Origin: Streptomyces sp. DH-12
Lineage (GTDB): Bacteria > Actinomycetota > Actinomycetes > Streptomycetales > Streptomycetaceae
Reading direction: 5' to 3'
Length of the DNA stretch: 64,000 bases
NCBI RefSeq assembly: GCF_002899455.1
Contig: NZ_PPFB01000001.1
Location: 1,178,001 to 1,242,000 of the forward strand
Made by a program: the position numbers and the translations under genes. Under the pieces are notes generated by a model. The model did no database searches, was not told where the DNA came from, and worked only from the letters and a program-made list of their open reading frames with translations. Each line of letters opens with the position of its first letter. Positions within the stretch are counted from its first letter, which is position 1. Of the stretch, positions 1-64,000 are shown one piece after another.

Positions 1-834
1 GCGTTGCGTCCGCGCCCGGTCCTGGAGGGCGGCGCGCTTGTCGGCGTACTCCTCGTACTCGTCGCGGGCGTGGCGGCGGGCCACCTCGCGCTCCTCCAGG
101 TAGGCGTCGTAGCCGCCGCCGTAGAGGTTGATCCGCCGCTGGGCGAGGTCGAGTTCGAGGACCTTGGTGACCGTGCGGGAGAGGAACTCGCGGTCGTGGC
201 TGACGACGACGGTGCCGGCGCGCAGGCCGCTCACGAACCGTTCGAGGCGTTCCAGTCCGTCCAGGTCGAGGTCGTTGGTCGGCTCGTCGAGCAGGAAGAC
301 GTCGTAGCGGGACAGCAGGAGGGAGGCGAGTCCGGCGCGGGCCGCCTGGCCGCCGGACAGGGCGGTCATCGGCTGGTCGAGTCCGACGTCCAGGCCGAGG
401 CCCGCCGTGACCTCCTCGGCGCGTTCGTCGAGGTCGGCGCCGCCCAGGGCGAGCCAGCGCTCGAGGGCGGTCGCGTAGGCGTCGTCCGCGCCGGGGGCGC
501 CGTCGACCAGGCCCTGGGTCGCCTCGTCCATGGCGCGCTGGGCCTCGGCGACGCCGGTGCGGCGGGCCAGGAAGGCGCGCACGGTCTCGCCGGGCCTGCG
601 TTCCGGCTCCTGCGGGAGGTGGCCGACGGTGGCGGTCGGCGGGGAGAGCCGCAGCTCGCCCTCCTCGGGCGCGGCGAGCCCGGCGAGCAGGCGCAGCAGC
701 GTGGACTTGCCGGCGCCGTTGGCTCCGACCAGGCCGATCACGTCGCCGGGCGCGACGACGAGGTCGAGTCCGGCGAACAGGGAGCGGTCGCCGTGTCCGG
801 CGGCGAGGTTCTTGGCGACGAGGGTGGCGGTCAT
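1..834 (-). CDS. ABC-F family ATPase (3' part cut by window edge)
   Basis: Soluble ABC-F ATPase, a family acting on ribosomes (translation factor or antibiotic protection). The 278 codons seen hold the whole first ATPase domain: Walker A GANGAGKS near residue 40, signature LSGGQAARAGL, Walker B FLLDEPTNDLD and the SHDREFL switch, then the start of the charged inter-domain linker (EEREVARRHARDEYEEYADK). The second ATPase domain lies beyond the window. The ATG at 834-832 starts a typical MTATLVAKNLAAGHG N-terminus. No transmembrane segment is visible. It is a different paralogue from the ABC-F gene at 21477. Which subfamily it belongs to cannot be decided without the second half. Confidence 0.9.
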   Translation of the reverse strand, partial: MTATLVAKNLAAGHGDRSLFAGLDLVVAPGDVIGLVGANGAGKSTLLRLLAGLAAPEEGELRLSPPTATVGHLPQEPERRPGETVRAFLARRTGVAEAQRAMDEATQGLVDGAPGADDAYATALERWLALGGADLDERAEEVTAGLGLDVGLDQPMTALSGGQAARAGLASLLLSRYDVFLLDEPTNDLDLDGLERLERFVSGLRAGTVVVSHDREFLSRTVTKVLELDLAQRRINLYGGGYDAYLEEREVARRHARDEYEEYADKRAALQDRARTQR

Positions 835-1210
835 CAGACCGCCGATCCTAGGGGGTGGGTGTGCGGCCCGCGGGCGCGGGAGGAGGAGCGGGGTCCGGTG
901 CGTGCGACCGCGAGGCGCCGGAGCGCCCTTGTGACGGCAGCCACGTGGGCGGTTCGGCAACGCGGCTGGGGTCCCCCTCCGAGGAAGCGCGTGCCGGGCG
1001 GCGCGGCGCCGCGGGCATGCGCCGGCCCCCCCCAGGGCCTGGGCGGCGCGGCGCCGGCCGGGGGCCGGTCAGCGGCGGACGGCGGTGACCAGCACCGTTC
1101 CGGCGGTGCGGGCCACGAGACAGGCCTCCCCCTTCACCGCCGCGGGTCCAGCGGGACGCGGCGCCGGCCGGGTTCGAGGACCGCACCCGGGCGCGCACGC
1201 GGGCATCCGC
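835..1210. other. Intergenic region, no gene supported
   Basis: About 380 bases between the divergent ABC-F and oxidase genes. I see only GC-rich sequence, including a run of eight C near 1026 and several GGCGCGGCGCC-type short palindromes. A 22-codon minus-strand reading frame (1069-1137) has good codon bias but no ribosome binding site and was not called. Confidence 0.5.
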
Positions 1211-1216
1211 TACCGT
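1211..1216 (+). promoter_or_regulatory. Candidate -10 box of a leaderless oxidase transcript
   Basis: TACCGT ends 7 bases before the ATG at 1224 and there is no Shine-Dalgarno sequence in front of that ATG. Both points fit a transcript starting at or next to the start codon. The -35 region is not recognisable, so this is an inference. Confidence 0.35.
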
Positions 1217-1223
1217 CCGCCGG

Positions 1224-2177
1224 ATGGGAAGCGAATCGGACGACGGTGTCGTGGTGGTCGGCGGTGGCGTGGTCGGGCTGACCACGGCGGTGGTCCTCGC
1301 CGAGCGGGGCGTACGGGTGCGGCTGTGGACGCGGGACCCGGTCGGGGCGACCACCTCGGCGGTCGCGGGCGCTCTGTGGTGGCCGTACCGCGTCGCCCCG
1401 CCGGAGTCGGCGCGGGCGTGGGCGCTGGAGTCGCTCGACGTGTACGAGGAGCTGGCGCTGCGGCCGGAGGCCACGGGCGTACGGATGGTCGAGGGAGTAC
1501 TGGGCGAGACGCCGATGGACGAGGTCGGCGCGTGGGCCGCCGCGCGGCTGCCGGGGCTGCGTCCGGTGACGGAGGCGGAGTACCCGGGTGGCCGGGGGGT
1601 GTGGGCGCGGTTGCCGCTCATCGACATGCCGGTCCATCTGCCGTACTTGCGGCAGCGGTTGACGGCGGCGGGCGGCGCCGTCGAGACGCGTGCGGTGGCG
1701 GACCTCGCGGAGGCCGGCGCGCCGGTGGTGGTCAACTGCACGGGCCTGGCGGCGCGGGAGCTGGTGCCGGATCCGTCGGTGCGGCCGGTGCGGGGGCAGT
1801 TGGTCGTCGTGGAGAACCCGGGGCTCCGCACCTGGATGGTCACCGAGGGGGCGGACGGGTCGATGGCGTACTTCTTCCCGCAGCCGGGTCGGCTGCTGCT
1901 GGGCGGTACGGCCGAGGAGGACGTGTGGTCCGACCGCCCCGACCCGGCGGTGGCCGAGGCGATCGTGCGGCGGTGCGCGGCGCTGCGCCCGGAGATCGCG
2001 GACGCCCGCGTGCTGGAGCACCTGGTGGGCCTGCGTCCGGCGCGGGACGCCGTCCGTCTGGAGCGCACCCGGCTGCCCGACGGGCGGGCGCTGGTGCACA
2101 ACTACGGCCACGGCGGCGCGGGCGTCACCGTGGCCTGGGGGTGTGCGCGGCAGGCGGCGGAGCTGGCCGCCGGGTGA
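1224..2177 (+). CDS. D-amino-acid oxidase (FAD)
   Basis: FAD-dependent oxidative deamination of D-amino acids to 2-oxo acids, ammonia and H2O2. The 317-residue length is usual for bacterial DAAO. The dinucleotide-binding motif VVVGGGVVGLTTAVVLAERG lies at residues 10-30 and the flavin-contact segment TSAVAGALWWPY near 45-60. Substrate-side MAYFFPQPGR is near 215, LRPARDAVRLERT near 275, and the C-terminal DAAO signature HNYGHGGAGVTVAWG near 295. No signal peptide, so cytoplasmic. Transcribed alone and closed by a strong terminator that begins at the base after its stop codon. Confidence 0.9.
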   Translation: MGSESDDGVVVVGGGVVGLTTAVVLAERGVRVRLWTRDPVGATTSAVAGALWWPYRVAPPESARAWALESLDVYEELALRPEATGVRMVEGVLGETPMDEVGAWAAARLPGLRPVTEAEYPGGRGVWARLPLIDMPVHLPYLRQRLTAAGGAVETRAVADLAEAGAPVVVNCTGLAARELVPDPSVRPVRGQLVVVENPGLRTWMVTEGADGSMAYFFPQPGRLLLGGTAEEDVWSDRPDPAVAEAIVRRCAALRPEIADARVLEHLVGLRPARDAVRLERTRLPDGRALVHNYGHGGAGVTVAWGCARQAAELAAG

Positions 2178-2214
2178 GACGCGGGGGCGGGCGCCCGGCG
2201 GCCGCCCCCGCGTC
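2178..2214. terminator. Bidirectional terminator between oxidase and BCCT genes
   Basis: A perfect 13-bp stem (GACGCGGGGGCGG at 2178-2190, complement at 2202-2214) with an 11-base loop sits between two convergent genes. No T-tract, as usual for Streptomyces terminators. Confidence 0.75.
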
Positions 2215-2237
2215 ACGGTCCGCCCCGCGCGGGCGGG

Positions 2238-3959
2238 TCAGTGCTTGCCGACGGGGTCGCCCTCGACGTCCGGGCCGCGGCCGGGGCCGACCCGCAGCTC
2301 GAACTCGCCGTCGTACTTGGTGTGGCCCTCGATGACCGCGAGTTCGACCGCCTCGCTGGCCATCTTGTCGCGGACGACGAGCGGGTCGCGGCGCAGGTCG
2401 CGCATGAGCGCCACACACATGAAGAGCATCACGATCACGAACGGCGCGGCGGCGAGGATGGTGAGGTTCTGCAGACCGGTCAGGGCGTCGCCCTGACCGC
2501 TGCCGACCAGCAGCATGATGGCCGCCACGGCCCCGGTCACCACGCCCCAGAACACCACGGCCCAGCGGCTCGGCTCCAGGGAGCCCTTCTGCGACAGGGT
2601 GCCCATCACGACCGAGGCCGCGTCGGCGCCCGAGACGAAGAAGATGCCCACGAGGACCATCACCAGCAGGCTGGTGGCGGTGGCGATCGGGTACTCCTGC
2701 AGCACGGCGAACAGCCTGCCCTCGGGCGTGGTCTCGTCGCCGAGGCGGTTCTGTTCCTGGAGGCGCATCGCCGAACCGCCGAAGACGGCGAACCAGACCA
2801 GGCTGACCGCGCTGGGCACGAGGATGACGCCGCCGATGAACTGACGGATCGTCCGGCCGCGGCTGATGCGGGCGATGAACATGCCGACGAACGGCGTCCA
2901 CGAGATCCACCACGCCCAGTAGAAGACCGTCCAGCTGCCCAGCCAGTCGGCGACGCCCTCGCCGCCGCTGATCTCGGTGCGGCCGGCCAGGGCCGGCAGC
3001 TCGCCGAGGTACGCGAAGACCGAGGTCGGCAGCAGGTCCAGGATGATCACGGTCGGGCCCGCGACGAACACGAACACGGCGAGGAGCAGCGCCAGCACCA
3101 TGTTGGTGTTGGACAGCCACTGGATGCCCTTCTCCACACCGGACACCGCGGACGCCACGAACGCCACGGTCAGCACGGCGATGACGGAGACCAGCAGGCC
3201 GGTGCCGACCTTGTCCATCCAGCCGAGCTTCTCCACGCCGGAGCCGATCTGCAGCGCGCCGAGGCCCAGGGAGGCCGCCGAGCCGAAGACGGTCGCGATG
3301 ATGGCGAGCACGTCGATGACCCGGCCGCCGGTGCCGTTGGCGTTCCGCTCGCCGATGAGCGGGGTGAACACGGCGCTGACGGTCTGCCGGCGGCGGCGCC
3401 GGAAGGTGCTGTAGGCGATGGCGAGGCCGACCACCGCGTAGATGGCCCACGGGTGGAGCGTCCAGTGGAACAGCGTGGTGGCCATGGCCGTCGACATGCG
3501 GTCGCCGGAGTCCTGCGGGCTGGTCCCGGGCGGCGGCGTGTCGTAGTGCGCGAGCGGCTCGCTCACGCCCCAGAACATCAGGCCGATCCCCATGCCGGCG
3601 CTGAACATCATGGCGATCCAGGACACCGTGCGGAACTCCGGCTCCTCGCCCTCGGCGCCGAGCGTGATGCGGCCGTACCGGCTGGCGGCCAGCCACAGGG
3701 CGAACACCACGAAGCCGGAGGCGGCCAGCATGAAGCCCCAGCCGCCGTTGTGCATCAGTCCGCTCAGCAGATCGGTGGAGACGTTCTCCAGCGAGTCCGT
3801 CCAGACGGCTCCCCACAGGACGAAGGCCAGGGTGAGCACGGCGGTGACGCCGAACACCACCCGGTCGGTGCGGGGCCTGCCCCGGCCGGGCAGGCCCGCT
3901 TCGGAGCCGGGCAGCGGGCCTGCCGTGGGGTCCTTGTCGCTCTGGTCGTCCTGCGTCAC
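2238..3959 (-). CDS. BCCT-family betaine/carnitine/choline transporter
   Basis: Secondary transporter for compatible solutes in the cytoplasmic membrane, 573 residues with about 12 membrane helices. The unwound substrate segment reads AGMGIGLMFWGVSEP. The glycine-rich GMGIG form is that of Na+-coupled glycine-betaine carriers such as BetP; H+-coupled choline carriers have Asp at the last glycine. The aromatic box and BCCT signature YWAWWISWTPFVGMFIARI follow. The start is a GTG at 3959 with AAAGG 8 bases upstream; upstream in-frame codons look non-coding. Glycine betaine is the best substrate guess. The charged C-terminal tail (from about residue 535) may act as osmosensor, by analogy with BetP. 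Confidence 0.9.
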   Translation of the reverse strand: MTQDDQSDKDPTAGPLPGSEAGLPGRGRPRTDRVVFGVTAVLTLAFVLWGAVWTDSLENVSTDLLSGLMHNGGWGFMLAASGFVVFALWLAASRYGRITLGAEGEEPEFRTVSWIAMMFSAGMGIGLMFWGVSEPLAHYDTPPPGTSPQDSGDRMSTAMATTLFHWTLHPWAIYAVVGLAIAYSTFRRRRRQTVSAVFTPLIGERNANGTGGRVIDVLAIIATVFGSAASLGLGALQIGSGVEKLGWMDKVGTGLLVSVIAVLTVAFVASAVSGVEKGIQWLSNTNMVLALLLAVFVFVAGPTVIILDLLPTSVFAYLGELPALAGRTEISGGEGVADWLGSWTVFYWAWWISWTPFVGMFIARISRGRTIRQFIGGVILVPSAVSLVWFAVFGGSAMRLQEQNRLGDETTPEGRLFAVLQEYPIATATSLLVMVLVGIFFVSGADAASVVMGTLSQKGSLEPSRWAVVFWGVVTGAVAAIMLLVGSGQGDALTGLQNLTILAAAPFVIVMLFMCVALMRDLRRDPLVVRDKMASEAVELAVIEGHTKYDGEFELRVGPGRGPDVEGDPVGKH

Positions 3960-3977
3960 GGGTGGAACCTTTCGTCC

Positions 3978-4015
3978 GGGCCTGTCGGGCGGAGAGCCCT
4001 CTTCCCGATAGGCCC
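3978..4015 (-). terminator. Stem-loop between M14 peptidase and BCCT gene
   Basis: GGGCCTGTCGGG at 3978-3989 pairs with CCCGATAGGCCC at 4004-4015: 12 bp, one G-U wobble on one strand. It lies 27 bases below the peptidase stop codon and just above the BCCT ribosome binding site. It can end the peptidase message or lie in the BCCT leader. Confidence 0.55.
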
Positions 4016-4041
4016 TTACCACCGTTGGCGCAAAACTCACC

Positions 4042-5328
4042 TCATCGGCAGGACGTGAGCGCCTCCCCCTCGGCCAGGTGGTACGCGGCGCGGCTGTCCA
4101 GGAGGAGCGGGACGAGCGCCCGCAGCGACTGCCGCAGCGGTACGAGCACCCCGTCGCCGTCCCGCCGGACCCGTACGCCGTGCAGGGCCAGCTCGTCGCC
4201 CACGTCCGCGTACTGGCCTGCGGTGAGACGGTAGCCGCACGGCGGGTCGGCGAGCACCTCGGACGGTTCGGGCGTCTCGTTGTCGGCGCCGCCGAGGTAC
4301 ACCGGGCCGCGGTCCGCGTACCCCGTGACACGGGCCCGGGCGGTGACCGCCTCCACCTGCGCGCGGTGGCCGGAGGAGAAACGGATCAGGCCGTCCAGCG
4401 CGGCGAGGTGGGAGGTCACCCTGCGCCGGTTGTTGAGCGCCTCGTCGGCCTTCTCGGCGTCGGTGAGGGCGTCGACGCGGCTCTCGATGAGCAGGCCGAC
4501 GCCGTGCTTGACGCCGGACATGTTGCGCAGGATGCGTTCCTGGCCGTCGCCGGCGGTCTGCCGGATCGGATCACCGGTGACGGGGTCGGTCCAGATGCCG
4601 TAGGTGCCGGTGGTGTGGCCGGCCGCCCCGGCGGCGGGGCGGACGTGGTCCCGGGAGAGGGACCGGGCGGCGTCGTGGACCGCGGGACGGGTGTTGAGGT
4701 TGCGCGGCCACAGGTCGAACAGGTCCTTGTCGTAGTACGGCGGGGTGGCGCCGTACTCGTGCAGGTCGTAGATCACGTCGGGCCGCTCGTCGCGGATGAC
4801 GGCGGCCAGGGCGCGGCCCTCGGCGGTCTTCAGGGCGACGTGGTCGCGGTTGACGTCGACGCCGTCGCCGTTGCCCCGGGTGCCGGCGGCGCGGCCGTCG
4901 GGGTTGGCGGTGGGGACGACGAGCACCGTGGTGCGCCGGAGGAAGCGCCGCGTCGTGCGGTCCTCGGCGTACGCCAGGTCGCGGATCGTGGTGAGGCACG
5001 CCTCGCGGCCCGCGGGCTCGTCGCCGTGCTGGCTGCACACCAGCAGGATCTTGTGGGACGCGTGGCTCGCGCCCGTGCGGACGAGCCGCAGCGGGCGGTT
5101 CTGCGCGGTCGTGCCGATGCGGGTGACGTGGACGCGGTCGCTCGCGCGGTCGACGGCTTCGAGGAAACGCTGTTCCTCGGACTCGGTGGTCCACCGGGCG
5201 CCGCGGCTCTGTTCGAAGCCGGTGCGCGGCGGGGCGCCGGTGTCGTGCGCCCCGGCGGCGGGGGCGGTGAGGAGCGGGGCGGCGAGGGCTGCGAGGGCGG
5301 CGGCGGTGAGGAGCGCTGCGCGTGTCAT
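4042..5328 (-). CDS. Secreted M14-family zinc carboxypeptidase
   Basis: Metallo-carboxypeptidase of 428 residues. The Sec-type signal peptide covers residues 1-27 ([20 protein letters not shown] then an APAAGA cleavage site). The first zinc ligands are in [11 protein letters not shown] (HxxE, near residue 100), the third His in [10 protein letters not shown], and the catalytic Glu probably in GLLIESRVD. The C-terminal 80 residues form an extra domain with no motif I recognise. Its ATG overlaps the stop of the S15 peptidase gene as ATGA, so the two are translationally coupled. Both products are exported, which suggests joint extracellular peptide use. Confidence 0.88.
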
Positions 5329-7268
5329 CGGGTGTCCCCCGGGACTCGGTGGGCGGCGGGCGGACGGACGCCGTCCGGGGCGGTGTGCGGTGCCTCGACG
5401 GGCGGTCCGGACGTGGCGCGGGCGAACGCGGCGGCGCCGCCGACGAAGGGGACCCGGGCAACGGTGCGGGCCAGGTCGAGGGTGAGCGTCGGGGTGTCGG
5501 CCGGCGGGTCGATCAGGCCGCGGTCGGTGCCGGCGACGATCAGCGCGAGCCGGTGGCCGCGGGGCACGACGTGGTCGGTGGCGGCCAGGTCGAGGGTGAG
5601 GGTGTAGCGCTTGCCGGGGACGAGCGGTTCGCCCCGGCCGGTGCCGGCGTGCTCGCCGAGGTCGGCCCAGCCGCGGCTGACGACGGTGTGGCCGACGTCG
5701 GCGGTCTTGGCGCGGGTCTCCCGGTAGCAGGCGCTGTCGTCCTCGGTGCTCGGCCCCCAGCAGGTGCGCTCCGGCAGGGTGACGATGCCTTCCCCGGCGT
5801 CGGCGTAGTCGCGGATCGTGTCGGGGCCGAGGTCGACCAGGACGGCGGACAGGTGCGCCGTCGGGGTGCTGGGCGCGACGGTGACGGTGACCCGGGAGGA
5901 GCCGGCCAGGCGCAGGCCGCGGGTGAGCGGGCGGGTGACGAAGCCCGCCTTCTCCGGGGTCGGGGTGTCGATCCGGGCGGCCCAGTCGGCCTCGCTCAGC
6001 GCCGGGTCGTCGGTGAAGGCGGCGGTGCCCCGGTCCGGGCGCAGGCCGAGCGTGCCGACGCCTTCCTGGGCGGCGCGGGCGGGCCGCAGCGTCGCGGTGC
6101 GCGTGCCGCGCGGGGGCCAGGCGGTGGAGGTGACCCACTCGTCGGGCGCGCGCTCGATGTCGGCGACGGGTTCGCGGTCGATGCCGTTGTCGATGCCGAG
6201 GAGTTCGTGGTCGAACCAGCGGTGCAGGGTGCGCACCCACGCGGCGCGGCGGAAGTCGAAGGGGTCGACGTGGCCGGTCTGCGACAGCCAGATCTTGCGC
6301 CGTACGCCGTTCCTGCCGAGGGCGCCCCACCAGGGGCCGACGTGCTGCATGCGCACGTTGAGGTCCTGCATGCCGTGCACCAGGAAGACGCTGGCGCGGA
6401 CCTTCTTCGCGGCGCGCACGTAGTCGCGTTCGGCCCACAGCGGGGTGCGGTCGCCGGTGCGCGGGGCGCCGTCGACGAGCTTCCGGGCGACCTCCGTGCA
6501 GTTCTCGCGGGCCTCGGGCGTCTGCACGTGGCGGGCGAGCCGGTCGGGGCCGGAGCCGTAGAGCGGGGCGCCCTGGGAGAAGTAGTAGTCGTACCAGGTG
6601 GAGATGGCGGCGATCGGGACGATGGTCTTCAGCCCCTTGACGCCGGTGGCGGCGACGCCGTTGGCGATGGTGCCGTCCCAGCTCTTGCCGATCATGCCGG
6701 TGCTGCCGTCGGTCCAGTCGGCGCGGACCCGTTCGCCGCCGGTGCGGCTGGTGTAGGCCTTGGCGCGGCCGTTCAGCCAGTCCACGACCGTCTTGGCCGA
6801 CTGGATGTCGGAGCGGCCGCCGACGTCGACGCAGCCGTCGGAGCGGCTGGTCCCGGCGAGGTCGACGCCGACGACGGCGTAGCCGCGCGGCACGAAGTAG
6901 TTGTCGTAGAACAGCGGCATCCGCGCGATGTCGCCGTTCGCGTCGTAGGTCTTGGTCTGGCTCTCGTTGCCCCGCCCGCAGCAGGAGTAGTACGGGCTGG
7001 CGTCCATGATGACGGGGACCTTGCGGCCGGCCTCGCGGGGCCGGACGATGTCGACGGCGACCCGGTCGGTGCGTCCGTCGCGGTCCTCGTCGAGGCCGGT
7101 GTCCACCCAGACGGCCTCGCGAATGGCGTCGGCGTAGGAGTGGACGGGGCGGCTCTCCCTGGGGGCGGCGTCCGCCGCGGCGGGGGTGGTGAGCAGGGTG
7201 GCCGTCAGGGCGGCGGTGGCCGCCGTCGCGAGCGTTCTCCAGGTCGTGGGGCGCGTGCATATCGGCAT
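5325..7268 (-). CDS. Secreted X-Pro dipeptidyl-peptidase (S15 / CocE-NonD type)
   Basis: Serine peptidase of 647 residues releasing N-terminal X-Pro dipeptides, or a related acyl hydrolase. The signal peptide ends near TPAAADA (about residue 34). The S15 N-terminal motif VIMDASPYY is present. The nucleophile elbow is GKSWDGTIA, where the family has GxSYxG. The His lies in [10 protein letters not shown], and a jelly-roll domain covers roughly residues 420-600 ([23 protein letters not shown] pattern). The ATG at 7268 puts the signal peptide at the very start. First gene of the two-peptidase operon. Confidence 0.88.
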
Positions 7269-7339
7269 GCGCCGGACGGTACATCGGTGAACTCCCGTGC
7301 AGAAGAGGGCACCTGACGACGCGTGGGGGCGCGGGGACG

Positions 7340-7816
7340 TCAGTCGTGGTCGTAGACCGTGACCGGTATCCCCCGCCGCACCAGGCGCTGCTCCACGAGC
7401 GGCTCGACGCGTGACCACCTGCCGCCGGCGAGGCCGCAGCCGATGCGGGGCATGTGGACCGACGCGCCGAGCCCGAGGGCGTGCCCGGCGAGGCGGTCCA
7501 GGGCCGTGTCGACGGCCTCGTAGCGGACCGGGACGCCCTTGCTGCCGGTGCGGACGCCGCGCTGGCCGATCATGTTGGCCACCCACACGTACCGTTCGAC
7601 CTGGACGAGCTGCACCGCGCCCAGGCCGAAGTCGTTCGCGGCGCGGCCGCGGTGCCAGGCGCGGTACGCCGCCTCCGGCTCGGGCCAGCGGCGGGACAGG
7701 GCGAGGACGAAGCCCTTGCCCCAGCCGCCGATGTCGTTGCACACGTGGGCGATGATCCTGACGCCCTTCACCGACGGAACGGTGGCGTCACCCCGCAGGT
7801 ACGTGATCTCGGTCAT
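7340..7816 (-). CDS. Macro-domain protein (ADP-ribose binding/hydrolase)
   Basis: A stand-alone macro domain of 158 residues, the fold that binds ADP-ribose and often removes it from proteins or from ADP-ribose-1''-phosphate. Seen: strand [11 protein letters not shown], the loop [18 protein letters not shown], and the phosphate loop [12 protein letters not shown]. The pattern is closest to the Poa1p/ALC1-like group; TARG1-type hydrolases have an Asp right after GCGL, here Ala. The ATG lies 42 bases below the permease stop, so it may be read from the permease promoter. No partner ADP-ribosyltransferase such as DarT is nearby. Confidence 0.85.
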
Positions 7817-7858
7817 GGCGGCACCGTACCGGCCGCCGCCGACAGTGCCGCCGGTGCT

Positions 7859-9298
7859 TCACCGCCCGGCCCCGACCTTGCGGCGGACGCCGCCGTACCA
7901 GCCGGCGACCAGCATCACGACGATCAGGGGGACGAGCAGCAGCGTCTTGCGGCCCACCTCGGGGTCGTTCCACATGAGCACGAGGACGGACGCCAGGAAG
8001 GCGATGGTGACGGTCTCGGTGACGGGGCTGCCGGGCAGCCGGAAGGACGGCCGGGTGACGAGGCCCGCGCGGGCGCGGCGGACGAACACCAGGTGGCAGA
8101 TCATGATGATCACCCAGGTGCTGATGATGCCGAGGGAGGCGACGTTCAGCACGATCTCGAAGGCCTGGGCCGGCACGAGGAAGTTGAGGCCGACGCCGAG
8201 CACGCACACCGCGCAGGTCAGCAGGATGCCGCCGTAGGGGACCTGGCTGCGGTTCATGCGGGCGGTGAACTTCGGCGCGGAGCCCGCCGCCGCCATGGAG
8301 CGCAGGATGCGGCCGGTGGAGTACAGGCCGGAGTTCAGGGACGACATGGCGGCCGTGAGGACGACCAGGTTCATCACGTCGCCGGCGGCCGGGACGCCGA
8401 TCTTCGACAGCACGGTGACGAAGGGGCTCTCCCCCGCCGAGTACATCGAACCGGGCAGCAGCAGCGCGAGCAGGACGACGGAGCCGACGTAGAAGAGGCC
8501 GACGCGCCACATGATGGAGTTCACCGCGCGCGGGACGACCTTCTCCGGCTCGGCGGTCTCGCCCGCGGCGACGCCGACGAGTTCCAGGGCCGCGTAGGCG
8601 AAGATCACGCCCTGCATCACCAGGACGACCGGCAGCACACCGTGCGGGAGGACGCCCCCGTGGTCGGTGATCATGCTCAGGCCGGGCGTGCCGCCGCCCA
8701 CCTCGTGCCGGGTGGCGAGGAGGAAGACGCCGATCAGCATGAAGGCGACGAGGGTGGCGACCTTGACGATCGCGAACCAGAACTCCATCTCGCCGAAGAT
8801 CTTCACGGAGATCAGGTTCACGGCCAGCACCACCGCGAGCGCGACGAGCGCCAGCACCCATTGCGGGATGTCGGTGAACGCGCTCCAGTAGTGCGTGTAG
8901 AGCGCGATCGCGGTGATGTCGGCGATGCCGGTGGTCGACCAGTTCAGGAAGTACATCCAGCCGGCGACGTACGCGCCCTTCTCGCCGAGGAACTCACGCG
9001 CGTACGACACGAAGGAGCCGGACGACGGGCGGTACAGGACCAGCTCGCCCAGGGCGCGGACGACGAAGAAGGCGAAGACGCCGCAGATCAGGTAGGCCAG
9101 CGCCAGGGCGGGGCCCGCGTCGCGCAGGCGCCCTCCGGCGCCCAGGAAGAGGCCGGTGCCGATCGCGCCGCCGATGGCGATCATGTTGACGTGGCGGGCC
9201 TTGAGGTCCTTGCTGTAACCGGCGTCGCCCGCGTCCGCGGGGGCCGCGGCCGCGCGGGGTGGTGCGGCCGTTGCCGTGGTGACGGCGTCCTTGCTCAC
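7859..9298 (-). CDS. ansP: L-asparagine permease (APC family)
   Basis: Amino-acid/H+ symporter of 479 residues with about 12 helices. By eye the alignment to E. coli AnsP is close throughout: [59 protein letters not shown] and [15 protein letters not shown] chose the GTG at 9298 ([14 protein letters not shown]) because it gives a normal N-terminal tail. An ATG at 9352 would add 18 low-complexity residues. Asparagine is the expected substrate from family resemblance; other polar amino acids are possible. Confidence 0.88.
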
Positions 9299-9482
9299 GC
9301 GTGGTTCCACTCTCTGGTGCGCCCGGGCGGATCGCGCCCGGCTGTCCGACATGCTCTCGGCCGGCGCGATGCGATCACGGCACGGACCGACGGGGCACCT
9401 TTCCTGATGTGCGGGTGCGCATGCGATGGTCTGCGTCACACCGTGGGTCTCCTCACACCGGGGCTCACCTCGCGGGCCGATC

Positions 9483-9499
9483 TGACAGCGGAGGTGTCA
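9483..9499. promoter_or_regulatory. Inverted repeat TGACA-N7-TGTCA
   Basis: A perfect 5-bp inverted repeat in the 232-bp gap between ansP and the MerR gene. Its right arm overlaps the candidate -35 box of the MerR gene. Candidate operator. Confidence 0.4.
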
Positions 9500-9523
9500 C
9501 AGCACCGGTGGGACAGCGATACT
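9495..9523 (+). promoter_or_regulatory. Candidate promoter of the MerR gene, leaderless
   Basis: TGTCAC, 17-base spacer, GATACT, then 7 bases to the ATG. There is no ribosome binding site before the ATG, which fits a leaderless message. The -35 box is weak. Confidence 0.45.
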
Positions 9524-9530
9524 GCTCCAC

Positions 9531-10247
9531 ATGACGACCGAGACCGAGGCCCTGACCATCGACGAGCTGGCGGCCCGGGCCGGGGTGACCGTGCGCACGG
9601 TCCGCTTCTACGGGACGAAGGGCCTGCTGCCGCCCCCGGTGCTCGGTCCCCGGCGGGTCGGCCGCTACGGCCGGGAGCATCTGGCGCGGCTGGAGCTGAT
9701 CGAGGAGCTGCAGAGCCGTGGCATGACCCTGGCCGCGATCGAACGCTATCTGGCGCAGCTGCCGCCGGACCTGAGCGTGCGCGACCTGGCCGTGCAGCGG
9801 GCGGTGGTCGCGTCCTGGGCGCCGGGCGCGGTGGAGGCGGTGTCCCGCGCGGAGCTGGAGCGCCGGGCGGGGCGCGCGCTGGGCGAGGAGGAGCTGAGGC
9901 GGCTCGCGGCGATGGACGTCGTGGAGCGGGCCGCCGAGCCCGGCGCCGGCCCGGACGACGAGGTCTTCCGGGTGGACGCCGGGCTGCTGCGGCTCGGGGT
10001 GGAACTGCTGGACGTGCCGCTGTCGCACGAGTCGGTGCTGGCCGCCCGCGCGGTCCTCACCGAGCACTCCCGCGCCGCCGCCCGTGAGCTGTCGCGGCTG
10101 CTGCGCGACGCGGTGGCGGACCAGGACTCGCGCGACGTGCGGTCCCTGTCCGCCCGGATGCATCCGCTCGTGGTGCAGGCGCTGCTCACCACCTTCCAGC
10201 GGTCGCTGAGGGAGGAGCTGCGGGAGTGGCTCGACGAGGAGGGCTGA
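9531..10247 (+). CDS. MerR-family transcriptional regulator
   Basis: A 238-residue regulator. The winged helix-turn-helix at residues 8-75 is clear: TIDELAARAGVTVRTVRFYG, then KGLLPPPVL.GPRRVGRYG with a wing Arg-Tyr, and LIEELQSRGMTLAAIERYL. The long C-terminal half is helical with no metal-binding cysteines, so it probably senses an organic ligand. It faces the FadB-like gene tail to tail and diverges from ansP. Its target is unknown; its own promoter region with the inverted repeat is the nearest candidate. Confidence 0.88.
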   Translation: MTTETEALTIDELAARAGVTVRTVRFYGTKGLLPPPVLGPRRVGRYGREHLARLELIEELQSRGMTLAAIERYLAQLPPDLSVRDLAVQRAVVASWAPGAVEAVSRAELERRAGRALGEEELRRLAAMDVVERAAEPGAGPDDEVFRVDAGLLRLGVELLDVPLSHESVLAARAVLTEHSRAAARELSRLLRDAVADQDSRDVRSLSARMHPLVVQALLTTFQRSLREELREWLDEEG

Positions 10248-10274
10248 GCCGCCTCCCGCCGAGCCGCGTCCGGA

Positions 10275-12455
10275 TCAGCGGGCGTCGGTGAAGACCTCGC
10301 CCCTCTCCGCCTTCTCCACGAGCAGGGCGGGCGGGGTGAACCGCTCGCCGTAGCGCTCGGCGAGTTCCCGGGCACGGGCGACGAAGCCGGGCAGGCCGCC
10401 CTCGTAGCCGTTGATGTACTGCAGGACGCCGCCGGTCCAGCCGGGGAAGCCGATGCCGAGGACGGAGCCGATGTTGGCGTCGGCGACGGAGGTCAGCACG
10501 CCCTCCTCCAGCAGGCGGACGGTGTCCAGCGCCTCGGAGAACAGCATCCGCTCCTGCATGTCGCGGAACGGGATGGTGTGTCCGGGCTTGCCGAAGTGCT
10601 CGCGCAGCCCCGGCCACAGCAGGCCGCGCCCGCCGTTCTCGTCGTAGTCGTAGAAGCCGGCGCCGCCGGAGCGTCCGGTCCGGCCGAACTCGTCGACCAT
10701 GCGGTCCACGACCGCGTCGGCCGGGTGCGGGGTCCAGGTGCCGCCCGCCTCCTCGACGGCCCGCTGCGTCTCGCGGCGGATCCTCCGCGGCAGGGTGAGG
10801 GTGAGCTCGTCCATCAGGGAGAGCACCTTGGCCGGGTAGCCCGCCTGGGCCGCCGCCTGTTCGACCGACGCGGGCTCGATGCCCTCGCCGACCATCGCCA
10901 CGCCCTCGTTGATGAAGTGGCCGATGACGCGGGAGGTGAAGAAGCCGCGGGAGTCGTTGACCACGATCGGGGTCTTGCTGATCTGCCGCACCAGGTCGAA
11001 GGCGCGGGCCAGGGCCTCGTCGCCGGTGCGCGCGCCCTTGATGATCTCCACGAGCGGCATCTTGTCGACGGGCGAGAAGAAGTGCAGCCCGATGAAGTCC
11101 TCCTGCCGCTCGACGCCCTCGGCGAGGGCGGTGATGGGCAGGGTGGAGGTGTTGGAGCACAGCAGCGCGTCGGGCGCGACGACGTTCTGCACCTCCTGGA
11201 ACACCTTGTGCTTGAGGGAGGTGTCCTCGAAGACGGCCTCGATGACCGCGTCGCAGCCGGCGAGGTCGGACACCTCGGCGGTGGGCGTGATGCGGGCGAG
11301 CAGCGCGTCGGCCTTCTCCCGCGTGGTGCGGCCCTTGGCGACGGCCTTGGCGCACAGCTTCTCGGAGTAGCCCTTGCCCTTGAGCGCGGCCTCGGGGGAG
11401 ACGTCCTTGAGGACGACGTCGATGCCGGCGCGGGCGCAGGAGTAGGCGATGCCGGCGCCCATCATGCCGGCGCCGAGGACGGCGACCCTGGTGACCTTGC
11501 GGGCCGGGACGTCCTTGGGGCGGCCCGCGCCGGAGTTGACCGCCTGGAGGTCGAAGAAGAACGCCTGGATCATGTTCTTCGACGTCTGTCCCGCGGCCAG
11601 CTCCACGAAGTAGCGGGCCTCGATCACCTGGGCGGTCTCGAAGTCGACCTGAGCGCCCTCGACGGCGGCGGCCATGATGTTGCGGGGGGCCGGGTAGGGG
11701 GCGCCGCCGGTCTGCTTGCGCAGGTTGGCCGGGAAGGCGGGCAGGTTGGCGGCGAACTTCGGGTGCGACGGGGTGCCGCCGGGGATGCGGTAGCCGGGCC
11801 GGTCCCAGGGCTGCGCGGACTCGGGATGGGCGTCGATGAAGGCGCGGGCCCTGGCGAGCATCTCCTCGCGGGTCTCGGCGACCTCGTCGACCAGGCCGTT
11901 CTCCAAGGCGCGGCGCGGGCTGTACTGAGTGCCCTGGAGGAGCACCTTCAGCAGCGCGTCGGTGATGCCGAGCAGGCGCACGGTGCGGACCACGCCGCCG
12001 CCTCCGGGCAGCAGGCCCAGGGTGACCTCGGGGCAGCCGATCTTGGAGCCGGGGGCGTCCAGGGCGATGCGGTGGTGGCAGGCCAGGGCGATCTCGTAAC
12101 CGCCGCCGAGGGCGGCGCCGTTGATGGCGGCGACCACGGGCTTGCCGAGGGTCTCCATGCGGCGCAGCTGGCGCTTGAAGGCCAGGCCGCCGTCGAACAG
12201 GTCCTGGGCGGTGTCGGGGGTGACCCGGATCAGGTCGCGCAGGTCGCCGCCGGCGAAGAAGGTCTTCTTGGCGGAGGTGAGGATGACGCCGCGGACCGAG
12301 TCCTTCTCCGCCTCCAGGCGGTCGGTGATCGCGGCGAAGGAGTCGCGGAACGCCTTGTTCACGGTGTTCGCGGACTGGTGGGGGTCGTCGAGGACGAGGG
12401 TGACGACGCCGGTGTCGTCCTGCTCCCAGCGGATGGTGGTGGACTCGCTGCTCAT
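10275..12455 (-). CDS. FadB/FadJ-like 3-hydroxyacyl-CoA dehydrogenase / enoyl-CoA hydratase
   Basis: Bifunctional beta-oxidation enzyme of 726 residues. The N-terminal crotonase domain (1-200) carries FFAGGDLRDL and the oxyanion-hole segment GAALGGGYEIALACH. The NAD domain starts near 325 (VTRVAVLGAGMMGAGIAYSC). The dehydrogenase motif GLHFFSPVDKMPLVEIIKG holds the catalytic His. C-terminal halves 3HCDH_C follow (DSRGFFTSRVIGHFINEG). It catalyses hydration of trans-2-enoyl-CoA and NAD+-dependent oxidation to 3-oxoacyl-CoA, feeding the thiolase encoded 34 bases upstream. Last gene of the racemase-thiolase-FadB unit. Confidence 0.93.
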   Translation of the reverse strand: MSSESTTIRWEQDDTGVVTLVLDDPHQSANTVNKAFRDSFAAITDRLEAEKDSVRGVILTSAKKTFFAGGDLRDLIRVTPDTAQDLFDGGLAFKRQLRRMETLGKPVVAAINGAALGGGYEIALACHHRIALDAPGSKIGCPEVTLGLLPGGGGVVRTVRLLGITDALLKVLLQGTQYSPRRALENGLVDEVAETREEMLARARAFIDAHPESAQPWDRPGYRIPGGTPSHPKFAANLPAFPANLRKQTGGAPYPAPRNIMAAAVEGAQVDFETAQVIEARYFVELAAGQTSKNMIQAFFFDLQAVNSGAGRPKDVPARKVTRVAVLGAGMMGAGIAYSCARAGIDVVLKDVSPEAALKGKGYSEKLCAKAVAKGRTTREKADALLARITPTAEVSDLAGCDAVIEAVFEDTSLKHKVFQEVQNVVAPDALLCSNTSTLPITALAEGVERQEDFIGLHFFSPVDKMPLVEIIKGARTGDEALARAFDLVRQISKTPIVVNDSRGFFTSRVIGHFINEGVAMVGEGIEPASVEQAAAQAGYPAKVLSLMDELTLTLPRRIRRETQRAVEEAGGTWTPHPADAVVDRMVDEFGRTGRSGGAGFYDYDENGGRGLLWPGLREHFGKPGHTIPFRDMQERMLFSEALDTVRLLEEGVLTSVADANIGSVLGIGFPGWTGGVLQYINGYEGGLPGFVARARELAERYGERFTPPALLVEKAERGEVFTDAR

Positions 12456-12489
12456 GAGGGTGTGCTCCAGGTGATCCGTCGGGAGGGGG

Positions 12490-13700
<1,211 letters not shown>

Positions 13701-13704
<4 letters not shown>

Positions 13705-14861
13705 GAGGAGGCCTTTCGCTGAGGGTTCGAGGGCGGGGACACCAGGCCGGGTACGTCCCAGTCGCGGGCCACGTCCTCGGTGTCGGCGCCCGGCCGGGCG
13801 GGCCCGGTGCGGACGGTGGCGGGCGTCGCGGAGAACCGCGGCGCGGGTGCGGGCTGGGTGATGCCCGCGTGGTCGGTGAAGGTGGCGCGGGCGGCGAGGT
13901 GCGGGTGGCGCGGGGCCTCGCGCAGCGACAGCACCGGCGCCACGCACGCGTCGGTGCCCTCGAAGACGGCCGTCCACGCGTCGCGGGTGCGGGAGGCGAA
14001 CCGCCCGGCGACCCGGGCGCGCAGCTCCGGCCAGCGGGTGACGTCGCCGTGCGCCCCGGCGAGGTCCTCCAGGTCCAGCAGGCGCAGGAACTCGGCGTAG
14101 AACCGCGGCTCCAGCGCGCCGACGGCCATGTGCCCGCCGTCGGCCGTCTCGTAGGTGCCGTAGTAGGGGCAGCCGCCGTCGAGGAGGTTGGCGCCGCGGC
14201 GGTCCTGCCAGACGCCGGCGGCGAGCATGCCGTGGATCATCGAGGTGAGGTGGGCGGTGCCGTCCACGACGGCGGCGTCGACGACCTGTCCGGTGCCGGT
14301 GGCGCGGGCGTGGTGGAGGGCGGCGAGGACGCCCACCACCAGGTACAGGGAGCCGCCCGCGTAGTCGCCGAGGAGGTTGGCGGGGGCGACCGGGGCCCGG
14401 CCGGGTTCGCCGGTCATGCCGAGGGCGCCGGTGACGGCGATGTAGCCGATGTCGTGTCCGGCGCGGTCGGCGAGGGGGCCGTCCTGGCCCCAGCCGGTCA
14501 TCCGGCCGTAGACCAGGCGCGGGTTGCGGGCCCGGCAGTCCTCGGGGCCGACGCCGAGGCGCTCGGCGACACCGGGGCGGTAGCCCTCGATGAGGACGTC
14601 GGCGCGCTCGGCGAGCTCGAGGACGTGGCCGGGGCCGTCCGGGGCCTTCAGGTCGACGACCACGGAGCGCTTGTTGCGGTTGGTGACGTCCCGGGCGGGG
14701 TCGATGCCGAGTCCGGGGCCGCCGGGACGGTCGACGCGTACGACGTCGGCGCCCAGGTCGGCGAGGAGCATGGCGGCGAACGGGCCGGGGCCGATGCCGG
14801 CCAGCTCGACCACGCGCACGCCGGTGAGCGGGCCGTGGTCCGGCGCCGTCGCTTCCGTCAT
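13701..14861 (-). CDS. Alpha-methylacyl-CoA racemase (CaiB/BaiF family III CoA-transferase fold)
   Basis: 386 residues. The catalytic residues of mycobacterial MCR are all in place: His136 in [15 protein letters not shown], Asp166 in NLLGDYAGG and Glu251 in [11 protein letters not shown] therefore prefer racemase over CoA-transferase. It interconverts (R)- and (S)-2-methylacyl-CoA so that branched chains can enter beta-oxidation, which fits the thiolase and FadB-like genes that follow in the same unit. The ATG at 14861 has GGGGG 4-8 bases upstream. Two palindromes lie just upstream. Confidence 0.85.
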
Positions 14862-14888
14862 CGAACCCCCATCGACTGTGACACTTCT

Positions 14889-14899
14889 GGTGTAACACC
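14889..14899. promoter_or_regulatory. Short palindrome GGTGTAACACC
   Basis: Arms of 5 bp around one central base, 28 bases upstream of the racemase ATG. On the coding strand it would overlap the -10 region, so it may be an operator. Confidence 0.35.
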
Positions 14900-14941
14900 T
14901 GCGATGTTAAGAACACCGCCCACCGGGCACAAGGGCGGGCG

Positions 14942-14955
14942 AGCAAGCGCTTGGC
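14942..14955. promoter_or_regulatory. KstR2-like operator AGCAAGCGCTTGGC
   Basis: The core CAAGCGCTTG is a perfect 10-bp palindrome. The 14-mer matches the published actinobacterial KstR2 consensus ANCAAGNNCTTGNT at every fixed position except the last base. It lies 80 bases upstream of the acyl-CoA operon. A TetR-type repressor of acyl-CoA metabolism is the likely reader. Confidence 0.55.
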
Positions 14956-14963
14956 CACTCTAC

Positions 14964-14987
14964 GGGGGCGGTCTCCGGGCCGCCCCC
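14964..14987 (-). terminator. Terminator of the YjbR-like gene
   Basis: GGGGGCGG at 14964-14971 pairs perfectly with CCGCCCCC at 14980-14987; 8-base loop. It lies 13 bases below the stop codon of the gene at 15000-15401. Confidence 0.6.
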
Positions 14988-14999
14988 GCTCCGGCCGTC

Positions 15000-15401
15000 T
15001 CAGCGGGCCCCCGGCTCCGCCGCCCGCGTGTCGAGCCCGGCCGCCCGCCGCTCGGCGGCGACCGTGCGGCAGCTCTCCTCCGTCCGGTCGCCCAGCAGCC
15101 CGGCCGCCGGGGCGTCCGCGGGCTCCGGCGGGACGCGGACCCGGCCGGCCCGGCCCGGGCCGTATCCGGCGGGCTCGGCGCCCGGGCAGGCGGGTGCGTG
15201 GGCGTGCGCCGTCTCGTCCGTCAGCGTCACGGTCACCCCGAGCGGGTGACTTCCGTCGTGGACGCCCGGGAAGTCGAACACCTTCCGGTCGGTCTCGGCG
15301 GCCGTCTCGCCCCAGGGGTGATCCCCGGCGGCGCCCGGCAGGCGCAGGGCCCGGTCGCGTACTTTCTCCCGCTTCCTCAGGGCGTTCCGCGGCACGGCCA
15401 T
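15000..15401 (-). CDS. MmcQ/YjbR-like protein, divergent or decaying
   Basis: 133 residues of the CyaY-like MmcQ/YjbR family, function unknown. The family core [19 protein letters not shown] and [18 protein letters not shown] is clear and the ATG has a strong GGAGG at the right distance. However, the usual lysines after the HPWGE motif, the Trp in the GWVRVP-type strand (here GRVRVP) and the Trp/Tyr of the C-terminal helix (here [10 protein letters not shown]) are replaced. The reading frame is intact. Either it has drifted to a new role or it is losing function. Confidence 0.7.
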
Positions 15402-15491
15402 CGCTTTCCTCCGGGCTCGTCGTCGGGCTCCGCACCCCTCACGCTAGCCTCGGCCACCGACAGCGGCGCGGCTGCACGACCAAGGGGTGTC

Positions 15492-16670
15492 ATGAGCAGG
15501 CTGAACAGGACGGACCGTCCGTACGACATCGTGCTCTTCGGGGCCACCGGCTTCGCCGGGGCGCTGACCGCGGAGTACCTGGCCGCCCACGCGCCGGAGG
15601 ACCTGCGCTGGGCGGTCGCGGGACGCAGCGAACGGAAACTCGAGGAGCTGCGGGAGCGGCTGCCCGGCGGCGAGAAGGCGGGCGTGCTGCGGGCGGACGT
15701 GTCCGAGCCGGCCACGCTGCGCGCCCTCGCCGAGCAGGCGCGCGTGGTCGCCACCACCGTGGGGCCCTACGTCGAGCACGGCGAGGAACTCGTCGCCGCC
15801 TGCGCGGACACCGGCGCGGACTACGCCGACCTGACGGGCGAGCCGGAGTTCGTGGACCTGATGTACGTCCGCCACGACGCCCGCGCGCGGGAGACCGGGG
15901 CGCGGCTGGTGCACGCCTGTGGCTTCGACTCGGTGCCGCACGACCTGGGCGCGTACTTCACGGTGCGGCAGCTGCCGGCGGACGTGCCGCTGACGGTCGA
16001 CGGGTACGTCACCGCCGACGCGGCCTTCTCGGGCGGCACGTTCGCCTCGGCGCTGAACCAGTTCGCCCGTCCTGGCAGGCTGCGCGCCGCCGCACGGGAC
16101 CGCCGGCGCCACGAGCCCCGGCTGGTGGGCCGCCGCGCCTCCGCGCCGACGGGCGCCCCGCGTTACGCGCCGGAGGTCGACGCGTGGGCACTTCCGTTGC
16201 CGACGATCGACGGCCAGATCGTGCGCCGCTCGGCGAAGGCGCTGGCCCGGTACGGCCCTGACTTCCGCTACCGCCACTACGCGGCGGTGCGCAGTCTGCC
16301 GGTCGCCCTGGGCGGCGTGGCCGCGGTCGGCACGCTGGTCGCGGCGGCCCAGGTCCCGCCGCTGCGCCGCGCCCTGTCCGCCCGCCTCGCGCCGGGGGAC
16401 GGCCCGAGCCCCGAGAAGCGGGCCCGCAGCTGGTTCACGGTCCGCTTCATCGGTGAGGGGGGCGGCCGCCGGGTCTACACGGAGGTCTCGGGCGGCGACC
16501 CGGGTTACGACGAGACGGCGAAGATGCTCGCCGAGAGCGCCCTGTGCCTGGCCCTCGACGACCTGCCCCCGACGTCGGGTCAGGTCACGACGGCGGTGGC
16601 GATGGGGGACGCGCTGATCGGACGCCTGCGGGAGGCGGGGATCGGGTTCCGGGTGGCGGCGGTTCGCTGA
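15492..16670 (+). CDS. Saccharopine-dehydrogenase-like oxidoreductase (trans-acting enoyl reductase type)
   Basis: NAD(P)-binding protein of 392 residues. The Rossmann motif DIVLFGATGFAGALTAEYL is at residues 12-30. VATTVGPYVEHGEELVAAC and YADLTGEPEF follow, then ARLVHACGFDSVPHDLGAY. This pattern is shared with mycobacterial trans-acting enoyl reductases and plant/animal saccharopine-dehydrogenase-like proteins, not with true lysine enzymes. One hydrophobic stretch near 270-290 may attach it to membrane or lipid. The ATG has AAGGGG 5 bases upstream. The substrate is unknown; a lipid is likely. Confidence 0.85.
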   Translation: MSRLNRTDRPYDIVLFGATGFAGALTAEYLAAHAPEDLRWAVAGRSERKLEELRERLPGGEKAGVLRADVSEPATLRALAEQARVVATTVGPYVEHGEELVAACADTGADYADLTGEPEFVDLMYVRHDARARETGARLVHACGFDSVPHDLGAYFTVRQLPADVPLTVDGYVTADAAFSGGTFASALNQFARPGRLRAAARDRRRHEPRLVGRRASAPTGAPRYAPEVDAWALPLPTIDGQIVRRSAKALARYGPDFRYRHYAAVRSLPVALGGVAAVGTLVAAAQVPPLRRALSARLAPGDGPSPEKRARSWFTVRFIGEGGGRRVYTEVSGGDPGYDETAKMLAESALCLALDDLPPTSGQVTTAVAMGDALIGRLREAGIGFRVAAVR

Positions 16671-16700
16671 CGGCCGTCGAAGCCCTCGCGGGCACCGGTG

Positions 16701-16838
16701 TCAGAGCGGCCAGGCGAGCAGGGTGTAGATCATGCCCGCCACCCAGCCCAGGCCCGCCAGGACCGCGAGGGTGAGGGCCAGGGTGACGGCTCGGTCGGTG
16801 AGGCGTACGGAGGAACGCCGGCTGCGGTGGGTCGACAT
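16701..16838 (-). CDS. Small single-helix membrane protein (45 aa)
   Basis: Not recognised as a named family. The ATG at 16838 is preceded by AGGGTG. The product has a basic head (MSTHRSRRSSVRLTDR) and one hydrophobic helix (TLALTLAVLAGLGWVAGMI) and ends LLAWPL. Codon third positions are almost all G/C. It lies between endonuclease V and the saccharopine-dehydrogenase-like gene, convergent with the latter. Such short one-helix proteins are common in Streptomyces; function unknown. Confidence 0.65.
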   Translation of the reverse strand: MSTHRSRRSSVRLTDRAVTLALTLAVLAGLGWVAGMIYTLLAWPL

Positions 16839-16886
16839 GGCGAACACCCTGCCGTCGGGCGGCCGTTCGGGCATCCGTACGCGTAC

Positions 16887-17594
16887 TCAGTCCGCCGTGG
16901 GCGCCGGTGCGGCCTCGCGGAGGGCTCGGCGGCACAGGGCGTCCGCCCTGCGGGTGGTCTCGGGGAGGCGGTAGGCGGGGGCCAGCGCGAGGGTGTGGGC
17001 GCAGGCGTTGTCCAGGCTCACCCGGTGGCCTACCGACACGAACACCGGTTTGACGGCGTCCCGGGTGCGCAGCGCGCGGCCGACCTCCTCGTGGCCGGCG
17101 AGGAGGGGGGAGGTGCTGCCGCGCGGGGCGGCGGGTTCGTCGTAGGTGAAGGTGAAGGGGTTCTTGGCCACGCCGATCGTGGGGAGGCCGGTGAGGACGC
17201 CGAGGTGGCTGGCGAGGCCGAAGCGGCGGGGGTGGGCGAGGCCGTAGCCGTCGCAGACCACCAGGCTGGGCGCGCAGGGCAGGGCGTCGAGGGCGGCCAG
17301 CACGGTGGGGATCTCGCGGAACGCCAGCAGTCCGGGAACGTACGGGAAGGAGATCCGCCCCGCAGCCGTGGACTCGGCGACGACGTCCAGACTCCCCGCG
17401 TCGAGGACGACGGCCGCGGCGGCGACCACGTCCCGCTCGTCGTCGTAGGCCACGTCGACGCCGGTGACGTGGCCGGTGCCGGGCGGTGGGCCGGATTCGC
17501 CGAGCACCACCTTCGCGCGCAGCGCGTCCTGCACCGCGCGGGCCTCTTCCTCGGTGACGGGCCAGCCGGCCGGTGTGCGTACGGTCGTCGTCAT
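16887..17594 (-). CDS. nfi: Endonuclease V (deoxyinosine-specific)
   Basis: 235 residues. Endonuclease V nicks DNA (or RNA) one base 3' of inosine. The catalytic Asp is in VTGVDVAYDD, the wedge motif in FPYVPGLLAFREIP, the second acidic residue in VVCDGYGLAHPRRFGLASH, and the nucleic-acid-contact segment in KPVFVSVGHRVSLDNA. Length and order match bacterial Nfi. The ATG at 17594 is directly preceded by a hairpin that contains its only Shine-Dalgarno-like bases. Transcribed towards the small membrane protein gene. Confidence 0.92.
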   Translation of the reverse strand: MTTTVRTPAGWPVTEEEARAVQDALRAKVVLGESGPPPGTGHVTGVDVAYDDERDVVAAAAVVLDAGSLDVVAESTAAGRISFPYVPGLLAFREIPTVLAALDALPCAPSLVVCDGYGLAHPRRFGLASHLGVLTGLPTIGVAKNPFTFTYDEPAAPRGSTSPLLAGHEEVGRALRTRDAVKPVFVSVGHRVSLDNACAHTLALAPAYRLPETTRRADALCRRALREAAPAPTAD

Positions 17595-17618
17595 GGTGCC
17601 CCGAGCTTACGGGGCGCC
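17595..17618 (-). promoter_or_regulatory. Hairpin or leaderless promoter directly before nfi
   Basis: On the coding strand GGCGCCCCG-TAAGCT-CGGGGCACC abuts the ATG. The arms pair over 9 bp with one G-U. TAAGCT also fits a -10 box placed 9 bases before the ATG. So the element either hides the ribosome binding site or marks a near-leaderless start. Confidence 0.4.
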
Positions 17619-17665
17619 GCGCGGGAGGACGGCCGCCCGGCCCGCCCTGCCGCGCGGAGGCAGGC

Positions 17666-17989
17666 TCACTTGCCGAGCGCCCGCTGCAACTGGCCCTTGT
17701 TCATGCTCGAACGGCCCTCGATGTTCCGCTTCTTGGCCTCTTCGTAGAGCTGGTCGCGGGTCGGGCCCTGGGAGCCCTTGCCGGACCGCTGGCCGCCGCG
17801 CTTGCCGGAGGACATGTCCTGCGTCGACGTCCGGCTGGCCGTCTTCGACTCGCCGGACCGGGCGCGTTCCTTGTTCACCGTCCGGGCGGCGATCTCCTTG
17901 GCGCGCCCGGTGCTCTCGCCCCGGTCCTTCGCGCTCTCCTTGATGTGCTCGTACTGACGCTCCCGCTTGGGGCTGGAACCGCTTGGCAT
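17666..17989 (-). CDS. Small basic protein with Rho-N/SAP-like C-terminus
   Basis: 107 residues, very hydrophilic and rich in Lys, Arg, Ser and Gln. The N-terminal two-thirds (PKRERQYEHIKESAKDRG, then SGKRGGQRSGKGSQGP) looks disordered. The last 35 residues (TRDQLYEEAKKRNIEGRSSM then NKGQLQRALGK) have the pattern of the Rho termination factor N-terminal / SAP helix-extended-loop-helix, so nucleic-acid binding is plausible. Streptomyces homologues are often labelled plasmid stabilisation protein, a name without mechanism. Start ATG at 17989. Confidence 0.75.
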   Translation of the reverse strand: MPSGSSPKRERQYEHIKESAKDRGESTGRAKEIAARTVNKERARSGESKTASRTSTQDMSSGKRGGQRSGKGSQGPTRDQLYEEAKKRNIEGRSSMNKGQLQRALGK

Positions 17990-18007
17990 GTCCGCTCACT
18001 TTCTCTC

Positions 18008-18022
18008 GCGCTCGGCGAGCGC
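18008..18022 (-). terminator. Small hairpin below the BNR-repeat gene
   Basis: GCGCTC-GGC-GAGCGC, a perfect 6-bp stem with a 3-base loop, 60 bases below the stop at 18082. Weak candidate. Confidence 0.3.
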
Positions 18023-18081
18023 TCGGTCGCGTACAGCGGTCGGGTACCCCGGTCGGCGGGATGTAGGGCCCTCGCCCGGCG

Positions 18082-19206
18082 TCACTGCTCCAGCCGGGCG
18101 ACCCTGCCCTTCTCCCCCGCCGCCCAGCAACTCCGGTCGGGCGTGCAGTCGACGGTGTCGTACGAGCCGGTGTCGACGGTCCGCCAGGTGAGGCCGCCGT
18201 CGGTGGTCAAGTCGGTGCCGGTGGGGCCGACGGCGAGGGCGCCGGCGCGGCTGTGCGGGAGCCAGGCGACGCCGGAGCGGTAGGCGGGCGGGGATCCGGC
18301 GGCCGGGCGCCACGTGCGGCCGCCGTCGCCGGTGCGGGCTGCGGCGTCGGGCGAGGGCAGGCCGGGGTTGAAGTCGCCGCCGACGGCGAGACCGTGGTGG
18401 CGGTCGCGGAAGGCGAGGGCGAAGACGCCGCGCGCCGGGTCGCCGGCCGGGATCGGGGTGTCGGTGGCCGTCCAGGTGCGGCCGCGGTCGGCGGAGTGCA
18501 GGACGCGGGCGCGGGCCGCTCCCCCGGTGGCCAGCCAGACGTCCTTCGGCCCGGACGACACCAGGCACTGGCCGCTCGCGGCGAACCCGGCCTCGCCCTC
18601 CAGCGCCGGCGGCATGCCGGTGTCGGGCAGCACGGCCCAGGAGCGGCCCCCGTCGCGGGTCGACAGGATGCGGAACCTGCCGTCCACGGGATCGCTCACC
18701 GCCAGGCCGTGCCGGTGGTCGAAGAAGGTGAGGCAGTCGTAGAAGGCGCGGGCGTCCGGGTTGCGGAAGGCCTCCGTCCAGGTCGCTCCTCCGTCGTCGG
18801 TGCGGTGGACGCGGGAGTCCTCGCCCTCCCCGACGGCCAGCACGACGGCCCGCCGCGCGTCGAACGCCTCGATGTCCCGGAACTGCAACTCCCCCGCGCC
18901 GGGCGGCGAGACGTCCCGCCAGGCCCGGCCGCCGTCGGTGGTGCGCAGCACGGTGCCGCGGGTTCCGGCGACCCACGCCGTGTCCCGGCTGACGGCGGCG
19001 AGACCGCGGAACCGCACGTCGGGAGTGCCGGTGTCCTTCACCTCCCAGTGCGGGGCACGGTCCTTCGGACGCCCGTGCGCCTGCGCGGGTACGGCGGTGA
19101 GGGCCGCGAGCGCAGCCGCGCAGGCGGCCACCGCGGTCACCCGGCGGAAGCGCCGCCCCTCGCGTCCCGTCGGTCCCGTCCGTCGCGTGCTTCCCGAGCG
19201 CCTCAT
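18082..19206 (-). CDS. Secreted BNR/photosystem-II-stability-factor-like beta-propeller
   Basis: 374 residues. The signal peptide (RRVTAVAACAAALAALTAVP then AQA) covers about residues 20-47. The rest is built of repeated Asp-box (BNR) strands: TTDGGRAWRDV, TDDGGATWTEA, TRDGGRSWAVL, SADRGRTWTAT, TGDGGRTWRPA and TTDGGLTWRTV. That is the six- or seven-bladed propeller of Ycf48/HCF136-like proteins and sialidase-like folds. No sialidase catalytic Arg triad is evident. Function unknown; binding outside the cell is likely. The ATG at 19206 has a weak ribosome binding site. Confidence 0.8.
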   Translation of the reverse strand: MRRSGSTRRTGPTGREGRRFRRVTAVAACAAALAALTAVPAQAHGRPKDRAPHWEVKDTGTPDVRFRGLAAVSRDTAWVAGTRGTVLRTTDGGRAWRDVSPPGAGELQFRDIEAFDARRAVVLAVGEGEDSRVHRTDDGGATWTEAFRNPDARAFYDCLTFFDHRHGLAVSDPVDGRFRILSTRDGGRSWAVLPDTGMPPALEGEAGFAASGQCLVSSGPKDVWLATGGAARARVLHSADRGRTWTATDTPIPAGDPARGVFALAFRDRHHGLAVGGDFNPGLPSPDAAARTGDGGRTWRPAAGSPPAYRSGVAWLPHSRAGALAVGPTGTDLTTDGGLTWRTVDTGSYDTVDCTPDRSCWAAGEKGRVARLEQ

Positions 19207-19303
19207 GGCGGGCGAAGCCAGCCCACGGGCCGGACGTCGTCCAGAGCGCCCGCCCGGCGGGCGCCACCCCGAGTGGCCCGTGCGGGACGGGAGGAGAGAC
19301 GTG

Positions 19304-19341
19304 TCACTCGGGTGCATGAAGGCGGTGACAGAGGTCACTCG
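19304..19341. promoter_or_regulatory. Direct and inverted repeats upstream of the ssgA-like gene
   Basis: TCACTCG occurs at 19304 and 19335, 31 bases (about three helical turns) apart. GTGAC-AGAG-GTCAC at 19325-19338 is a perfect inverted repeat overlapping the second copy. They lie 100-140 bases before the ssgA-like start, in the gap shared with the BNR gene. Confidence 0.4.
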
Positions 19342-19441
19342 CTCCCCATGCGCACGGAATGGCCGATTCCAGCGTCTCCTAGGTAGCCGACGAACACGAT
19401 CCGCCCGGAAGCCCGCCCAGCCGTCACGAGGGAGCAAGGCG

Positions 19442-19855
19442 TTGTCCACCGTCATCGAGCAGCCCGTAGAGGCCCGCCTGGTCGCCGCCGCGCCGCGGAT
19501 GGCCGACATCCCCGCCACGCTGCACTACGACGGGGACGACCCGTTCGCCGTCCGCATGACCTTCCCCGCGCCCGCCACGCTCGAAGGCGTCGACGTGTGC
19601 TGGACGTTCGCCCGCGACCTGCTCGCCGCGGGCATGGAGGCCCCGGAGGGCCACGGCGACGTACGCGTCCGTCCGTACGGCTACGACCGCACGGTGCTGG
19701 AGTTCCACGCCCCGGAGGGCACGGCCGTCATCCACGTCCGCTCCGGCGAACTGCGCCGCTTCCTGGCGGCGACGAGCGAGCTGGTCCCGACCGGCCTCGA
19801 ACACCTCCGCCTCGACCTGGACCACGACCTGGCGGAACTGATGCGGGACGCGTGA
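19442..19855 (+). CDS. SsgA-like sporulation/cell-division protein (SALP)
   Basis: 137 residues, exactly the SALP size. These proteins, found in sporulating actinomycetes, guide septum placement and peptidoglycan processing during spore formation. Family positions seen: PATLHYDGDDPFAVRMTFPA, VCWTFARDLLAAGM, GHGDVRVRPYG, a Leu-Glu-Phe strand and GLEHLRLDLDHDLAELM. The start is TTG at 19442 (S-T-V-I-E follows) with GAGGGAG about 8 bases upstream. The N-terminus resembles SsgG more than SsgA or SsgB, but I cannot fix the subgroup without alignment. Confidence 0.88.
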   Translation: MSTVIEQPVEARLVAAAPRMADIPATLHYDGDDPFAVRMTFPAPATLEGVDVCWTFARDLLAAGMEAPEGHGDVRVRPYGYDRTVLEFHAPEGTAVIHVRSGELRRFLAATSELVPTGLEHLRLDLDHDLAELMRDA

Positions 19856-19859
19856 GCGG

Positions 19860-19888
19860 TTCCGCGGGGCGGGGCGCCCTGCGGAACG
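19860..19888 (+). terminator. Terminator of the ssgA-like gene
   Basis: GTTCCGC at 19860-19866 pairs with GCGGAAC at 19882-19888, with further GGG/CCT pairing inside. It starts 5 bases after the stop codon. Confidence 0.6.
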
Positions 19889-20005
19889 GGGCGCACACGG
19901 CGGACCCGCGCGCGCGACGCGCGAAAGGGAGCGGGCACGGCCCCGAAAGGAGGCCGGGGCACGAGAGGGATCGGTCCGGGTGGCCGCGTCCGGCCGGCGG
20001 CCGGG

Positions 20006-20471
20006 TCAGTGCGGCTCCGACGGGCGGGCGCCTCGCAGGAACTGCGTCACCGCCGTGTCCACCAGCCCTTCGAGCCGTCCCGGTCCGATCATGCCGCTGT
20101 TGAGCATGGACGTGATCCCCAGGACGGTGGCGTAGATGACCAGTCCGATCTCCTCCGGGTCGCCCTCCTCCAACTCGCCGCGTGACTGACCCTCTTCGAT
20201 CAGGTCACCGATCTGCCCGAACGCGGCTGCGGCGGCCTCGGCGACCGCGGTCGCCCCCGGGCGGTGCTTGGCGGCGTTCATCAGCCCGGTCAGCGCGGCG
20301 TTCTCGGTCGCGAACCGGACGTAGGCCGACGCGAACGCGTGCAGGCGAGCGGCCAGGTCGTCGTCGTCGATCTCGTCCACCGCGGCCCGCAGCCTCGCGC
20401 CCAGGCGGACGAAGCCCGACTCGGCGAGGGCGTCCAGCAGCGCGCGGCGGTCCGCGAAGTGCCGGCCGACC
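20006..20471 (-). pseudogene. TetR regulator remnant without DNA-binding domain
   Basis: The C-terminal ligand domain of a TetR-family regulator is intact to the stop: LLDALAESGFVRLGARLRAA, then LTGLMNAAKHRPGATAVAEA and EEIGLVIYATVLGITSMLNS. The typical junction GRHFADRRALL is present, but upstream of it the frame runs into unrelated residues (HRLDRIEAV) and then into the stop region of the GPP34 gene. The whole helix-turn-helix is missing. An internal ATG at 20380 could make a 124-residue fragment. A deletion with one end near 20471-20518 explains this. Confidence 0.75.
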
Positions 20472-20518
20472 GCTTCGATCCGATCGAGCCGATGCGCCGA
20501 GGGATCTGCCCGGGGCTT

Positions 20519-21154
20519 TCAGCGCCCCCTGGACAGTGAGGGCGTCGGGGCCGTGTCCCGCAGGGCTGAGCGGAGTTCGTCGAGGACGGCGGCGAGGGCC
20601 GGGGACGTCTCCGAGGCGCGGGCGGACAGGACGTCGGTGGGCGGCGTGTCGTCGCCTCCGAGCGGAAGACCGGCCGCGGCCGCCAGGGTCAGCGCGACCG
20701 CGGTTGTCGCCGGGACCTCGTCCGCCGCCGCGGAGCCGGACAGGATCCGCCGGGCCTCCTCGCGCAGCGCGTCCGCGCGGGCCGTGTCCGCCAGGACGTG
20801 GTCCACCGACGGGAACACGCCCAGTACGCGGTGCTTCTCGGCCCGCAGCACGCCCTCGGCCACCAGGTGCTCGCGGACCGCGTCCAGGGTGTGCCGGGCG
20901 TGCAGCGTCACCCAGGTGCGCCAGTCGTGCGGGAAGGACTCGCTGACCAGCTCCAGCAGCCCGTCCAGGGCCGGGTCGCCGGTGCGGGAGTCGAGGTCGC
21001 GCGGGGTGACGATGCCGTCGTCGTCGACCAGCAGGCCGCGCCGTGCGAGATCGGCCAGGGCGCCGGCCCGCACCACGGGGGCGGCCCGGGTGGGGTCGGT
21101 GTCCCAGGCCAGCAGGCACAGGCGGGCCGGCAGGGAGAGCGGGCCGTTGGGCAC
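20519..21154 (-). CDS. GPP34 (GOLPH3-like) family protein
   Basis: 211 residues related to the phosphoinositide-binding Golgi protein GOLPH3; the family is widespread in Streptomyces, where its role is not known. Seen: N-terminal LPARLCLLAWDTD, hydrophobic helix VVRAGALADLARRGLLVDDD, and LVAEGVLRAEKHRVLGVFPS with the characteristic beta-hairpin. The GTG at 21154 has GAGGAGG at good spacing. It diverges from the ABC-F/UvrA unit; the gap holds that unit's promoter. Its 3' end abuts the TetR remnant. Confidence 0.85.
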   Translation of the reverse strand: MPNGPLSLPARLCLLAWDTDPTRAAPVVRAGALADLARRGLLVDDDGIVTPRDLDSRTGDPALDGLLELVSESFPHDWRTWVTLHARHTLDAVREHLVAEGVLRAEKHRVLGVFPSVDHVLADTARADALREEARRILSGSAAADEVPATTAVALTLAAAAGLPLGGDDTPPTDVLSARASETSPALAAVLDELRSALRDTAPTPSLSRGR

Positions 21155-21205
21155 GGGGCCTCCTCGGTGCGGGGACACGGGGTCCGAAGGCGTCCGGAAA
21201 TCGCG

Positions 21206-21234
21206 TTGACGGCCGGTGCGGCCGCGCGTAACGT
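21206..21234 (+). promoter_or_regulatory. Sigma-HrdB-type promoter of the ABC-F/UvrA unit
   Basis: TTGACG, 17-base spacer, TAACGT. Transcription should start near 21241, giving a leader of about 235 bases before the ABC-F start codon. Confidence 0.65.
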
Positions 21235-21270
21235 CGTCGCCGGTTCTGTTGTCGTCGATGGGAGAAGGAC

Positions 21271-21378
21271 GTTGCTCGTCTGAGGTTCTGAGACACCGCC
21301 CCACACCGGTCAGGTGTGTGTGCTGCGTGCGACCTCGGCGTCCGAGCCGTCCTTGCGGTCCCTCCGCACCAGGGCTTT
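21271..21378 (+). promoter_or_regulatory. Leader with three-codon uORF and attenuator hairpins
   Basis: GGAGAAGG precedes TTG-CTC-GTC-TGA (21271-21282), a start, two sense codons and a stop. Then follow CACACC-GGTCA-GGTGTG (21302-21318), CTCGG-CGT-CCGAG (21334-21346), TGCGG-TCCCT-CCGCA (21354-21368) and CCCT-N7-AGGG ahead of CTTTTCT. GAGGT at 21281 can also pair with ACCTC at 21332. This is the layout of a ribosome-controlled attenuator, known for antibiotic-induced ABC-F genes. Folding energies were not computed. Confidence 0.55.
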
Positions 21379-21476
21379 TCTCATGCCACGGATTCCTTCC
21401 CGGCTGCCGGTCGTCCTCCCGCGGTGTCTCGATACGCGTGTGCCCCTGATCCCCCTCAGCAACCGCGGAGGCCCGC

Positions 21477-23099
21477 ATGCCAGCCTCACTCACCTGTCAC
21501 TCCCTCTCCTTCACCTGGCCCGACGGCACCGTCGTCCTCGAGGACCTCGACGCGGCCTTCGGCCCCGGCCGCACCGGCCTCGTCGGCCTCAACGGCTCGG
21601 GCAAGTCGACCCTGCTCAAGCTGATCGCCGGGGAACTCACCCCCACGGACGGCTCCGTCCGGGTGTCCGGCGAGGTGGGCCGGCTGCCGCAGACCGTCAC
21701 GCTGGACACCGCGCTGCGGGTCGACGAGGCGCTCGGCATCGCCGGGAAGCGGGCCGCGCTGCACGCCATCGAGGCGGGCGACGTGGCCGAGGAGCACTTC
21801 GAGACCGTCGGCGACGACTGGGACGTCGAGGAGCGCGCCCTGGCCACGCTCGGCGAGCTGGGCCTCGGACACATCGGCCTGGACCGCACCGTCGGCGAGG
21901 TGTCCGGCGGCGAGTCGGTGATGCTGCGGCTGGCCGCGCTGCTGCTGAGCCGCCCCGACGTGCTGCTGCTCGACGAACCCACCAACAACCTCGACCTGTA
22001 CGCCCGCAGACGGCTGTACGCGGCCGTCGAGAGCTGGCCGGGCGTCCTGGTCGTGGTGAGCCACGACCAGGAACTGCTCGACCTGGTCGACCAGATCGCG
22101 GACCTGCGCCCGGGCGGGATCGCCTGGTACGGCGGCAACCTCACCGCCTACGAGGAGGCCCTGGCCGTCGAGCAGGAGGCGGCGGAGCGCATGGTGCGCG
22201 TCGCCGAGGCCGACCTGCGCAAGCAGAAGCGCGAACTGACCGAGGCCCAGGTCAAGCTGGCCCGCCGCAGGCGGTACGGCCAGAAGATGTGGGAGCAGAA
22301 ACGCGAACCGAAGATCGTCATGGGCGCGCGCAAGCGCGCGGCGCAGGTCTCCGCCGGCAAGCACCGCATCATGCACGAGGAGAAGCTCGCCGAGGCCAAG
22401 GAGCGGCTCGACGACGCGGTGGGGGCGGTGCGGGACGACGACGAGATCCGCGTCGACCTGCCGTTCACCGCCGTGCCGCCGGGACGCCAGGTCCTCACCC
22501 TGGCGGATCTGGAAACGGCGTACGGCGCCCGGGTGAAGGGTCTCGACCTGCGGGGCCCGGAGCGGGTGGCGCTGATCGGGCGCAACGGCGCCGGCAAGAC
22601 GACGCTGCTGCGCACGGTCGCCGGGGAGCTGCCGCCGGTGTCGGGCGAGGCCGCGGCGCACGTCCCGCTGCGGTTCCTGCCGCAGCGGCTCGACGTCCTC
22701 GACCCGGAGCTGACGGTGGCGGAGAACGTGGCGCGGTTCGCGCCGGGCGCCACCGACAACCGGATCCGGGCGCGGCTCGCCCGCTTCCTGTTCCGGGGCG
22801 CCCGCGCCGACCGGCGGGCGGCCACGCTGTCCGGCGGCGAACGCTTCCGGGCGGCCCTGGCCGCGCTGATGCTGGCGGAGCCCGCGCCGCAGCTGCTGAT
22901 GCTGGACGAGCCGACGAACAACCTGGACATGGCGAGCGTCCGGCAGCTCACCACGGCGCTGGAGTCGTTCGAGGGGGCGCTGGTCGTGGCCAGTCACGAC
23001 CTGCCGTTCCTGCGGTCGGTCGGCATCACGCGCTGGCTGCTGATGGAAGGAGGGGAGCTGAAGGAAATCACGCCAGAAGCTGTCGGGTATTCCGCCTAG
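21477..23099 (+). CDS. ABC-F ATPase, probable ribosome-protection type
   Basis: 540 residues with both ATPase domains. Walker A motifs are LNGSGKS (near 42) and GRNGAGKTT (near 368); signatures are VSGGESVMLRL and LSGGERFRAAL. Both Walker B motifs end in LDEPTNNLD, and the switches are SHDQELL and SHDLPFL. Between them lies the long charged linker (roughly 215-320, KQKRELTEAQVKLARRRRYG) that reaches the ribosomal P or E site. No membrane segment. The leader with a short uORF and the UvrA-like gene 10 bases downstream point to drug-inducible resistance. A translation-factor role cannot be excluded. Confidence 0.9.
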   Translation: MPASLTCHSLSFTWPDGTVVLEDLDAAFGPGRTGLVGLNGSGKSTLLKLIAGELTPTDGSVRVSGEVGRLPQTVTLDTALRVDEALGIAGKRAALHAIEAGDVAEEHFETVGDDWDVEERALATLGELGLGHIGLDRTVGEVSGGESVMLRLAALLLSRPDVLLLDEPTNNLDLYARRRLYAAVESWPGVLVVVSHDQELLDLVDQIADLRPGGIAWYGGNLTAYEEALAVEQEAAERMVRVAEADLRKQKRELTEAQVKLARRRRYGQKMWEQKREPKIVMGARKRAAQVSAGKHRIMHEEKLAEAKERLDDAVGAVRDDDEIRVDLPFTAVPPGRQVLTLADLETAYGARVKGLDLRGPERVALIGRNGAGKTTLLRTVAGELPPVSGEAAAHVPLRFLPQRLDVLDPELTVAENVARFAPGATDNRIRARLARFLFRGARADRRAATLSGGERFRAALAALMLAEPAPQLLMLDEPTNNLDMASVRQLTTALESFEGALVVASHDLPFLRSVGITRWLLMEGGELKEITPEAVGYSA

Positions 23100-23109
23100 C
23101 GTCGGCGGC

Positions 23110-25374
23110 ATGACCCAGCAGGACGCGTACCTCACCCTCACCGGAGCCACCGAGAACAACCTGAAGGACGTCTCGCTCCGCATCCCGAAGGGCCGGCTGA
23201 CCGTGTTCACCGGCGTTTCGGGATCGGGGAAGTCGTCGGTCGTCTTCGACACGATCGCGGTCGAGTCGCAGCGGCAGCTGAACGAGACGTACACCTGGTT
23301 CGTCCGCAACCGGCTGCCCAAGTACGAGCGGCCGCACGCGCGGGCGCTGGAGCACCTGACGCCGGTGATCGTCGTCGACCAGCGGCCGGTCGGCGGCCAC
23401 TCCCGGTCGACGGTGGGCACGATGACGGACGTGCACTCGGTGCTGCGGGTGCTGTTCTCCCGGCACGGCACCCCGAGCGCGGGACCGGCGACCGCGTACT
23501 CGTTCAACGACCCGTCGGGCATGTGTCCCGGCTGCGACGGACTGGGCCGGACCGTACGGCCGGACTGGGACCGCATCATCGACCCGGACCGCTCCCTCGC
23601 CGAGGGGGCGGTCCGGTTCCCGCCGTTCGCCCCGGGCACCTGGCAGGGGCAGGCGTACACCAACAGCGACGAGCTGGACCCGGACAAGCCGGTGCGCGAC
23701 TTCACCGCCGCCGAGCGGGAGTTCCTGATGCGGGGACGGCCCGGCAGCAAGGTCACCGTGCACGGCACGGGCGGCACCTGGACCACCGAGTACGAGGGAC
23801 TGGCCGACCGCTTCGAACGGCTGTATCTGAAGCGGGACCTGGAGGGGATGAGCCAGAAGACCCGTGACCTGGTACGGGAGTTCCTCACCGAGGGCGTCTG
23901 CCCCGACTGCGGCGGGGCCCGGCTGAACGAGGCGGCGCTGGCCTCCCGGATCGACGGCCGGAACATCGCCGACCTCTCGGCGATGCAGGTGTGCGACCTG
24001 ATCCCGGTGCTGCGGACGATCGACGACCCGGTGGCCGGGCCGGTCGCCGCGGCCGCCGTCGCCGCGCTGGAGCGGATCGACCGGATCGGCCTCGGCTATC
24101 TCAGCCTCGACCGGGCGACGTCCACGCTCTCCGGCGGCGAGGGCCAGCGGCTGAAAACCGTACGGCACCTGGGCTCCAGCCTGACCGGGATGACGTACGT
24201 CTTCGACGAGCCGAGCGTCGGACTGCACCCGCGGGACGTGCACCGGCTGGGTGAACTGCTGCTGCGCCTGCGGGACAAGGGCAACACCGTGCTGGTCGTC
24301 GAGCACGACCCGGACGTCATCGCGCTGGCCGACCACGTCGTCGACATGGGGCCGGGCGGAGGCGCCGAGGGCGGCAGGGTGGTGTTCGAGGGGACGCCGC
24401 GGGAGCTGGCCGCCTCGGGCACGCTGACGGGGCGGTGCCTCGGGCGGCGCACCGCGGTGAAGACGGAAGTACGGCAGCCCACGGGTGAGTTGTGGGTGAA
24501 GGGGGCGGACCGGCACAACCTGCGGGACGTCACCGTGTGCTTCCCGGCCGGGGTGCTGACCGCGGTGACCGGGGTGGCGGGGTCCGGGAAGAGCAGTCTG
24601 GTCGCCGAGTTCACCGACGCCCACCCCGAGGTCGTGGTGGTCGACCAGTCGTCCATCGGCATCTCCGGGCGGTCCACCCCGGCGACGTACCTGGGGGTCA
24701 TGGACACCGTGCGGAAGATCTTCGCGCGGGGGACGGGCGCGGAACCGGGCCTGTTCAGCTTCAACTCCACCGGTGCGTGCGCCACCTGCGGCGGCCGCGG
24801 CATCCTCCACACCGACCTGGCGTTCATGGACCCGGTGACCACCACCTGCCCGGACTGCGAGGGGCGGCGGTTCGGCGAGGAGGTGCTGCGGCTGACCGTC
24901 GACGGCCGTTCGGTCGCCGACGTGCTGGAGATGACCGCCGGCGAGGCCCTGGACTTCTTCCACGACACGGGCGTACGGCGGCGGCTGCGCGCCCTGCGGG
25001 ACGTCGGGCTCACCTACCTCACGCTGGGCCAGCCGCTGTCCACCCTGTCCGGCGGGGAGCGGCAGCGGCTGAAGCTGGCCACCCGGCTGCACCGGGACGG
25101 CGCGGTGTACGTGCTCGACGAGCCGACGACCGGGCTGCACATGGCGGACGTGGACGGTCTGCTCGGCCTGCTGGACCGGCTGGTGGACGCGGGCAACACG
25201 GTGGTCGTGGTCGAGCACAACCTCCAGGTGGTGGCGCACGCGGACCGGGTGATCGACCTGGGCCCGGGCGGCGGGAAGGACGGCGGCCGGGTGGTGTTCG
25301 AGGGCACGCCGGCCGAGCTGCTGCGGGCGCCGGGGTCGTTCACCGGAGAGCATCTGCGGCGGGCCACGGGCTGA
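23110..25374 (+). CDS. UvrA-like ATPase (short paralogue, drug-resistance type)
   Basis: 754 residues against about 950 for repair UvrA. Two ABC modules: Walker [14 protein letters not shown] and [11 protein letters not shown]; signatures [10 protein letters not shown] and [10 protein letters not shown]; Walker [12 protein letters not shown] and [11 protein letters not shown]. Zinc modules [19 protein letters not shown] and CATCGGRG with a distal CPDCEG are kept. The insert that binds UvrB is shortened or absent. This is the build of UvrA2/DrrC-like proteins linked to resistance against DNA-binding drugs. It starts 10 bases after the ABC-F stop with a weak ribosome binding site, so coupling is likely. 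Confidence 0.88.
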
Positions 25375-25432
25375 GCCGGGGTGCCCGGGGCGCGGATCCG
25401 GGTACCCGTGACGGTCCCGTCCGCGCCGGAGG

Positions 25433-25456
25433 AACCCCGCTGACCGGCGGGGTTTT
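25433..25456 (+). terminator. Terminator of the ABC-F/UvrA unit
   Basis: AACCCCGC at 25433-25440, loop TGACCG, GCGGGG at 25447-25452 and TTTT. A classical intrinsic terminator 58 bases after the stop. Confidence 0.8.
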
Positions 25457-25469
25457 ACGGTGCTCTTAG

Positions 25470-25515
25470 CCTACGGTCACGTAACCTACGGATACGTAGC
25501 CTACGATGCCGTAGG
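25470..25515. promoter_or_regulatory. Three tandem 15-bp palindromic operators before the desaturase gene
   Basis: CCTACG starts at 25470, 25485 and 25500, a strict 15-bp period. Each unit is itself an inverted repeat: TACG-GTCA-CGTA, CTACG-GATA-CGTAG and CCTACG-ATGC-CGTAGG. The array ends 56 bases before the desaturase start and must overlap the core promoter. It is a likely site for a TetR-type sensor of fatty acyl groups. Confidence 0.65.
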
Positions 25516-25571
25516 TTGTCCGGCACCGCTCGCCGGCGCGTCCGCACGTCCCCGTCCCCCTGGAGCCACCC

Positions 25572-26546
25572 GTGACACTCACTCCTCCCCACCTCGGCAG
25601 CCCTTCCGTCTGGACCGACGCCCGGCTGTTGTACGCGCTGGAGGAAGTGGTCGAGAAGGAACTCAACCGGCATCTGAAGGTCGCGAAGGACTGGATGCCG
25701 CACGAGTACGTGCCGTGGAGCGACGGCCGCAACTTCCCCGGCTTCTTCGAGGACGGCGAGGCCTGGGAGAAGGGCCAGTCGAAGGTCACCGAGGTCGGCC
25801 GGATCGCGCTCGTGGTCAACCTGCTGACGGAGGACAACCTCCCCAGCTACCACCACGAGATCGCCACGCTGTTCGGCCGGGACGGCGCCTGGGGCACCTG
25901 GGTGCACCGCTGGACCGCGGAGGAGGGCCGGCACGGCATCGTGATGCGCGACTACCTGCTCGCCTCGCGCGCGGTGGACCCGGACAAGCTCGAGCAGTTC
26001 CGCATGGCGCACATGAGCGAGGGCTTCGAGTCGGACAACCGGCACTCGATGCTGCACTCGGTCGCCTACGTCGCCTTCCAGGAGCTGGCCACCCGCATCT
26101 CCCACCGCAACACCGGGCACCAGTCCGGCGACCCGGTCTGCGACCGGATGCTGGCGCGGATCGCGACCGACGAGAACCTGCACATGGTGTTCTACCGGAA
26201 CCTGCTGAAGGCGGCGTTCGAGATCGCCCCGGACCTGACGATGCAGGCGGTCCGCGACGTGGTGGTGAACTTCCGCATGCCCGGCCACAGCATCCCCGGC
26301 TTCGAGCGGGCGGCCGCGCAGATGGCCATCGGCGAGGTGTACAACCTGCGCATCCACCACGACGACGTGCTGCAGCCGGTGCTGCGCTTCCTGAGGGTCA
26401 TGGAGATCGACGGGCTGGGCCCGGAGGGCCTCAAGGCGCAGGAGGAGCTCGGTGTGTTCCTCGGCGGGCTGGACGCCGAGGCGCGCACGTTCGACGAGAA
26501 GCTCGCCGCCCGCAAGGCGCGGATGGCCGCCCGCGCCGCCGGCTGA
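25572..26546 (+). CDS. desA: Acyl-[acyl-carrier-protein] desaturase (ferritin-like di-iron)
   Basis: 324 residues of the soluble plant-type stearoyl-ACP desaturase family, which puts a double bond into acyl-ACP using O2 and ferredoxin. All di-iron ligands are visible: Glu in NLLTEDNLPSYH, EEGRH in HRWTAEEGRHG, Glu in VAFQELATRISH and DENLH in ATDENLHMVFY. The GTG start at 25572 has GGAG 7 bases upstream. Mycobacterial DesA1/DesA2 are the nearest well-studied relatives and are controlled by acyl-CoA-sensing TetR repressors. The tandem palindromes upstream fit such control. Confidence 0.92.
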   Translation: MTLTPPHLGSPSVWTDARLLYALEEVVEKELNRHLKVAKDWMPHEYVPWSDGRNFPGFFEDGEAWEKGQSKVTEVGRIALVVNLLTEDNLPSYHHEIATLFGRDGAWGTWVHRWTAEEGRHGIVMRDYLLASRAVDPDKLEQFRMAHMSEGFESDNRHSMLHSVAYVAFQELATRISHRNTGHQSGDPVCDRMLARIATDENLHMVFYRNLLKAAFEIAPDLTMQAVRDVVVNFRMPGHSIPGFERAAAQMAIGEVYNLRIHHDDVLQPVLRFLRVMEIDGLGPEGLKAQEELGVFLGGLDAEARTFDEKLAARKARMAARAAG

Positions 26547-26572
26547 GCCGGCCGGGGCGGCCCGGGGCGGCC

Positions 26573-26821
26573 CTACCGGCGTCCGGCGCGCCGCAGTTCG
26601 TGGCGTTCCTTCTCGGACAGGCCGCCCCACACGCCGAAGCGCATGTCGTGGGTGAGGGCGTACTCCAGGCAGGCGGCGCGGATCGGGCACAGGCCGCAGA
26701 TGCGCTTGGCCTCACGGACCGAGCTGCCGGGCTCGGGGAAGAAGAAGTCTCCCCCGGTCTGCGCGCACAGCGCCTCCTCCTGCCAGGTGAGGTCGGGTGG
26801 CGTCAATGTGTCGGTGTGCAT
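26573..26821 (-). CDS. WhiB-like [4Fe-4S] regulator
   Basis: 82 residues. Wbl proteins bind a [4Fe-4S] cluster and usually act through the primary sigma factor. The four cluster cysteines are C19, C42, C45 and C51 (ALCAQ, then RICGLCPIRAAC). The GVWGG turn sits in RFGVWGGLSEKERHELRR, followed by a basic tail. The ATG at 26821 gives the normal family length; a longer upstream frame is Arg-rich and unlikely. It is convergent with desA (26 bases apart). It does not match WhiB, WhiD or WblE by eye, and the subgroup is open. Confidence 0.9.
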   Translation of the reverse strand: MHTDTLTPPDLTWQEEALCAQTGGDFFFPEPGSSVREAKRICGLCPIRAACLEYALTHDMRFGVWGGLSEKERHELRRAGRR

Positions 26822-26872
26822 GGCCGGAAGCGTGCCCGAGCGGGAAAAACGTTCGATCAACGCGGCATCAAC

Positions 26873-26904
26873 GCCGGGCCCGGGGCGGCGGCCCCGGGCC
26901 CGGC
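26873..26904 (-). terminator. Terminator of the VOC gene
   Basis: A perfect 14-bp stem (GCCGGGCCCGGGGC at 26873-26886, complement at 26891-26904) with a GGCG loop, 66 bases below the VOC stop codon and 51 bases before the whiB-like start. Confidence 0.7.
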
Positions 26905-26970
26905 GAAGCCGCGCGGCGGGCACGATGATGACGCCCGGCGGCCCGGCCGCGCACGGCGGCGCGCCGGACG

Positions 26971-27765
26971 TCAGGTCTGGCGCGGGTCGCCCCTGAGCAC
27001 CGCGAAGCGCGCGCCGTACGGGTCCTCCAGGCGGGCCAGCCGGCCCACCCCGGGGACCGAGGCGGCGGGCATCCGCACCCGGCCGCCCCGCTCGGAGGCG
27101 CGCGCGACCACGGCGTCCGGGTCCTCGGCGCCGATGTACGGCAGCCAGTGCGAGCGGCCCTCGTCCCGCTCCACGGGGTCGTCGGCGAGCGGCACCATCC
27201 CGCCGAACGCGCCCCCCTCACCGGCCGCCCGCGGGCCGGCGGAGGTGTAGACGCCGCCGGGGAGGGTCACCGCGGAGGTCTCCCAGCCGAGGACCGCGTG
27301 GTAGAAGGCGGCGGCGCGGGCGATGTCCGGCGTGTACAGCTCGGCCCAGCACAGGCTGCCCGCCTCGCCGGCCGACTCCAGGCCCTCGCGCCGCCCGGGC
27401 TGCCAGACGCCGAAGGGGGCGCCCGCCGGGTCGGCGACGACCGCCGACCGGCCCTGCTCCCCCACGGTGACCGGCGGCTCCGGCACGCTCCCCCCGGCGT
27501 CGCGGACCGCGTCGGCGGTGGCGTCGGCGTCGGGGCTGCGGAAGTACACCGTCCAGACGGCCGGTCCCTGGTCGCGGGCGACCGGCGCGCAGCCCGCGAC
27601 GATCCGGCCGGCCCGCTCGAAGAAGCCGTAGCCTCCGCCCTCGGGTCCCGCGGAGCGGTACGACCAGCCGAACAGGGCGCGGTAGAAGGACGCGGCGCCC
27701 TCCGGGTCGGGCGTGCCGACGTCGATCCAGCAGGGCGCGCCGTCGACGAAGCGGGTGGTGAGCAT
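26971..27765 (-). CDS. Two-domain VOC (glyoxalase/bleomycin-resistance fold) protein
   Basis: 264 residues with two vicinal-oxygen-chelate modules. The first begins GAPCWIDVGTPDPEGAASFY, and the second begins GSLCWAELYTPDIARAAAFY near residue 133. Each ends with a DP.GA.F strand (ADPAGAPFGVWQPG and EDPYGARFAVLRG). Metal-ligand positions are only partly kept, as in many Streptomyces members of unknown substrate, so no reaction is proposed. The ATG at 27765 has GGAGGAGG upstream and is preferred over a 280-residue version. Confidence 0.82.
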   Translation of the reverse strand: MLTTRFVDGAPCWIDVGTPDPEGAASFYRALFGWSYRSAGPEGGGYGFFERAGRIVAGCAPVARDQGPAVWTVYFRSPDADATADAVRDAGGSVPEPPVTVGEQGRSAVVADPAGAPFGVWQPGRREGLESAGEAGSLCWAELYTPDIARAAAFYHAVLGWETSAVTLPGGVYTSAGPRAAGEGGAFGGMVPLADDPVERDEGRSHWLPYIGAEDPDAVVARASERGGRVRMPAASVPGVGRLARLEDPYGARFAVLRGDPRQT

Positions 27766-27872
27766 GGTGCCTCCTCCGGGGAGTCCCGTCGCCTGCTCCG
27801 TCGAGTCTTCCACCCCTCACCGACGATCGCCCGGACGGCACCCGGACGGGCCGCGGCCGGCCGGGGCAGGGG

Positions 27873-28913
27873 TCAGGCGGACGCCCTGCGGACCAGCGTG
27901 ACCGGCAGCACCACCCCGGACGGCCCGGCGCCCGCGGTCTCGTCCGGCGCGGTGCCGCGGTCCAGGTCGCGCAGCAGCAGGCGGGTCATCAGGCGGCCCA
28001 TCTCCTCGATGTCCTGACGGACCGTGGTGAGCGGGGGTTCGGTCTGCTCGGCGATCGGCAGCATGTCGTCGAAGCCGACCACCGCGACGTCCTCGGGCAC
28101 CCGCCGGCCGTGCTCGCGCAGCGCCCGCAGGGCGCCGGCCGCCATCAGGTCGTTCCCGGCGAACACCGCGTCCAGGTCGGGCCGGCGGCCGAGCAGGGCG
28201 CGCATCGCCCGCTCGCCGCCGGCGGCGGTGAAGCCGCCCTCCTCGACGAGCGCCGGGTCGGGGTCGGCCATGACGTCCCGGAAGCCGTCGAGCCGGTCCA
28301 CGGCCGAGGTCTGGTCGAGGGCGCCGGTGATGTGCGCGATCCGTTGGCGGCCGAGGCCGAGCAGATGCCGTACGGCGTCGCGGGCGCCGCCGCGGTTGTC
28401 GGTGTCGACGTACCGCACGCCGTCCTCGCCGCCGTTCCAGTGCGGCCGGCCGCCGAACACGGTCGGCAGTCCGGCCCGCTGGATCAGTCCGGGCAGCGGG
28501 TCGTCGATGTGCAGGGAGAACACCAGGGCGCCGTCGACATGGCCGCCGGCCAGATAGCGCGCGACGCGCGCGTGGTCGTCGCGGTCCTCGGTGAGCAGCA
28601 GCACCAGCTGGTTGTCGTGGGCGGTCAGTTCCTTGCTGATGCCGCGCAGCTGGCGGGCGAAGAAGGGGTCGGCGAAGACCCGGGTCTCCGGCTCGGCCAC
28701 GATGACGGCGACGGCGTCGTGGCGCCGGGTGACCAGGCTGCGGGCGGCCTGGTTGGGGACGTAGCCGAGTTCGTCCACCGCGCGCCGGACGCGTTCGGCC
28801 AGTGGTTCGCGCACTCCGTCGGAGCCGTTGACCACACGGGACACCGTGGCCCGGGAGACCCCGGCCCGCGCGGCCACGGCCTCCAGCGTGGGACGTGACG
28901 CCGTCTCGCTCAC
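27873..28913 (-). CDS. LacI-family transcriptional regulator
   Basis: 346 residues. The LacI headpiece is at 7-60: TLEAVAARAGVSRATVSRVV, then NGSDGVREPLAERVR and ELGYVPNQAARSL with the hinge. The periplasmic-binding-protein-like core follows (VIVAEPETRVFADPFFAR, VFAGNDLMAAGALRAL, VVGFDDMLPIAEQ). GTG at 28913 with GAGGAG 7 bases upstream. A TATCCT -10 box (28950-28945) lies just below the 42-bp palindrome whose centre is GAGAGCGCTCTC, so autorepression is likely. Ligand is probably a sugar or oligosaccharide. The sugar-oxidation genes at 30-35 kb and the GH4/GH16 genes at 57-60 kb are possible targets. Confidence 0.9.
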   Translation of the reverse strand: MSETASRPTLEAVAARAGVSRATVSRVVNGSDGVREPLAERVRRAVDELGYVPNQAARSLVTRRHDAVAVIVAEPETRVFADPFFARQLRGISKELTAHDNQLVLLLTEDRDDHARVARYLAGGHVDGALVFSLHIDDPLPGLIQRAGLPTVFGGRPHWNGGEDGVRYVDTDNRGGARDAVRHLLGLGRQRIAHITGALDQTSAVDRLDGFRDVMADPDPALVEEGGFTAAGGERAMRALLGRRPDLDAVFAGNDLMAAGALRALREHGRRVPEDVAVVGFDDMLPIAEQTEPPLTTVRQDIEEMGRLMTRLLLRDLDRGTAPDETAGAGPSGVVLPVTLVRRASA

Positions 28914-28954
28914 TTCGGGGCTCCTCACCTGGCGGTTGGCCGAAAGGATAGCCC

Positions 28955-28996
28955 CGGCCCGCACGCGGCGAGAGCGCTCTCGCCGCGTGCGGGCCG
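28955..28996. promoter_or_regulatory. 42-bp perfect palindrome: LacI-type operator and laccase terminator
   Basis: The sequence is self-complementary from 28955 to 28996 around GAGAGC|GCTCTC. It begins 5 bases below the laccase stop codon, where its RNA would fold as a terminator. It overlaps the -35 region of the lacI-type gene, where its centre has the form of a LacI-family operator (compare CebR). Confidence 0.7.
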
Positions 28997-29000
28997 CCCG

Positions 29001-29990
29001 TCAGTGCTCGTGCCGCGACTTCTCCCCGGCGCCCGCGGTGTGGGCGTGCTCGTGCGGGTCGTAGCCGGGGATGGTGCCGTCCGGCTTCCGGACCAGGAAC
29101 AGGCCGACCATGCCCATGTCGGAGTGGCTCTGGACGTGGCAGTGGTACATCCAGGCGCCCGCGCCCACCCCCTCCCCCGCGATCACCTGGAAGCCGAAGG
29201 AGTCGGCGGGGCCGCAGATCTTGGTGTCGACGACCCGGGTGGGGTCGTCGGGGCCGGTGAGGATGCCGGTGCGGTTGTCGGCCCAGCGGTGACCGTGCAT
29301 GTGGAAGGTGTGGTAGTACTCGCCGTGCGTGATCATGACGATCTCGACCCGGTCGCCCACGGTGGCCTCGAAGTCCGGGCCCGTGTGCGCCGGCTTGTTG
29401 TTGATCGTCATGTCGTTGAAGACGATGGTGTGGGTGGCGTCCGGCAGGATGTCCCCCTTGCGGCGCACGATCACCGGGCCGTAGAGGCCGCCCCGGATGC
29501 CGCCGGTGCCGTGCACGGTGCCGACGACGTGGTCGTGGTAGTGCCAGTACCCCGCGCTGCCCGCCCGCCAGGTGCCGTCCGCGCGCCGTCCCGGCTTGTG
29601 GGTGCGCCAGGTGTAGGTGCGGGTGCCGCCGGGCTCGACGGCGCTCCGGTTCTGCTGGGTGCCGTCGCTGGAGATCTCGTAGTCGACGCCGTGGACGTGC
29701 AGGCTGACCGGGACGTCCATGGTGTTCTCGAACTCGATGTGCAGGGTGTCGCCCTCGTTGAGCTCGATGAGCGGGCCGGGGATCGTCGCCTTGCCCTTCT
29801 CGAGGCCGTAGCCCATCTGCCCGCCGGCGAGGCGCTCGGCGTACAGCTTGATCCGGCGCACCTCGCCCCCGGCGGGCGCGGTCCTCGCCGTCGCGGGGGC
29901 GCTCGCGGCCCCGGAAGCGGCTGACAACGATGTCGTCGCCACTGCGGCGCCGCTCAGGAGTACCCGCCGGTTGAAACCGCGTCTGTCCAT
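29001..29990 (-). CDS. Small two-domain laccase (SLAC), Tat-exported multicopper oxidase
   Basis: 329 residues, very close by eye to S. coelicolor SLAC. The Tat signal [20 protein letters not shown] covers the start. Type-1/2/3 copper ligands: [31 protein letters not shown] and [14 protein letters not shown] (Cys between two His). Only two cupredoxin domains, so it should work as a homotrimer that oxidises phenols and reduces O2 to water outside the cell. The His-rich tail ([17 protein letters not shown]) may gather copper. It diverges from the ThuA/sugar-dehydrogenase unit across a 162-bp gap. Confidence 0.95.
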
Positions 29991-30064
29991 GCCGAACTCC
30001 CCATCTGGCTGTCATGAACCTGTGAAACCGTAGCGGTCGGCTCTGGGTTTATCCACACTCAGGA

Positions 30065-30111
30065 CAAAGTTCGTTTCTTTGCTGCGATAGGTATTGGCGT
30101 CCGGCGCAAAG
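30065..30111. promoter_or_regulatory. CAAAG/CTTTG half-sites between laccase and sugar-oxidation genes
   Basis: CAAAG-TTCGTTT-CTTTG (30065-30081) is an inverted repeat in an unusually AT-rich stretch, and GCAAAG at 30106 pairs with CTTTGC at 30077. The element lies in the shared promoter gap of two divergent export loci. Candidate operator. Confidence 0.4.
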
Positions 30112-30152
30112 AGGTCTAGCTTCCTTGACGCTGTTGCTGCGACCGAGGAGGG

Positions 30153-32699
30153 GTGGGTGGCCACGTGCGGTCCACATCGCGTCAAGAGCCCGCGCACACA
30201 CGCGGGTTGAGCACATCGAGCACCTCGAACGCACGAAGGACGAGAAGAGGACGACGCGCCTGGGCCGCCGCCGTGGCCGCCGGCGCCGTCGCCGCCGGCC
30301 TGCTGTCGGGTCCCGCCGCCAGCGCGCGCCCGGCCCCGGATCCGTCCCTGACAACGATGTCCATCACATCGCCGCCCGGCGGCGCGAACGTCCGTGTGCT
30401 GCTGTTCCACGGCTCGGCGGCCGACGGCGACGAGTCGCCCCTGGTGAACGCCGGGATCGCGGCGATCGAGCGGATCGGGCAGACCGGTCCGGAGAACCAG
30501 CGCTTCACGGTGACCGCCACCGGCGACGCGTCGGTCTTCACCAACGACAAGAAGCTGAGCCGCTTCAACACGATCGTCTTCCTCACCGGCGGCGGGGACG
30601 TCCTCGACCCGGAGCAGGAGGCGGGCCTGGAGGCGTACATGGAGGCCGGCGGCGGGTTCGTCGGCCTGCACGACGCGGCCCGAGCGGAGCCCTACTCGGA
30701 CTGGTTCACCGGGCTGATCGGCGCCCGCCCGGCCGCGGGGCAGGCCACCGTGCAGCGGGCGACCGTGGAGGTCGGCGACCGGCTGCACCCGGCGACCAGG
30801 AGCCTTCCGCTGGAGTGGAAGCGGCCCGACAAGTGGCTGAACTGGGCGAAGAACCCCTCCGGCGACGTCCACACGGTCGCCCGGGTGCGCGAGTCGACCT
30901 ACAAGCCCGGCGCCGGCGCCAACGGCTGGGACCACCCGGTCAGCTGGTGCCGCGACTACGACGGCGGCCGCTCCTTCTACACCGGCATGGGCGGCACGGT
31001 GTCGTCGTACGACGAGACCGACTTCCGCGAGCACCTGCGCGGCGCCCTGCTGTGGACCACGCGTCTGGTCCGGGCCGACTGCAAGGCGACCATCACCGGC
31101 AACTACAAGGCGGAGCGGCTCACCAAGCCCAACCAGCCCGGGCAGAACGACCAGATCGGCGAGCCGCACGGCCTGGTCACCGCGCCCGACGGCCGCGTGT
31201 TCTACATCGGCCGGGGCGGCGCCGACGCCTCGCAGCCGGTCGTCACCGACTGGAACGACCCTGATGTCGGCAAGGGCACGGGCGAGATCCACGTCTACGA
31301 CCCGAGGACCGAGGAGGTCACCCTCGCCGGCGCGCTCACCGTCTTCGGCAACAAGGGCGGCGGCGACGAGCTGACCAAGGTCGAGGAGGGCCTGCTCGGC
31401 ATCGAACTCGACCCGCGGTTCGCGCGGAACGGATGGGTGTACCTGCACTGGACCCCGCACTCGGGGATCGACCGGGACAAGCGGATGGCCGAGCGGCGGG
31501 TCTCCCGCTTCACGCTCGACCACGCCACCGGCAAGCTGGACCTGAGCAGCGAGAAGGTGCTGCTGAAGTGGCCGGTGCAGATCCACAGCTGCTGCCACGC
31601 GGGCGGCGGGATGGCCTGGGACTCCAAGGGCAACCTGTACATCGCCACCGGTGACAACAACTCCAGCGGCTTCAGCGGCGGTTACTCCGGCAACAACCCG
31701 GAGCCCCACTACAAGGGCGTGTCCTTCGCCGACGCCCGCCGCACCGCCGGCAACACCAACAACCTCAACGGCAAGATCCTGCGCATCCACCCGGAGCCGG
31801 ACGGCACGTACACCCTTCCCGAGGGCAACCTGTTCACCGGCAGGGAGACCGACGAGGGCGGCGGCAAGACCCGCGGCGAGATCTACGTGATGGGCGTGCG
31901 CAACCCGGCACGGATCTCCGTCGACAAGGAGACCGACGTCCTCTACGCGGGCTGGGTCGGCCCGGACGCCGGCGCCCCGTCGACGACCTGGGGACCGGCG
32001 AAGTACGACACGTTCGCCGTCATCACCAAGGCGTCCAACCGCGGCTGGCCGTACTGCATGGGCGACAAGCAGCCCTACCGGGACCGCAACCTGCCCGACC
32101 CGTCCAAGCCGCTCGGCTGGTACGACTGCGACCACCCGAAGAACGAGTCGCCGAACAACGACGGCCTGGTCAACCTGCCGCCGGTGACCGGCAACAACAT
32201 CTGGTACTCGCCGCAGGGCGGCGGCCCCGGCTTCCCGCGCGACGAGAACGGCGTCCCGTCCTACAAGCAGGACGAGGCGACGTACCGGCTGCCCTGGCTG
32301 AGGGGCGGCGGGCAGGCCGCGATGAACGGCCCGGTCTACCGCTACGACGACGCGAACCCCAGTGACGTCAAGTGGCCCGCGTACTGGGACGGCAAGTGGT
32401 TCGTCGGCGACTTCTACGACGCCGACCAGCCGCGCAACGCGGTGCTGATGGACCCGAGGACACAGGGCGACGGCGGTCTGCCGGTGCACTCGGAGTCCCT
32501 GAAGAAGATCGTGCCGGTCGGCGACGACGGCATCAGGAACCTGATGGGCTGGACGTTCGGCCCGGACGGCGCGCTGTACGTGCTGGACTACGGGCGCGGG
32601 TTCTTCACCTCCGACGCCAAGTCCGCGCTGTGGCGCGTCACCTACACGGGCGGCGGGCCGACCCCGGCCGCCGGGCAACTGGCGAGGGGGACGCAGTGA
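30153..32699 (+). CDS. Secreted ThuA-domain / soluble sugar dehydrogenase (GSDH) fusion
   Basis: 848 residues. Signal region [19 protein letters not shown] to about residue 58. ThuA-like class-I glutaminase-fold domain at about 78-300 (VRVLLFHGSA, FLTGGGDVLDPEQEAGLEAY, GGGFVGLHDAARAEPYSDWF). Six-bladed glucose/sorbosone dehydrogenase propeller at about 320-835 (IGEPHGLVTAPDGRVFYIG, EEGLLGIELDPRFARNGWVY, HCCHAGG-type segment, EIYVMGVRNPARIS, LMGWTFGPDGALYVLDYG). Such propellers usually use PQQ. Likely extracellular oxidation or 3-keto-sugar handling. GTG at 30153 abuts GAGGAGGG; GTG at 30165 is an alternative. Stop overlaps the next start. Confidence 0.87.
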   Translation: MGGHVRSTSRQEPAHTRGLSTSSTSNARRTRRGRRAWAAAVAAGAVAAGLLSGPAASARPAPDPSLTTMSITSPPGGANVRVLLFHGSAADGDESPLVNAGIAAIERIGQTGPENQRFTVTATGDASVFTNDKKLSRFNTIVFLTGGGDVLDPEQEAGLEAYMEAGGGFVGLHDAARAEPYSDWFTGLIGARPAAGQATVQRATVEVGDRLHPATRSLPLEWKRPDKWLNWAKNPSGDVHTVARVRESTYKPGAGANGWDHPVSWCRDYDGGRSFYTGMGGTVSSYDETDFREHLRGALLWTTRLVRADCKATITGNYKAERLTKPNQPGQNDQIGEPHGLVTAPDGRVFYIGRGGADASQPVVTDWNDPDVGKGTGEIHVYDPRTEEVTLAGALTVFGNKGGGDELTKVEEGLLGIELDPRFARNGWVYLHWTPHSGIDRDKRMAERRVSRFTLDHATGKLDLSSEKVLLKWPVQIHSCCHAGGGMAWDSKGNLYIATGDNNSSGFSGGYSGNNPEPHYKGVSFADARRTAGNTNNLNGKILRIHPEPDGTYTLPEGNLFTGRETDEGGGKTRGEIYVMGVRNPARISVDKETDVLYAGWVGPDAGAPSTTWGPAKYDTFAVITKASNRGWPYCMGDKQPYRDRNLPDPSKPLGWYDCDHPKNESPNNDGLVNLPPVTGNNIWYSPQGGGPGFPRDENGVPSYKQDEATYRLPWLRGGGQAAMNGPVYRYDDANPSDVKWPAYWDGKWFVGDFYDADQPRNAVLMDPRTQGDGGLPVHSESLKKIVPVGDDGIRNLMGWTFGPDGALYVLDYGRGFFTSDAKSALWRVTYTGGGPTPAAGQLARGTQ

Positions 32700-34900
32700 C
32701 ACGTCGACCGAGAGTGTGGGCCGCGCTGCTGGCCGGCCTGATGATGGTGCTCGGCCTGCAGGCGCTGCCCGCCGCCGGGCAGCCGAAGGCCGAGGGCGGC
32801 CGCGCGGCGGCCCAGGTCCTCACCTGGACCGCCGGCAACGACATCGACAGGTACCTGTCCGCACCGGCCACCGCGGTGGCCGGTCCCGCGACGATCGTCT
32901 TCGAGAACAGCGTGGCCACCGGCAACACCACCGGCATGCCGCACACCCTGACGTTCGTCACCTCCGACCCGGAGTACAACAACGACGTCCAGCTGAACAT
33001 CCTGGCCAACCCGACCGACGCGCAGGGCGGCCGGCACACGGCGGAGGTGACGCTCACCCCGGGCCGGTACCTCTACCACTGCACCATCCCCGGCCACGGC
33101 GAGATGCGGGGCGTGCTCACCGTCACCGAGGGCGGCGGCGAGGACACCACCGCGCCGGAGGCCACGGCGAAGGTGACCGGCACGCAGAACGGCCAGGGCG
33201 CGTACGTCGGGTCCGCGAGCGTCACCCTGGAGGCCACGGACGAGGGCTCGGGCGTGGACCGCATCGAGTACGCGCTCGGTGACGACGACGCCTGGCAGCC
33301 GTACACCGCCCCGGTCGTGGTCGACCAGGTCGGCACGCACACCGTCCGCTACCGCGCCCTGGACAGGGCCGGCAACGTGTCGGAGGAGAAGAGCGTCGAG
33401 TTCACCGTCGTCGCTCCGCCGACGGACGACACCACGCCGCCGGAGACCTCGGCGACCGTGGACGGCGAGAAGAACGCCGACGGTCACTACATCGACATGG
33501 CGACGGTCACCGTCACCGCCTCCGACACCGGCTCCGGCGTCAACACCATCGAGTACGCGCTCGGCGCGGACGGCGCCTGGCAGCCGTACGCCGGTCCGGT
33601 GATGGTGCACGAGGCGGGCACCCACACCGTCCGCTACCGGGCCACCGACAAGGCGGGCAACGCCGCGGCGGAGAAGAGCGTGGAGTTCACGGTCGTCGCC
33701 GCTCCCCCGCAGGACACCACCCCGCCCACCACCGGTGTCACCGTCCAGGGCACGAAGAACTCCGACGGCGCCTACGTCGGCCGCGCCACGGTGACGGTCA
33801 GCGCCGACGACGGGCACGGCGGGTCAGGAGTGGCGCGCGTCGAGTACTCCCTCGACGCGGGGCCGTACCTGGCGTACACCGCGCCCGTGGTGGTCGACCG
33901 GGCGGGCCGGCACACCGTGGCCTACCGGGCGACCGACGAGGCCGGCAACACCTCCGAGCCGCTCACGGTGAGCTTCACGGTGGTGTCCGGCGGGGTGCCC
34001 GCGCCCCCCTGCCCCGAGTACGACGAGCGGCTGACCGTGATCGTCGGCACGGTCGACTCGGGCGTGCCGAACCGGGTGACCGACAACCGGTGCCGGATCG
34101 GCGAGCTGATCGAGGACGAGAAGGAGTGGACCTCGCAGGCGCTGTTCCTGAAGCACGTCAGGGCCGTGCTGGACGCGCTGGAGGAGGAAGGGGTCGTCGA
34201 CCGGCGTGAGTACCGGGCGATTAACAAGGCGGCCCGGCAGTCCGGCATCGGCACGCCCGGTCGGACCGAGGGCTACCGCACCATCCTCGACGGCACCGAG
34301 GCGTCGTTCGCCCGGTGGGAGCAGGTGGGCGGCGGTTCGTTCAGCCTGAACCCGGACGGGTCGATCACCTCGGGCACCACCCGGGGCGGGCTCGGCATGC
34401 TGTGGTTCCCGGAGCGCAAGTACGGCGACTTCTCGCTGAAGCTCCAGTGGCGTGACGACGCCCCGGGCACCGGCAACGCCAACTCCGGTGTGTTCGTGCG
34501 GTTCCCGCAGATCCACGACCACCCGGAGGAGCCCCGTCCCGAGTGGGCCGCCATCAAGTTCGGGCACGAGATCCAGGTGTTCGACTCGCCCACCGGCGAC
34601 ATGTACAAGACGGGCTCGGTCTACGGCTTCGACCGTGTGGGCCTGGCCGGCGCGGGCGTGACGCAGAAGGGCACCTGGAACGACTACGAGATCCGGGTGG
34701 TGGACCAGCACTACGAGGTCTACCGCAACGGCGTGCTGATCAACGAGTTCGACAACGTCGGCGGCCTGGACTTCTCCCCGCCGCGCTCGGACGACCCGGG
34801 CACGGACGGGCGGCGGTACGCCTCCGGCTACATCGGACTGCAGGTGCACGGCACGACGGACGTCGTCTCCTACCGGGACGTGCGGATCAAGGAGCTGTGA
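32696..34900 (+). CDS. Secreted cupredoxin / OmpL47-repeat / 3-keto-disaccharide hydrolase (DUF1080) protein
   Basis: 734 residues starting at a GTG (32696) that overlaps the previous stop as GTGA. Signal peptide 1-32. Plastocyanin-like domain 37-145 with type-1 copper ligands His in TGMPHTLTF and Cys/His/Met in YHCTIPGHGEM. Three OmpL47-like beta-domains at about 148-240, 241-338 and 338-435 (TVRYRALDRAGNVS, TVRYRATDKAGNAA, TVAYRATDEAGNTS). Helical linker 437-515. C-terminal DUF1080 domain about 521-733 (LGMLWFPERKYGDFSLKLQW, NANSGVFVRFP). Probably takes electrons by copper and cleaves 3-keto-glycosides; see findings. Confidence 0.87.
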   Translation: MTRRPRVWAALLAGLMMVLGLQALPAAGQPKAEGGRAAAQVLTWTAGNDIDRYLSAPATAVAGPATIVFENSVATGNTTGMPHTLTFVTSDPEYNNDVQLNILANPTDAQGGRHTAEVTLTPGRYLYHCTIPGHGEMRGVLTVTEGGGEDTTAPEATAKVTGTQNGQGAYVGSASVTLEATDEGSGVDRIEYALGDDDAWQPYTAPVVVDQVGTHTVRYRALDRAGNVSEEKSVEFTVVAPPTDDTTPPETSATVDGEKNADGHYIDMATVTVTASDTGSGVNTIEYALGADGAWQPYAGPVMVHEAGTHTVRYRATDKAGNAAAEKSVEFTVVAAPPQDTTPPTTGVTVQGTKNSDGAYVGRATVTVSADDGHGGSGVARVEYSLDAGPYLAYTAPVVVDRAGRHTVAYRATDEAGNTSEPLTVSFTVVSGGVPAPPCPEYDERLTVIVGTVDSGVPNRVTDNRCRIGELIEDEKEWTSQALFLKHVRAVLDALEEEGVVDRREYRAINKAARQSGIGTPGRTEGYRTILDGTEASFARWEQVGGGSFSLNPDGSITSGTTRGGLGMLWFPERKYGDFSLKLQWRDDAPGTGNANSGVFVRFPQIHDHPEEPRPEWAAIKFGHEIQVFDSPTGDMYKTGSVYGFDRVGLAGAGVTQKGTWNDYEIRVVDQHYEVYRNGVLINEFDNVGGLDFSPPRSDDPGTDGRRYASGYIGLQVHGTTDVVSYRDVRIKEL
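33140..34000 (+). repeat. Three ~97-codon tandem repeats coding OmpL47-like domains
   Basis: Each unit starts near DTTPPxTxxTVxGxKN, continues YVGxATVTVxAxDxGSGV..IEYALG and ends HTVRYRATDxAGN. The nucleotide copies also resemble each other, for example GCCTGGCAGCCGTAC in units one and two. They probably act as spacers between the copper and hydrolase domains. Confidence 0.75.
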
Positions 34901-34922
34901 CCCGCGTTCCCCTGCCGTAGGA

Positions 34923-34963
34923 GCCGGGTCAGGAAGCCGGGGGTTCCGGCTTCCTGACCCGGC
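34923..34963. terminator. Strong bidirectional terminator
   Basis: A perfect 18-bp stem (34923-34940 with 34946-34963) and GGGTT loop, 23 bases after the stop at 34900. The convergent alcohol dehydrogenase gene ends 128 bases beyond. Confidence 0.85.
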
Positions 34964-34999
34964 CCGGCTGCCGTTTCCGCCGCCGCGCCCCGACCGCAC

Positions 35000-35087
35000 C
35001 CCGGAGAGCTGCGCGTACGCGCAGCTGGAGGAGGCCGTCCGCCACGACCTCGCGGAGATCCTCGGCGGGCCGTGCCCCGGACACCGT
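35000..35087 (+). other. Coding-like fragment without start
   Basis: In one frame this stretch reads PESCAYAQLEEAVRHDLAEI then LGGPCPGH, with G or C at nearly every third position. There is no start codon or binding site upstream (a terminator lies there), and the frame runs antisense into the dehydrogenase gene. It may be the relic of a lost gene. Confidence 0.25.
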
Positions 35088-35090
35088 GGC

Positions 35091-36281
35091 TCAGGGCTTG
35101 ATCAGCACCTTGACGGCGCCGTCCCGCTTCTTCTGGAACATGTCGTAGGCCTCGGGGGCCTCGTCCAGCGGGACGCGGTGGGTGGCGAAGTCGTCGACGC
35201 CCAGCGGGTCCTCGTCGGTGAGGTAGGGGATGATCTCGTCGCTCCAGCGGCGCACGTTGGCCTGGCCCATGCGCATCTGCACCTGCTTGTCGAACAGGGT
35301 GAGCATGGGCATCGGGTCGGCCATGCCGCCGTAGACGCCGGAGAGCGAGATGGTGCCGCCGCGGCGGACCAGTTCGATGGCGGTGTAGAGGGCGGCGAGC
35401 CGGTCGACGCTGAAGCGCTCGGCCATCGGGCCGCCGAGCTTGCGGGGCAGCACCGCTGAGGCGTTCTGCACCATGCGGGCCGCCGTGCTGCCGTGCGCCT
35501 CGGTGCCGACGGCGTCGATCACGGCGTCGGGGCCACGGCCGTCGGTCCGGTCGCGGATCGCCTCGACGAGTCCCTTCTCGTCGTCGAAGGAGCGCAGGTC
35601 GAAGGTCTCCACGCCGCGTTCCTCGGCCCGGCGCAGCCGTTCGGGGACCAGGTCCACACCGAACACCCGTCCGGCGCCCTTGACCTGGGCGACCCGACAG
35701 GCCATGTCGCCGATGGGGCCGAGGCCGAGCACCGCGACGCTGCCGCCCTGGGGAACGTCGGCGTAGGCGACCGCCTGCCAGGCGGTGGGCAGCACGTCGG
35801 AGAGGTAGAGGAAGCGGTCGTCCGCCGGGCCCTCCGGCACCTTGATGGGGCCGTACTGGGCCTGCGGCACCCGGAGGTACTCGGCCTGGGAACCGGGCAC
35901 CGCGCCGTACAGGCGGGTGTAGCCGAACAGGGCCGCGCCCTTGCCCTCGGCGCTGACCTGGGTGGTCTCGCACTGGGTGGGCAGGCCCGTCAGGCACATC
36001 CAGCAGTTGCCGCAGGCGATCTGGAAGGGCACCACGACCCGGTCGCCCACCTGGAGGTCGGGGACGGCCGCGCCGACCTCCTCCACGATGCCCATCGGCT
36101 CGTGGCCGAGGATGTCGCCCGGGGTCATGAACGGGGTGAGCACCTCGTACAGGTGCAGGTCGGATCCGCACAGTCCGGTGGAGGTGACGCGGATGATCGC
36201 GTCCGTCGGCTCCTCGATCCTGGGATCCGGGACGGTCTCGACCCGTACGTCCCGCTTGCCCTGCCAGGTCAGTGCCTTCAT
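35091..36281 (-). CDS. Zinc-dependent alcohol/formaldehyde dehydrogenase (MDR family)
   Basis: 396 residues. Catalytic zinc: CGSDLHLY (Cys/Asp), GHEPMGIV (His-Glu) and the later acidic ligand. The structural zinc lobe ACGNCWMCLTGLPTQC has four Cys. NAD loop VAVLGLGPIGDMACRVAQ. The length, an insertion near residue 120 and SDVLPTAWQAVAYADV are those of glutathione-independent formaldehyde dehydrogenase-like enzymes in the MDR family. Substrate not fixed. ATG at 36281 with GGAGG about 13 bases upstream. Transcribed alone towards the strong terminator. Confidence 0.88.
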   Translation of the reverse strand: MKALTWQGKRDVRVETVPDPRIEEPTDAIIRVTSTGLCGSDLHLYEVLTPFMTPGDILGHEPMGIVEEVGAAVPDLQVGDRVVVPFQIACGNCWMCLTGLPTQCETTQVSAEGKGAALFGYTRLYGAVPGSQAEYLRVPQAQYGPIKVPEGPADDRFLYLSDVLPTAWQAVAYADVPQGGSVAVLGLGPIGDMACRVAQVKGAGRVFGVDLVPERLRRAEERGVETFDLRSFDDEKGLVEAIRDRTDGRGPDAVIDAVGTEAHGSTAARMVQNASAVLPRKLGGPMAERFSVDRLAALYTAIELVRRGGTISLSGVYGGMADPMPMLTLFDKQVQMRMGQANVRRWSDEIIPYLTDEDPLGVDDFATHRVPLDEAPEAYDMFQKKRDGAVKVLIKP

Positions 36282-36499
36282 CGCCGCCTGCTCCCTCCGT
36301 GCCGGCCGGTGTGTCACGTCCGTGCGCGCCTGTGCGCCGCCCGTGCGGTCGCGTCCGGGTACCCGGGGCGCGGGACGCCGAACCGCTCGCCGCTGGGCCG
36401 ATCGGCGGACTCCACCGCGCGGAATCCCGTCCGGCCAGGCAGGGACGTAGACGATCGGAAAAGCGCACAATTGGAACAGCGGATGAGTGAGGACGGCCG

Positions 36500-37498
36500 G
36501 TGGCGACGGTGGGCACAGAACGAGGGGCGCCGCGACGGCGCGGCGGCAGGAGGGCCGGAGTGCTGCTGGCCGCCCTGCTGGCGGCCGGACTGGCGGCGGG
36601 CTGCACGTCGGGCGGGTCCGGGGACGACGGACGCGGAGCGCGGGAGTCGCCGGCCGCGACGCGGGACGCGGACGGGGCGGGGGCTCCTCCCGTCCTCGCC
36701 GTGAAGATCGACAACGCGCCCGCCGCCCGGCCCCCGACGGGGCTCGACGAGGCGGACGTGGTCTACGTCGAGCAGGTGGAGGGCGGGCTGAGCCGGCTGA
36801 TGGCGGTGTACGCCACCCGGCTGCCCGAGTCGGTGGGACCGGTGCGCAGCGCCCGGGAGTCCGACCTGGAGCTGCTGCGCCAGTTCGGCCGCCCCCTGTT
36901 CGTCTTCTCCGGGGCCCAGGGCAAGCTGCTGCCGCTGATCGACCGGGCGCCGCTGACGCCCGTGACCCCGGAGTCGGACGCCGGCGCCTTCACCCGGGAC
37001 TCCGCGCGGGCGGCCCCGCACAACCTGTACCTCCGCCCGGACCGGGTGCTCGAGGACCCGCCCGGTGAGGCCGCGCTGACCACGGGCTTCCGCCGGGGTC
37101 CGGCGCCCGCCGGCGGCACGCCCGAGGACGAGGCCACCGTCCGCTTCCCGGCGGCCCGCTTCACCTTCACCTGGTCGGACGCCGACCGTGGCTGGCAGGT
37201 GTCGATGGACGGCTCCCCCGCCACCACGCGGGACGGCGACCGGCTGACGGCGGCCACGGTGGTCGTGCAGGACGTGACCGTGCGCCGCTCCGGCTTCCGC
37301 GACTCCCTCGGCAACAACACGCCGTACACGGAGACGGTGGGCTCGGGGAAGGCGACGGTGCTGCGCGACGGGCGCGCCTACCCGGCGTCCTGGAGCCGGC
37401 CGGCCGCCGCGGACGGCACGTCCCTCACCTCGCCGGACGGCGGGCCGGTGAACGTCGCGCCAGGACCGGTGTGGGTGCTGCTGGCGTCGGGACGCTGA
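36500..37498 (+). CDS. YerB-like (DUF3048) lipoprotein
   Basis: 332 residues. The signal peptide RAGVLLAALLAAGLAAGC ends in a lipobox, so the protein is a lipid-anchored exoprotein. Domain DUF3048 shows VKIDNAPAARPPTGLDEADV, VYVEQVEGGLSRLMAVY and SVGPVRSARESDLELLRQFG. The C-terminal part carries SGFRDSLGNNTPYTETVGSG. Family function is not established. GTG at 36500 with GAGGAC upstream; no alternative start keeps the signal. It diverges from the alcohol dehydrogenase gene and is followed by the pcaL relic. Confidence 0.87.
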   Translation: MATVGTERGAPRRRGGRRAGVLLAALLAAGLAAGCTSGGSGDDGRGARESPAATRDADGAGAPPVLAVKIDNAPAARPPTGLDEADVVYVEQVEGGLSRLMAVYATRLPESVGPVRSARESDLELLRQFGRPLFVFSGAQGKLLPLIDRAPLTPVTPESDAGAFTRDSARAAPHNLYLRPDRVLEDPPGEAALTTGFRRGPAPAGGTPEDEATVRFPAARFTFTWSDADRGWQVSMDGSPATTRDGDRLTAATVVVQDVTVRRSGFRDSLGNNTPYTETVGSGKATVLRDGRAYPASWSRPAAADGTSLTSPDGGPVNVAPGPVWVLLASGR

Positions 37499-37526
37499 GC
37501 GCGCGCGTCACCGGGCGGCGGGGCGG

Positions 37527-37920
37527 ATCGCGGACGCGGTGCCGGGCGCGTCCCTCGTGGAGATCCCCGGCGCCTCGCACCTGGCGCCCGCGCAGCGCCC
37601 GGGGGCCGTCCTCACGGCGCCGCGCGCACTTCGCAGGGCACGCCGGGCGGAGGACGGCGGTGCGCCGCGCGGTGCTCGGCGCCGCGCACGTGGACCGGGC
37701 GCAGGCACGGCAGACGCCGTTCACCACCCGCGTCCAGGACTTCGTCTCCCGCTACGCCCGGGGCGAGATCTGGACCGGCCCGGCGCTGTCCCGCCGCGAA
37801 CGCGGCATGGTCGCGCTGACGGCGCGGTGCTGCCGGAGACGGCCGTCCACTGCGGGGTCCCGGCGGCCGACGCGGCGTTCGCCGTCGCCCAGCGGGTGCT
37901 CGACGAGGAGGAGGGACGAG
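37527..37920 (+). pseudogene. pcaL: pcaL pseudogene (enol-lactonase / carboxymuconolactone decarboxylase fusion)
   Basis: Frame 1 holds the end of a PcaD hydrolase (IADAVPGASLVEIPGASHLA). A frameshift near 37620 leads into PcaC (VRRAVLGAAHVDRAQARQTP, VQDFVSRYARGEIWTGPALS). PcaC stops matching after RERGMVALTA. About 35 codons are missing, and it resumes in another frame with LPETAVHCGVPAADAAFAVA and QRVLDEEE. The 5' two-thirds of pcaD is gone. The active enzyme would do two steps of the beta-ketoadipate pathway. No other pca gene is in the window. Confidence 0.85.
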
Positions 37921-37930
37921 GGGCGGGGAG

Positions 37931-40609
37931 TCACCGGAGTCCGACGCCCGCGGCCAGTTCGGCGCGGGCCTGCTCCACCAGGCCGTCCGCCCCGCACGAC
38001 CGGGCCAGCGCCACGCCCCGCTCCAGATCGGGCACGGAGCGGGCGAGCACGCCGTACTCGATGCGGGCGGCGGCGTGTTCGTACTGGCAGGGCGAGGACT
38101 CCAGGCAGGCGACCGCCTGGCCGGCGAGGCGCACCGCGCGCTGCCCGGTCTCCAGGGCGGCCGCCACCCGCAGGGCCTCCCCTATCGCCGTGTCGGTGCC
38201 GAGGCGTTCGGCGCGGCGCCGGAGGTCGACGGCGAGCCGGGCCGCGCGGGCCGGGTCCTCGGTGGCGAGCGCACGGGCCAGGTCGGCGGCGGCGAAGACG
38301 TGCACCGGGTTGTGGTGGCCGCGCGCGGCGGCGGCCTTCTCCGCCGCTTCCAGCTCGTCGACGCCCTCCTTGGCGCGGCCCACGGCGAGCAGCAGCCGGC
38401 CGCGCACCGAACGCGGGTCGGGCAGCACGACGGTGGACGGGTAGGGCGGGGCGAAACCGTGCCGTTCGGCCATGGCCCACGCCTCGTCGACATGGCCTCG
38501 GGCGAGCAGCGTGTCGACGAGGTTGCAGGTGGCCGTCCAGTACAACGGCAGTCCGCGGCCGACGCGTTCGGCGAGGCGCAGCGACTCGCGCAGGGAGTCC
38601 TCCGCCGCCTCCAGTCGTCCGCGCCTGCGGTGGGCGAGTCCGACGTAGGCGTGGGCGAGGGCCAGGTGTCCGCCGCCCCAGCCGGCCGTGTCGTACGCCT
38701 GCAGGGCCTCGTTGTAGAGGGTCTCGGCGCGGTCGAGGCGGTCGGTGTACGCGTAGGAGCCGGCCAGCATCAGCAGCAGTTCCACGCCCCACTCGGAGTC
38801 GGTCCAGCCGAGGCCGGGCGCGAGGCGGCCGTTGACCAGGGCGCGGTCGCAGATCTCGACGATCTCCTCGGCGTTCTCCCCGCGCATCATCGCGTCGAAG
38901 CCGCGCAGGATGAGCAGCGCCCGCTCGGCGTTGTCGCGGCCGGTGCAGGTGGCGGCGAGCTCGGCGAGGCGTTCGGAGCGGCCCGGGGTGAGGGACTCAC
39001 CGGCGTGCAGGCCCTCCCACATGAACCGCACGGCCTGGAGCCGCATCCGGGCGGGTCCGGCGGGCAGCCGGGCGGCCTCCGCCTCGACCGTGCGGACGGC
39101 CTCCTCCATCTGGTCGTTGTGCAGCAGGGCCTGGGAGAGCCGGATCACGGCGTCCACCCGCCGCTCGCCGTCCAGTCCGGGCATGCCGAGCGCGGTGCGC
39201 AGATGGCCGATGGTGCGGGCGGGCGCGGTCAGGAAAGTGGCGCAGCCCAGTTCGTAGAGGACGTGCGCGTGGACCTCGGGACGGGGCGGCTCCTCCAGGG
39301 CGCGCTCCAGGCAGCGGCGGGCGGCGTCCGGGGCGCCGACGGCGAGGTGTTCGCGGGCCGCCTCGCGCAACTGCCAGACGAGTTCCTCGTCGTCGTCCGG
39401 GTGCACCTCGAGGAGGTGGCGGGCGGCCGCGGCGGCCCCGCGGCCGGAGTCGTTGACGATACGGGCCGCGATGCCGTGCATGGCGCGGCGCAGCGCGTCC
39501 GGGACGGAGTTGTAGGCGGCGGTCGCGATCAGCGGGTGCACGAACTCCAGCTCCGCGGGTCCGGCGGACGCCGGGTCGGGGACCGTCAGGATGCGGGCGC
39601 CGCGCAGGCGTTCGGCGCACCGGGCCGCGTCCTCGGGGCCGAGGGTGGCGAGCTGGGCCACCAGGTCGACGGTGATGCCGTCGCCGAGGATGGCGGCGGC
39701 CCAGGCGAACCGGGTGGCGTCCACGCCGAGTTCCTCCAGCCGGGCGACGAGGCCGCCGCCGCGCGCGGAGCGGTTGAGCTCGCGCAGTTCGCCGGCGTGC
39801 GCCTCGACCGGTTCCAGCTCGCTGTCCTGCACCTTGGCGAGGAGTTCGACGGTCTCGTACGGGTTGCCGCCGGTCACGGCCCACACCTCGCGGCAGAACG
39901 CCGCGTCCGCGTTCTCCCCGAGCGTGGCGCGGGTGAGTCCGGCCACCGCCTCGGGGGTGAGGGCGCTGAGGCTGGCGACGGGACGGCCGGCCGCGGCGGC
40001 GATCGCGTCCAGGTGACGGGCGCTCTCCCCGGTGATCTCGCCGGGGCGGCGGGCGACCACGACGAGGACGGACAGGTCGGCGAGGCGCTCGGCGAACGCG
40101 GCGAGCCAGTACAGGGTCTCCTGGTCGGCCCAGTGGGCGTCGTCGATGAGCAGCACCAGCGGCCAGTCCCGGCGGGCCAGCCGGCGCACGGCGGCGACCA
40201 GGCCCTCGCACACGCCCTGCGGGTCGGGGTGGCGGTCGCCGGGGTCGGCGATGCCGAGGGCGGGGCCCGCGATGTCGTACCAGTCGCCCAGGTACTCGCG
40301 GGCCTCCTCCGGCAGCATCGACACCAGGGCGGGCTGCAGGAGTTGGCGCACCACGTTGAACGGCACGGTGCGCAACGTCTCGCCGCCGCGGGCGGACCAG
40401 ACGGTGCAGCCGCGCTGTTCGGCGATGCGGCGGGTCTCGGCGAGCAGGGCGGTCTTGCCGAGCCCCGCCTCGCCGCGCAACTCCAGCAGTGTGCCGGGCG
40501 AGTGGCGGTCGGCGCACAGGACGTCGACGGCCTCCGCGATGGCGGCGAGTTCCTCGTCGCGCTCCCACAGGGCGGCCGAGGGTGCCGCCGATGGCCGTAC
40601 CTCCGTCAT
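37931..40609 (-). CDS. Large LuxR-type (LAL/MalT-like) ATPase regulator lacking its C-terminal HTH
   Basis: 892 residues. N-terminal AAA/STAND ATPase: Walker A GEAGLGKTALL (near 46), Walker B LLIDDAHWAD (near 155) and sensor VVVARRPGEI. The rest is TPR-like helices (ALAHAYVGLAHRRRGRLEAA, DLARALATEDPARAARL). In relatives the next 60-70 residues form the LuxR helix-turn-helix after a short RxRRxR linker. Here the protein ends ELAAGVGLR and stops. The stop lies 11 bases from the pcaL relic, so a deletion may have removed the DNA-binding end. ATG at 40609 with GGGGAGG. It may now be inactive or a signalling ATPase only. Confidence 0.82.
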   Translation of the reverse strand: MTEVRPSAAPSAALWERDEELAAIAEAVDVLCADRHSPGTLLELRGEAGLGKTALLAETRRIAEQRGCTVWSARGGETLRTVPFNVVRQLLQPALVSMLPEEAREYLGDWYDIAGPALGIADPGDRHPDPQGVCEGLVAAVRRLARRDWPLVLLIDDAHWADQETLYWLAAFAERLADLSVLVVVARRPGEITGESARHLDAIAAAAGRPVASLSALTPEAVAGLTRATLGENADAAFCREVWAVTGGNPYETVELLAKVQDSELEPVEAHAGELRELNRSARGGGLVARLEELGVDATRFAWAAAILGDGITVDLVAQLATLGPEDAARCAERLRGARILTVPDPASAGPAELEFVHPLIATAAYNSVPDALRRAMHGIAARIVNDSGRGAAAAARHLLEVHPDDDEELVWQLREAAREHLAVGAPDAARRCLERALEEPPRPEVHAHVLYELGCATFLTAPARTIGHLRTALGMPGLDGERRVDAVIRLSQALLHNDQMEEAVRTVEAEAARLPAGPARMRLQAVRFMWEGLHAGESLTPGRSERLAELAATCTGRDNAERALLILRGFDAMMRGENAEEIVEICDRALVNGRLAPGLGWTDSEWGVELLLMLAGSYAYTDRLDRAETLYNEALQAYDTAGWGGGHLALAHAYVGLAHRRRGRLEAAEDSLRESLRLAERVGRGLPLYWTATCNLVDTLLARGHVDEAWAMAERHGFAPPYPSTVVLPDPRSVRGRLLLAVGRAKEGVDELEAAEKAAAARGHHNPVHVFAAADLARALATEDPARAARLAVDLRRRAERLGTDTAIGEALRVAAALETGQRAVRLAGQAVACLESSPCQYEHAAARIEYGVLARSVPDLERGVALARSCGADGLVEQARAELAAGVGLR

Positions 40610-40883
40610 CCCGCTGCCTCCCCGAGTCGCCCGAATGACGTACCGGACCCGAGCGTAGTCCTCCGTCCGGCCCAGCGGAGCCCGCTCGGCGCACGTGTTG
40701 CCGTGACGAGTGACACCGGCCACGGGGAGTCGACGCGAACCGTCCCTCACCAGGGACCCGTCGGTCAACGACTGTTCCCTTCCGGCCCGTTGACGCGGGA
40801 CGTGCCGGGCCGGCAGGAGGCGTCGCCGGGGTGGACGCGGACTCTCTCATCCGGCTTTCACCGTCGCCTCATACGGTGGGGGC

Positions 40884-42245
40884 ATGACGCAGGTGACTCC
40901 CCCCGGGTGGTACCCCGACCCCGGACAGACGCAAGACGGCCCGCCCACCGAACGCTGGTGGGACGGCACGGCCTGGACGGCCCGGATCCGCCGGCCGGAC
41001 CGGGCCGCCCAGACCACGCCGGAAGGGGGCGGCGCGGAGCGGGCCGCCGAGGCGGGGCCGGCGGGCGCGGACCAGGCCCAGGCGGGTCAGGCGGACCCGG
41101 ACCAGGTCCCGGCGGGGCAGGCCGCTGCGGGCCAGGCGGTCGGCCGGACCGGCGCGGGCGAAGCGGCCGGGGGCCGGACCGGCGCGGGGCACGCGGCTGA
41201 GAACCGGGGCAGCGCGGGCCAGACCGACGCGGAGCACGCGGCTGCGGGCCAGACCGGCGACAGCCATGCCGACGCAGGACAGGCGGCCACGGGACACGCA
41301 CCCGTGAACCAGGGCGACGCGAGCCCGGCGGCCGGAGGCCGGGCCGCTCCGTGGCAGGTCCCTGCTTCCGGGCCGGGGGCCGGCCAGGGTGCCGTCCGGG
41401 AGGCGGCGGGCGTGAGCGGCGGGGGGAGCCCCGGGCACCCTACGTACCCCGTCCATCCGGCCTACCCCGCCACGCCCTCGTCCGGACGGGGGCGCAAGCT
41501 GCGGATCGGGATAGCCGTCGCCGTGGCCGCCGCCGTGCTCGCGAGCATCGGGGTGGGCGTGTACGCGCTGACCGACGACGACGGAGGCCGGACCACCGCG
41601 GCCTCGCAGCACGACGACCGCGACGCGCCCGGGGGCGGTCCGGACGACGGGTCCGGGGCGGACGGCGAGGACGACGGCGAGGACGGCGGCGACGGCGACG
41701 ACCCGCGCCGCGTCGAGAGCGGCTCGGTGACCGACTCGCTGAGCGGGATCAGCCTGCCCGTGCCCGAGGGCTGGTACGGGGAGGAGCTGCAGATCGGCGC
41801 CGCGCTGACGTCGAAGGACTCCTACGACTGCCCCGGCGACACCTCGAAGACCTGCGTCAAGGGCGGCGCGTACTCGGCGCCGGCCGTGGTGCTGGGCACC
41901 CGCGGCGCCACCGCCGAGGAGGTCGCGAAGGCGGACATCGCCGCGAACGCCGAGGAGAGCTACGGCGGCGAGTCGTACGGGCGGATCACCTCGCACGACG
42001 TGCTGGTGTCCAAGGCGGTGACCGTGGCCGGGCAGAAGGGGTACCTGGTCCGCTGGAAGGCGGTGACCCAGGAGGGGTCGGACGGGTTCGTGCAGTCCCT
42101 CGCCTTCCCGTCCCCGGCCCGCCCGGACCAGATCGTGGTCGTGCGCTTCGGCGTGGACACCGACCAGCGGCAGACGGTCCTCGACGAGATCACCGAGGGC
42201 ATCGCGGTGGCCGAAGGCGGCCGCGGCAACGGACAGGACGTCTGA
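40884..42245 (+). CDS. DUF2510 single-pass membrane protein with low-complexity linker
   Basis: 453 residues. DUF2510 at 6-36 (PPGWYPDPGQTQDGPPTERW then WDGTAWTARIR), a motif usually on the cytoplasmic side. A 150-residue Ala/Gly/Gln linker follows (41041-41340). One membrane helix (KLRIGIAVAVAAAVLASIGV) lies at about 203-228, then an acidic segment. The C-terminal outer domain of about 170 residues begins SLSGISLPVPEGWYG and has one CPGDTSKTC disulfide candidate. Function unknown; wall- or surface-associated role is plausible. It diverges from the LuxR-type gene. Confidence 0.82.
   Translation: MTQVTPPGWYPDPGQTQDGPPTERWWDGTAWTARIRRPDRAAQTTPEGGGAERAAEAGPAGADQAQAGQADPDQVPAGQAAAGQAVGRTGAGEAAGGRTGAGHAAENRGSAGQTDAEHAAAGQTGDSHADAGQAATGHAPVNQGDASPAAGGRAAPWQVPASGPGAGQGAVREAAGVSGGGSPGHPTYPVHPAYPATPSSGRGRKLRIGIAVAVAAAVLASIGVGVYALTDDDGGRTTAASQHDDRDAPGGGPDDGSGADGEDDGEDGGDGDDPRRVESGSVTDSLSGISLPVPEGWYGEELQIGAALTSKDSYDCPGDTSKTCVKGGAYSAPAVVLGTRGATAEEVAKADIAANAEESYGGESYGRITSHDVLVSKAVTVAGQKGYLVRWKAVTQEGSDGFVQSLAFPSPARPDQIVVVRFGVDTDQRQTVLDEITEGIAVAEGGRGNGQDV
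41041..41340 (+). repeat. Degenerate repeats coding an Ala/Gly/Gln linker
   Basis: Imperfect short units of GCGGGCCAG type coding AGQ, AGH and AGE tripeptides (AGQAAAGQAVGRTGAGEAAG and so on). Slippage at such repeats makes length variation between strains likely. They also open long spurious frames on the other strand. Confidence 0.65.
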
Positions 42246-42652
42246 CGCCGTCCCGGCGGCCTCGGTCATACGGCCGGGCGGGGCGCCCCTCCGCTCACGA
42301 GGCGTCCCGCCCAGCCGGGCGGCCTCCCAGGGCGCTCGGTGACGGGCGTATGGGGACCGTCGGGCCCGGTCGGGACACGGCGTCGGGGGGGGGCGGGTAG
42401 GACGGGAGAGGGAGCAGAGGCGCGCGGGGGCGGCGCCGTCCGCGGAACCCGCCGCGCCGCACACACGGACGAGATCGACGTGGAACCGGGACGTCGGCAG
42501 GGGCGGCCGCCCGGGGGCGACACAGGCGGCGTCCCCGCCGAGGCCGGGAGCCGCACGGCCCCTCACGTTCCCCGCCGTTTCACCGGGATTCCCGGCCAGG
42601 GGTCTCGGGACGGTCTCCGCCCGCGTCAAGGGCGCCGGCGTCCCGTCCGGTG
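42246..42652. other. 407-bp gap between convergent genes, with a G-quadruplex motif
   Basis: No gene is supported. At 42385-42412 the + strand has four G-runs (GGGGGGGG, GGG, GGG, GGG) with loops C, TAGGAC and AGA, which meets the usual G-quadruplex pattern. No clear terminator stem was found. Confidence 0.5.
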
Positions 42653-43939
42653 TCAGAGCACCGTCACCTCGTGCCGCACCACCGCGTCGAACAGGTACCC
42701 CTGGGTGTTGTGGACGGAGACGTCGGGCTGGGTGCGGCCCGCCGCGTCGGTGGCGCGGGCCAGCAGGCGGGCCGTGCCCCGGACGCGAGGGGTCCAGCTG
42801 ACGGACCACCGGGTCCACGTGTCGGGACGTGGCCGTTCCAGCAACCGGGCCGGCCGCCAGCTCGACCCGCCGTCGGTGCTCACGTCGACCCGCGCGACCG
42901 GCCCCGCCCCCGACCACGAGCGACCTGTCAGCACCTGGGTCCGGCCCGCCCGGAACGTGGCGCCGCTCGCCAGCTCGAAGGCGCTCTTGAGGGTTTGCCG
43001 GGTCAGCGGCGCGCTGCCGCCTTCGGGGTGGGCGGACCCGAAGAGCCGGTAGGACGTGGTGTTCCACGGCGAGAACAGCGGCTGCGCGGACACCTCGATG
43101 TCGCCGACCCACTTGATCGACGCGATGCCCACCCAGGAGGGCACCAGGACCCGCACCGGGTACCCGTGGTCGGGCGGGAGCGGCTCGCCGTTCATCTCGT
43201 AGGCGAGCACGACGTCGTGCAGCGCCTTCGCCAGCGGCAGCGGCCGCCGCACCCGGCCGAGGCTCTCCCCGCCGCTGACGTACTCGGCGTCCAGGCCCCG
43301 CGGCTGCACGTCGACGGCGTGGGGGGACAGGCCCGCCCGGCGCAGGACGGTGGACAGGGGGACCCCGCGCCAGCTCGCCACCCCGATCGCGCCGAGCGTC
43401 CAGGGGGTGCCGGAGACCGTCTCGCCCTGCTGGGCGGTGTAGCCGCTGCGCCCGTTGCCGGCGCACTCGACGAACGCGGTGCGGGTGACGGACGGCAGCC
43501 GGCGCAAGTCGTCGTGGCCGAACTCGACCGCCTTGTCCTCGCCGGGCCCGCCGCGCAGGCCGCTCCCCCACAGCCGCAGCCGCCAGTCGCCCGCGTCGAT
43601 GCGGGGCGGGGCGGTGTGGTTGCGTACGAAGAACAGGTCGTTGGGGGTGTGGTGGCCGGTGCCGCGCAGGGCCTCCCAGCGGGTCTCGGCGTTGGTGCCG
43701 TGGCGGACGAACTTCTCGGGCGGCAGCGGTTTGACGACGGTGTCGCCGTCGGCGGCACGGGCGGGGGCCGGTGCGGACAGGGGGAGCGCGCCGGCGCCTC
43801 CGGCCGCGGCGAGCAGGGCGAGCAGGCGGCGTCGGCTCACGCCGTCCGCCCTGGCCTCGCCGGCCAGCCACTGGCGCAGCCTGTGCCGGTCGTAGGCGGT
43901 CTCGTCGGGGCGGGATGAGGGCACGGCGGATGACGGCAT
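42653..43939 (-). CDS. Exported sulfite-oxidase-type molybdenum oxidoreductase
   Basis: 428 residues. A Tat-like signal lies at about residues 35-63 (SRRRLLALLAAAGGAGALPL). The Mo-pterin domain follows, with the single Mo-binding Cys in AFVECAGNGRSGY. VSGGESLGRVRRPLPLAKAL and HGYPVRVLVPSWVGIASIKW are family signatures. The C-terminal dimerisation domain Mo-co_dimer starts near 320 (PVARVDVSTDGGSSWRPARL). Typical reactions are sulfite to sulfate or reduction of sulfoxides. No haem domain, so the electron partner is unknown. A short leader peptide ORF with Cys codon lies upstream at 44061-44144, linking it to sulfur control. Confidence 0.9.
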   Translation of the reverse strand: MPSSAVPSSRPDETAYDRHRLRQWLAGEARADGVSRRRLLALLAAAGGAGALPLSAPAPARAADGDTVVKPLPPEKFVRHGTNAETRWEALRGTGHHTPNDLFFVRNHTAPPRIDAGDWRLRLWGSGLRGGPGEDKAVEFGHDDLRRLPSVTRTAFVECAGNGRSGYTAQQGETVSGTPWTLGAIGVASWRGVPLSTVLRRAGLSPHAVDVQPRGLDAEYVSGGESLGRVRRPLPLAKALHDVVLAYEMNGEPLPPDHGYPVRVLVPSWVGIASIKWVGDIEVSAQPLFSPWNTTSYRLFGSAHPEGGSAPLTRQTLKSAFELASGATFRAGRTQVLTGRSWSGAGPVARVDVSTDGGSSWRPARLLERPRPDTWTRWSVSWTPRVRGTARLLARATDAAGRTQPDVSVHNTQGYLFDAVVRHEVTVL

Positions 43940-44060
43940 GACGGCAGTCCTCGTGGTCGTAGGGGCGGTCGTCGCGGCAGCGGAGGAGCGGAGGGGGCGC
44001 GGCGGGCCGGGACCGGCGTCGCGGAGGGCCGGCGCCGGAGGAACGGGGAGGCGCGCCGGT
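43940..44060. other. Leader region between leader peptide and sulfite-oxidase-type gene
   Basis: 121 bases with no gene. CCGGCG and CGCCGG blocks around 44012-44036 can pair as a 6-bp stem, so a leader hairpin is possible but not striking. Confidence 0.3.
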
Positions 44061-44144
44061 TCAGCCGGCGAGGCGGCACAGCGCTGCGGCCACGCGGACG
44101 AGGTCCACGGCGCGGCGGCGCGTCAGGGGCTCCAGCGGCGGCAT
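44061..44144 (-). CDS. Leader peptide a (27 aa), sulfur type
   Basis: Reads PLTRRRAVDLVRVAAALC then RLAG. It shares the RR-x-(H/A)-(V/I)-D core and a Cys codon near the end with the two other leaders in this block. ATG at 44144. A TTGACA-N18-TTGCAT promoter places transcription start at the ATG, so it should be leaderless. It precedes the sulfite-oxidase-type gene. Streptomyces annotation names such ORFs putative leader peptides; in mycobacteria leaderless Cys-rich uORFs act as cysteine-responsive attenuators. Confidence 0.7.
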   Translation of the reverse strand: MPPLEPLTRRRAVDLVRVAAALCRLAG

Positions 44145-44150
44145 GGCGAG

Positions 44151-44180
44151 ATGCAAGCACGCGCCGTTCGGAGGTGTCAA
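44151..44180 (-). promoter_or_regulatory. Promoter of leader a / sulfite-oxidase-type gene
   Basis: On the minus strand: consensus -35 TTGACA (44180-44175), 18-base spacer, TTGCAT (44156-44151), then 6 bases to the leader ATG. Confidence 0.6.
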
Positions 44181-44271
44181 CGCACCGTCAGGTCTGCGCG
44201 ACCGCTCTTCCGGCGGACTACGGCGGCCCGGGCGGCGATCGGAAGCGTTCAGCATATGAGACGTTCCCCAA

Positions 44272-44294
44272 TTCCCTATAGATTTACTAGGAAA
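44272..44294. promoter_or_regulatory. Sulfur-block operator copy 1: TTCCCTA-N9-TAGGAAA
   Basis: An imperfect palindrome (one mismatch) between divergent leaders a and b, ending 3 bases before the -35 box of leader b. The same element with the same 9-base spacing recurs at 47785. The Rrf2 regulator encoded between them is the natural candidate to read it. Confidence 0.6.
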
Positions 44295-44297
44295 GCC

Positions 44298-44327
44298 TTG
44301 ACGGTGTTCACGACGCGTGCGCAGCAT
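44298..44327 (+). promoter_or_regulatory. Candidate promoter of leader b
   Basis: TTGACG (44298-44303), 18-base spacer, CAGCAT (44322-44327), then 7 bases to the ATG at 44335. Same geometry as the leader a promoter, though the -10 box is weak. Confidence 0.4.
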
Positions 44328-44334
44328 GAGGGAC

Positions 44335-44418
44335 ATGTCCCCTGTGCAGCAGCGACTCGTACGTCGTCGGCACGTCGACTTCGGTCACGTCGTCAGCGCC
44401 GCCTGCTGTCGCGCCTGA
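44335..44418 (+). CDS. Leader peptide b (27 aa), sulfur type
   Basis: Reads RLVRRRHVDFGHVVSAACC then RA, with adjacent TGC and TGT codons near the end. I prefer the ATG at 44335 over the one at 44326: it gives the same 84-base length as leader a and a leaderless fit to the promoter. A hairpin starts 2 bases after the stop. It precedes the winged-helix, SfnB-like, TauE and Rrf2 genes, so it can couple Cys-codon translation to their expression. Confidence 0.7.
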   Translation: MSPVQQRLVRRRHVDFGHVVSAACCRA

Positions 44419-44419
44419 C

Positions 44420-44444
44420 GCACGGCCCGCTCGTCCGGCCGTGC
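44420..44444 (+). promoter_or_regulatory. Hairpin directly after leader b
   Basis: GCACGGCC (44420-44427) pairs perfectly with GGCCGTGC (44437-44444), 9-base loop. Its position next to the leader stop fits an attenuator arm. Confidence 0.55.
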
Positions 44445-44522
44445 ACTCCGGCCCGCCTCCCCGGCGTCCACGCACCACCCCGCGTCCGCCGGGCCCCGAC
44501 ACCATTCCGAGGGACGACCGCC

Positions 44523-45101
44523 ATGACCACGGCACTTCCGCACCCGACCGCCTCGCTCCGTCCGCTGCCCGACGCGCGCCGCCTCCACATGGTGGCCGAC
44601 GGGGCGCGGCGCGACACCGAGGGCCCCGCGTCCGCGCCGCTCGTCGGCTACCTCCTGCTGGTCCCCCAGGGGACCGACCCCCTCGACCTGTTCGTGAGGG
44701 ACCGGCCACGGCCCGAGTTCCGCCTGGTGGCCGCCGACGTGACCGCCGACGGCGCCGCACCCGTGCGGCAGCCGGCGGACGACGCCGTCCGGATCGACAC
44801 CGCGCGCCGCACCGCCGAAGTCGACGGACGCGAACTCGACCTGACCTACCTGGAGTTCGAGCTGCTGACGCATCTCGTGGGGCGGCCCCACCTCGTGCAG
44901 TCGCGCGAGACACTGGTGGCGGCCGTGTGGGGGTACCACCACGTCGGCGACGGCCGCACCGTCGATGTCCACGTCGCGCGTCTGCGCCGCAAGCTGGGTG
45001 CCGCCCACCGGCACCGGATCGTGACCGTCCGGAGCATCGGCTACAAGTACGTCCCCGGCCAGCAGGACAACCCCCGCGCCGCAGCCCGCGGCCGATCCTG
45101 A
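44523..45101 (+). CDS. Winged-helix (OmpR-type) DNA-binding protein without receiver domain
   Basis: 192 residues. The C-terminal Trans_reg_C domain is complete: VDGRELDLTYLEFELLTHLV, SRETLVAAVWGYHHVGDGRT, VDVHVARLRRKLG and TVRSIGYKYVPG. The N-terminal 90 residues do not form a response-regulator receiver and carry no phosphorylatable Asp pattern, so control is not by a classical kinase. GAGGGA precedes the ATG. First full gene behind leader b and 13 bases before the flavoprotein gene, so it probably regulates sulfur genes here. Confidence 0.85.
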   Translation: MTTALPHPTASLRPLPDARRLHMVADGARRDTEGPASAPLVGYLLLVPQGTDPLDLFVRDRPRPEFRLVAADVTADGAAPVRQPADDAVRIDTARRTAEVDGRELDLTYLEFELLTHLVGRPHLVQSRETLVAAVWGYHHVGDGRTVDVHVARLRRKLGAAHRHRIVTVRSIGYKYVPGQQDNPRAAARGRS

Positions 45102-45114
45102 GGAGAGCACCGCC

Positions 45115-46344
45115 ATGTGCCCTGCCGCCGCGCCGGCCCGCCCCGCGCTCTCGCCCGACCCCGTCGCGCACGGCCGGGCGCACTGGCTGCGCGTGGCCCG
45201 CGAGGCGGCGGACGACCTGGCCACGGACACCGTGATCCGGGAACAGGCGGGCAAGGCCCCGGTGGACGAGGTGTCCCGGCTGCGTGAGGCGGGGCTGCTG
45301 ACCCTGCTCACGCCGGCCGGACCGGGCGTGGGCGGCGCTGACTGGGACACGGCGTACGCGGTGGTGCGGGAGATCTCCACGGCCGACGGCCCGATAGGCC
45401 GGCTCCTCGGCTCCCACTACTTCCTGTCGTGGAGCGCCCGGTTCTTCGCGGACCCGGGGACGGCCCTGCGGGTGACGGAACGCCCCGCGGCGGAACAGTG
45501 GTGCTGGGGCGGCGGGTTCGCCCCGCAGGACCCTCCGCTGACGCTGTCCCGCACGTCCCGGGGCCTGGTGCTCGGCGGCCGTCAGAGCTACCCGACGGGG
45601 GTGCTCGTGGCCGACCGTCTCGCCGTACGGGCGGTGCGGGAGGACACCGGCGAACCCCTGGCCGTCGTGGTGGACCCGGTCCGCCGGGGCGTGGTGGTCG
45701 ACGCGTCCGGCGACACCTTCGGGCAGCGGCTGGCGGGCGGCGGAAGCGTGGAGTTCGACGACGTGCCGGTGGGCGGCGACGACGTCCTGGGCTCGCTGTC
45801 CGCGGACGAGGACCACCTGGCCCCCCGGGCCGCGCTGGCCGCGCCCGTCGGGCGGCTGTTCTCGGTGCAGCTGCTGCTCGGGATGGCCGAGGGGGTGCTG
45901 GCCGAGGTGCGCGAGTACAGCAGGGCCGGGCGCCGCCCGTGGCAGCCCGTCCCGCCGGCCGGCACGCCCGACGACCCGCAGGTGCTCACCGCGTACGGCG
46001 AGCTGACGGTGCTCACCCGTTCCGCGTCCGCGCTGTGCGACCAGGCGCTGGACGCCGTGCGGCACGGGCTGGAGCGCGGCGAGGACCTGACGTACGACGA
46101 GTACGCGGACGTCTCCGCGCTGGTGTCCATGGCCGAGACCGCGGCCTCCCGGGCGGCCCAGGAGTCCGCCACCCGCGCGCTCGACATCGTCGGCCCGCGC
46201 TCGGCGTCCGCGCGGCTGGGCTTCGACCGGTTCTGGCGCAACGCCCGGACGCACACCCTGTACGAGCCCGTCGCGCACCGGCTGCGCGACGTCGGGGACT
46301 ACTTCCTCAACGGCGCCCACCCCCCGTTCGTCCTGCCCGCATGA
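45115..46344 (+). CDS. Acyl-CoA-dehydrogenase-fold flavoprotein (SfnB/DszC-like)
   Basis: 409 residues with the ACAD fold. Seen: LREAGLLTLLTPAGPGVGGA, STADGPIGRLLGSHYFLSWS, a beta-domain with the GGRQSYPTG strand, and C-terminal helices with ATRALDIVGPRSASARLGFD. The catalytic Glu of acyl-CoA dehydrogenases is not evident. The pattern is that of FMN-dependent members (SfnB, DszC) that use sulfones or other organosulfur compounds with reduced flavin. The setting beside TauE, Rrf2, a leader and an SsuABC-type importer supports desulfurisation. Substrate unknown. GAGGAG precedes the ATG. Confidence 0.82.
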   Translation: MCPAAAPARPALSPDPVAHGRAHWLRVAREAADDLATDTVIREQAGKAPVDEVSRLREAGLLTLLTPAGPGVGGADWDTAYAVVREISTADGPIGRLLGSHYFLSWSARFFADPGTALRVTERPAAEQWCWGGGFAPQDPPLTLSRTSRGLVLGGRQSYPTGVLVADRLAVRAVREDTGEPLAVVVDPVRRGVVVDASGDTFGQRLAGGGSVEFDDVPVGGDDVLGSLSADEDHLAPRAALAAPVGRLFSVQLLLGMAEGVLAEVREYSRAGRRPWQPVPPAGTPDDPQVLTAYGELTVLTRSASALCDQALDAVRHGLERGEDLTYDEYADVSALVSMAETAASRAAQESATRALDIVGPRSASARLGFDRFWRNARTHTLYEPVAHRLRDVGDYFLNGAHPPFVLPA

Positions 46345-46387
46345 CCTCCTGGGAGCCGGGCCGCGGAATCCTCCCCGGACACGTGCC

Positions 46388-47170
46388 GTGAACTGGTCCA
46401 CGGGACTCGCCGGACTGGTCGCGGGCCTGGTCATCTCGGTGGCGACCACGCCCGCGGGTGTGTCCGGCGCGGTGTTCCTGCTGCCGGTGCAGCTCAGTGT
46501 TCTCGGTGTGCCGAGCCCCGCGGTCACGCCGACGAACCTGCTGTTCAACGTGGTGGCCGGGCCCGGCGCGCTGCTGCGGCACCTCCGCACCGGCCTGCTG
46601 CGCGATCCGCTGACCCGCCGTCTGGTGAGCGGCACCCTGCCCGGGGTCGCGGTGGGCTCGGCCGTGCGGGTGTTCGCCGTCCCGGGGGCCACCGTCTTCC
46701 GGCTGCTGATCGCCGTGCTGCTGGTGCCGCTCGGGCTGTGGCTGGTCCGCCGCACCCTGAGGCCCCTCCGGCCGGCCGGGGACGCGGAGCCGTCGCCGCG
46801 CACCGTGACCGGGCTGGCCCTGGCGGTCGGCGTGATCGGCGGGGTCTACGGCATCGGCGGCGGCTCGCTGCTCGGGCCGCTGCTGGCCGGGCGGGGCATG
46901 TCCGTCGCGCGGGTGGCGCCGGCGGCGCTGGCCTCGACCTTCGTCACGTCCGTGGCGGGCGCCTGCGCCTTCGCGCTGTTGTCCCTGACCGGCACCGGTG
47001 ACGTGGCCCCGGACTGGTACCTGGGGCTGGCCTGCGGGCTGGGCGGACTGATCGGCGGGTATCTCGGCGCGCGGCTGCAGCCGCGGCTGCCCGAGACCGG
47101 GCTGCGTCTGCTGCTGGGCTCCCTCGCCACCGCGGTGGGCGCCCTCTACGCCGTGCAGGCGCTGGACTGA
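46388..47170 (+). CDS. TauE/SafE-family sulfite/sulfonate exporter
   Basis: 260-residue membrane protein with about eight helices in two similar halves. Family positions: GVSGAVFLLPVQLSVLGVPS, TPTNLLFNVVAGPGALLRH, GVYGIGGGSLLGPLLAGRGM and GGLIGGYLGARLQPRLPE. It likely exports sulfite (or a small organosulfonate) released by the neighbouring flavoprotein. GTG at 46388; the binding site is weak and the gap from the flavoprotein is 43 bases, so translation may depend on the upstream gene. Confidence 0.88.
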   Translation: MNWSTGLAGLVAGLVISVATTPAGVSGAVFLLPVQLSVLGVPSPAVTPTNLLFNVVAGPGALLRHLRTGLLRDPLTRRLVSGTLPGVAVGSAVRVFAVPGATVFRLLIAVLLVPLGLWLVRRTLRPLRPAGDAEPSPRTVTGLALAVGVIGGVYGIGGGSLLGPLLAGRGMSVARVAPAALASTFVTSVAGACAFALLSLTGTGDVAPDWYLGLACGLGGLIGGYLGARLQPRLPETGLRLLLGSLATAVGALYAVQALD

Positions 47171-47221
47171 CCGCCGGCTCCGTCCCCCGACCGCGGGTGG
47201 AGGGCGGCACGGGCCGTACGG

Positions 47222-47227
47222 GATAAT
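47222..47227 (+). promoter_or_regulatory. -10 box of the Rrf2 gene, leaderless
   Basis: GATAAT ends 6 bases before the ATG at 47234 and no Shine-Dalgarno is present. A start at the ATG itself is likely. No clear -35 box. Confidence 0.5.
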
Positions 47228-47233
47228 GAACGC

Positions 47234-47692
47234 ATGCGGATCTCAGCCAGGGCGGACTACGCGGTACGCGCCGCGCTGCAACTCGCGTCCTCCATGGACG
47301 ACGGGCCGCTCAAGGCCGAGGCGATCGCCAACGCGCAGGACATCCCGCACAAGTTCCTCGAGAGCATCCTCAACGACATGCGGCGGGGCGGGCTCGTGGT
47401 GAGCCAGCGCGGAGGGAACGGCGGGTACCGGCTGGCGAAGCCCGCCGACTCGATCAGCATCGCCGACGTCATCCGCGTCGTGGAGGGTCCGCTGGTCTCG
47501 GTGCGCGGAGTCCGTCCGCCGGAGCTGTCCTACTCGGGTCCCGCCGAATCGCTGCTGCCCCTGTGGATCGCGCTGCGGTCGAACGTCCGCCAGATCCTGG
47601 AGGGCGTGTCCCTCGCCGACGTGGCGTCCTCGCGGCTGCCCGCCGGAGTGGCCGCGTTGGCGGACACTCCGACGGCCTGGGTGAATCCCTGA
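47234..47692 (+). CDS. Rrf2-family regulator, cysteine-free (CymR-like)
   Basis: 152 residues. The Rrf2 winged helix is complete: MRISARADYAVRAALQLASS, KAEAIANAQDIPHKFLESIL, GLVVSQRGGNGGYRLAKPAD. Unlike IscR and NsrR there is not a single Cys in the protein, so it carries no Fe-S cluster. The nearest functional model is CymR, the cysteine-metabolism repressor. It sits between the two sulfur transcription units and the two copies of TCCCTA-N9-TAGGAAA, which it may bind. Its own message appears leaderless. Confidence 0.88.
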   Translation: MRISARADYAVRAALQLASSMDDGPLKAEAIANAQDIPHKFLESILNDMRRGGLVVSQRGGNGGYRLAKPADSISIADVIRVVEGPLVSVRGVRPPELSYSGPAESLLPLWIALRSNVRQILEGVSLADVASSRLPAGVAALADTPTAWVNP

Positions 47693-47784
47693 TTCCACCC
47701 TCCTGTCAGGGGTTTCTCACGATGTGAGCGAGTGGCGTCCATCATGTGATCTGCCTCTTGGGGCAAGGGCTGCTTTCTGCCACG

Positions 47785-47807
47785 ATCCCTAGCATCCAGG
47801 TAGGAAA
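47785..47807. promoter_or_regulatory. Sulfur-block operator copy 2: ATCCCTA-N9-TAGGAAA
   Basis: Same arms and spacing as the copy at 44272. It is also embedded in a wider perfect inverted repeat, GATCCCTAG (47784-47792) and CTAGGGATC (47809-47817). It lies 25 bases before leader c. Confidence 0.6.
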
Positions 47808-47831
47808 ACTAGGGATCCTCAGGGGGTGGCT

Positions 47832-47933
47832 ATGACCGCGCGTCCGCACGACGACGCCGCGCGCCCCCTGCTGACTTCGCGCCGCCACATCGACTTCGGC
47901 CGCACGTCCAGCGCCATCTGTCAGCCGTCCTGA
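47832..47933 (+). CDS. Leader peptide c (33 aa), sulfur type
   Basis: Ends LLTSRRHIDFGRTSSAICQ then PS, sharing the RR-x-(H/A)-(V/I)-D core of leaders a and b, with one Cys codon three codons before the end. Unlike a and b it has a ribosome binding site (AGGGGGTGG). A nested hairpin starts 4 bases after the stop. It precedes the three importer genes by 188 bases. Confidence 0.72.
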   Translation: MTARPHDDAARPLLTSRRHIDFGRTSSAICQPS

Positions 47934-47937
47934 GGCC

Positions 47938-47965
47938 CCGCCGGGACCGCGTCCGCGGCCGGCGG
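47938..47965 (+). promoter_or_regulatory. Nested hairpin after leader c
   Basis: CCGCCGG pairs with CCGGCGG (7 bp), and inside them CCGCG pairs with CGCGG. It starts 4 bases after the leader stop, as the hairpin of leader b does. Confidence 0.5.
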
Positions 47966-48121
47966 CGCACCTCCGCCCGCCCGCCTCACCGCACCCGCGC
48001 ACCGAGTCGCGGCCCCCTCCCGTTCCGCGAGGCGGGCCCGACGGCCGCGCGAGCACACGCCCCTGAGCCACGCCCGTACGCCGGCTTCGCCCCGAACGCC
48101 CTTTCCCGAGAGGACACCTCC

Positions 48122-49228
48122 GTGTCTGCCGCACGCCCGCTCGCCATCCTGCGCACCGTCGCCGCCATGGCGGCCCTCCCCCTCCTGCTCACCGCCTGCG
48201 GCTACGGTTCCGACGCCGAGGACGACGCCCCTCGGGCGGAGGCCGCCCCGGACGCGGAGAAGCTCTCCGCCCCCGAGGTGAGAATCGGCTACTTCCCGAA
48301 CCTCACGCACGCCACCGCCCTGGTAGGCGTCCAGGAGGGCCTGCTCCAGAAGGAGCTGGGCGGCACCAGGATCAAGGCGTCGACGTTCAACGCCGGGCCG
48401 TCCGAGATCGAGGCGCTGAACGCCGGGTCCATCGACATCGGCTGGATCGGCCCCTCGCCGTCCATCAACGGCTACACCCGGTCGGGCGGCGAGAACCTGC
48501 GCATCATCAGCGGTTCGGCGTCCGGCGGCGTGAAGCTCGTGGTCGACCCGGACACGATCAAGACCCTGGACGACCTCAAGGGCAAGAAGATCGCCACCCC
48601 GCAGCTCGGCAACACCCAGGACGTGGCCTTCCTGCACTGGATCGCCGAGAAGGGCTGGAAGGTCGACGCCCAGAGCGGCAAGGGCGACGTGTCCGTGGTG
48701 CGCACGGACAACAAGATCACCCCGGACGCCTACAGGTCCGGCTCCGTCGACGGCGCCTGGGTGCCCGAGCCCACCGCGTCCAAGCTGGTCGCGGAGGGCG
48801 CGAAGGTGCTGCTCGACGAGTCCGACATCTGGCCGGACAAGAAGTTCGTGATCACCAACATCATCGTGTCGCAGAACTTCCTCGAGGAGCACCCGGACGT
48901 CGTCGAGGCCGTGCTGCGCGGCTCGGTGAGGACCAACGCGTGGATCAACGCCAACCCGGACCAGGCCAAGGCCTCCGCGAACAAGGCGCTGGAGAAGCTG
49001 TCCGGCAAGGCCCTGCCGGCCGAGGTCCTGAACCCGGCGTGGGAGTCCATCACCTTCCTCGACGACCCGCTGGCCTCCACCCTCGACGCCCAGGCGGCGC
49101 ACGCGGTGTCGGCCGGCCTGCTGGAGAAGCCCGATCTGAAGGGCATCTACGACCTGAAGCCGCTGAACAAGGTCCTCAAGGCCGAGGGCAGGCCCGAGGT
49201 CGACGACGCCGGGCTCGGCGTCCGCTGA
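48122..49228 (+). CDS. Sulfonate/sulfur ABC importer, substrate-binding lipoprotein (SsuA-like)
   Basis: 368 residues. Signal peptide with lipobox LLLTAC, so anchored outside the membrane. NMT1/SsuA-type fold: VRIGYFPNLTHATALVGVQE, FNAGPSEIEALNAGSIDIGW then IGPSPSINGY, KGKKIATPQLGNTQDVAFLH and ITNIIVSQNFLEEHPDVVEA. This superfamily takes sulfonates, taurine, nitrate or thiamine precursors. The leader peptide and sulfur neighbours favour a sulfonate or sulfate ester. GTG at 48122 with GAGAGGA upstream. Confidence 0.87.
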   Translation: MSAARPLAILRTVAAMAALPLLLTACGYGSDAEDDAPRAEAAPDAEKLSAPEVRIGYFPNLTHATALVGVQEGLLQKELGGTRIKASTFNAGPSEIEALNAGSIDIGWIGPSPSINGYTRSGGENLRIISGSASGGVKLVVDPDTIKTLDDLKGKKIATPQLGNTQDVAFLHWIAEKGWKVDAQSGKGDVSVVRTDNKITPDAYRSGSVDGAWVPEPTASKLVAEGAKVLLDESDIWPDKKFVITNIIVSQNFLEEHPDVVEAVLRGSVRTNAWINANPDQAKASANKALEKLSGKALPAEVLNPAWESITFLDDPLASTLDAQAAHAVSAGLLEKPDLKGIYDLKPLNKVLKAEGRPEVDDAGLGVR

Positions 49229-49268
49229 CGACGCCCGCGCCCCGACGACACCCCAGGAGGTGACGACC

Positions 49269-50066
49269 ATGGCCACCACGACGGCCGGGACGGCCGAGGA
49301 CACCACGGCGGCGGTGTACGCCGCACGGGTCGAGCACGTCTCGAAGTCCTTTCCCGCTCCGGGCGCCCCGGGCGGACGGCAGCTCGTGCTGGACGACATC
49401 ACCCTCGATGTCGCACCCGGCGAGTTCGTCACCCTCCTGGGCGCCTCGGGCTGCGGCAAGTCCACCCTGCTCAACCTGATCGCCGGACTGGACCGGCCGT
49501 CCGCCGGCACGATCGGCACGGACGGCCGCCCCGCCCTGATGTTCCAGGAGCACGCCCTGTTCCCGTGGCTGACCGCGGGCAGGAACATCGAACTCGCCCT
49601 GAGACTGCGCGGGGTGGGCAAGCCGGAGCGCCGCCGGGAGGCGGAGCGGCTGCTGGAGCTGGTGCGGCTGAGGGACGCCCACGGCAAGCGGGTGCACGAG
49701 CTGTCCGGCGGCATGCGCCAGCGCGTGGCGCTGGCCCGCGCGCTGGCCCAGGACAGCCGGCTGCTGCTGATGGACGAGCCGTTCGCCGCGCTCGACGCCA
49801 TCACCCGGGACGTGCTGCACGACGAACTGACCCGGATCTGGCGGGAGACGGGACTGTCGGTGCTGTTCGTCACCCACAACGTGCGCGAGGCGGTGCGGCT
49901 CGCCCAGCGCGTCGTCCTGCTGTCGTCCCGGCCGGGCCGCATCGCCCGGCAGTGGACGGTGGATCTGCCGCATCCGCGCCGCCTCGAGGACGCCGCCGTC
50001 GCGGAGCTGTCCGCCGGGATCACCGAAGAACTGCGTGGGGAGATCCGCCGTCATGGCCAGCACTGA
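49269..50066 (+). CDS. Sulfonate/sulfur ABC importer, ATPase (SsuB-like)
   Basis: 265 residues. Walker A LGASGCGKSTLL, Q-loop MFQEHALFPWLT, signature LSGGMRQRVALARAL, Walker B LLLMDEPFAALDAITRD and H-loop VTHNVREAVRLA. This is the SsuB/TauB group. I chose the ATG at 49269 because AGGAGG sits exactly 8 bases upstream; a GTG at 49260 lies inside that binding site. Overlaps the permease gene by 14 bases. Confidence 0.92.
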   Translation: MATTTAGTAEDTTAAVYAARVEHVSKSFPAPGAPGGRQLVLDDITLDVAPGEFVTLLGASGCGKSTLLNLIAGLDRPSAGTIGTDGRPALMFQEHALFPWLTAGRNIELALRLRGVGKPERRREAERLLELVRLRDAHGKRVHELSGGMRQRVALARALAQDSRLLLMDEPFAALDAITRDVLHDELTRIWRETGLSVLFVTHNVREAVRLAQRVVLLSSRPGRIARQWTVDLPHPRRLEDAAVAELSAGITEELRGEIRRHGQH

Positions 50067-50967
50067 GAAAGCCGCCGGCGTCACGAAGGACACCGCCGCG
50101 CCCCAGGACCCGGACGATCTCGCGGGCCTGGAGGCCGGTCTCGACGCGCTGGACTCGGCGCGGTCGGTCCGCACCCCGCTGCGCGAGACCCTGCTGCGCA
50201 AGGTGCTGCCGCCGGTCACCGCCGTCGCCCTGGTGCTGGTGGTGTGGCAGGTCCTGGTGTGGGCGGAGGTCGCTCCCCCGTACAAGCTCGCCTCCCCCTC
50301 CGACGTGTGGGGCGAGGTGCGCGCGGCCTGGCTGCGGGGCACGCTGCTCGACTACATCTGGACGTCCGTCTCGCGCGGCCTGCTCGGCTTCCTGCTGGCG
50401 CTCGCCATCGGCACCCCGCTCGGGCTGCTGGTGGCGCGGGTGACCTTCGTCCGGGCGGCCATCGGCCCGGTCCTGTCGGGTCTGCAGTCGCTGCCCTCGG
50501 TCGCCTGGGTGCCGCCCGCCGTGATCTGGCTGGGTCTGAACGACTCGATGATGTTCGCGGTGATCCTGCTCGGCGCCGTCCCGTCCATCGCCAACGGCCT
50601 GGTGGCGGGCATCGACCAGATCCCGCCGTTGTTCCTGCGCGCGGGGCGCACCCTGGGCGCGACGGGGATGCGCGAGGCCCGGTACGTCGTGATGCCCGCC
50701 GCGCTCCCCGGCTACGTGGCCGGCCTCAAGCAGGGCTGGGCCTTCTCCTGGCGCTCGCTGATGGCCGCCGAGATCATCGCCTCCTCGCCCGATCTCGGCG
50801 TCGGGCTGGGCCAGTTGCTGGAGAACGGCCGCAACAACAGCAGCATGCCGCAGGTGTTCCTGGCCATCCTGCTGATCCTGTGCGTCGGCATCGCCGTCGA
50901 CCTGCTGCTCTTCAGCCCGCTGGAGCGGCGCGTGCTGCGCGGGCGGGGGCTGCTGGCCGGCCGCTGA
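50053..50967 (+). CDS. Sulfonate/sulfur ABC importer, permease (SsuC-like)
   Basis: 304 residues, about six helices. The EAA-loop that docks on the ATPase reads RAGRTLGATGMREARYVVMP, preceded by PSIANGLVAGIDQIPP and followed by WSFSWRSLMAAEII-type segment (AFSWRSLMAAEIIAS). Charged N-terminal extension of about 50 residues. ATG at 50053 inside the end of the ATPase gene with GGGGAG upstream; overlap indicates coupled translation of the three-gene importer. Confidence 0.92.
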   Translation: MASTEKAAGVTKDTAAPQDPDDLAGLEAGLDALDSARSVRTPLRETLLRKVLPPVTAVALVLVVWQVLVWAEVAPPYKLASPSDVWGEVRAAWLRGTLLDYIWTSVSRGLLGFLLALAIGTPLGLLVARVTFVRAAIGPVLSGLQSLPSVAWVPPAVIWLGLNDSMMFAVILLGAVPSIANGLVAGIDQIPPLFLRAGRTLGATGMREARYVVMPAALPGYVAGLKQGWAFSWRSLMAAEIIASSPDLGVGLGQLLENGRNNSSMPQVFLAILLILCVGIAVDLLLFSPLERRVLRGRGLLAGR

Positions 50968-51089
50968 CCCCGCCCGCACGGCACGCCGGCTCGGGACCGG
51001 TGCACCTCCGCCTCGCTGAACCGGCCGGCCGGCCGGTGCCGCGCAGCCGCGGACGGAGCGGGCGGCCGTCGCCCGGGGCGGTCACCGTG

Positions 51090-51224
51090 TCGCCGGTCGA
51101 CGACGGTGACGTCGAGGCCGGCGCGAGCCCCGTGCAGGGCGCGGGCGGCGTCCGCCGTCCCGGCGCCCGTCACCACGACACCGCAGGCCGGCGACTCGCT
51201 CACCCCGGTGCTGTCACGTCGCAC
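51090..51224 (-). pseudogene. N-terminal relic of an FAD-dependent oxidoreductase
   Basis: The minus strand reads CGVVVTGAGTADAARALHGA then RAGLDVTVVDRRHGDR, the beta-alpha-beta FAD fingerprint with strong codon bias, from an ATG at 51224. It then dissolves into Pro/Arg-rich sequence and no downstream part of such an enzyme follows. The normal GxGxxG is altered to GAGTAD. Confidence 0.5.
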
Positions 51225-51264
51225 GGCCGCCGTGCAGGGCGTGGGCGGGCGGCCGTGCCGGGGT

Positions 51265-51924
51265 TCAGTCGCCGGTGGGGACCACGCGCAGGTGGGAGGC
51301 GGCGCGGCGGGCGCCGCGGTCCCGGCCGGCGGCCCGGGGCGCCTCCCGCGGGACGAACGTCACCCGGCGGCACTCCATCTCCTCGAGGACGGACGTGGTC
51401 TCCACCAACAGACGGCACTCCGTGGCGCCCCAGCGCGGATCCGGATGCAGCAACGGCCGTACGGAGCCGTCGTGTTCGGCGGCCCGCTCACCCACCGCGC
51501 GCAGCCAGTGCGGCAGACCGTGCCGGTAGGCGGCGTCCATGATGGGGTCCTGGGCGATGTCCCGCCGTACGGCGTGCAGCACGGGGTCGTGGGCGTGCCG
51601 CTCGACGGTCGCGGCGAAGTCCGCCAGCATGGGCAGACACCAGCTCGCCTCGTGGTCGCCGAGCACCGTGGCGGCGTCCGGGTGGAACAGCACGAAGCGG
51701 AGGAAGCTGGCGTCGGGGTGGGCCGTCGGATGCGGCTCCACGCCCTGGAAAAGTGCCCGGAAAGCACCGTTGGTGAGCAGTACGTCCCATCGGTGGTCCA
51801 CGACCAGCGACGGGAAGGGCACGGCGTCCAGCAGGACGGCGTAGTCCTGCAGATATGCCTGGGCCTCGGGAGTCCCGGGGCCGGGCCGCGGTGCCGGCCG
51901 CCGCCCTCCTGCCTGATATGCCAT
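51265..51924 (-). CDS. MmyB-like ligand-binding domain protein without HTH
   Basis: 219 residues matching the PAS-like C-terminal domain of MmyB-type XRE regulators: LLDAVPFPSLVVDHRWDVLL, TNGAFRALFQGV, FLRFVLFHPDAATVLGDHEA and LHPDPRWGATECRLLVETT. MmyB-type proteins normally carry an N-terminal XRE helix-turn-helix, which is missing; the N-terminus (MAYQAGGRRPAPRPGPGTPE) is short and basic. Start ATG at 51924 after AGAGGGG. The domain binds a fatty-acid-like ligand in known structures. It may act by pairing with another regulator. Confidence 0.78.
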   Translation of the reverse strand: MAYQAGGRRPAPRPGPGTPEAQAYLQDYAVLLDAVPFPSLVVDHRWDVLLTNGAFRALFQGVEPHPTAHPDASFLRFVLFHPDAATVLGDHEASWCLPMLADFAATVERHAHDPVLHAVRRDIAQDPIMDAAYRHGLPHWLRAVGERAAEHDGSVRPLLHPDPRWGATECRLLVETTSVLEEMECRRVTFVPREAPRAAGRDRGARRAASHLRVVPTGD

Positions 51925-51989
51925 CGGGAGGTCACCCCTCTTGCCTGTGCGGCCCTGACGCGGCGTGCCGATCCTGCTGCCCGGAGGCG

Positions 51990-52052
51990 TGACATGTCAA
52001 CTATCGTGGCATTCCGCCACGGTTGACGGCTGAAATTGGCCACAGTTGTGGC
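51990..52052. promoter_or_regulatory. Operator cluster before the XRE/ImmA pair
   Basis: TGACATGTCA (51990-51999) is a perfect palindrome. CGTGGC-ATTCC-GCCACG (52005-52021) and GCCACA-GT-TGTGGC (52039-52052) are perfect inverted repeats built of GCCAC/GTGGC half-sites, centres about 32 bases apart. TTGACG at 52023 lies between them as a possible -35 box. Confidence 0.55.
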
Positions 52053-52146
52053 GAGACCTGGATGGGAGTTCGCTCCACCGGCTAGTCTCCGTGAGGTTCA
52101 CGGCAATCGTTGTGAGAAGCCTGTGAGAGACGTAGGAGATCTTTCG

Positions 52147-52797
52147 GTGACGGGTGGCTTCGAGGGTCCGGGCGCCGCGCCGACGAACGCGCTGCTCTCC
52201 GTCGTCGCCCGCGTCACCGCACTCGCCGACCGGCTCGGCGTGGCGCACAGCGAGGTCTTCGACGTGGGCCGGCTGTCCGTGGCGTCCGGAGTCCCGGAGC
52301 CCGTGGTGAAGGCGCTGCTGAGCGGGCGGCCCGCGGGCGAGCCCGACGTGCAGGCGCGCTTCCTGCAGCGGCTGGACCTGCTGCGCCGTACGCGGCTGAA
52401 GCCGAACGGGCGCAAGTACACGCAGCAGGAGATCGCCGACGGGGCGGGCATGTCCCGGCAGCAGGCCGGCGCGCTGATCAACGGTGACCGGCGGCCCACC
52501 ATGGAGCACTGCGACGCCCTCCAGCGGTTCTTCCGGGTGCACGCCGGTTTTCTCACCGCCGAGGACCCGGAGGCGCTGGCGAGCGCCCTCCAGCACACCG
52601 AGCAGGAGCTGCTGCAGAAGCTCGCGGAGCGGGAGTCGGTCACGGCGGCCGAGGACCCGCTGGAGCGGCTGCTGCAGGACCACGGGGTGCGGGGCATCGC
52701 CTGGCGGGCCGCGCAGCTGCCCACCGACCAGCACCGCGACAAGGTCGCGGAGTGGCTGGACATGCTCCTGGAGAGCGTCCAGCGGCCCAAGTCGTGA
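52147..52797 (+). CDS. XRE-type helix-turn-helix regulator
   Basis: 216 residues. The helix-turn-helix is central, not N-terminal: KYTQQEIADGAGMSRQQAGA then LINGDRRPTMEHCDAL at residues 90-125. It is preceded by a helical domain of about 80 residues and followed by a Leu-rich C-terminal helix bundle (ALQHTEQELLQKLAERESVT). I chose the GTG at 52147, which has AGGAG 8 bases upstream; earlier in-frame starts lack one. It is followed after 13 bases by an ImmA/IrrE-type peptidase gene, the usual partner that cleaves or relieves such repressors. Confidence 0.82.
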   Translation: MTGGFEGPGAAPTNALLSVVARVTALADRLGVAHSEVFDVGRLSVASGVPEPVVKALLSGRPAGEPDVQARFLQRLDLLRRTRLKPNGRKYTQQEIADGAGMSRQQAGALINGDRRPTMEHCDALQRFFRVHAGFLTAEDPEALASALQHTEQELLQKLAERESVTAAEDPLERLLQDHGVRGIAWRAAQLPTDQHRDKVAEWLDMLLESVQRPKS

Positions 52798-52810
52798 CCC
52801 GGGGAGAACT

Positions 52811-53368
52811 GTGGGCATCGGTAGGGAAATGCGCCGCCTGTGCGGAGAGTTGGTCACGGAGCTGACGCTTCCCGTCCCGGCGCGGCCCGCCGATCTCTAC
52901 GCCGCCCTGTGCGAGGCGATGAGCCGGCGCCGGGGACGGCCGGTGCTGTTCCGCGCGGCGGCCTTTCCGCCGGGCACGGCGAGCGGGCTGTGGCTGGACA
53001 TGGCGGACCAGGACCTCGTCGTGGTCGAGGAACGCACGGCGCCGGACCACCAGTTGGTGATCCTGGGCCACGAGCTGTGGCACATGAAGGCCGGTCACCG
53101 CGGCCACCACGTGGCGGGCGCGGAGGTCACGACCCGTTTGTGGGGTGCCTCCCTCGACGACGACGTCCTGCGGGCGACCGTGCTGCGGGTCGCCGCGCGC
53201 ACCCGGTTCGACCTCGCGGAGGAGAAGGAGGCCGAGACGTTCGGGCTGCTGCTGGCCAGCAAGTGCCGGACGTACCTCGCCGGCTCGTCGCTGCGCGGGC
53301 CGGTGCAACGGGATCATCTGGCGGGGCGGATCGGGGCGTCGCTGGGGTATCTGGGACCGCAGAGCTGA
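52811..53368 (+). CDS. ImmA/IrrE-like metallopeptidase (M78 type)
   Basis: 185 residues. Zinc motif HELWH in LVILGHELWHMKAGHRG (H87, E88, H91), with a downstream acidic cluster EEKEAETFGLLLASK that can supply the third ligand. The N-terminal part (PADLYAALCEAMSRRRGRPV) resembles other peptidase partners of XRE repressors. IrrE (Deinococcus) cleaves DdrO and ImmA (Bacillus) cleaves ImmR, each switching on a stress or mobile-element response. GTG at 52811 after GGGGAG; ATG at 52829 is an alternative. No mobile element is visible. Confidence 0.8.
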   Translation: MGIGREMRRLCGELVTELTLPVPARPADLYAALCEAMSRRRGRPVLFRAAAFPPGTASGLWLDMADQDLVVVEERTAPDHQLVILGHELWHMKAGHRGHHVAGAEVTTRLWGASLDDDVLRATVLRVAARTRFDLAEEKEAETFGLLLASKCRTYLAGSSLRGPVQRDHLAGRIGASLGYLGPQS

Positions 53369-53470
53369 GGCCGCCGAGCCGCAGCTCTCAGGGCGGGTCG
53401 CGGGGTGTCCGGCGTGCGGACGGGGCGGTGGTCCGGGCCGATTGTCAGTGGTGGGCGGCAAGCTGGTGAT

Positions 53471-53494
53471 ACGCCCCCGTTCGTGCGGGGGCGT
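53471..53494 (+). terminator. Perfect 9-bp hairpin
   Basis: ACGCCCCCG, loop TTCGTG, CGGGGGCGT, no T-tract. It lies 102 bases after the peptidase stop and 37 bases before the next ATG, so it is either a terminator or part of the next leader. Confidence 0.5.
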
Positions 53495-53530
53495 GGGGAC
53501 CCACGACCACGACACGGGGAGAGCCGAGCG

Positions 53531-53770
53531 ATGCCCACCGCCGTACTGACCGACCGCGAGCGCACCGCCGTCCAGGCCTATCTCAGACTGCTGCACACCG
53601 TGCGGGCCGTCTTCGGCGACGACCGGTGCGGCCCGCCGGGGCCGGACGTGCTGCCGGTCGTCCCGCCTTCCGTTCTCGCGGAGGCGGAGACGGCGTTGGA
53701 GCGGGCGGGACTGGCGGGGAACGAGGAGTCGTTCTTCCGGATGGTCAGGGGTTGGCGTTCCGAGGGGTAG
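53531..53770 (+). CDS. Small conserved-looking hypothetical protein (79 aa)
   Basis: Not recognised. ATG with GGGGAG 9 bases upstream. Helical, acidic, no Cys cluster, no membrane helix: TDRERTAVQAYLRLLHTVRA at the start, VLAEAETALERAGLAGNEES near the end. A phage-independent small cytosolic protein is all that can be said. The gene stands alone between the ImmA-like gene and the convergent phosphopantetheinyl transferase. Confidence 0.65.
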   Translation: MPTAVLTDRERTAVQAYLRLLHTVRAVFGDDRCGPPGPDVLPVVPPSVLAEAETALERAGLAGNEESFFRMVRGWRSEG

Positions 53771-53867
53771 CCGTCTCCTGGGCGCGGCACGCTTCTTCGC
53801 GCGTCGCGTCCGGGGCGGCCCCGGGGACCCGGCGGCCCCGGCGGCCGCAGGGCAGTGGGAGCCGTCA

Positions 53868-54527
53868 TCAGCCGTGCGGGACGGTCACCGCCGTGGTGAG
53901 CAAGCTGGCCCCGGCGGCCCAGCGGCCGGTGAAGTGGTCGAGGCGGCGGCCTGAGACGACGGGGCCGGGGACCAGGAGAGCCGCGTGGAAGGTGCCGTCG
54001 AGGTGGATCGTGATGTCCGCCTCCGAGAAGTCCAGCCACTTCCGGGTGAGCGGGAACCACGCCTTGTAGACGGACTCCTTGGCGCTGAACAGCAGGCGGT
54101 CCCAGTGGATGTCCGGGCGTTCCGCGTGCAGGCGGCTGATCCGCTCCGTCTCCTGCGGCAGGGAGACGGTGGACAGCACGCCCTCGGGGAGCGGGCCGTG
54201 CGTCTCGGCGTCGATGCCGACGGACGCCAGGTCGTCGGCGCGGACCAGTGCGGCGGCGCGGTAGCCCTCGCAGTGGGTCATGCTGCCGGTCACTCCGGCG
54301 GGCCAGACGGGGGCGCCGCGCTCGCCGGGGACGACGGGCTGCGCGGGTACGCCGAGCTTTTCCATGGCGCGCCGGGCGCAGGAGCGTACGGCGGTGAAGT
54401 CGCGGCGGCGCTTCAGGACCGCGCGGGTGAGGACGGCCTCCTCCTCGGGGAACAGCGGGGCGTCCACGCCCTCGTCGCCGTAGGCCTCGACGGCGGCCAC
54501 TGTCGGCGGGAGCAGGTCCTCGATCAC
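53868..54527 (-). CDS. 4'-Phosphopantetheinyl transferase (Sfp type)
   Basis: 219 residues. Moves phosphopantetheine from CoA to carrier proteins of polyketide, peptide or siderophore synthases. Seen: FTAVRSCARRAMEKLGVP, GSMTHCEGYRAAAL (CoA-contact His), VGIDAETHGPLPEGV (Mg-binding Asp) and LLFSAKESVYKAWFPLTRKW (catalytic Glu-Lys). GTG at 54527 overlaps the phosphoesterase stop as GTGA, so the pair is coupled. No biosynthetic cluster is nearby, so it probably serves several pathways. Confidence 0.92.
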   Translation of the reverse strand: MIEDLLPPTVAAVEAYGDEGVDAPLFPEEEAVLTRAVLKRRRDFTAVRSCARRAMEKLGVPAQPVVPGERGAPVWPAGVTGSMTHCEGYRAAALVRADDLASVGIDAETHGPLPEGVLSTVSLPQETERISRLHAERPDIHWDRLLFSAKESVYKAWFPLTRKWLDFSEADITIHLDGTFHAALLVPGPVVSGRRLDHFTGRWAAGASLLTTAVTVPHG

Positions 54528-55381
54528 CGGGCCGGCCCCTCCACGGGCAGCATGCGACGCAGCCGCCCCGGCGGTTCCCGCCGTTTGCGCCACTCACGCG
54601 GATAGCCCACCGAAACCTCCTCGAAGCGGACGCCGTCCTGCCAGGTCGTCCGGGGAATGTGCAGATGACCGTAGACCGAGGCGTGGACGGGGTACCTGCG
54701 GTGCCAGCCGTCGGTCAGCACGGTGCCGCACCACATGGCGAACTCCGGGTACCACAGCACCTCGGTCGGATGGCGGTGCAGCGGCCAGTGCGTGACGGGG
54801 ATGAGGGGCAGGTCCTCGGGGAGTTCCGCGAGCCGCCGTTCGGTCTCGGCGACGCGGGCCCGGCACCAGTCCTCCCGGGTCGGGTACGGATCGGGGTGCA
54901 GCAGGCGCTCGTCGGTGCAGACCACCCCGGTGCCGTACGCGTATTCAAGGCCCTCCTCCTTGGTGGTGCAGCCGGGGGGGAGGAACGAGTAGTCGTAGAG
55001 GAGGAAGAGGGGTGCGACGGCCACCGGGCCGCCGGGGCCCTCCCAGACCGGGTACGGGTCCTCGGGGGTGAGCACGCCGAGGTCACGGCACTGCTCGACC
55101 AGATGCTCGTAGCGGGCGACGCCGCGCAGGGTGACGGCGTCCCTCGGGTGGGTCCACAGTTCGTGGTTGCCGGGCGTCCAGACGACGCGGGCGAAGCGGC
55201 CGGCCAAGGTCTTGAGGGCCCAGCGGACGTCCTCCACCGTCTCCGCGACGTCACCGGCCACCAGCAGCCAGTCCTCGTCCGACTCGGGCCGCATGCCCTC
55301 GACCAGGTCGCGGTTCTCGGCATAGCCGATGTGCAGATCGCTGATGGCCCACAGCTGAGGGCCGTCTCCACCCGTCACCAT
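54524..55381 (-). CDS. Calcineurin-like metallophosphoesterase
   Basis: 285 residues. All metal-binding blocks are seen: AISDLHIGYAENR (DxH), LLVAGDVAETVEDV (GDxxE-like), WTPGNHELWTH (GNHE), VTHWPLHRHP and YGHLHIPRTT (GHxH). No signal peptide. Its stop overlaps the phosphopantetheinyl transferase start. The coupling suggests a link with phosphopantetheine turnover (for instance as a carrier-protein hydrolase), but this is inference. ATG at 55381; a GTG one codon later is equally possible. Confidence 0.88.
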   Translation of the reverse strand: MVTGGDGPQLWAISDLHIGYAENRDLVEGMRPESDEDWLLVAGDVAETVEDVRWALKTLAGRFARVVWTPGNHELWTHPRDAVTLRGVARYEHLVEQCRDLGVLTPEDPYPVWEGPGGPVAVAPLFLLYDYSFLPPGCTTKEEGLEYAYGTGVVCTDERLLHPDPYPTREDWCRARVAETERRLAELPEDLPLIPVTHWPLHRHPTEVLWYPEFAMWCGTVLTDGWHRRYPVHASVYGHLHIPRTTWQDGVRFEEVSVGYPREWRKRREPPGRLRRMLPVEGPAR

Positions 55382-55493
55382 CCTCGTCGCCCCTTCAGCA
55401 GCCGCCGGACCTCACCACGAGATCACATCCGTCCCGCCGGAACAACCGCGGACCACCACCCGGACGTGGTATCAGGGCGACTCTTCTTGGTCG

Positions 55494-55499
55494 TATGAT
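55494..55499 (+). promoter_or_regulatory. Candidate -10 box TATGAT
   Basis: A near-consensus -10 box in an AT-richer patch between the divergent phosphoesterase and ATP-grasp genes. No good -35 box at the right spacing. Confidence 0.3.
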
Positions 55500-55620
55500 C
55501 TGCCCGACACCACCGCCATGGACACGTGTTTCCCGTACGGCGGTTCGGTGACAACTCCCTACGTCATGCCCGGGCACGGGCCGCTGAGCCCTGCCCGCAC
55601 ACCGTTGAAAGGCGGCCTGC

Positions 55621-56754
55621 ATGGTCTCTCGCGTACGCGTCTGGCTCAACCGCACGTACGCGGAGAACGTGTTCTTCATGGATCAGCTGCGGCGAAATCC
55701 CAGCGACCGGGCCGTCGAGATCCACGCCACTCACGGCGACCCCGACTCCCCCGTGCTCGCCGCGGCCGACACCGCCGAGCTGGAGCCGGAGGACCTGTCC
55801 CCGGCGGCGTACGTCGAGTACGCGCTCACCCAGTGCGCGCGGCGCGGGATCGACGTGTTCGTGCCCCGGCTGCACCAGGCGGCGATCGTCGCGCACCGCG
55901 CCGAGTTCGAGGCGGCCGGGACCGCGCTGCTGGCGCCGCCGCCCGAGGCGGTGGCGGTGTTCGAGGACAAGGTGGTCGCCTACCAGGCGGTCGAGTCGAT
56001 CGGTGTGCCGGTGCCGCCGTGGTGGCGGGTCCGTGACGCCGACGAACTCCTCGCGGCTGTCGAGGAGTTGGAGCGGCTCGGGCACCGGGCGTGCTTCAAG
56101 CCCGCGTCCGGCGCGGGCGGGGTCGGCTTCCGGGTGATCACCCGCGAGTCCTTCTCGCTGTCCCAGCTGAGCGGCTTTCCCGGCCCGCGGGTTCCCCTCG
56201 GCCTGGTGCTGGAGGCCCTGCGGCGGGCCGACGAGCCGGTCGACTGGCTGGTGATGCCGCGCCTGGAGCAGCCCGAGGTGTCCGTGGACTGCCTGACCGG
56301 CACGGACAACCGCGTCCGGCTGGCCGTCGGGCGCACCAAGCACGGCCGGAGGCGCGGTTTCACGTTGCACGAGCAGTGGCTGGAGCCGGCCCGGCGGATC
56401 GCCGAGGGCTTCGGTCTGCACCACCTGTCCAACATCCAGTTCCGGATGCTCGGCGACCGCCCGGTGCTGATGGACGTCAACACCCGGCCCGCGGGCGGGC
56501 TGCACCAGCTCTCGCTGTGCGGGGTGAACGCGCCCTGGGCCGCGGTGCGGCTGGCGCTCGGCGACGACCCGGGCGAGATCACCCCGCCGTTCCTGGGCCA
56601 GGACTACACGGTGGTGTCCGGTCCGCGCCCGCTGCTCCCGGTGACCGTGCCGCGGCAGCGGACCGGCTCACCCGCGGCCACCGGCCCGCTGGACGCGCTG
56701 CCGGCGCCGGCGACGCCCGTCGAGCCGCGGACGGCGTCGGGAGCACTGCACTAG
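55621..56754 (+). CDS. ATP-grasp domain protein
   Basis: 377 residues. Pre-ATP-grasp domain 1-105 (SRVRVWLNRTYAENVFFMDQ). The ATP-grasp core follows: EDKVVAYQAVESIGVPVPPW, CFKPASGAGGVGFRVI (nucleotide Lys and Gly loop), DWLVMPRLEQPEVSVDCLTG and the metal site RPVLMDVNTRPAGGLHQ. This is the carbamoyl-phosphate-synthase/PylC-like branch that joins a carboxylate to an amine through acyl phosphate. No ligase partner or biosynthetic cluster flanks it, so the substrate is unknown. The last 50 residues are Pro/Ala-rich and probably disordered. Confidence 0.82.
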   Translation: MVSRVRVWLNRTYAENVFFMDQLRRNPSDRAVEIHATHGDPDSPVLAAADTAELEPEDLSPAAYVEYALTQCARRGIDVFVPRLHQAAIVAHRAEFEAAGTALLAPPPEAVAVFEDKVVAYQAVESIGVPVPPWWRVRDADELLAAVEELERLGHRACFKPASGAGGVGFRVITRESFSLSQLSGFPGPRVPLGLVLEALRRADEPVDWLVMPRLEQPEVSVDCLTGTDNRVRLAVGRTKHGRRRGFTLHEQWLEPARRIAEGFGLHHLSNIQFRMLGDRPVLMDVNTRPAGGLHQLSLCGVNAPWAAVRLALGDDPGEITPPFLGQDYTVVSGPRPLLPVTVPRQRTGSPAATGPLDALPAPATPVEPRTASGALH

Positions 56755-56806
56755 CGGCCGGTTCGCCGCCGCAGCGGCCGGTGACGGCCGGCGGCCGGCG
56801 TCCTTC

Positions 56807-56832
56807 CGGGAATTCCTCGAAGAAAATTCCCG
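56807..56832 (+). terminator. Terminator of the ATP-grasp gene
   Basis: CGGGAATT and AATTCCCG, perfect 8-bp stem, 10-base AT-rich loop, 52 bases after the stop. An operator role is also possible, but the position between convergent genes favours termination. Confidence 0.5.
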
Positions 56833-56958
56833 CCAGGGTGTATCAGGCCCCGGGGTGCGGGCTCTTGATGGTGAACGGCGACTGGGGAAGCCGCCGGGGG
56901 GAGCACGGGGGACCGGGGGGAGCTCGGGTCGGTCGGCCGCTGTCACGGGGGGCGACCG

Positions 56959-56975
56959 GCCGGCCCGAGGCCGGC
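56959..56975 (-). terminator. Terminator of the GH4 gene
   Basis: GCCGGCC-CGA-GGCCGGC, perfect 7-bp stem, 10 bases below the GH4 stop codon. Confidence 0.6.
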
Positions 56976-56985
56976 TTGCCTCTTG

Positions 56986-58323
56986 TCAGCCGAGGTAGGC
57001 CAGTCCGGGGTGGACGGCCGTGTAGGCGTCGACCAGGCGGCGGGCCACGCTCACCGAGTCCACCAGCGGGTGCAGGGCGAAGGCCTTGACGGCGGTGGTG
57101 CGGGATCCCGACCGGGCGGCGGCCAGCACCTCGCGTTCCACGGCCTTCACGGCGCAGACGAGACCGACGGCGTGACCGGGCAGCGGGTCGACGGCGACGG
57201 GGTGGGCCCCGTTGGCGTCCACCAGGCAGGGCACTTCGATCACGGCGTCGTCGTCCAGCGGTGAAAGGGTGCCGCGGTTGCGGACGTTGAGGATCAGGGT
57301 GGTGCGTTCGTCCCGGGCGATCGCCCGCATCAGCGCGAGCGCCACCTTCTCGTAGCCGCCGGACAGGTCGTCCGCCTCGCGTTCGCCCGCGCCGGCCGCC
57401 TCCCGGTTCTCGCTCATGTAGGTGGCCTCCCGCTCGGCGCGGGTGCGGTCCCACAACTCCAGGGCGGAGACGTCCGGGTCGGCCGTCCCGGCGTAGAAGC
57501 CCTCCTGCTGGTCGCGCAGGAAGGCGCCGCGGGTCCTGTGCGCCTGCTGGTAGGCGTGCACGGCCTCGCGGTTGAAGTAGTAGTAGTGCAGGTACTCGTT
57601 GGGGATCGCGCCCAGCGAGCGCAGCCAGTCCGCGCCGAAGAGCCGGCCCTCCTCGAACGAGCCGAGCAGCGCGGCGTCGCCGAGCAGGCGCGGCAGTCGG
57701 TCCTGGCCCGCCACGCGCAGGCCGCGCACCCAGCCGAGGTGGTTGAGGCCGACGTAGTCGATCCAGGCTTCCTGCGGACGTGCGCCGAGCACCCGGGCGA
57801 TGCGGCGGCCGAGACCGACCGGTGAATCGCAGATGCCGATCACGCGGTCACCGAGGTGGGCGGACATGGCCTCGGTGACCAGGCCCGCCGGGTTGGTGAA
57901 GTTGATGACCCAGGCGTCGGGGGCGAGGCGGGCCACCCGGCGGGCGATGTCGACGGCGACGGGGACGGTGCGCAGACCGTAGGCGATGCCTCCGGCGCCG
58001 ACGGTCTCCTGGCCGAGCACGCCCTCGGCGAGCGCCACCCGCTCGTCGTTCGCCCTGCCCTCCAGGCCGCCGACGCGGATCGCGGAGAAGACGAAGTCCG
58101 CACCGCGCAGTGCCTCGTCGAGGTCCGTGGTGGCGGTCACCTCGGGCGCGTCGGGCACCCCGGCGGCCTGCTCGGCCAGCACCCTGGAGATCGCCCGCAG
58201 CCGCCCGGCGTCCACGTCGTGCAGCACGACCCGGGTCACCCGCCCCTCGGCACGGTCCGTGAGCAGCGCCCCGTACACCAGCGGCACCCGGAACCCACCG
58301 CCGCCCAGAATCGTCAGCCTCAC
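56986..58323 (-). CDS. GH4-family glycosidase (6-phospho-beta-glucosidase-like)
   Basis: 445 residues. GH4 enzymes use NAD+ and a divalent metal and hydrolyse by a redox-elimination route. NAD motif RLTILGGGGFRVPLVYGALL at the N-terminus; metal ligands in GICDSPVG (Cys) and GLNHLGW (Asn-His); INFTNPAGLVTEA and IPNEYLHYYYF are family positions. Start GTG at 58323 has GGAAGG 7 bases upstream; the GTG at 58329 is too close to it. It diverges from the GH16 glucanase, and a LacI-type operator lies in the shared region. Likely acts inside the cell on products of glucan breakdown. Confidence 0.9.
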   Translation of the reverse strand: MRLTILGGGGFRVPLVYGALLTDRAEGRVTRVVLHDVDAGRLRAISRVLAEQAAGVPDAPEVTATTDLDEALRGADFVFSAIRVGGLEGRANDERVALAEGVLGQETVGAGGIAYGLRTVPVAVDIARRVARLAPDAWVINFTNPAGLVTEAMSAHLGDRVIGICDSPVGLGRRIARVLGARPQEAWIDYVGLNHLGWVRGLRVAGQDRLPRLLGDAALLGSFEEGRLFGADWLRSLGAIPNEYLHYYYFNREAVHAYQQAHRTRGAFLRDQQEGFYAGTADPDVSALELWDRTRAEREATYMSENREAAGAGEREADDLSGGYEKVALALMRAIARDERTTLILNVRNRGTLSPLDDDAVIEVPCLVDANGAHPVAVDPLPGHAVGLVCAVKAVEREVLAAARSGSRTTAVKAFALHPLVDSVSVARRLVDAYTAVHPGLAYLG

Positions 58324-58671
58324 ATCCACACCTTCCCGCAGCCACGGCCCGCCCCCGACCCTACTCGCGCTCCGCCCGCCCCTCGCGCCCGGCGGTCCGG
58401 GGCTCCGCGGGAGTCGCGCCTTCCCCCGCCTGGCGCGCGGGGCCGGCCCCGGGAACCACGGGTCTCCGCCCGCCCCGGCCCGGTTTCCCCTGTTCGCGCC
58501 CATTCGAGAGGTGAACTCCCCTGCCCGGCAAGCACTTTCACGGTCACACCTCTTGACGCCGGAGAGACCCCGGAGCACATTGGCGTGATCGTGAGAGCGC
58601 TCTCACGAGCAGTTCCGGACGCTCCGGGCAGACACCCCCACAACCATCGGCACCGAGAGGTCATCCCCCAC
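58324..58671. other. 348-bp divergent regulatory region, GH4 / GH16
   Basis: No gene is supported. It contains the 16-bp LacI-type palindrome at 58591 and is otherwise Pro/Arg-codon-like GC-rich sequence. Confidence 0.5.
58591..58606. promoter_or_regulatory. LacI-type operator GTGAGAGCGCTCTCAC
   Basis: A perfect 16-bp palindrome 66 bases before the GH16 start. The central 12 bases GAGAGCGCTCTC are identical to the centre of the 42-bp palindrome at 28955-28996 next to the lacI-type gene. Confidence 0.75.
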
Positions 58672-59637
58672 ATGAACGTCACCTCCGGCACCCCCCGGTC
58701 CCCCCACGCACGGCGGCGGCTCAGGCGCACGCTCGTCGCCCTCGCGGGCGCCCTGGCACTCGGGGCCGGCGCCCTCACCCTCACCAGTCCCTCCGCCAGC
58801 GCCTCCGTGCCGCCCCCGCCGTCGGGGTGGACCCAGGTCTTCGCCGACGACTTCGACGGCCCCGAGGGCAGCGGAGTCGACACCGGCGACTGGCAGTACG
58901 CCACCGGCACCGGTTACCCCGGCGGCCCCGCCAACTGGGGCACCGGCGAGATCGAGACGATGACGTCCAGCCCGGACAACGTCTCGCTCGACGGCAACGG
59001 CAACCTGCGCATCACCCCTCGGCGCGACGGCGCCGGCAACTGGACGTCGGGCCGCATCGAGACCGCCCGCGACGACTTCCAGCCCCCGGCCGGGGGCAAG
59101 CTGAGGGTCGAGGCCCGCATCCAGGTGCCGAACGTCACCGGTGACGCCGCCAAGGGCTACTGGCCCGCGTTCTGGATGCTCGGCGCCCCCTACCGGGGCG
59201 ACTACTGGAACTGGCCCGCCGTCGGCGAGCTGGACATCATGGAGAACACCCAGGGCATGAACACGGTGTTCGCCACGATGCACTGCGGCACCTCGCCGGG
59301 CGGCCCGTGCAACGAGACCAGCGGCATCGGCGGTGAGACCACCTGCCAGGGCACGACCTGTCAGGCCGGTTTCCACACCTACCGGATGGAGTGGGACCGC
59401 TCGTCGGACGTGGAGGAGATCCGCTTCTCCCTCGACGACGACACCTTCCACACCGTCCGGGAGGACCAGGTCGACGCGGCGACCTGGTCGAACGCCACGG
59501 ACCACGGCTTCTTCGTCATCCTCAACGTGGCGATGGGCGGCGGTTTCCCCGACGCGTTCGGCGGCGGCCCCGACGCGGGCACCGAGCCCGGCCACTCGAT
59601 GCTCGTGGACTACGTCCAGGTGCTGACCGCCTCCTAG
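58672..59637 (+). CDS. Secreted GH16 beta-1,3(-1,4)-glucanase
   Basis: 321 residues. A long signal peptide (RRRLRRTLVALAGALALGAG, cleavage after ASA near residue 44) shows export. GH16 catalytic motif ExDxxE is GELDIMEN in the middle, with Glu nucleophile and acid/base. WTQVFADDFDGPEG at the start, GYWPAFWMLGAPYRGDYWNW and TYRMEWDRSSDVEEIRFSLD are typical of laminarinase-like members. Cleaves laminarin or fungal-wall glucans. No carbohydrate-binding module follows. The palindrome upstream suggests substrate induction through a LacI-type repressor. Confidence 0.93.
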   Translation: MNVTSGTPRSPHARRRLRRTLVALAGALALGAGALTLTSPSASASVPPPPSGWTQVFADDFDGPEGSGVDTGDWQYATGTGYPGGPANWGTGEIETMTSSPDNVSLDGNGNLRITPRRDGAGNWTSGRIETARDDFQPPAGGKLRVEARIQVPNVTGDAAKGYWPAFWMLGAPYRGDYWNWPAVGELDIMENTQGMNTVFATMHCGTSPGGPCNETSGIGGETTCQGTTCQAGFHTYRMEWDRSSDVEEIRFSLDDDTFHTVREDQVDAATWSNATDHGFFVILNVAMGGGFPDAFGGGPDAGTEPGHSMLVDYVQVLTAS

Positions 59638-59679
59638 CCCGCCGGCCCCACGCCCCCCCCCGCACCCGGCCCTCCCGGC

Positions 59680-59724
59680 CGCCGACGAGGGCTCCGCGCG
59701 CCCCGCGCGGAGCCCTCGTCGGCG
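59680..59724 (+). terminator. Strong terminator after the glucanase gene
   Basis: Perfect 21-bp stem (59680-59700 with 59704-59724) and a CCC loop, 42 bases after the stop. Confidence 0.85.
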
Positions 59725-59725
59725 T

Positions 59726-60290
59726 TCACCCCGCACGCTCAGCGGCGCCGCGCGGAACGGGGCCGGGGCGGTGTCCGTGCGCTGCCGTGCGCGAGGAGCC
59801 GCTCGGGAGCCTCCAGCACCCTCCGCGCGTCGATGAACGCCGTGGACGTCCCCCCGGTGGCGGCGCGCACCACCCGGGCCAAGGCGGCCGGGAACAACCG
59901 GGGGCGTCGGCGTACGCGCTGACGCCGTGGTCGGCTGCCGGGGTCCGCTGGACCGGCGGGGGGCGCAGCACGGCCGTGTGCGGGCTCAGCGGCAGGGTGA
60001 CGGCGTCCTCGCACTCACGGCGCGGCCGGTCCCGACGCGGCGCGGAGTGCGGCGAGCCGGGCCGCATCAGCGGCGGCCGGTCGTAGCGGCAGGGGTCAGC
60101 GGCCCCGGCGGTGGCGCGGGGCAGGAAGCCGGGCTGCATGGCCAGGACGGTTCCGCGGTACCCGGCGTCCCGGGAGGAGCGGTGGACCTGCCGGCCCCGC
60201 AGACGCTCCGCTCGACGCTCGACCAGGAAGGGAAGGGTCTCATTCCGCCGCCGTCGCCCCGCCCGCCGTCCGGGTGCCGTCGTCACCCTC
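59726..60290 (-). pseudogene. Decayed coding region, family not identified
   Basis: The minus strand shows coding-like pieces in different frames: ECEDAVTLPLSPHTAVLRPP in one, and ALARVVRAATGGTSTAFIDA then RRVLEAPERLL in another. No frame is continuous, no good start is present, and codon bias changes along the stretch. A frameshifted or deleted gene is the best reading. I do not recognise the protein. Confidence 0.35.
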
Positions 60291-60352
60291 CTGGGGGAAT
60301 CCGCCCGTCATGCCTCCCCCGGCCGTCGCACATCCGTCGGGGGCCGCCGGAC

Positions 60353-60371
60353 GGGGGCGCCCAGCGCCCCC
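60353..60371 (+). terminator. Hairpin with short T-run
   Basis: GGGGGCGC-CCA-GCGCCCCC, perfect 8-bp stem followed by TTT. No intact gene ends just before it on either strand, which fits loss of the gene it once served. Confidence 0.5.
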
Positions 60372-60571
60372 TTTCACCGCGGGCGGGCACACCGGAATCT
60401 TCGTGCGGATAAGTCAGACTTTTACTTGTGAACGCGCTGCGGAGTTCCTTTCGCCCGGATCGAGGGCACCGCGAGAACGAGCACCCGCACGGGTGACCTG
60501 CACGACCGGCCGCCCGGAATCGACGGACGCCGGGCGCGGTTGACGCGAGCGCGGGAGAGAAGGAGATCAGA

Positions 60572-60691
60572 GTGGTCCGCACCATGTGCGACAGAGTGTT
60601 CGATCCGCCCGGAGGGTCCGGAGCAGGCGCACAGCCGCCGCCACGGGGGTGCACCGGGGTGAAGGACCCCGCGGACGAGGACACCCTGTAG
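60572..60691 (+). CDS. Possible small ORF (39 aa)
   Basis: GTG start with AAGGAG 6 bases upstream, 39 codons (MVRTMCDRVFDPPGGSGAGA, then a Pro-rich part and KDPADEDTL) and TAG stop. Third-position bias is weak and no family is recognised. It may be a small protein, a leader ORF for zwf, or chance. Confidence 0.3.
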   Translation: MVRTMCDRVFDPPGGSGAGAQPPPRGCTGVKDPADEDTL

Positions 60692-60839
60692 AGGGAGGAC
60701 CGCTCCGCGGCGGCCGGGAGCACGTACGACGTGGTGGCGCGGCAGCCGGGAACCCGGACAGGGCGAGGTTCGTGGACGCCGGGTCGTGGCCGCGCCAGGC
60801 GGCGGCGACGGCGTCCGACAGCGAGGGAGTTGACGCGGA

Positions 60840-62456
60840 ATGACCGACGAGACCACCGAACCGGCGGTGGACGCCCCCGAGGCGGCACGGGACGAGCGGG
60901 CGGACGCCGTCACCGCCCTCACCGCGCCCCCGCCCGGCTGGCCCAACCCGCTGCGCGACCCCCGGGACCGCCGGCTGCCCCGGATCGCGGGCCCGTCCGG
61001 TCTGGTCATCTTCGGGGTGACCGGCGACCTGTCCCGCAGGAAGCTGATGCCGGCCGTGTACGACCTCGCCAACCGGGGGCTGCTGCCGCCGGGCTTCTCC
61101 CTCGTGGGCTTCGCCCGCCGCGACTGGGAGGACCAGGACTTCGCGCAGGTGGTGCACGACGCGGTCAAGGAGCACGCGCGGACCCCGTTCCGCGAGGAGG
61201 TCTGGCAGCAGTTGTCGGAGGGCATGCGGTTCGTGCCCGGCGACTTCGACGACGACCACGCCTTCGACCAGCTACGCGAGGCGGTCGACGAACTGGACAC
61301 CTCCCGGGGCACCAGCGGCAACTACGCCTTCTACCTCTCCGTGCCGCCGAAGTTCTTCCCCAAGGTGGTGCAGCAGCTCAAGAAGCACGGTCTGGCCGAC
61401 GCGCCCGAAGGATCCTGGCGGCGCGCGGTGATCGAGAAACCGTTCGGGCACGACCTGACGTCCGCGCAGGAGCTCAACGCGATCGTGCACGAGGTGTTCG
61501 ACCCGGAGCAGGTCTTCCGCATCGACCACTACCTGGGCAAGGAGACCGTCCAGAACATCCTGGCGCTGCGCTTCGCCAACCAGATGTTCGAACCGATCTG
61601 GAACCGGTCCTTCGTGGACCACGTGCAGATCACCATGGCCGAGGACATCGGCATCGGCGGCCGGGCCGGCTACTACGACGGCATCGGCGCCGCCCGCGAC
61701 GTCATCCAGAATCACCTCCTCCAGCTCATGGCCCTCACCGCCATGGAGGAACCCGCCTCCTTCGACGCGGCGTCGCTGCTGACCGAGAAGCTGAAGGTGT
61801 TCCGGGCCGTGCGGCTGCCCGAGGACCTGGGCCTGCACACGGTGCGCGGGCAGTACGCGGCCGCCTGGCAGGGCGGCGCGAAGGTGCGCGGCTACCTCGA
61901 GGAGGAGGGCATCGACCCGTCCTCCACCACCGACACCTACGCGGCGATCAAACTCGGGGTGGACAACCGCCGCTGGGCGGGCGTCCCCTTCTACCTGCGC
62001 ACCGGCAAGCGGCTGGGCCGCCGGGTCACCGAGATCGCGGTGGTCCTCCAGCGGGCGCCGCACTCCCCCTTCGACACCACGGCCACCGAGGAGCTCGGCC
62101 AGAACGCCATCGTGATCCGCGTCCAGCCGGACGAGGGCATGACGGTGCGGTTCGGCTCCAAGGTGCCCGGGACCTCCATGGAGCTGCGGGACGTGACGAT
62201 GGACTTCGCCTACGGCGAGTCGTTCACCGAGTCCAGCCCGGAGGCCTACGAACGGCTCATCCTGGACGTCCTCCTGGGCGACGCCAACCTGTTCCCCCGC
62301 CACCAGGAAGTGGAGGAGTCCTGGAGGATCCTCGACCCGATCGAGGAGTACTGGGCGTCGCACGGCAGGCCCGCGCAGTACACATCGGGCAGCTGGGGAC
62401 CCGCGGAGGCCGACGAGATGCTCGCACGAGACGGACGGAGCTGGCGCAGGCCATGA
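60840..62456 (+). CDS. zwf: Glucose-6-phosphate 1-dehydrogenase
   Basis: 538 residues. Oxidises glucose-6-phosphate to 6-phosphogluconolactone with NADP+, the entry of the oxidative pentose phosphate pathway. NADP motif FGVTGDLSRRKLMPAVYDLA near 60; substrate/catalytic motif RIDHYLGKETVQNIL near 225; RIQPDEG-type strand VIRVQPDEGMTVRFGSK late. The N-terminal 40 residues before the fold are Ala/Pro-rich, longer than in many homologues. ATG at 60840 with GAGGGAG upstream. ATGA overlap with opcA. Confidence 0.95.
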   Translation: MTDETTEPAVDAPEAARDERADAVTALTAPPPGWPNPLRDPRDRRLPRIAGPSGLVIFGVTGDLSRRKLMPAVYDLANRGLLPPGFSLVGFARRDWEDQDFAQVVHDAVKEHARTPFREEVWQQLSEGMRFVPGDFDDDHAFDQLREAVDELDTSRGTSGNYAFYLSVPPKFFPKVVQQLKKHGLADAPEGSWRRAVIEKPFGHDLTSAQELNAIVHEVFDPEQVFRIDHYLGKETVQNILALRFANQMFEPIWNRSFVDHVQITMAEDIGIGGRAGYYDGIGAARDVIQNHLLQLMALTAMEEPASFDAASLLTEKLKVFRAVRLPEDLGLHTVRGQYAAAWQGGAKVRGYLEEEGIDPSSTTDTYAAIKLGVDNRRWAGVPFYLRTGKRLGRRVTEIAVVLQRAPHSPFDTTATEELGQNAIVIRVQPDEGMTVRFGSKVPGTSMELRDVTMDFAYGESFTESSPEAYERLILDVLLGDANLFPRHQEVEESWRILDPIEEYWASHGRPAQYTSGSWGPAEADEMLARDGRSWRRP

Positions 62457-63388
62457 AGATCGACCTGACCGACACCACGGCAAGCAAGATCAACAAGGCG
62501 CTGGTGCAGGGCCGCCGGGCCATCGGCACCCCGGCCGTGGGCATGGTCCTGACGATGGTGATCGTCACGGACGAGGAGAACGCCTACGACTCGATCAAGG
62601 CGGCCGAGGAGGCCTCGCACGAGCACCCCGCGCGCACCCTGGTCGTCATCAAGCGGCACACCCGCAACCCGCGCGAACGCACCCGGTCCCGGCTCGACGC
62701 CGAGGTACGGGTGGGCTCGGAGTCCGGCACCGGTGAGACGGTGGTGCTGCGCACCTACGGCGAGGTGTCCGAGCACGCCGACTCGGTGGTGCTGCCGCTG
62801 CTGCTGCCGGACGCCCCGGTGGTGGTGTGGTGGCCGGCCGACGCGCCTGAGAACCCCTCCCGCGACCCGCTCGGCGCGCTGGGCCAGCGCCGGATCACCG
62901 ACCTGTACACGGTCGAGAACCCGATGGAGACCCTGCGCGCCCGGCAGCGCACCTACGCGCCCGGCGACACCGACCTCGCCTGGACCCGGCTGACCCTGTG
63001 GCGCTCCATGCTGGCCGCCGCCCTCGACCAGGCCCGGGACCCCGTCACCTCCGCGGCCGTCGAGGCGGAGGCGGGGAACCCGGCCGCGGAGCTGCTGGCG
63101 CGCTGGCTGGAGGCCCGGCTGCGGGTCCCCGTCGAGCGGGTGGTGACCGCGGGCCCCGCGGTCACGGCGGTCCGGCTGGGCACCGAGGACGGCGAGATCG
63201 TCATCGACCGCCCCGAGGGCCCCCTGGCCACGCTCACCCTGCCCGGCCAGCCCGCGCGCCGGCTGGCCCTGAAGGTCCGCTCCACCTCCGAACTCATCGC
63301 CGAGGAGCTCAGGCGCCTCGACGCGGACGAGATGTACGCCGTCGCCCTGCGCGGCGAGGCCACCGAGGAGATCCCCGCCCATGTCTGA
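62453..63388 (+). CDS. opcA: Glucose-6-phosphate dehydrogenase assembly protein OpcA
   Basis: 311 residues. OpcA binds and activates Zwf in actinobacteria and cyanobacteria; in corynebacteria and mycobacteria the effect depends on redox state. Typical start [20 protein letters not shown], then [40 protein letters not shown] and [20 protein letters not shown]. Its ATG overlaps the zwf stop (ATGA), so the complex partners are made together. Its end overlaps pgi by 8 bases. Confidence 0.95.
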
Positions 63389-64000
63389 CGTCCCCGAACC
63401 GACCCGCCGCCCCGAGTGGGCCGCCCTGGAACAGCACCGCGCGCAGGGCGTCCCGGGCCTGCGCGAACTGTTCGACGCCGACCCCTCCCGCGCGCAGCGG
63501 TACGTCGTGCACGTCGGCGACCTCCGCATCGACTACTCCAAGCACCTGGTCACCGACGAGACGCTGCGGCTGTTGCGTGAACTGGCCGCGGCCACGGACG
63601 TGTTCGGGCTGCGGGACGCGATGTTCCGCGGGGAGCGGATCAACACCACCGAGGACCGTGCGGTGCTGCACACCGCGCTGCGGGCGCCGCGGGACGCGGT
63701 GATCGAGGTCGACGGGGAGAACGTCGTCCCGGCCGTGCACGCGGTGCTGGACCGGATGGCCGACTTCGCGGACCGGGTCCGCTCCGGGGAGTGGACCGGC
63801 CACACGGGCCGGCGCATCCGCAACGTCGTCAACATCGGCATCGGCGGCTCGGACCTGGGCCCGGCGATGGCCTACGAGGCGCTGCGTGCCCACACCGCGC
63901 GGGACCTGACGTTCCGTTTCGTCTCCAACGTCGACGGCGCCGACCTCCACGAGGCGATCCGGGACCTGGATCCGGCGGAGACGCTGTTCATCGTGGCGTC
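63381..64000 (+). CDS. pgi: Glucose-6-phosphate isomerase (5' part, cut by window edge)
   Basis: 206 codons are visible. Interconverts glucose-6-phosphate and fructose-6-phosphate. Seen: [40 protein letters not shown] and the sugar-phosphate loop [20 protein letters not shown], then [16 protein letters not shown]. The ATG lies 8 bases before the opcA stop. Recycling fructose-6-phosphate to the zwf substrate explains its place in this operon. Confidence 0.95.

Follow-up and report, generated by a model that had tools for sequence, protein, structure and literature searches.

Laccase roles in Streptomyces were still described as speculation in a 2020 review, with morphogenesis, lignocellulose and antibiotics being named (PMC7036934; papers are cited here by PMC number for the passages covered). 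A Caulobacter DUF1080 protein was proposed from mutant fitness as a periplasmic 3'-ketolactose hydrolase (PMC9007349), and in sGDH the role of His144 is catalytic, with an Arg-Asn pair at the PQQ ketones and Gly-Pro at calcium (PMC6881810). Titles, abstract starts and passages covered of the literature on the small laccases SLAC, Ssl1 and SilA do not mention ThuA-GSDH or cupredoxin-DUF1080 neighbours, and no described system with the gene set reported here was found in the portions of the literature searched.

In the window (the whole 64,000-nucleotide stretch of Streptomyces sp. DH-12 DNA that was analysed), a small two-domain laccase of 329 aa (29001–29990, minus strand) diverges from two plus-strand genes. 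These encode a ThuA-GSDH protein of up to 848 aa (30153–32699; ORF, Pfam matches and conservation) and a 734-aa protein with a cupredoxin domain, three OmpL47-type repeats and a DUF1080 domain (32696–34900, from a possible GTG start), both probably secreted as judged by eye from their N-termini. All of the genes and domains claimed in the earlier note were recovered by profile matches, and the divergent strands were confirmed. Its claim that the pair overlaps stands if translation starts from the GTG at 32696, which forms a GTGA junction with the stop of the ThuA-GSDH gene, but falls with the annotation of the Streptomyces fungicidicus ortholog, where both starts lie further downstream without overlap. 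The 4-base-overlap start was chosen in 49 of 91 related loci by a script biased toward starts near that of the window. Because of this bias and the differing annotation, the exact starts and the overlap are unsettled; conservation of ThuA-GSDH begins near residue 33, and its true start may be later. Assuming a start at 30153, the gap to the laccase is 162 bp (29991–30152), and across 91 aligned sequences, window included, it holds strongly conserved blocks at about 30048–30074 and 30108–30137, a possible shared promoter or regulatory region.

The laccase carries two Cu-oxidase domains (Cu-oxidase_2, 73 bits; Cu-oxidase_3, 67 bits; Pfam), has the expected size of about 330 aa and is similar over its full length to solved two-domain laccase structures (5lhl, E 4.7e-198; 3cg8, E 3.7e-191), and its N-terminus appears twin-arginine-like by eye (MDRRGFNRR). 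It is a clear member of the SLAC family (S. coelicolor SCO6712, Ssl1, SilA), with matches to 3cg8, 5lhl and 3tas at E 1e-188 or better.

We found the laccase in 95 of 150 same-genus (Streptomyces) genomes, and the complete trio, with order and orientation unchanged, in 90 of these 95, window included (presence in these counts did not demand intact genes). The canonical trio thus comprises 89 same-genus loci plus the window; the number is 89 because the "cupDUF" match at locus L128 comes from a DUF1080 paralog on the minus strand with 28% coverage. The genome of L128 (G120) has a cupredoxin-DUF1080 gene near the end of another contig (L129), and G048 (L135) retains a remnant of the laccase and DUF1080 ends only. 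Damage to the second gene was seen as an internal stop in G037 and as a gene in pieces in G119. The second protein occurs without the laccase in only one of 150 genomes (G073), where the contig stops, and within the fetched stretches partnerless laccases were found in G058, G116 and G147 and as a second copy in G144. The laccase/second-gene tally of 92/3/1/54 takes G120 and G048 as "both", and its Fisher p of 6e-36 ignores relatedness and is not counted as evidence. Around the fixed trio the flanks vary (lacI at 42, adh at 25 and a desaturase at 40 of 90 loci, some of them short where contigs end). From the linkage counts, the trio is not a chance grouping. We also considered partnerless laccases as the ancestral state: in a quick tree the four of them fall in three positions within or adjacent to the rows of trio-linked Streptomyces, a placement that would fit later loss, but several of the four are long branches. 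The label test of this tree, on labelled rows only, is compatible with one origin of partnerless laccases.

Outside the genus, 23 laccase genomes were found and 16 (20 loci, three other families) were examined. ThuA-GSDH adjoins the laccase in 15 of the 16; the remaining one (G500) showed no GSDH in two stretches that both start at contig ends, with the cupredoxin gene of one (L299) cut, and at two loci (L298, L306) the stretch retrieved around the laccase shows no partners. In 14 of 15 loci a single ORF holds ThuA-GSDH and DUF1080 and is followed by a cupredoxin-OmpL47 gene, which is a listed ORF at 11 of them and is cut by the end of the stretch at 3. DUF1080 therefore changes place between neighbouring proteins from Streptomyces to the other families, a domain swap, and the linkage persists in three other families despite this swapping and changed orientation. 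The co-occurrence of the three genes, which the earlier note proposed to check, is borne out by these counts, which are opposite to a laccase unlinked in nearly all relatives, the outcome it had named as fatal.

The domains are also joined elsewhere. A paralog in the same genome as the window combines GSDH, PKD, CBM6, ThuA and DUF1080 in a single 1241-aa protein, adjoined by an IolE-like TIM-barrel gene and a Gfo/Idh/MocA gene. GSDH is fused to electron carriers in Haladaptatus (ThuA-GSDH-cupredoxin and GSDH-cupredoxin), Natronococcus (GSDH-cupredoxin), Halocatena (cupredoxin-GSDH) and Runella (GSDH-cytochrome c). Fusions outside the trio support a tie of GSDH to an electron carrier and to DUF1080. 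On two of the three haloarchaeal plasmids having a GSDH-cupredoxin gene, a multicopper oxidase lies less than 7 kb from it. Two haloarchaeal plasmids hold an analogous set of multicopper oxidase, GSDH-cupredoxin and DUF1080, one of them adding ThuA, and both clusters are accompanied by sugar uptake and catabolic genes. Because the haloarchaeal gene tables are incomplete, "none annotated" there is not proof of absence.

Within the ThuA-GSDH protein, the ThuA domain (aa 81–302; 30393–31058, plus strand) matches PF06283 at 200 bits against a gathering score of 33.4. The GSDH-type beta-propeller (31371–32645, plus strand) matches PF07995 at 85 bits against a cut-off of 25, covering only model positions 44–224 of 332; the Pfam match spans aa 407–637 (31371–32063) and homology extends to about aa 831. 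H482 of the CCHxGG motif (C480-C481-H482, 31590–31598, plus strand, by alignment) aligns with the catalytic His144 of sGDH, and H482, R583-N584 and G614-P615 are invariant across 48 aligned sequences, window included. The equivalents of His144, of Arg228/Asn229 and of the Gly247-Pro248 calcium loop are thus kept. Of the PQQ-carboxylate Arg pair Arg406/Arg408, the former of which we take to be a PQQ ligand in sGDH, neither column contains Arg among the 22 branch members displayed; the 406 column has Lys in two of them, the Streptomyces members carry an Arg one position earlier, and the Lys377 region could not be aligned. The window GSDH scores 31 bits on the NCBIfam PQQ-dehydrogenase model TIGR03606 (cut-off 434.55).

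A PqqC search gave no match in the genome of the window (G000), and matches above the curated cut-off, the only ones counted, were found in 18 of 90 carrier Streptomyces (not found in 72) and in none of the 23 laccase genomes from outside Streptomyces; weak matches of 43–45 bits versus 240 came from three trio genomes (G047, G050, G105). Since all 14 named control genomes were PqqC-negative, the sole measure of the sensitivity of this search is its 32 in-genus positives. Enrichment of carriers for PQQ synthesis was considered and ruled out (18 of 90 carriers versus 14 of 60 others, Fisher p = 0.69). PqqC was thus not found in most carriers, and PQQ may still be scavenged. The earlier "PQQ-type" label therefore keeps the GSDH fold, the His, Arg and Asn residues and the calcium loop, but the lost Arg pair and the lack of PqqC matches in most hosts make it doubtful and leave the cofactor of the primary oxidation step uncertain. 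Those sGDH enzymes that have been characterised act on C1, giving lactones, and not on C3 (PMC6881810), so the 3-keto link comes from DUF1080 and ThuA only.

The cupredoxin domain of the second protein (32813–33130, plus strand, ends approximate) matches Copper-bind (PF00127) at 21.7 bits, barely above the 21.2 cut-off, and the auracyanin structures 2aan/1ov8 weakly (E 0.03–0.05). Its type-1 pattern of a His followed by Cys-x4-His-x2-Met is present, and the copper ligands H83, C129, H134 and M137, intact in the window, each reach 99% conservation or more in an alignment of 90 proteins that includes the window. A C-x-H-x-M motif was detected in 87 of the 93 extracts from the genus; the remaining six are split, mis-started, cut-off, remnant or paralog extracts. 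The three OmpL47-type repeats (33170–33985, plus strand, ends approximate; NF047446 in three stretches, 278 bits) are followed by the DUF1080 or 3-keto-disaccharide hydrolase domain (34274–34891, plus strand; PF06439, 111 bits versus a gathering score of 26.8; 3imm, E 0.0009; 3h3l, E 0.003). Structures predicted from alignments of close relatives were too poor for a fold search (mean pLDDT 38.7 for ThuA-GSDH and 66.3 for cupredoxin-DUF1080).

The above analyses suggest, with a probability that we put at about 42%, that the trio is one secreted, copper-dependent module for oxidative glycoside breakdown outside the cell; as a whole, the earlier interpretation is partly supported. We infer the reaction steps, the substrate and where the electrons go as follows. 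The GSDH propeller would oxidise a sugar hydroxyl of a glycoside, using a scavenged quinone such as PQQ or another cofactor, and the second protein would accept the electrons singly at its type-1 copper domain. The small laccase would re-oxidise the cupredoxin copper, directly or via a small phenolic mediator, and reduce O2 to water. The DUF1080 domain would cleave the 3-keto-glycoside, ThuA could handle the keto product, and the OmpL47 repeats might anchor the parts to the cell surface or the substrate. A bolder extension, which we hold tentatively and regard as doubtful, is that small laccases serve as the terminal oxidases of a copper-wired respiratory chain outside the cell, in which a divergent GSDH that does not bind PQQ canonically oxidises glycosides and a 3-keto-glycoside hydrolase carried by the same scaffold cleaves the product, with a parallel in haloarchaea.

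The linkage data would fit equally well with a breakdown of phenolic glycosides that involves no electron chain, in which GSDH, ThuA and DUF1080 free the phenolic aglycone of plant or microbial glycosides, the laccase oxidises the phenol, and the cupredoxin stores copper or delivers it to the laccase. Laccases including the small laccase oxidise phenols (PMC3918160), Agrobacterium cleaves a C3-oxidised phenolic glucoside via beta-elimination (PMC10628242), and on wheat straw an S. ipomoeae mutant in the silA laccase showed poorer growth and solubilised less straw lignin, while in complex medium it was not significantly worse (PMC5675413). We consider this explanation rather unlikely, as it accounts neither for the GSDH fusions with cupredoxin or cytochrome c seen in other phyla nor for the retained type-1 site with its Met ligand. 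Copper handling during development seems less likely again; here laccase and cupredoxin would detoxify or route surface copper during differentiation, and the sugar domains would act on the cell's own envelope polysaccharide. SCO6710, listed as a glycosyl hydrolase, is a putative target of repression by the copper sensor CsoR and was two-fold lower when cultures came from high-copper spores (PMC6414726). However, its identity as the cupredoxin-DUF1080 gene is something we infer from its numbering beside SLAC SCO6712 and the S. violaceoruber arrangement; the laccase/ThuA-GSDH gap has no CsoR-like palindrome in 91 sequences by one simple pattern, and both haloarchaeal clusters adjoin genes of sugar uptake and catabolism.

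It is improbable that the GSDH is not a redox enzyme and acts as a lyase- or hydrolase-like propeller on keto-sugars, with oxidation by the laccase and a mediator or by another secreted oxidase. The missing Arg pair, the lack of PqqC matches in most hosts and the low TIGR03606 score would agree with this, but the His144, Arg228/Asn229 and Gly247-Pro248 equivalents are kept, GSDH is fused to electron carriers, and PQQ is bound by a fungal AA12 enzyme that lacks Lys377 and differs in part of its Arg set (PMC6881789). Finally, the neighbours could be co-inherited with no functional link, since the genomes of the genus share ancestry and gene order can be kept locally through descent; this is very improbable, given that the flanks vary while the trio stays, that linkage outlasts both a change of orientation and the exchange of domains in three other families, and that an analogous set exists in haloarchaea.

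Returning to the secreted oxidative module, the trio suggests a natural role for the small laccase. Much study and engineering has gone into these bacterial copper oxidases, of which many structures are solved, and the gene set accompanies most of them, which makes their role directly testable with three defined proteins. If true, the module would break glycosidic bonds by means of oxygen outside a Gram-positive cell without ordinary glycosidases and could represent a new type of GSDH cofactor use. The respiratory-chain extension would, if true, give a natural function, with a parallel version in haloarchaea, to a family known so far mainly as biotechnology enzymes.

Compared with known systems, the proposed logic resembles that of the Caulobacter 3'-ketolactose pathway (LacABC with DUF1080), namely extracytoplasmic glycoside oxidation and cleavage by DUF1080, as far as the covered passages go (PMC9007349). 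It differs in using a GSDH propeller as the oxidant and a cupredoxin as the carrier, and in having a laccase attached; no LacABC-type dehydrogenase was seen among the trio and five neighbouring genes scanned. With sGDH/Asd (1C9U, 3DAS, 2G8S) the window GSDH shares the fold family, the catalytic His, the Arg-Asn pair and the Gly-Pro calcium loop, whereas it has CCHxGG in place of H(N/S)GG, lacks the Arg406/Arg408 equivalents, is fused to ThuA and occurs mostly in hosts where PqqC was not found. The fungal AA12 pyranose dehydrogenase with cytochrome b is likewise a GSDH-fold enzyme tied to an electron-carrier domain in the passages covered (PMC6881789), while here the carrier, a copper cupredoxin, sits on another protein than the GSDH, there are ThuA and DUF1080 domains as well, and the laccase is linked. 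The haloarchaeal clusters (Haladaptatus L288, Natronococcus L257) bring together multicopper oxidase, GSDH, cupredoxin and DUF1080, with ThuA in Haladaptatus too, and differ from the window in their longer multicopper oxidases (556 and 662 aa), another fusion arrangement, and sugar isomerase and transporter genes.

The three genes and the domains that the earlier note had assigned to a secreted copper/sugar-oxidation locus were all recovered in their places by ORF, Pfam and NCBIfam matches. A small two-domain laccase (29001–29990, minus strand), with near full-length similarity to the solved two-domain laccases 5lhl, 3cg8 and 3tas and an N-terminus that looks twin-arginine-like by eye, diverges, as had been proposed, from two plus-strand genes. 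The first of these (30153–32699) carries a ThuA domain (200 bits) and, after it, a GSDH-type propeller (85 bits, covering positions 44–224 of the 332-position Pfam model), and the second (32696–34900) encodes a cupredoxin (21.7 bits, barely above the cut-off), three OmpL47-type repeats and a DUF1080/3-keto-disaccharide hydrolase domain (111 bits). The reported overlap of this pair stands at four bases with GTG 32696 as the start, but later starts were chosen by the annotators of an ortholog, so the exact starts of both genes are not fixed. Among the 80 named genomes that one scan kept, the nearest cupredoxin-DUF1080 proteins (94–95%) are from Streptomyces albogriseolus, griseoincarnatus, althioticus and werraensis. 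The gap between the laccase and ThuA-GSDH genes contains blocks (30048–30137) strongly conserved across 91 sequences, possibly a shared operator for some regulator.

Both the laccase and the cupredoxin-DUF1080 protein served as queries against 150 genomes of the same genus; stretches of at most 18 kb surrounding the laccase matches were then retrieved and screened for nine genes of the window. The co-occurrence that the earlier note had proposed to check was borne out: 90 of the 95 laccase-bearing genomes carry the trio in identical order and orientation (89 loci in 89 genomes, plus the window), a count that does not require intact genes and, as the genomes are related, does not represent independent events. 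Among 81 named-genome loci (80 from the scan and one on a plasmid), 73 have complete ORFs for all three genes, the other eight being cut or unresolved by the script. The exceptions are G120, with the cupredoxin-DUF1080 partner near the end of a different contig; G116, G147 and G058, with a laccase lacking partners within the fetched stretch; and G048, with a remnant only. In this last locus (L135, from ~10028) parts of the laccase and DUF1080 abut and the remainder of both is missing together with ThuA-GSDH, an arrangement either left by a deletion or created by a join in the assembly. One genome (G144) has an extra laccase copy without partners, and the second protein occurs without the laccase only in G073, at a contig end, once matches to DUF1080 paralogs are set aside. 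The flanking genes are less conserved than the trio (lacI in 42, zinc dehydrogenase in 25 and desaturase in 40 of 90 loci counted, some of them short). The laccase, ThuA-GSDH and cupredoxin-DUF1080 genes form one unit. Streptomyces fungicidicus has the entire neighbourhood (desaturase, WhiB, VOC, LacI and trio; L247) on a replicon of 927 kb that is labelled plasmid p1.

Full-length matches to the cupredoxin-DUF1080 protein were confined to same-genus genomes in a phylum-wide search of 346 genomes. A class-level search of 296 genomes placed the laccase in 23 genomes outside Streptomyces, belonging to three other families, and 20 loci were fetched from 16 of them. ThuA-GSDH is also present in 15 of these loci, each from a different genome; in 14 a single open frame of 1345–1417 aa comprises ThuA-GSDH and DUF1080 (all three domains confirmed by Pfam in 3 of 3 proteins checked), and in the fifteenth ThuA-GSDH and DUF1080 both reach the contig end. 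The next gene encodes cupredoxin-OmpL47 without DUF1080 (11 listed ORFs, three cut by stretch ends), with 4–8 OmpL47 stretches in three proteins checked and Pfam Copper-bind in two of three scanned. DUF1080 is thus carried on opposite neighbours in Streptomyces and elsewhere. Laccase orientation varies while the link is kept: in L300 the gene is on the same strand and ends up ~15 bases upstream, whereas in L293 it is divergent. Three more loci have laccase pairs beside a cupredoxin-OmpL47 gene only, and L298 and L306 have a laccase with neither partner in the stretch. Two-domain laccases occur as tandem pairs in L294, L296, L297, L299, L310 and L311, some beside the cupredoxin-OmpL47 gene only.

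The reading that best accounts for the trio is an extracellular oxidation-cleavage chain. The conserved grouping brings together a protein of oxidoreductase fold, a carrier with type-1 copper, a copper oxidase that reduces O2 and a domain that cleaves keto-glycosides; all three proteins have signal-like N-termini by eye. The linkage, the domains and the ligands were observed directly; as to substrate, oxidation position, cofactor and electron flow, we infer that the GSDH-fold protein would oxidise a glycoside outside the cell, the cupredoxin would act as electron carrier, the laccase would be the O2-reducing oxidase and the DUF1080 domain would cleave the keto-glycoside. Each of the four type-1 copper ligands is conserved at a level of 99% or more among 90 aligned cupredoxin-DUF1080 proteins, and a Cys-His-Met motif is present in most non-Streptomyces cupredoxins and in 5 of 5 haloarchaeal cupredoxins examined. 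Residues matching sGDH His144, Arg228-Asn229 and Gly247-Pro248, whose roles are described in PMC6881810, are invariant in 48 aligned GSDH sequences; in the wider branch, Gly-Pro is absent from two haloarchaeal members. Adjacent cysteines precede the catalytic-His equivalent in 20 of 22 branch members displayed, with the complete CCHxGG motif in 18, whereas Asd enzymes have HNGG or HSGG at this site; these cysteines (window 31590–31598), which might form a disulfide or a metal site, mark most of this GSDH branch.

The label "PQQ-type" holds as a family name and not as a cofactor assignment. With TIGR02111 at its own cut-off, PqqC was not detected in the window's genome and occurred in 18 of 90 trio genomes versus 14 of 60 other same-genus genomes. 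Of 13 additional Streptomyces genomes with the laccase 3 have it, and of the 23 laccase genomes outside Streptomyces none does. The 14 named control genomes were all negative, and the 32 clear in-genus positives show that the model works in Streptomyces; most hosts would therefore scavenge PQQ or do without it here. The basic pair equivalent to Arg406/Arg408 is gone, none of the 22 branch members displayed having Arg in either column; the first column, that of Arg406, which we take to be a PQQ ligand, holds Lys in two of 22, and Streptomyces members carry Arg one position earlier. According to PMC6881789, Arg408 and Lys377 are PQQ ligands and a fungal enzyme binds PQQ through partly different residues; the missing pair is therefore no proof against PQQ.

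The main rival retains glycoside cleavage but has the laccase oxidise the freed phenols. A silA laccase mutant of S. ipomoeae grew less well on straw, according to PMC5675413, which fits phenol oxidation and the extracellular chain alike. A copper-handling or development role is also possible: in PMC6414726, SCO6710 is listed as putatively CsoR-repressed and is lower in cultures grown from high-copper spores. SCO6710 should be the cupredoxin-DUF1080 gene, judging by its numbering beside SCO6712, the small laccase SLAC, and by the S. violaceoruber arrangement.

Gene fusions and paralogs bear on the extracellular oxidation-cleavage chain. Some relatives in plasmid records have an electron carrier fused into the chain: ThuA-GSDH-cupredoxin and GSDH-cupredoxin in haloarchaea, and GSDH-cytochrome c in Runella. 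A 22-kb Haladaptatus pallidirubidus plasmid cluster (L288, 2846–25325) contains, by annotation and domain matches, a multicopper oxidase, GSDH-cupredoxin, ThuA-GSDH-cupredoxin, DUF1080, a Gfo/Idh/MocA enzyme, a transporter and two sugar isomerases. On a Natronococcus plasmid (L257, 5935–24001) a cupredoxin-multicopper oxidase has DUF1080-GSDH and TIM-barrel-DUF1080 on one side and GSDH-cupredoxin on the other. These two clusters, which also include a transporter of the BMP family and genes for a sugar isomerase or a TIM-barrel protein, are an apparent archaeal counterpart of the trio. A third plasmid with a GSDH-cupredoxin-type gene, from Halocatena, has no multicopper oxidase annotated within 40 kb, and three other haloarchaea inspected have related multicopper oxidase genes without annotated GSDH or DUF1080 nearby.

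Elsewhere in the window's genome, a paralogous gene encodes GSDH-PKD-CBM6-ThuA-DUF1080 as one 1241-aa protein (L137, 4486–12867; contig C1 ~1348200–1356600), adjoining an IolE-like TIM-barrel gene (36 bits) and a Gfo/Idh/MocA gene (370 bits to a levoglucosan dehydrogenase model with a cut-off of 650), with a permease-like ORF recognised by eye; this is likely a keto-sugar catabolic operon. A third DUF1080 protein (L138, 5062–8073) consists of PA14, a mostly unassigned middle, CBM35 and DUF1080.

No description of the trio came up in the material that open-access full-text searches gave for SCO6710–6713 or for laccase with ThuA/DUF1080 (the latter by titles mostly on mycotoxins), and open-access searches for a small laccase with sugar dehydrogenase or gene neighbourhood gave no matches. 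We rate the trio as belonging with extracytoplasmic keto-glycoside catabolism, which is known, and its copper and laccase arm as the unusual part.
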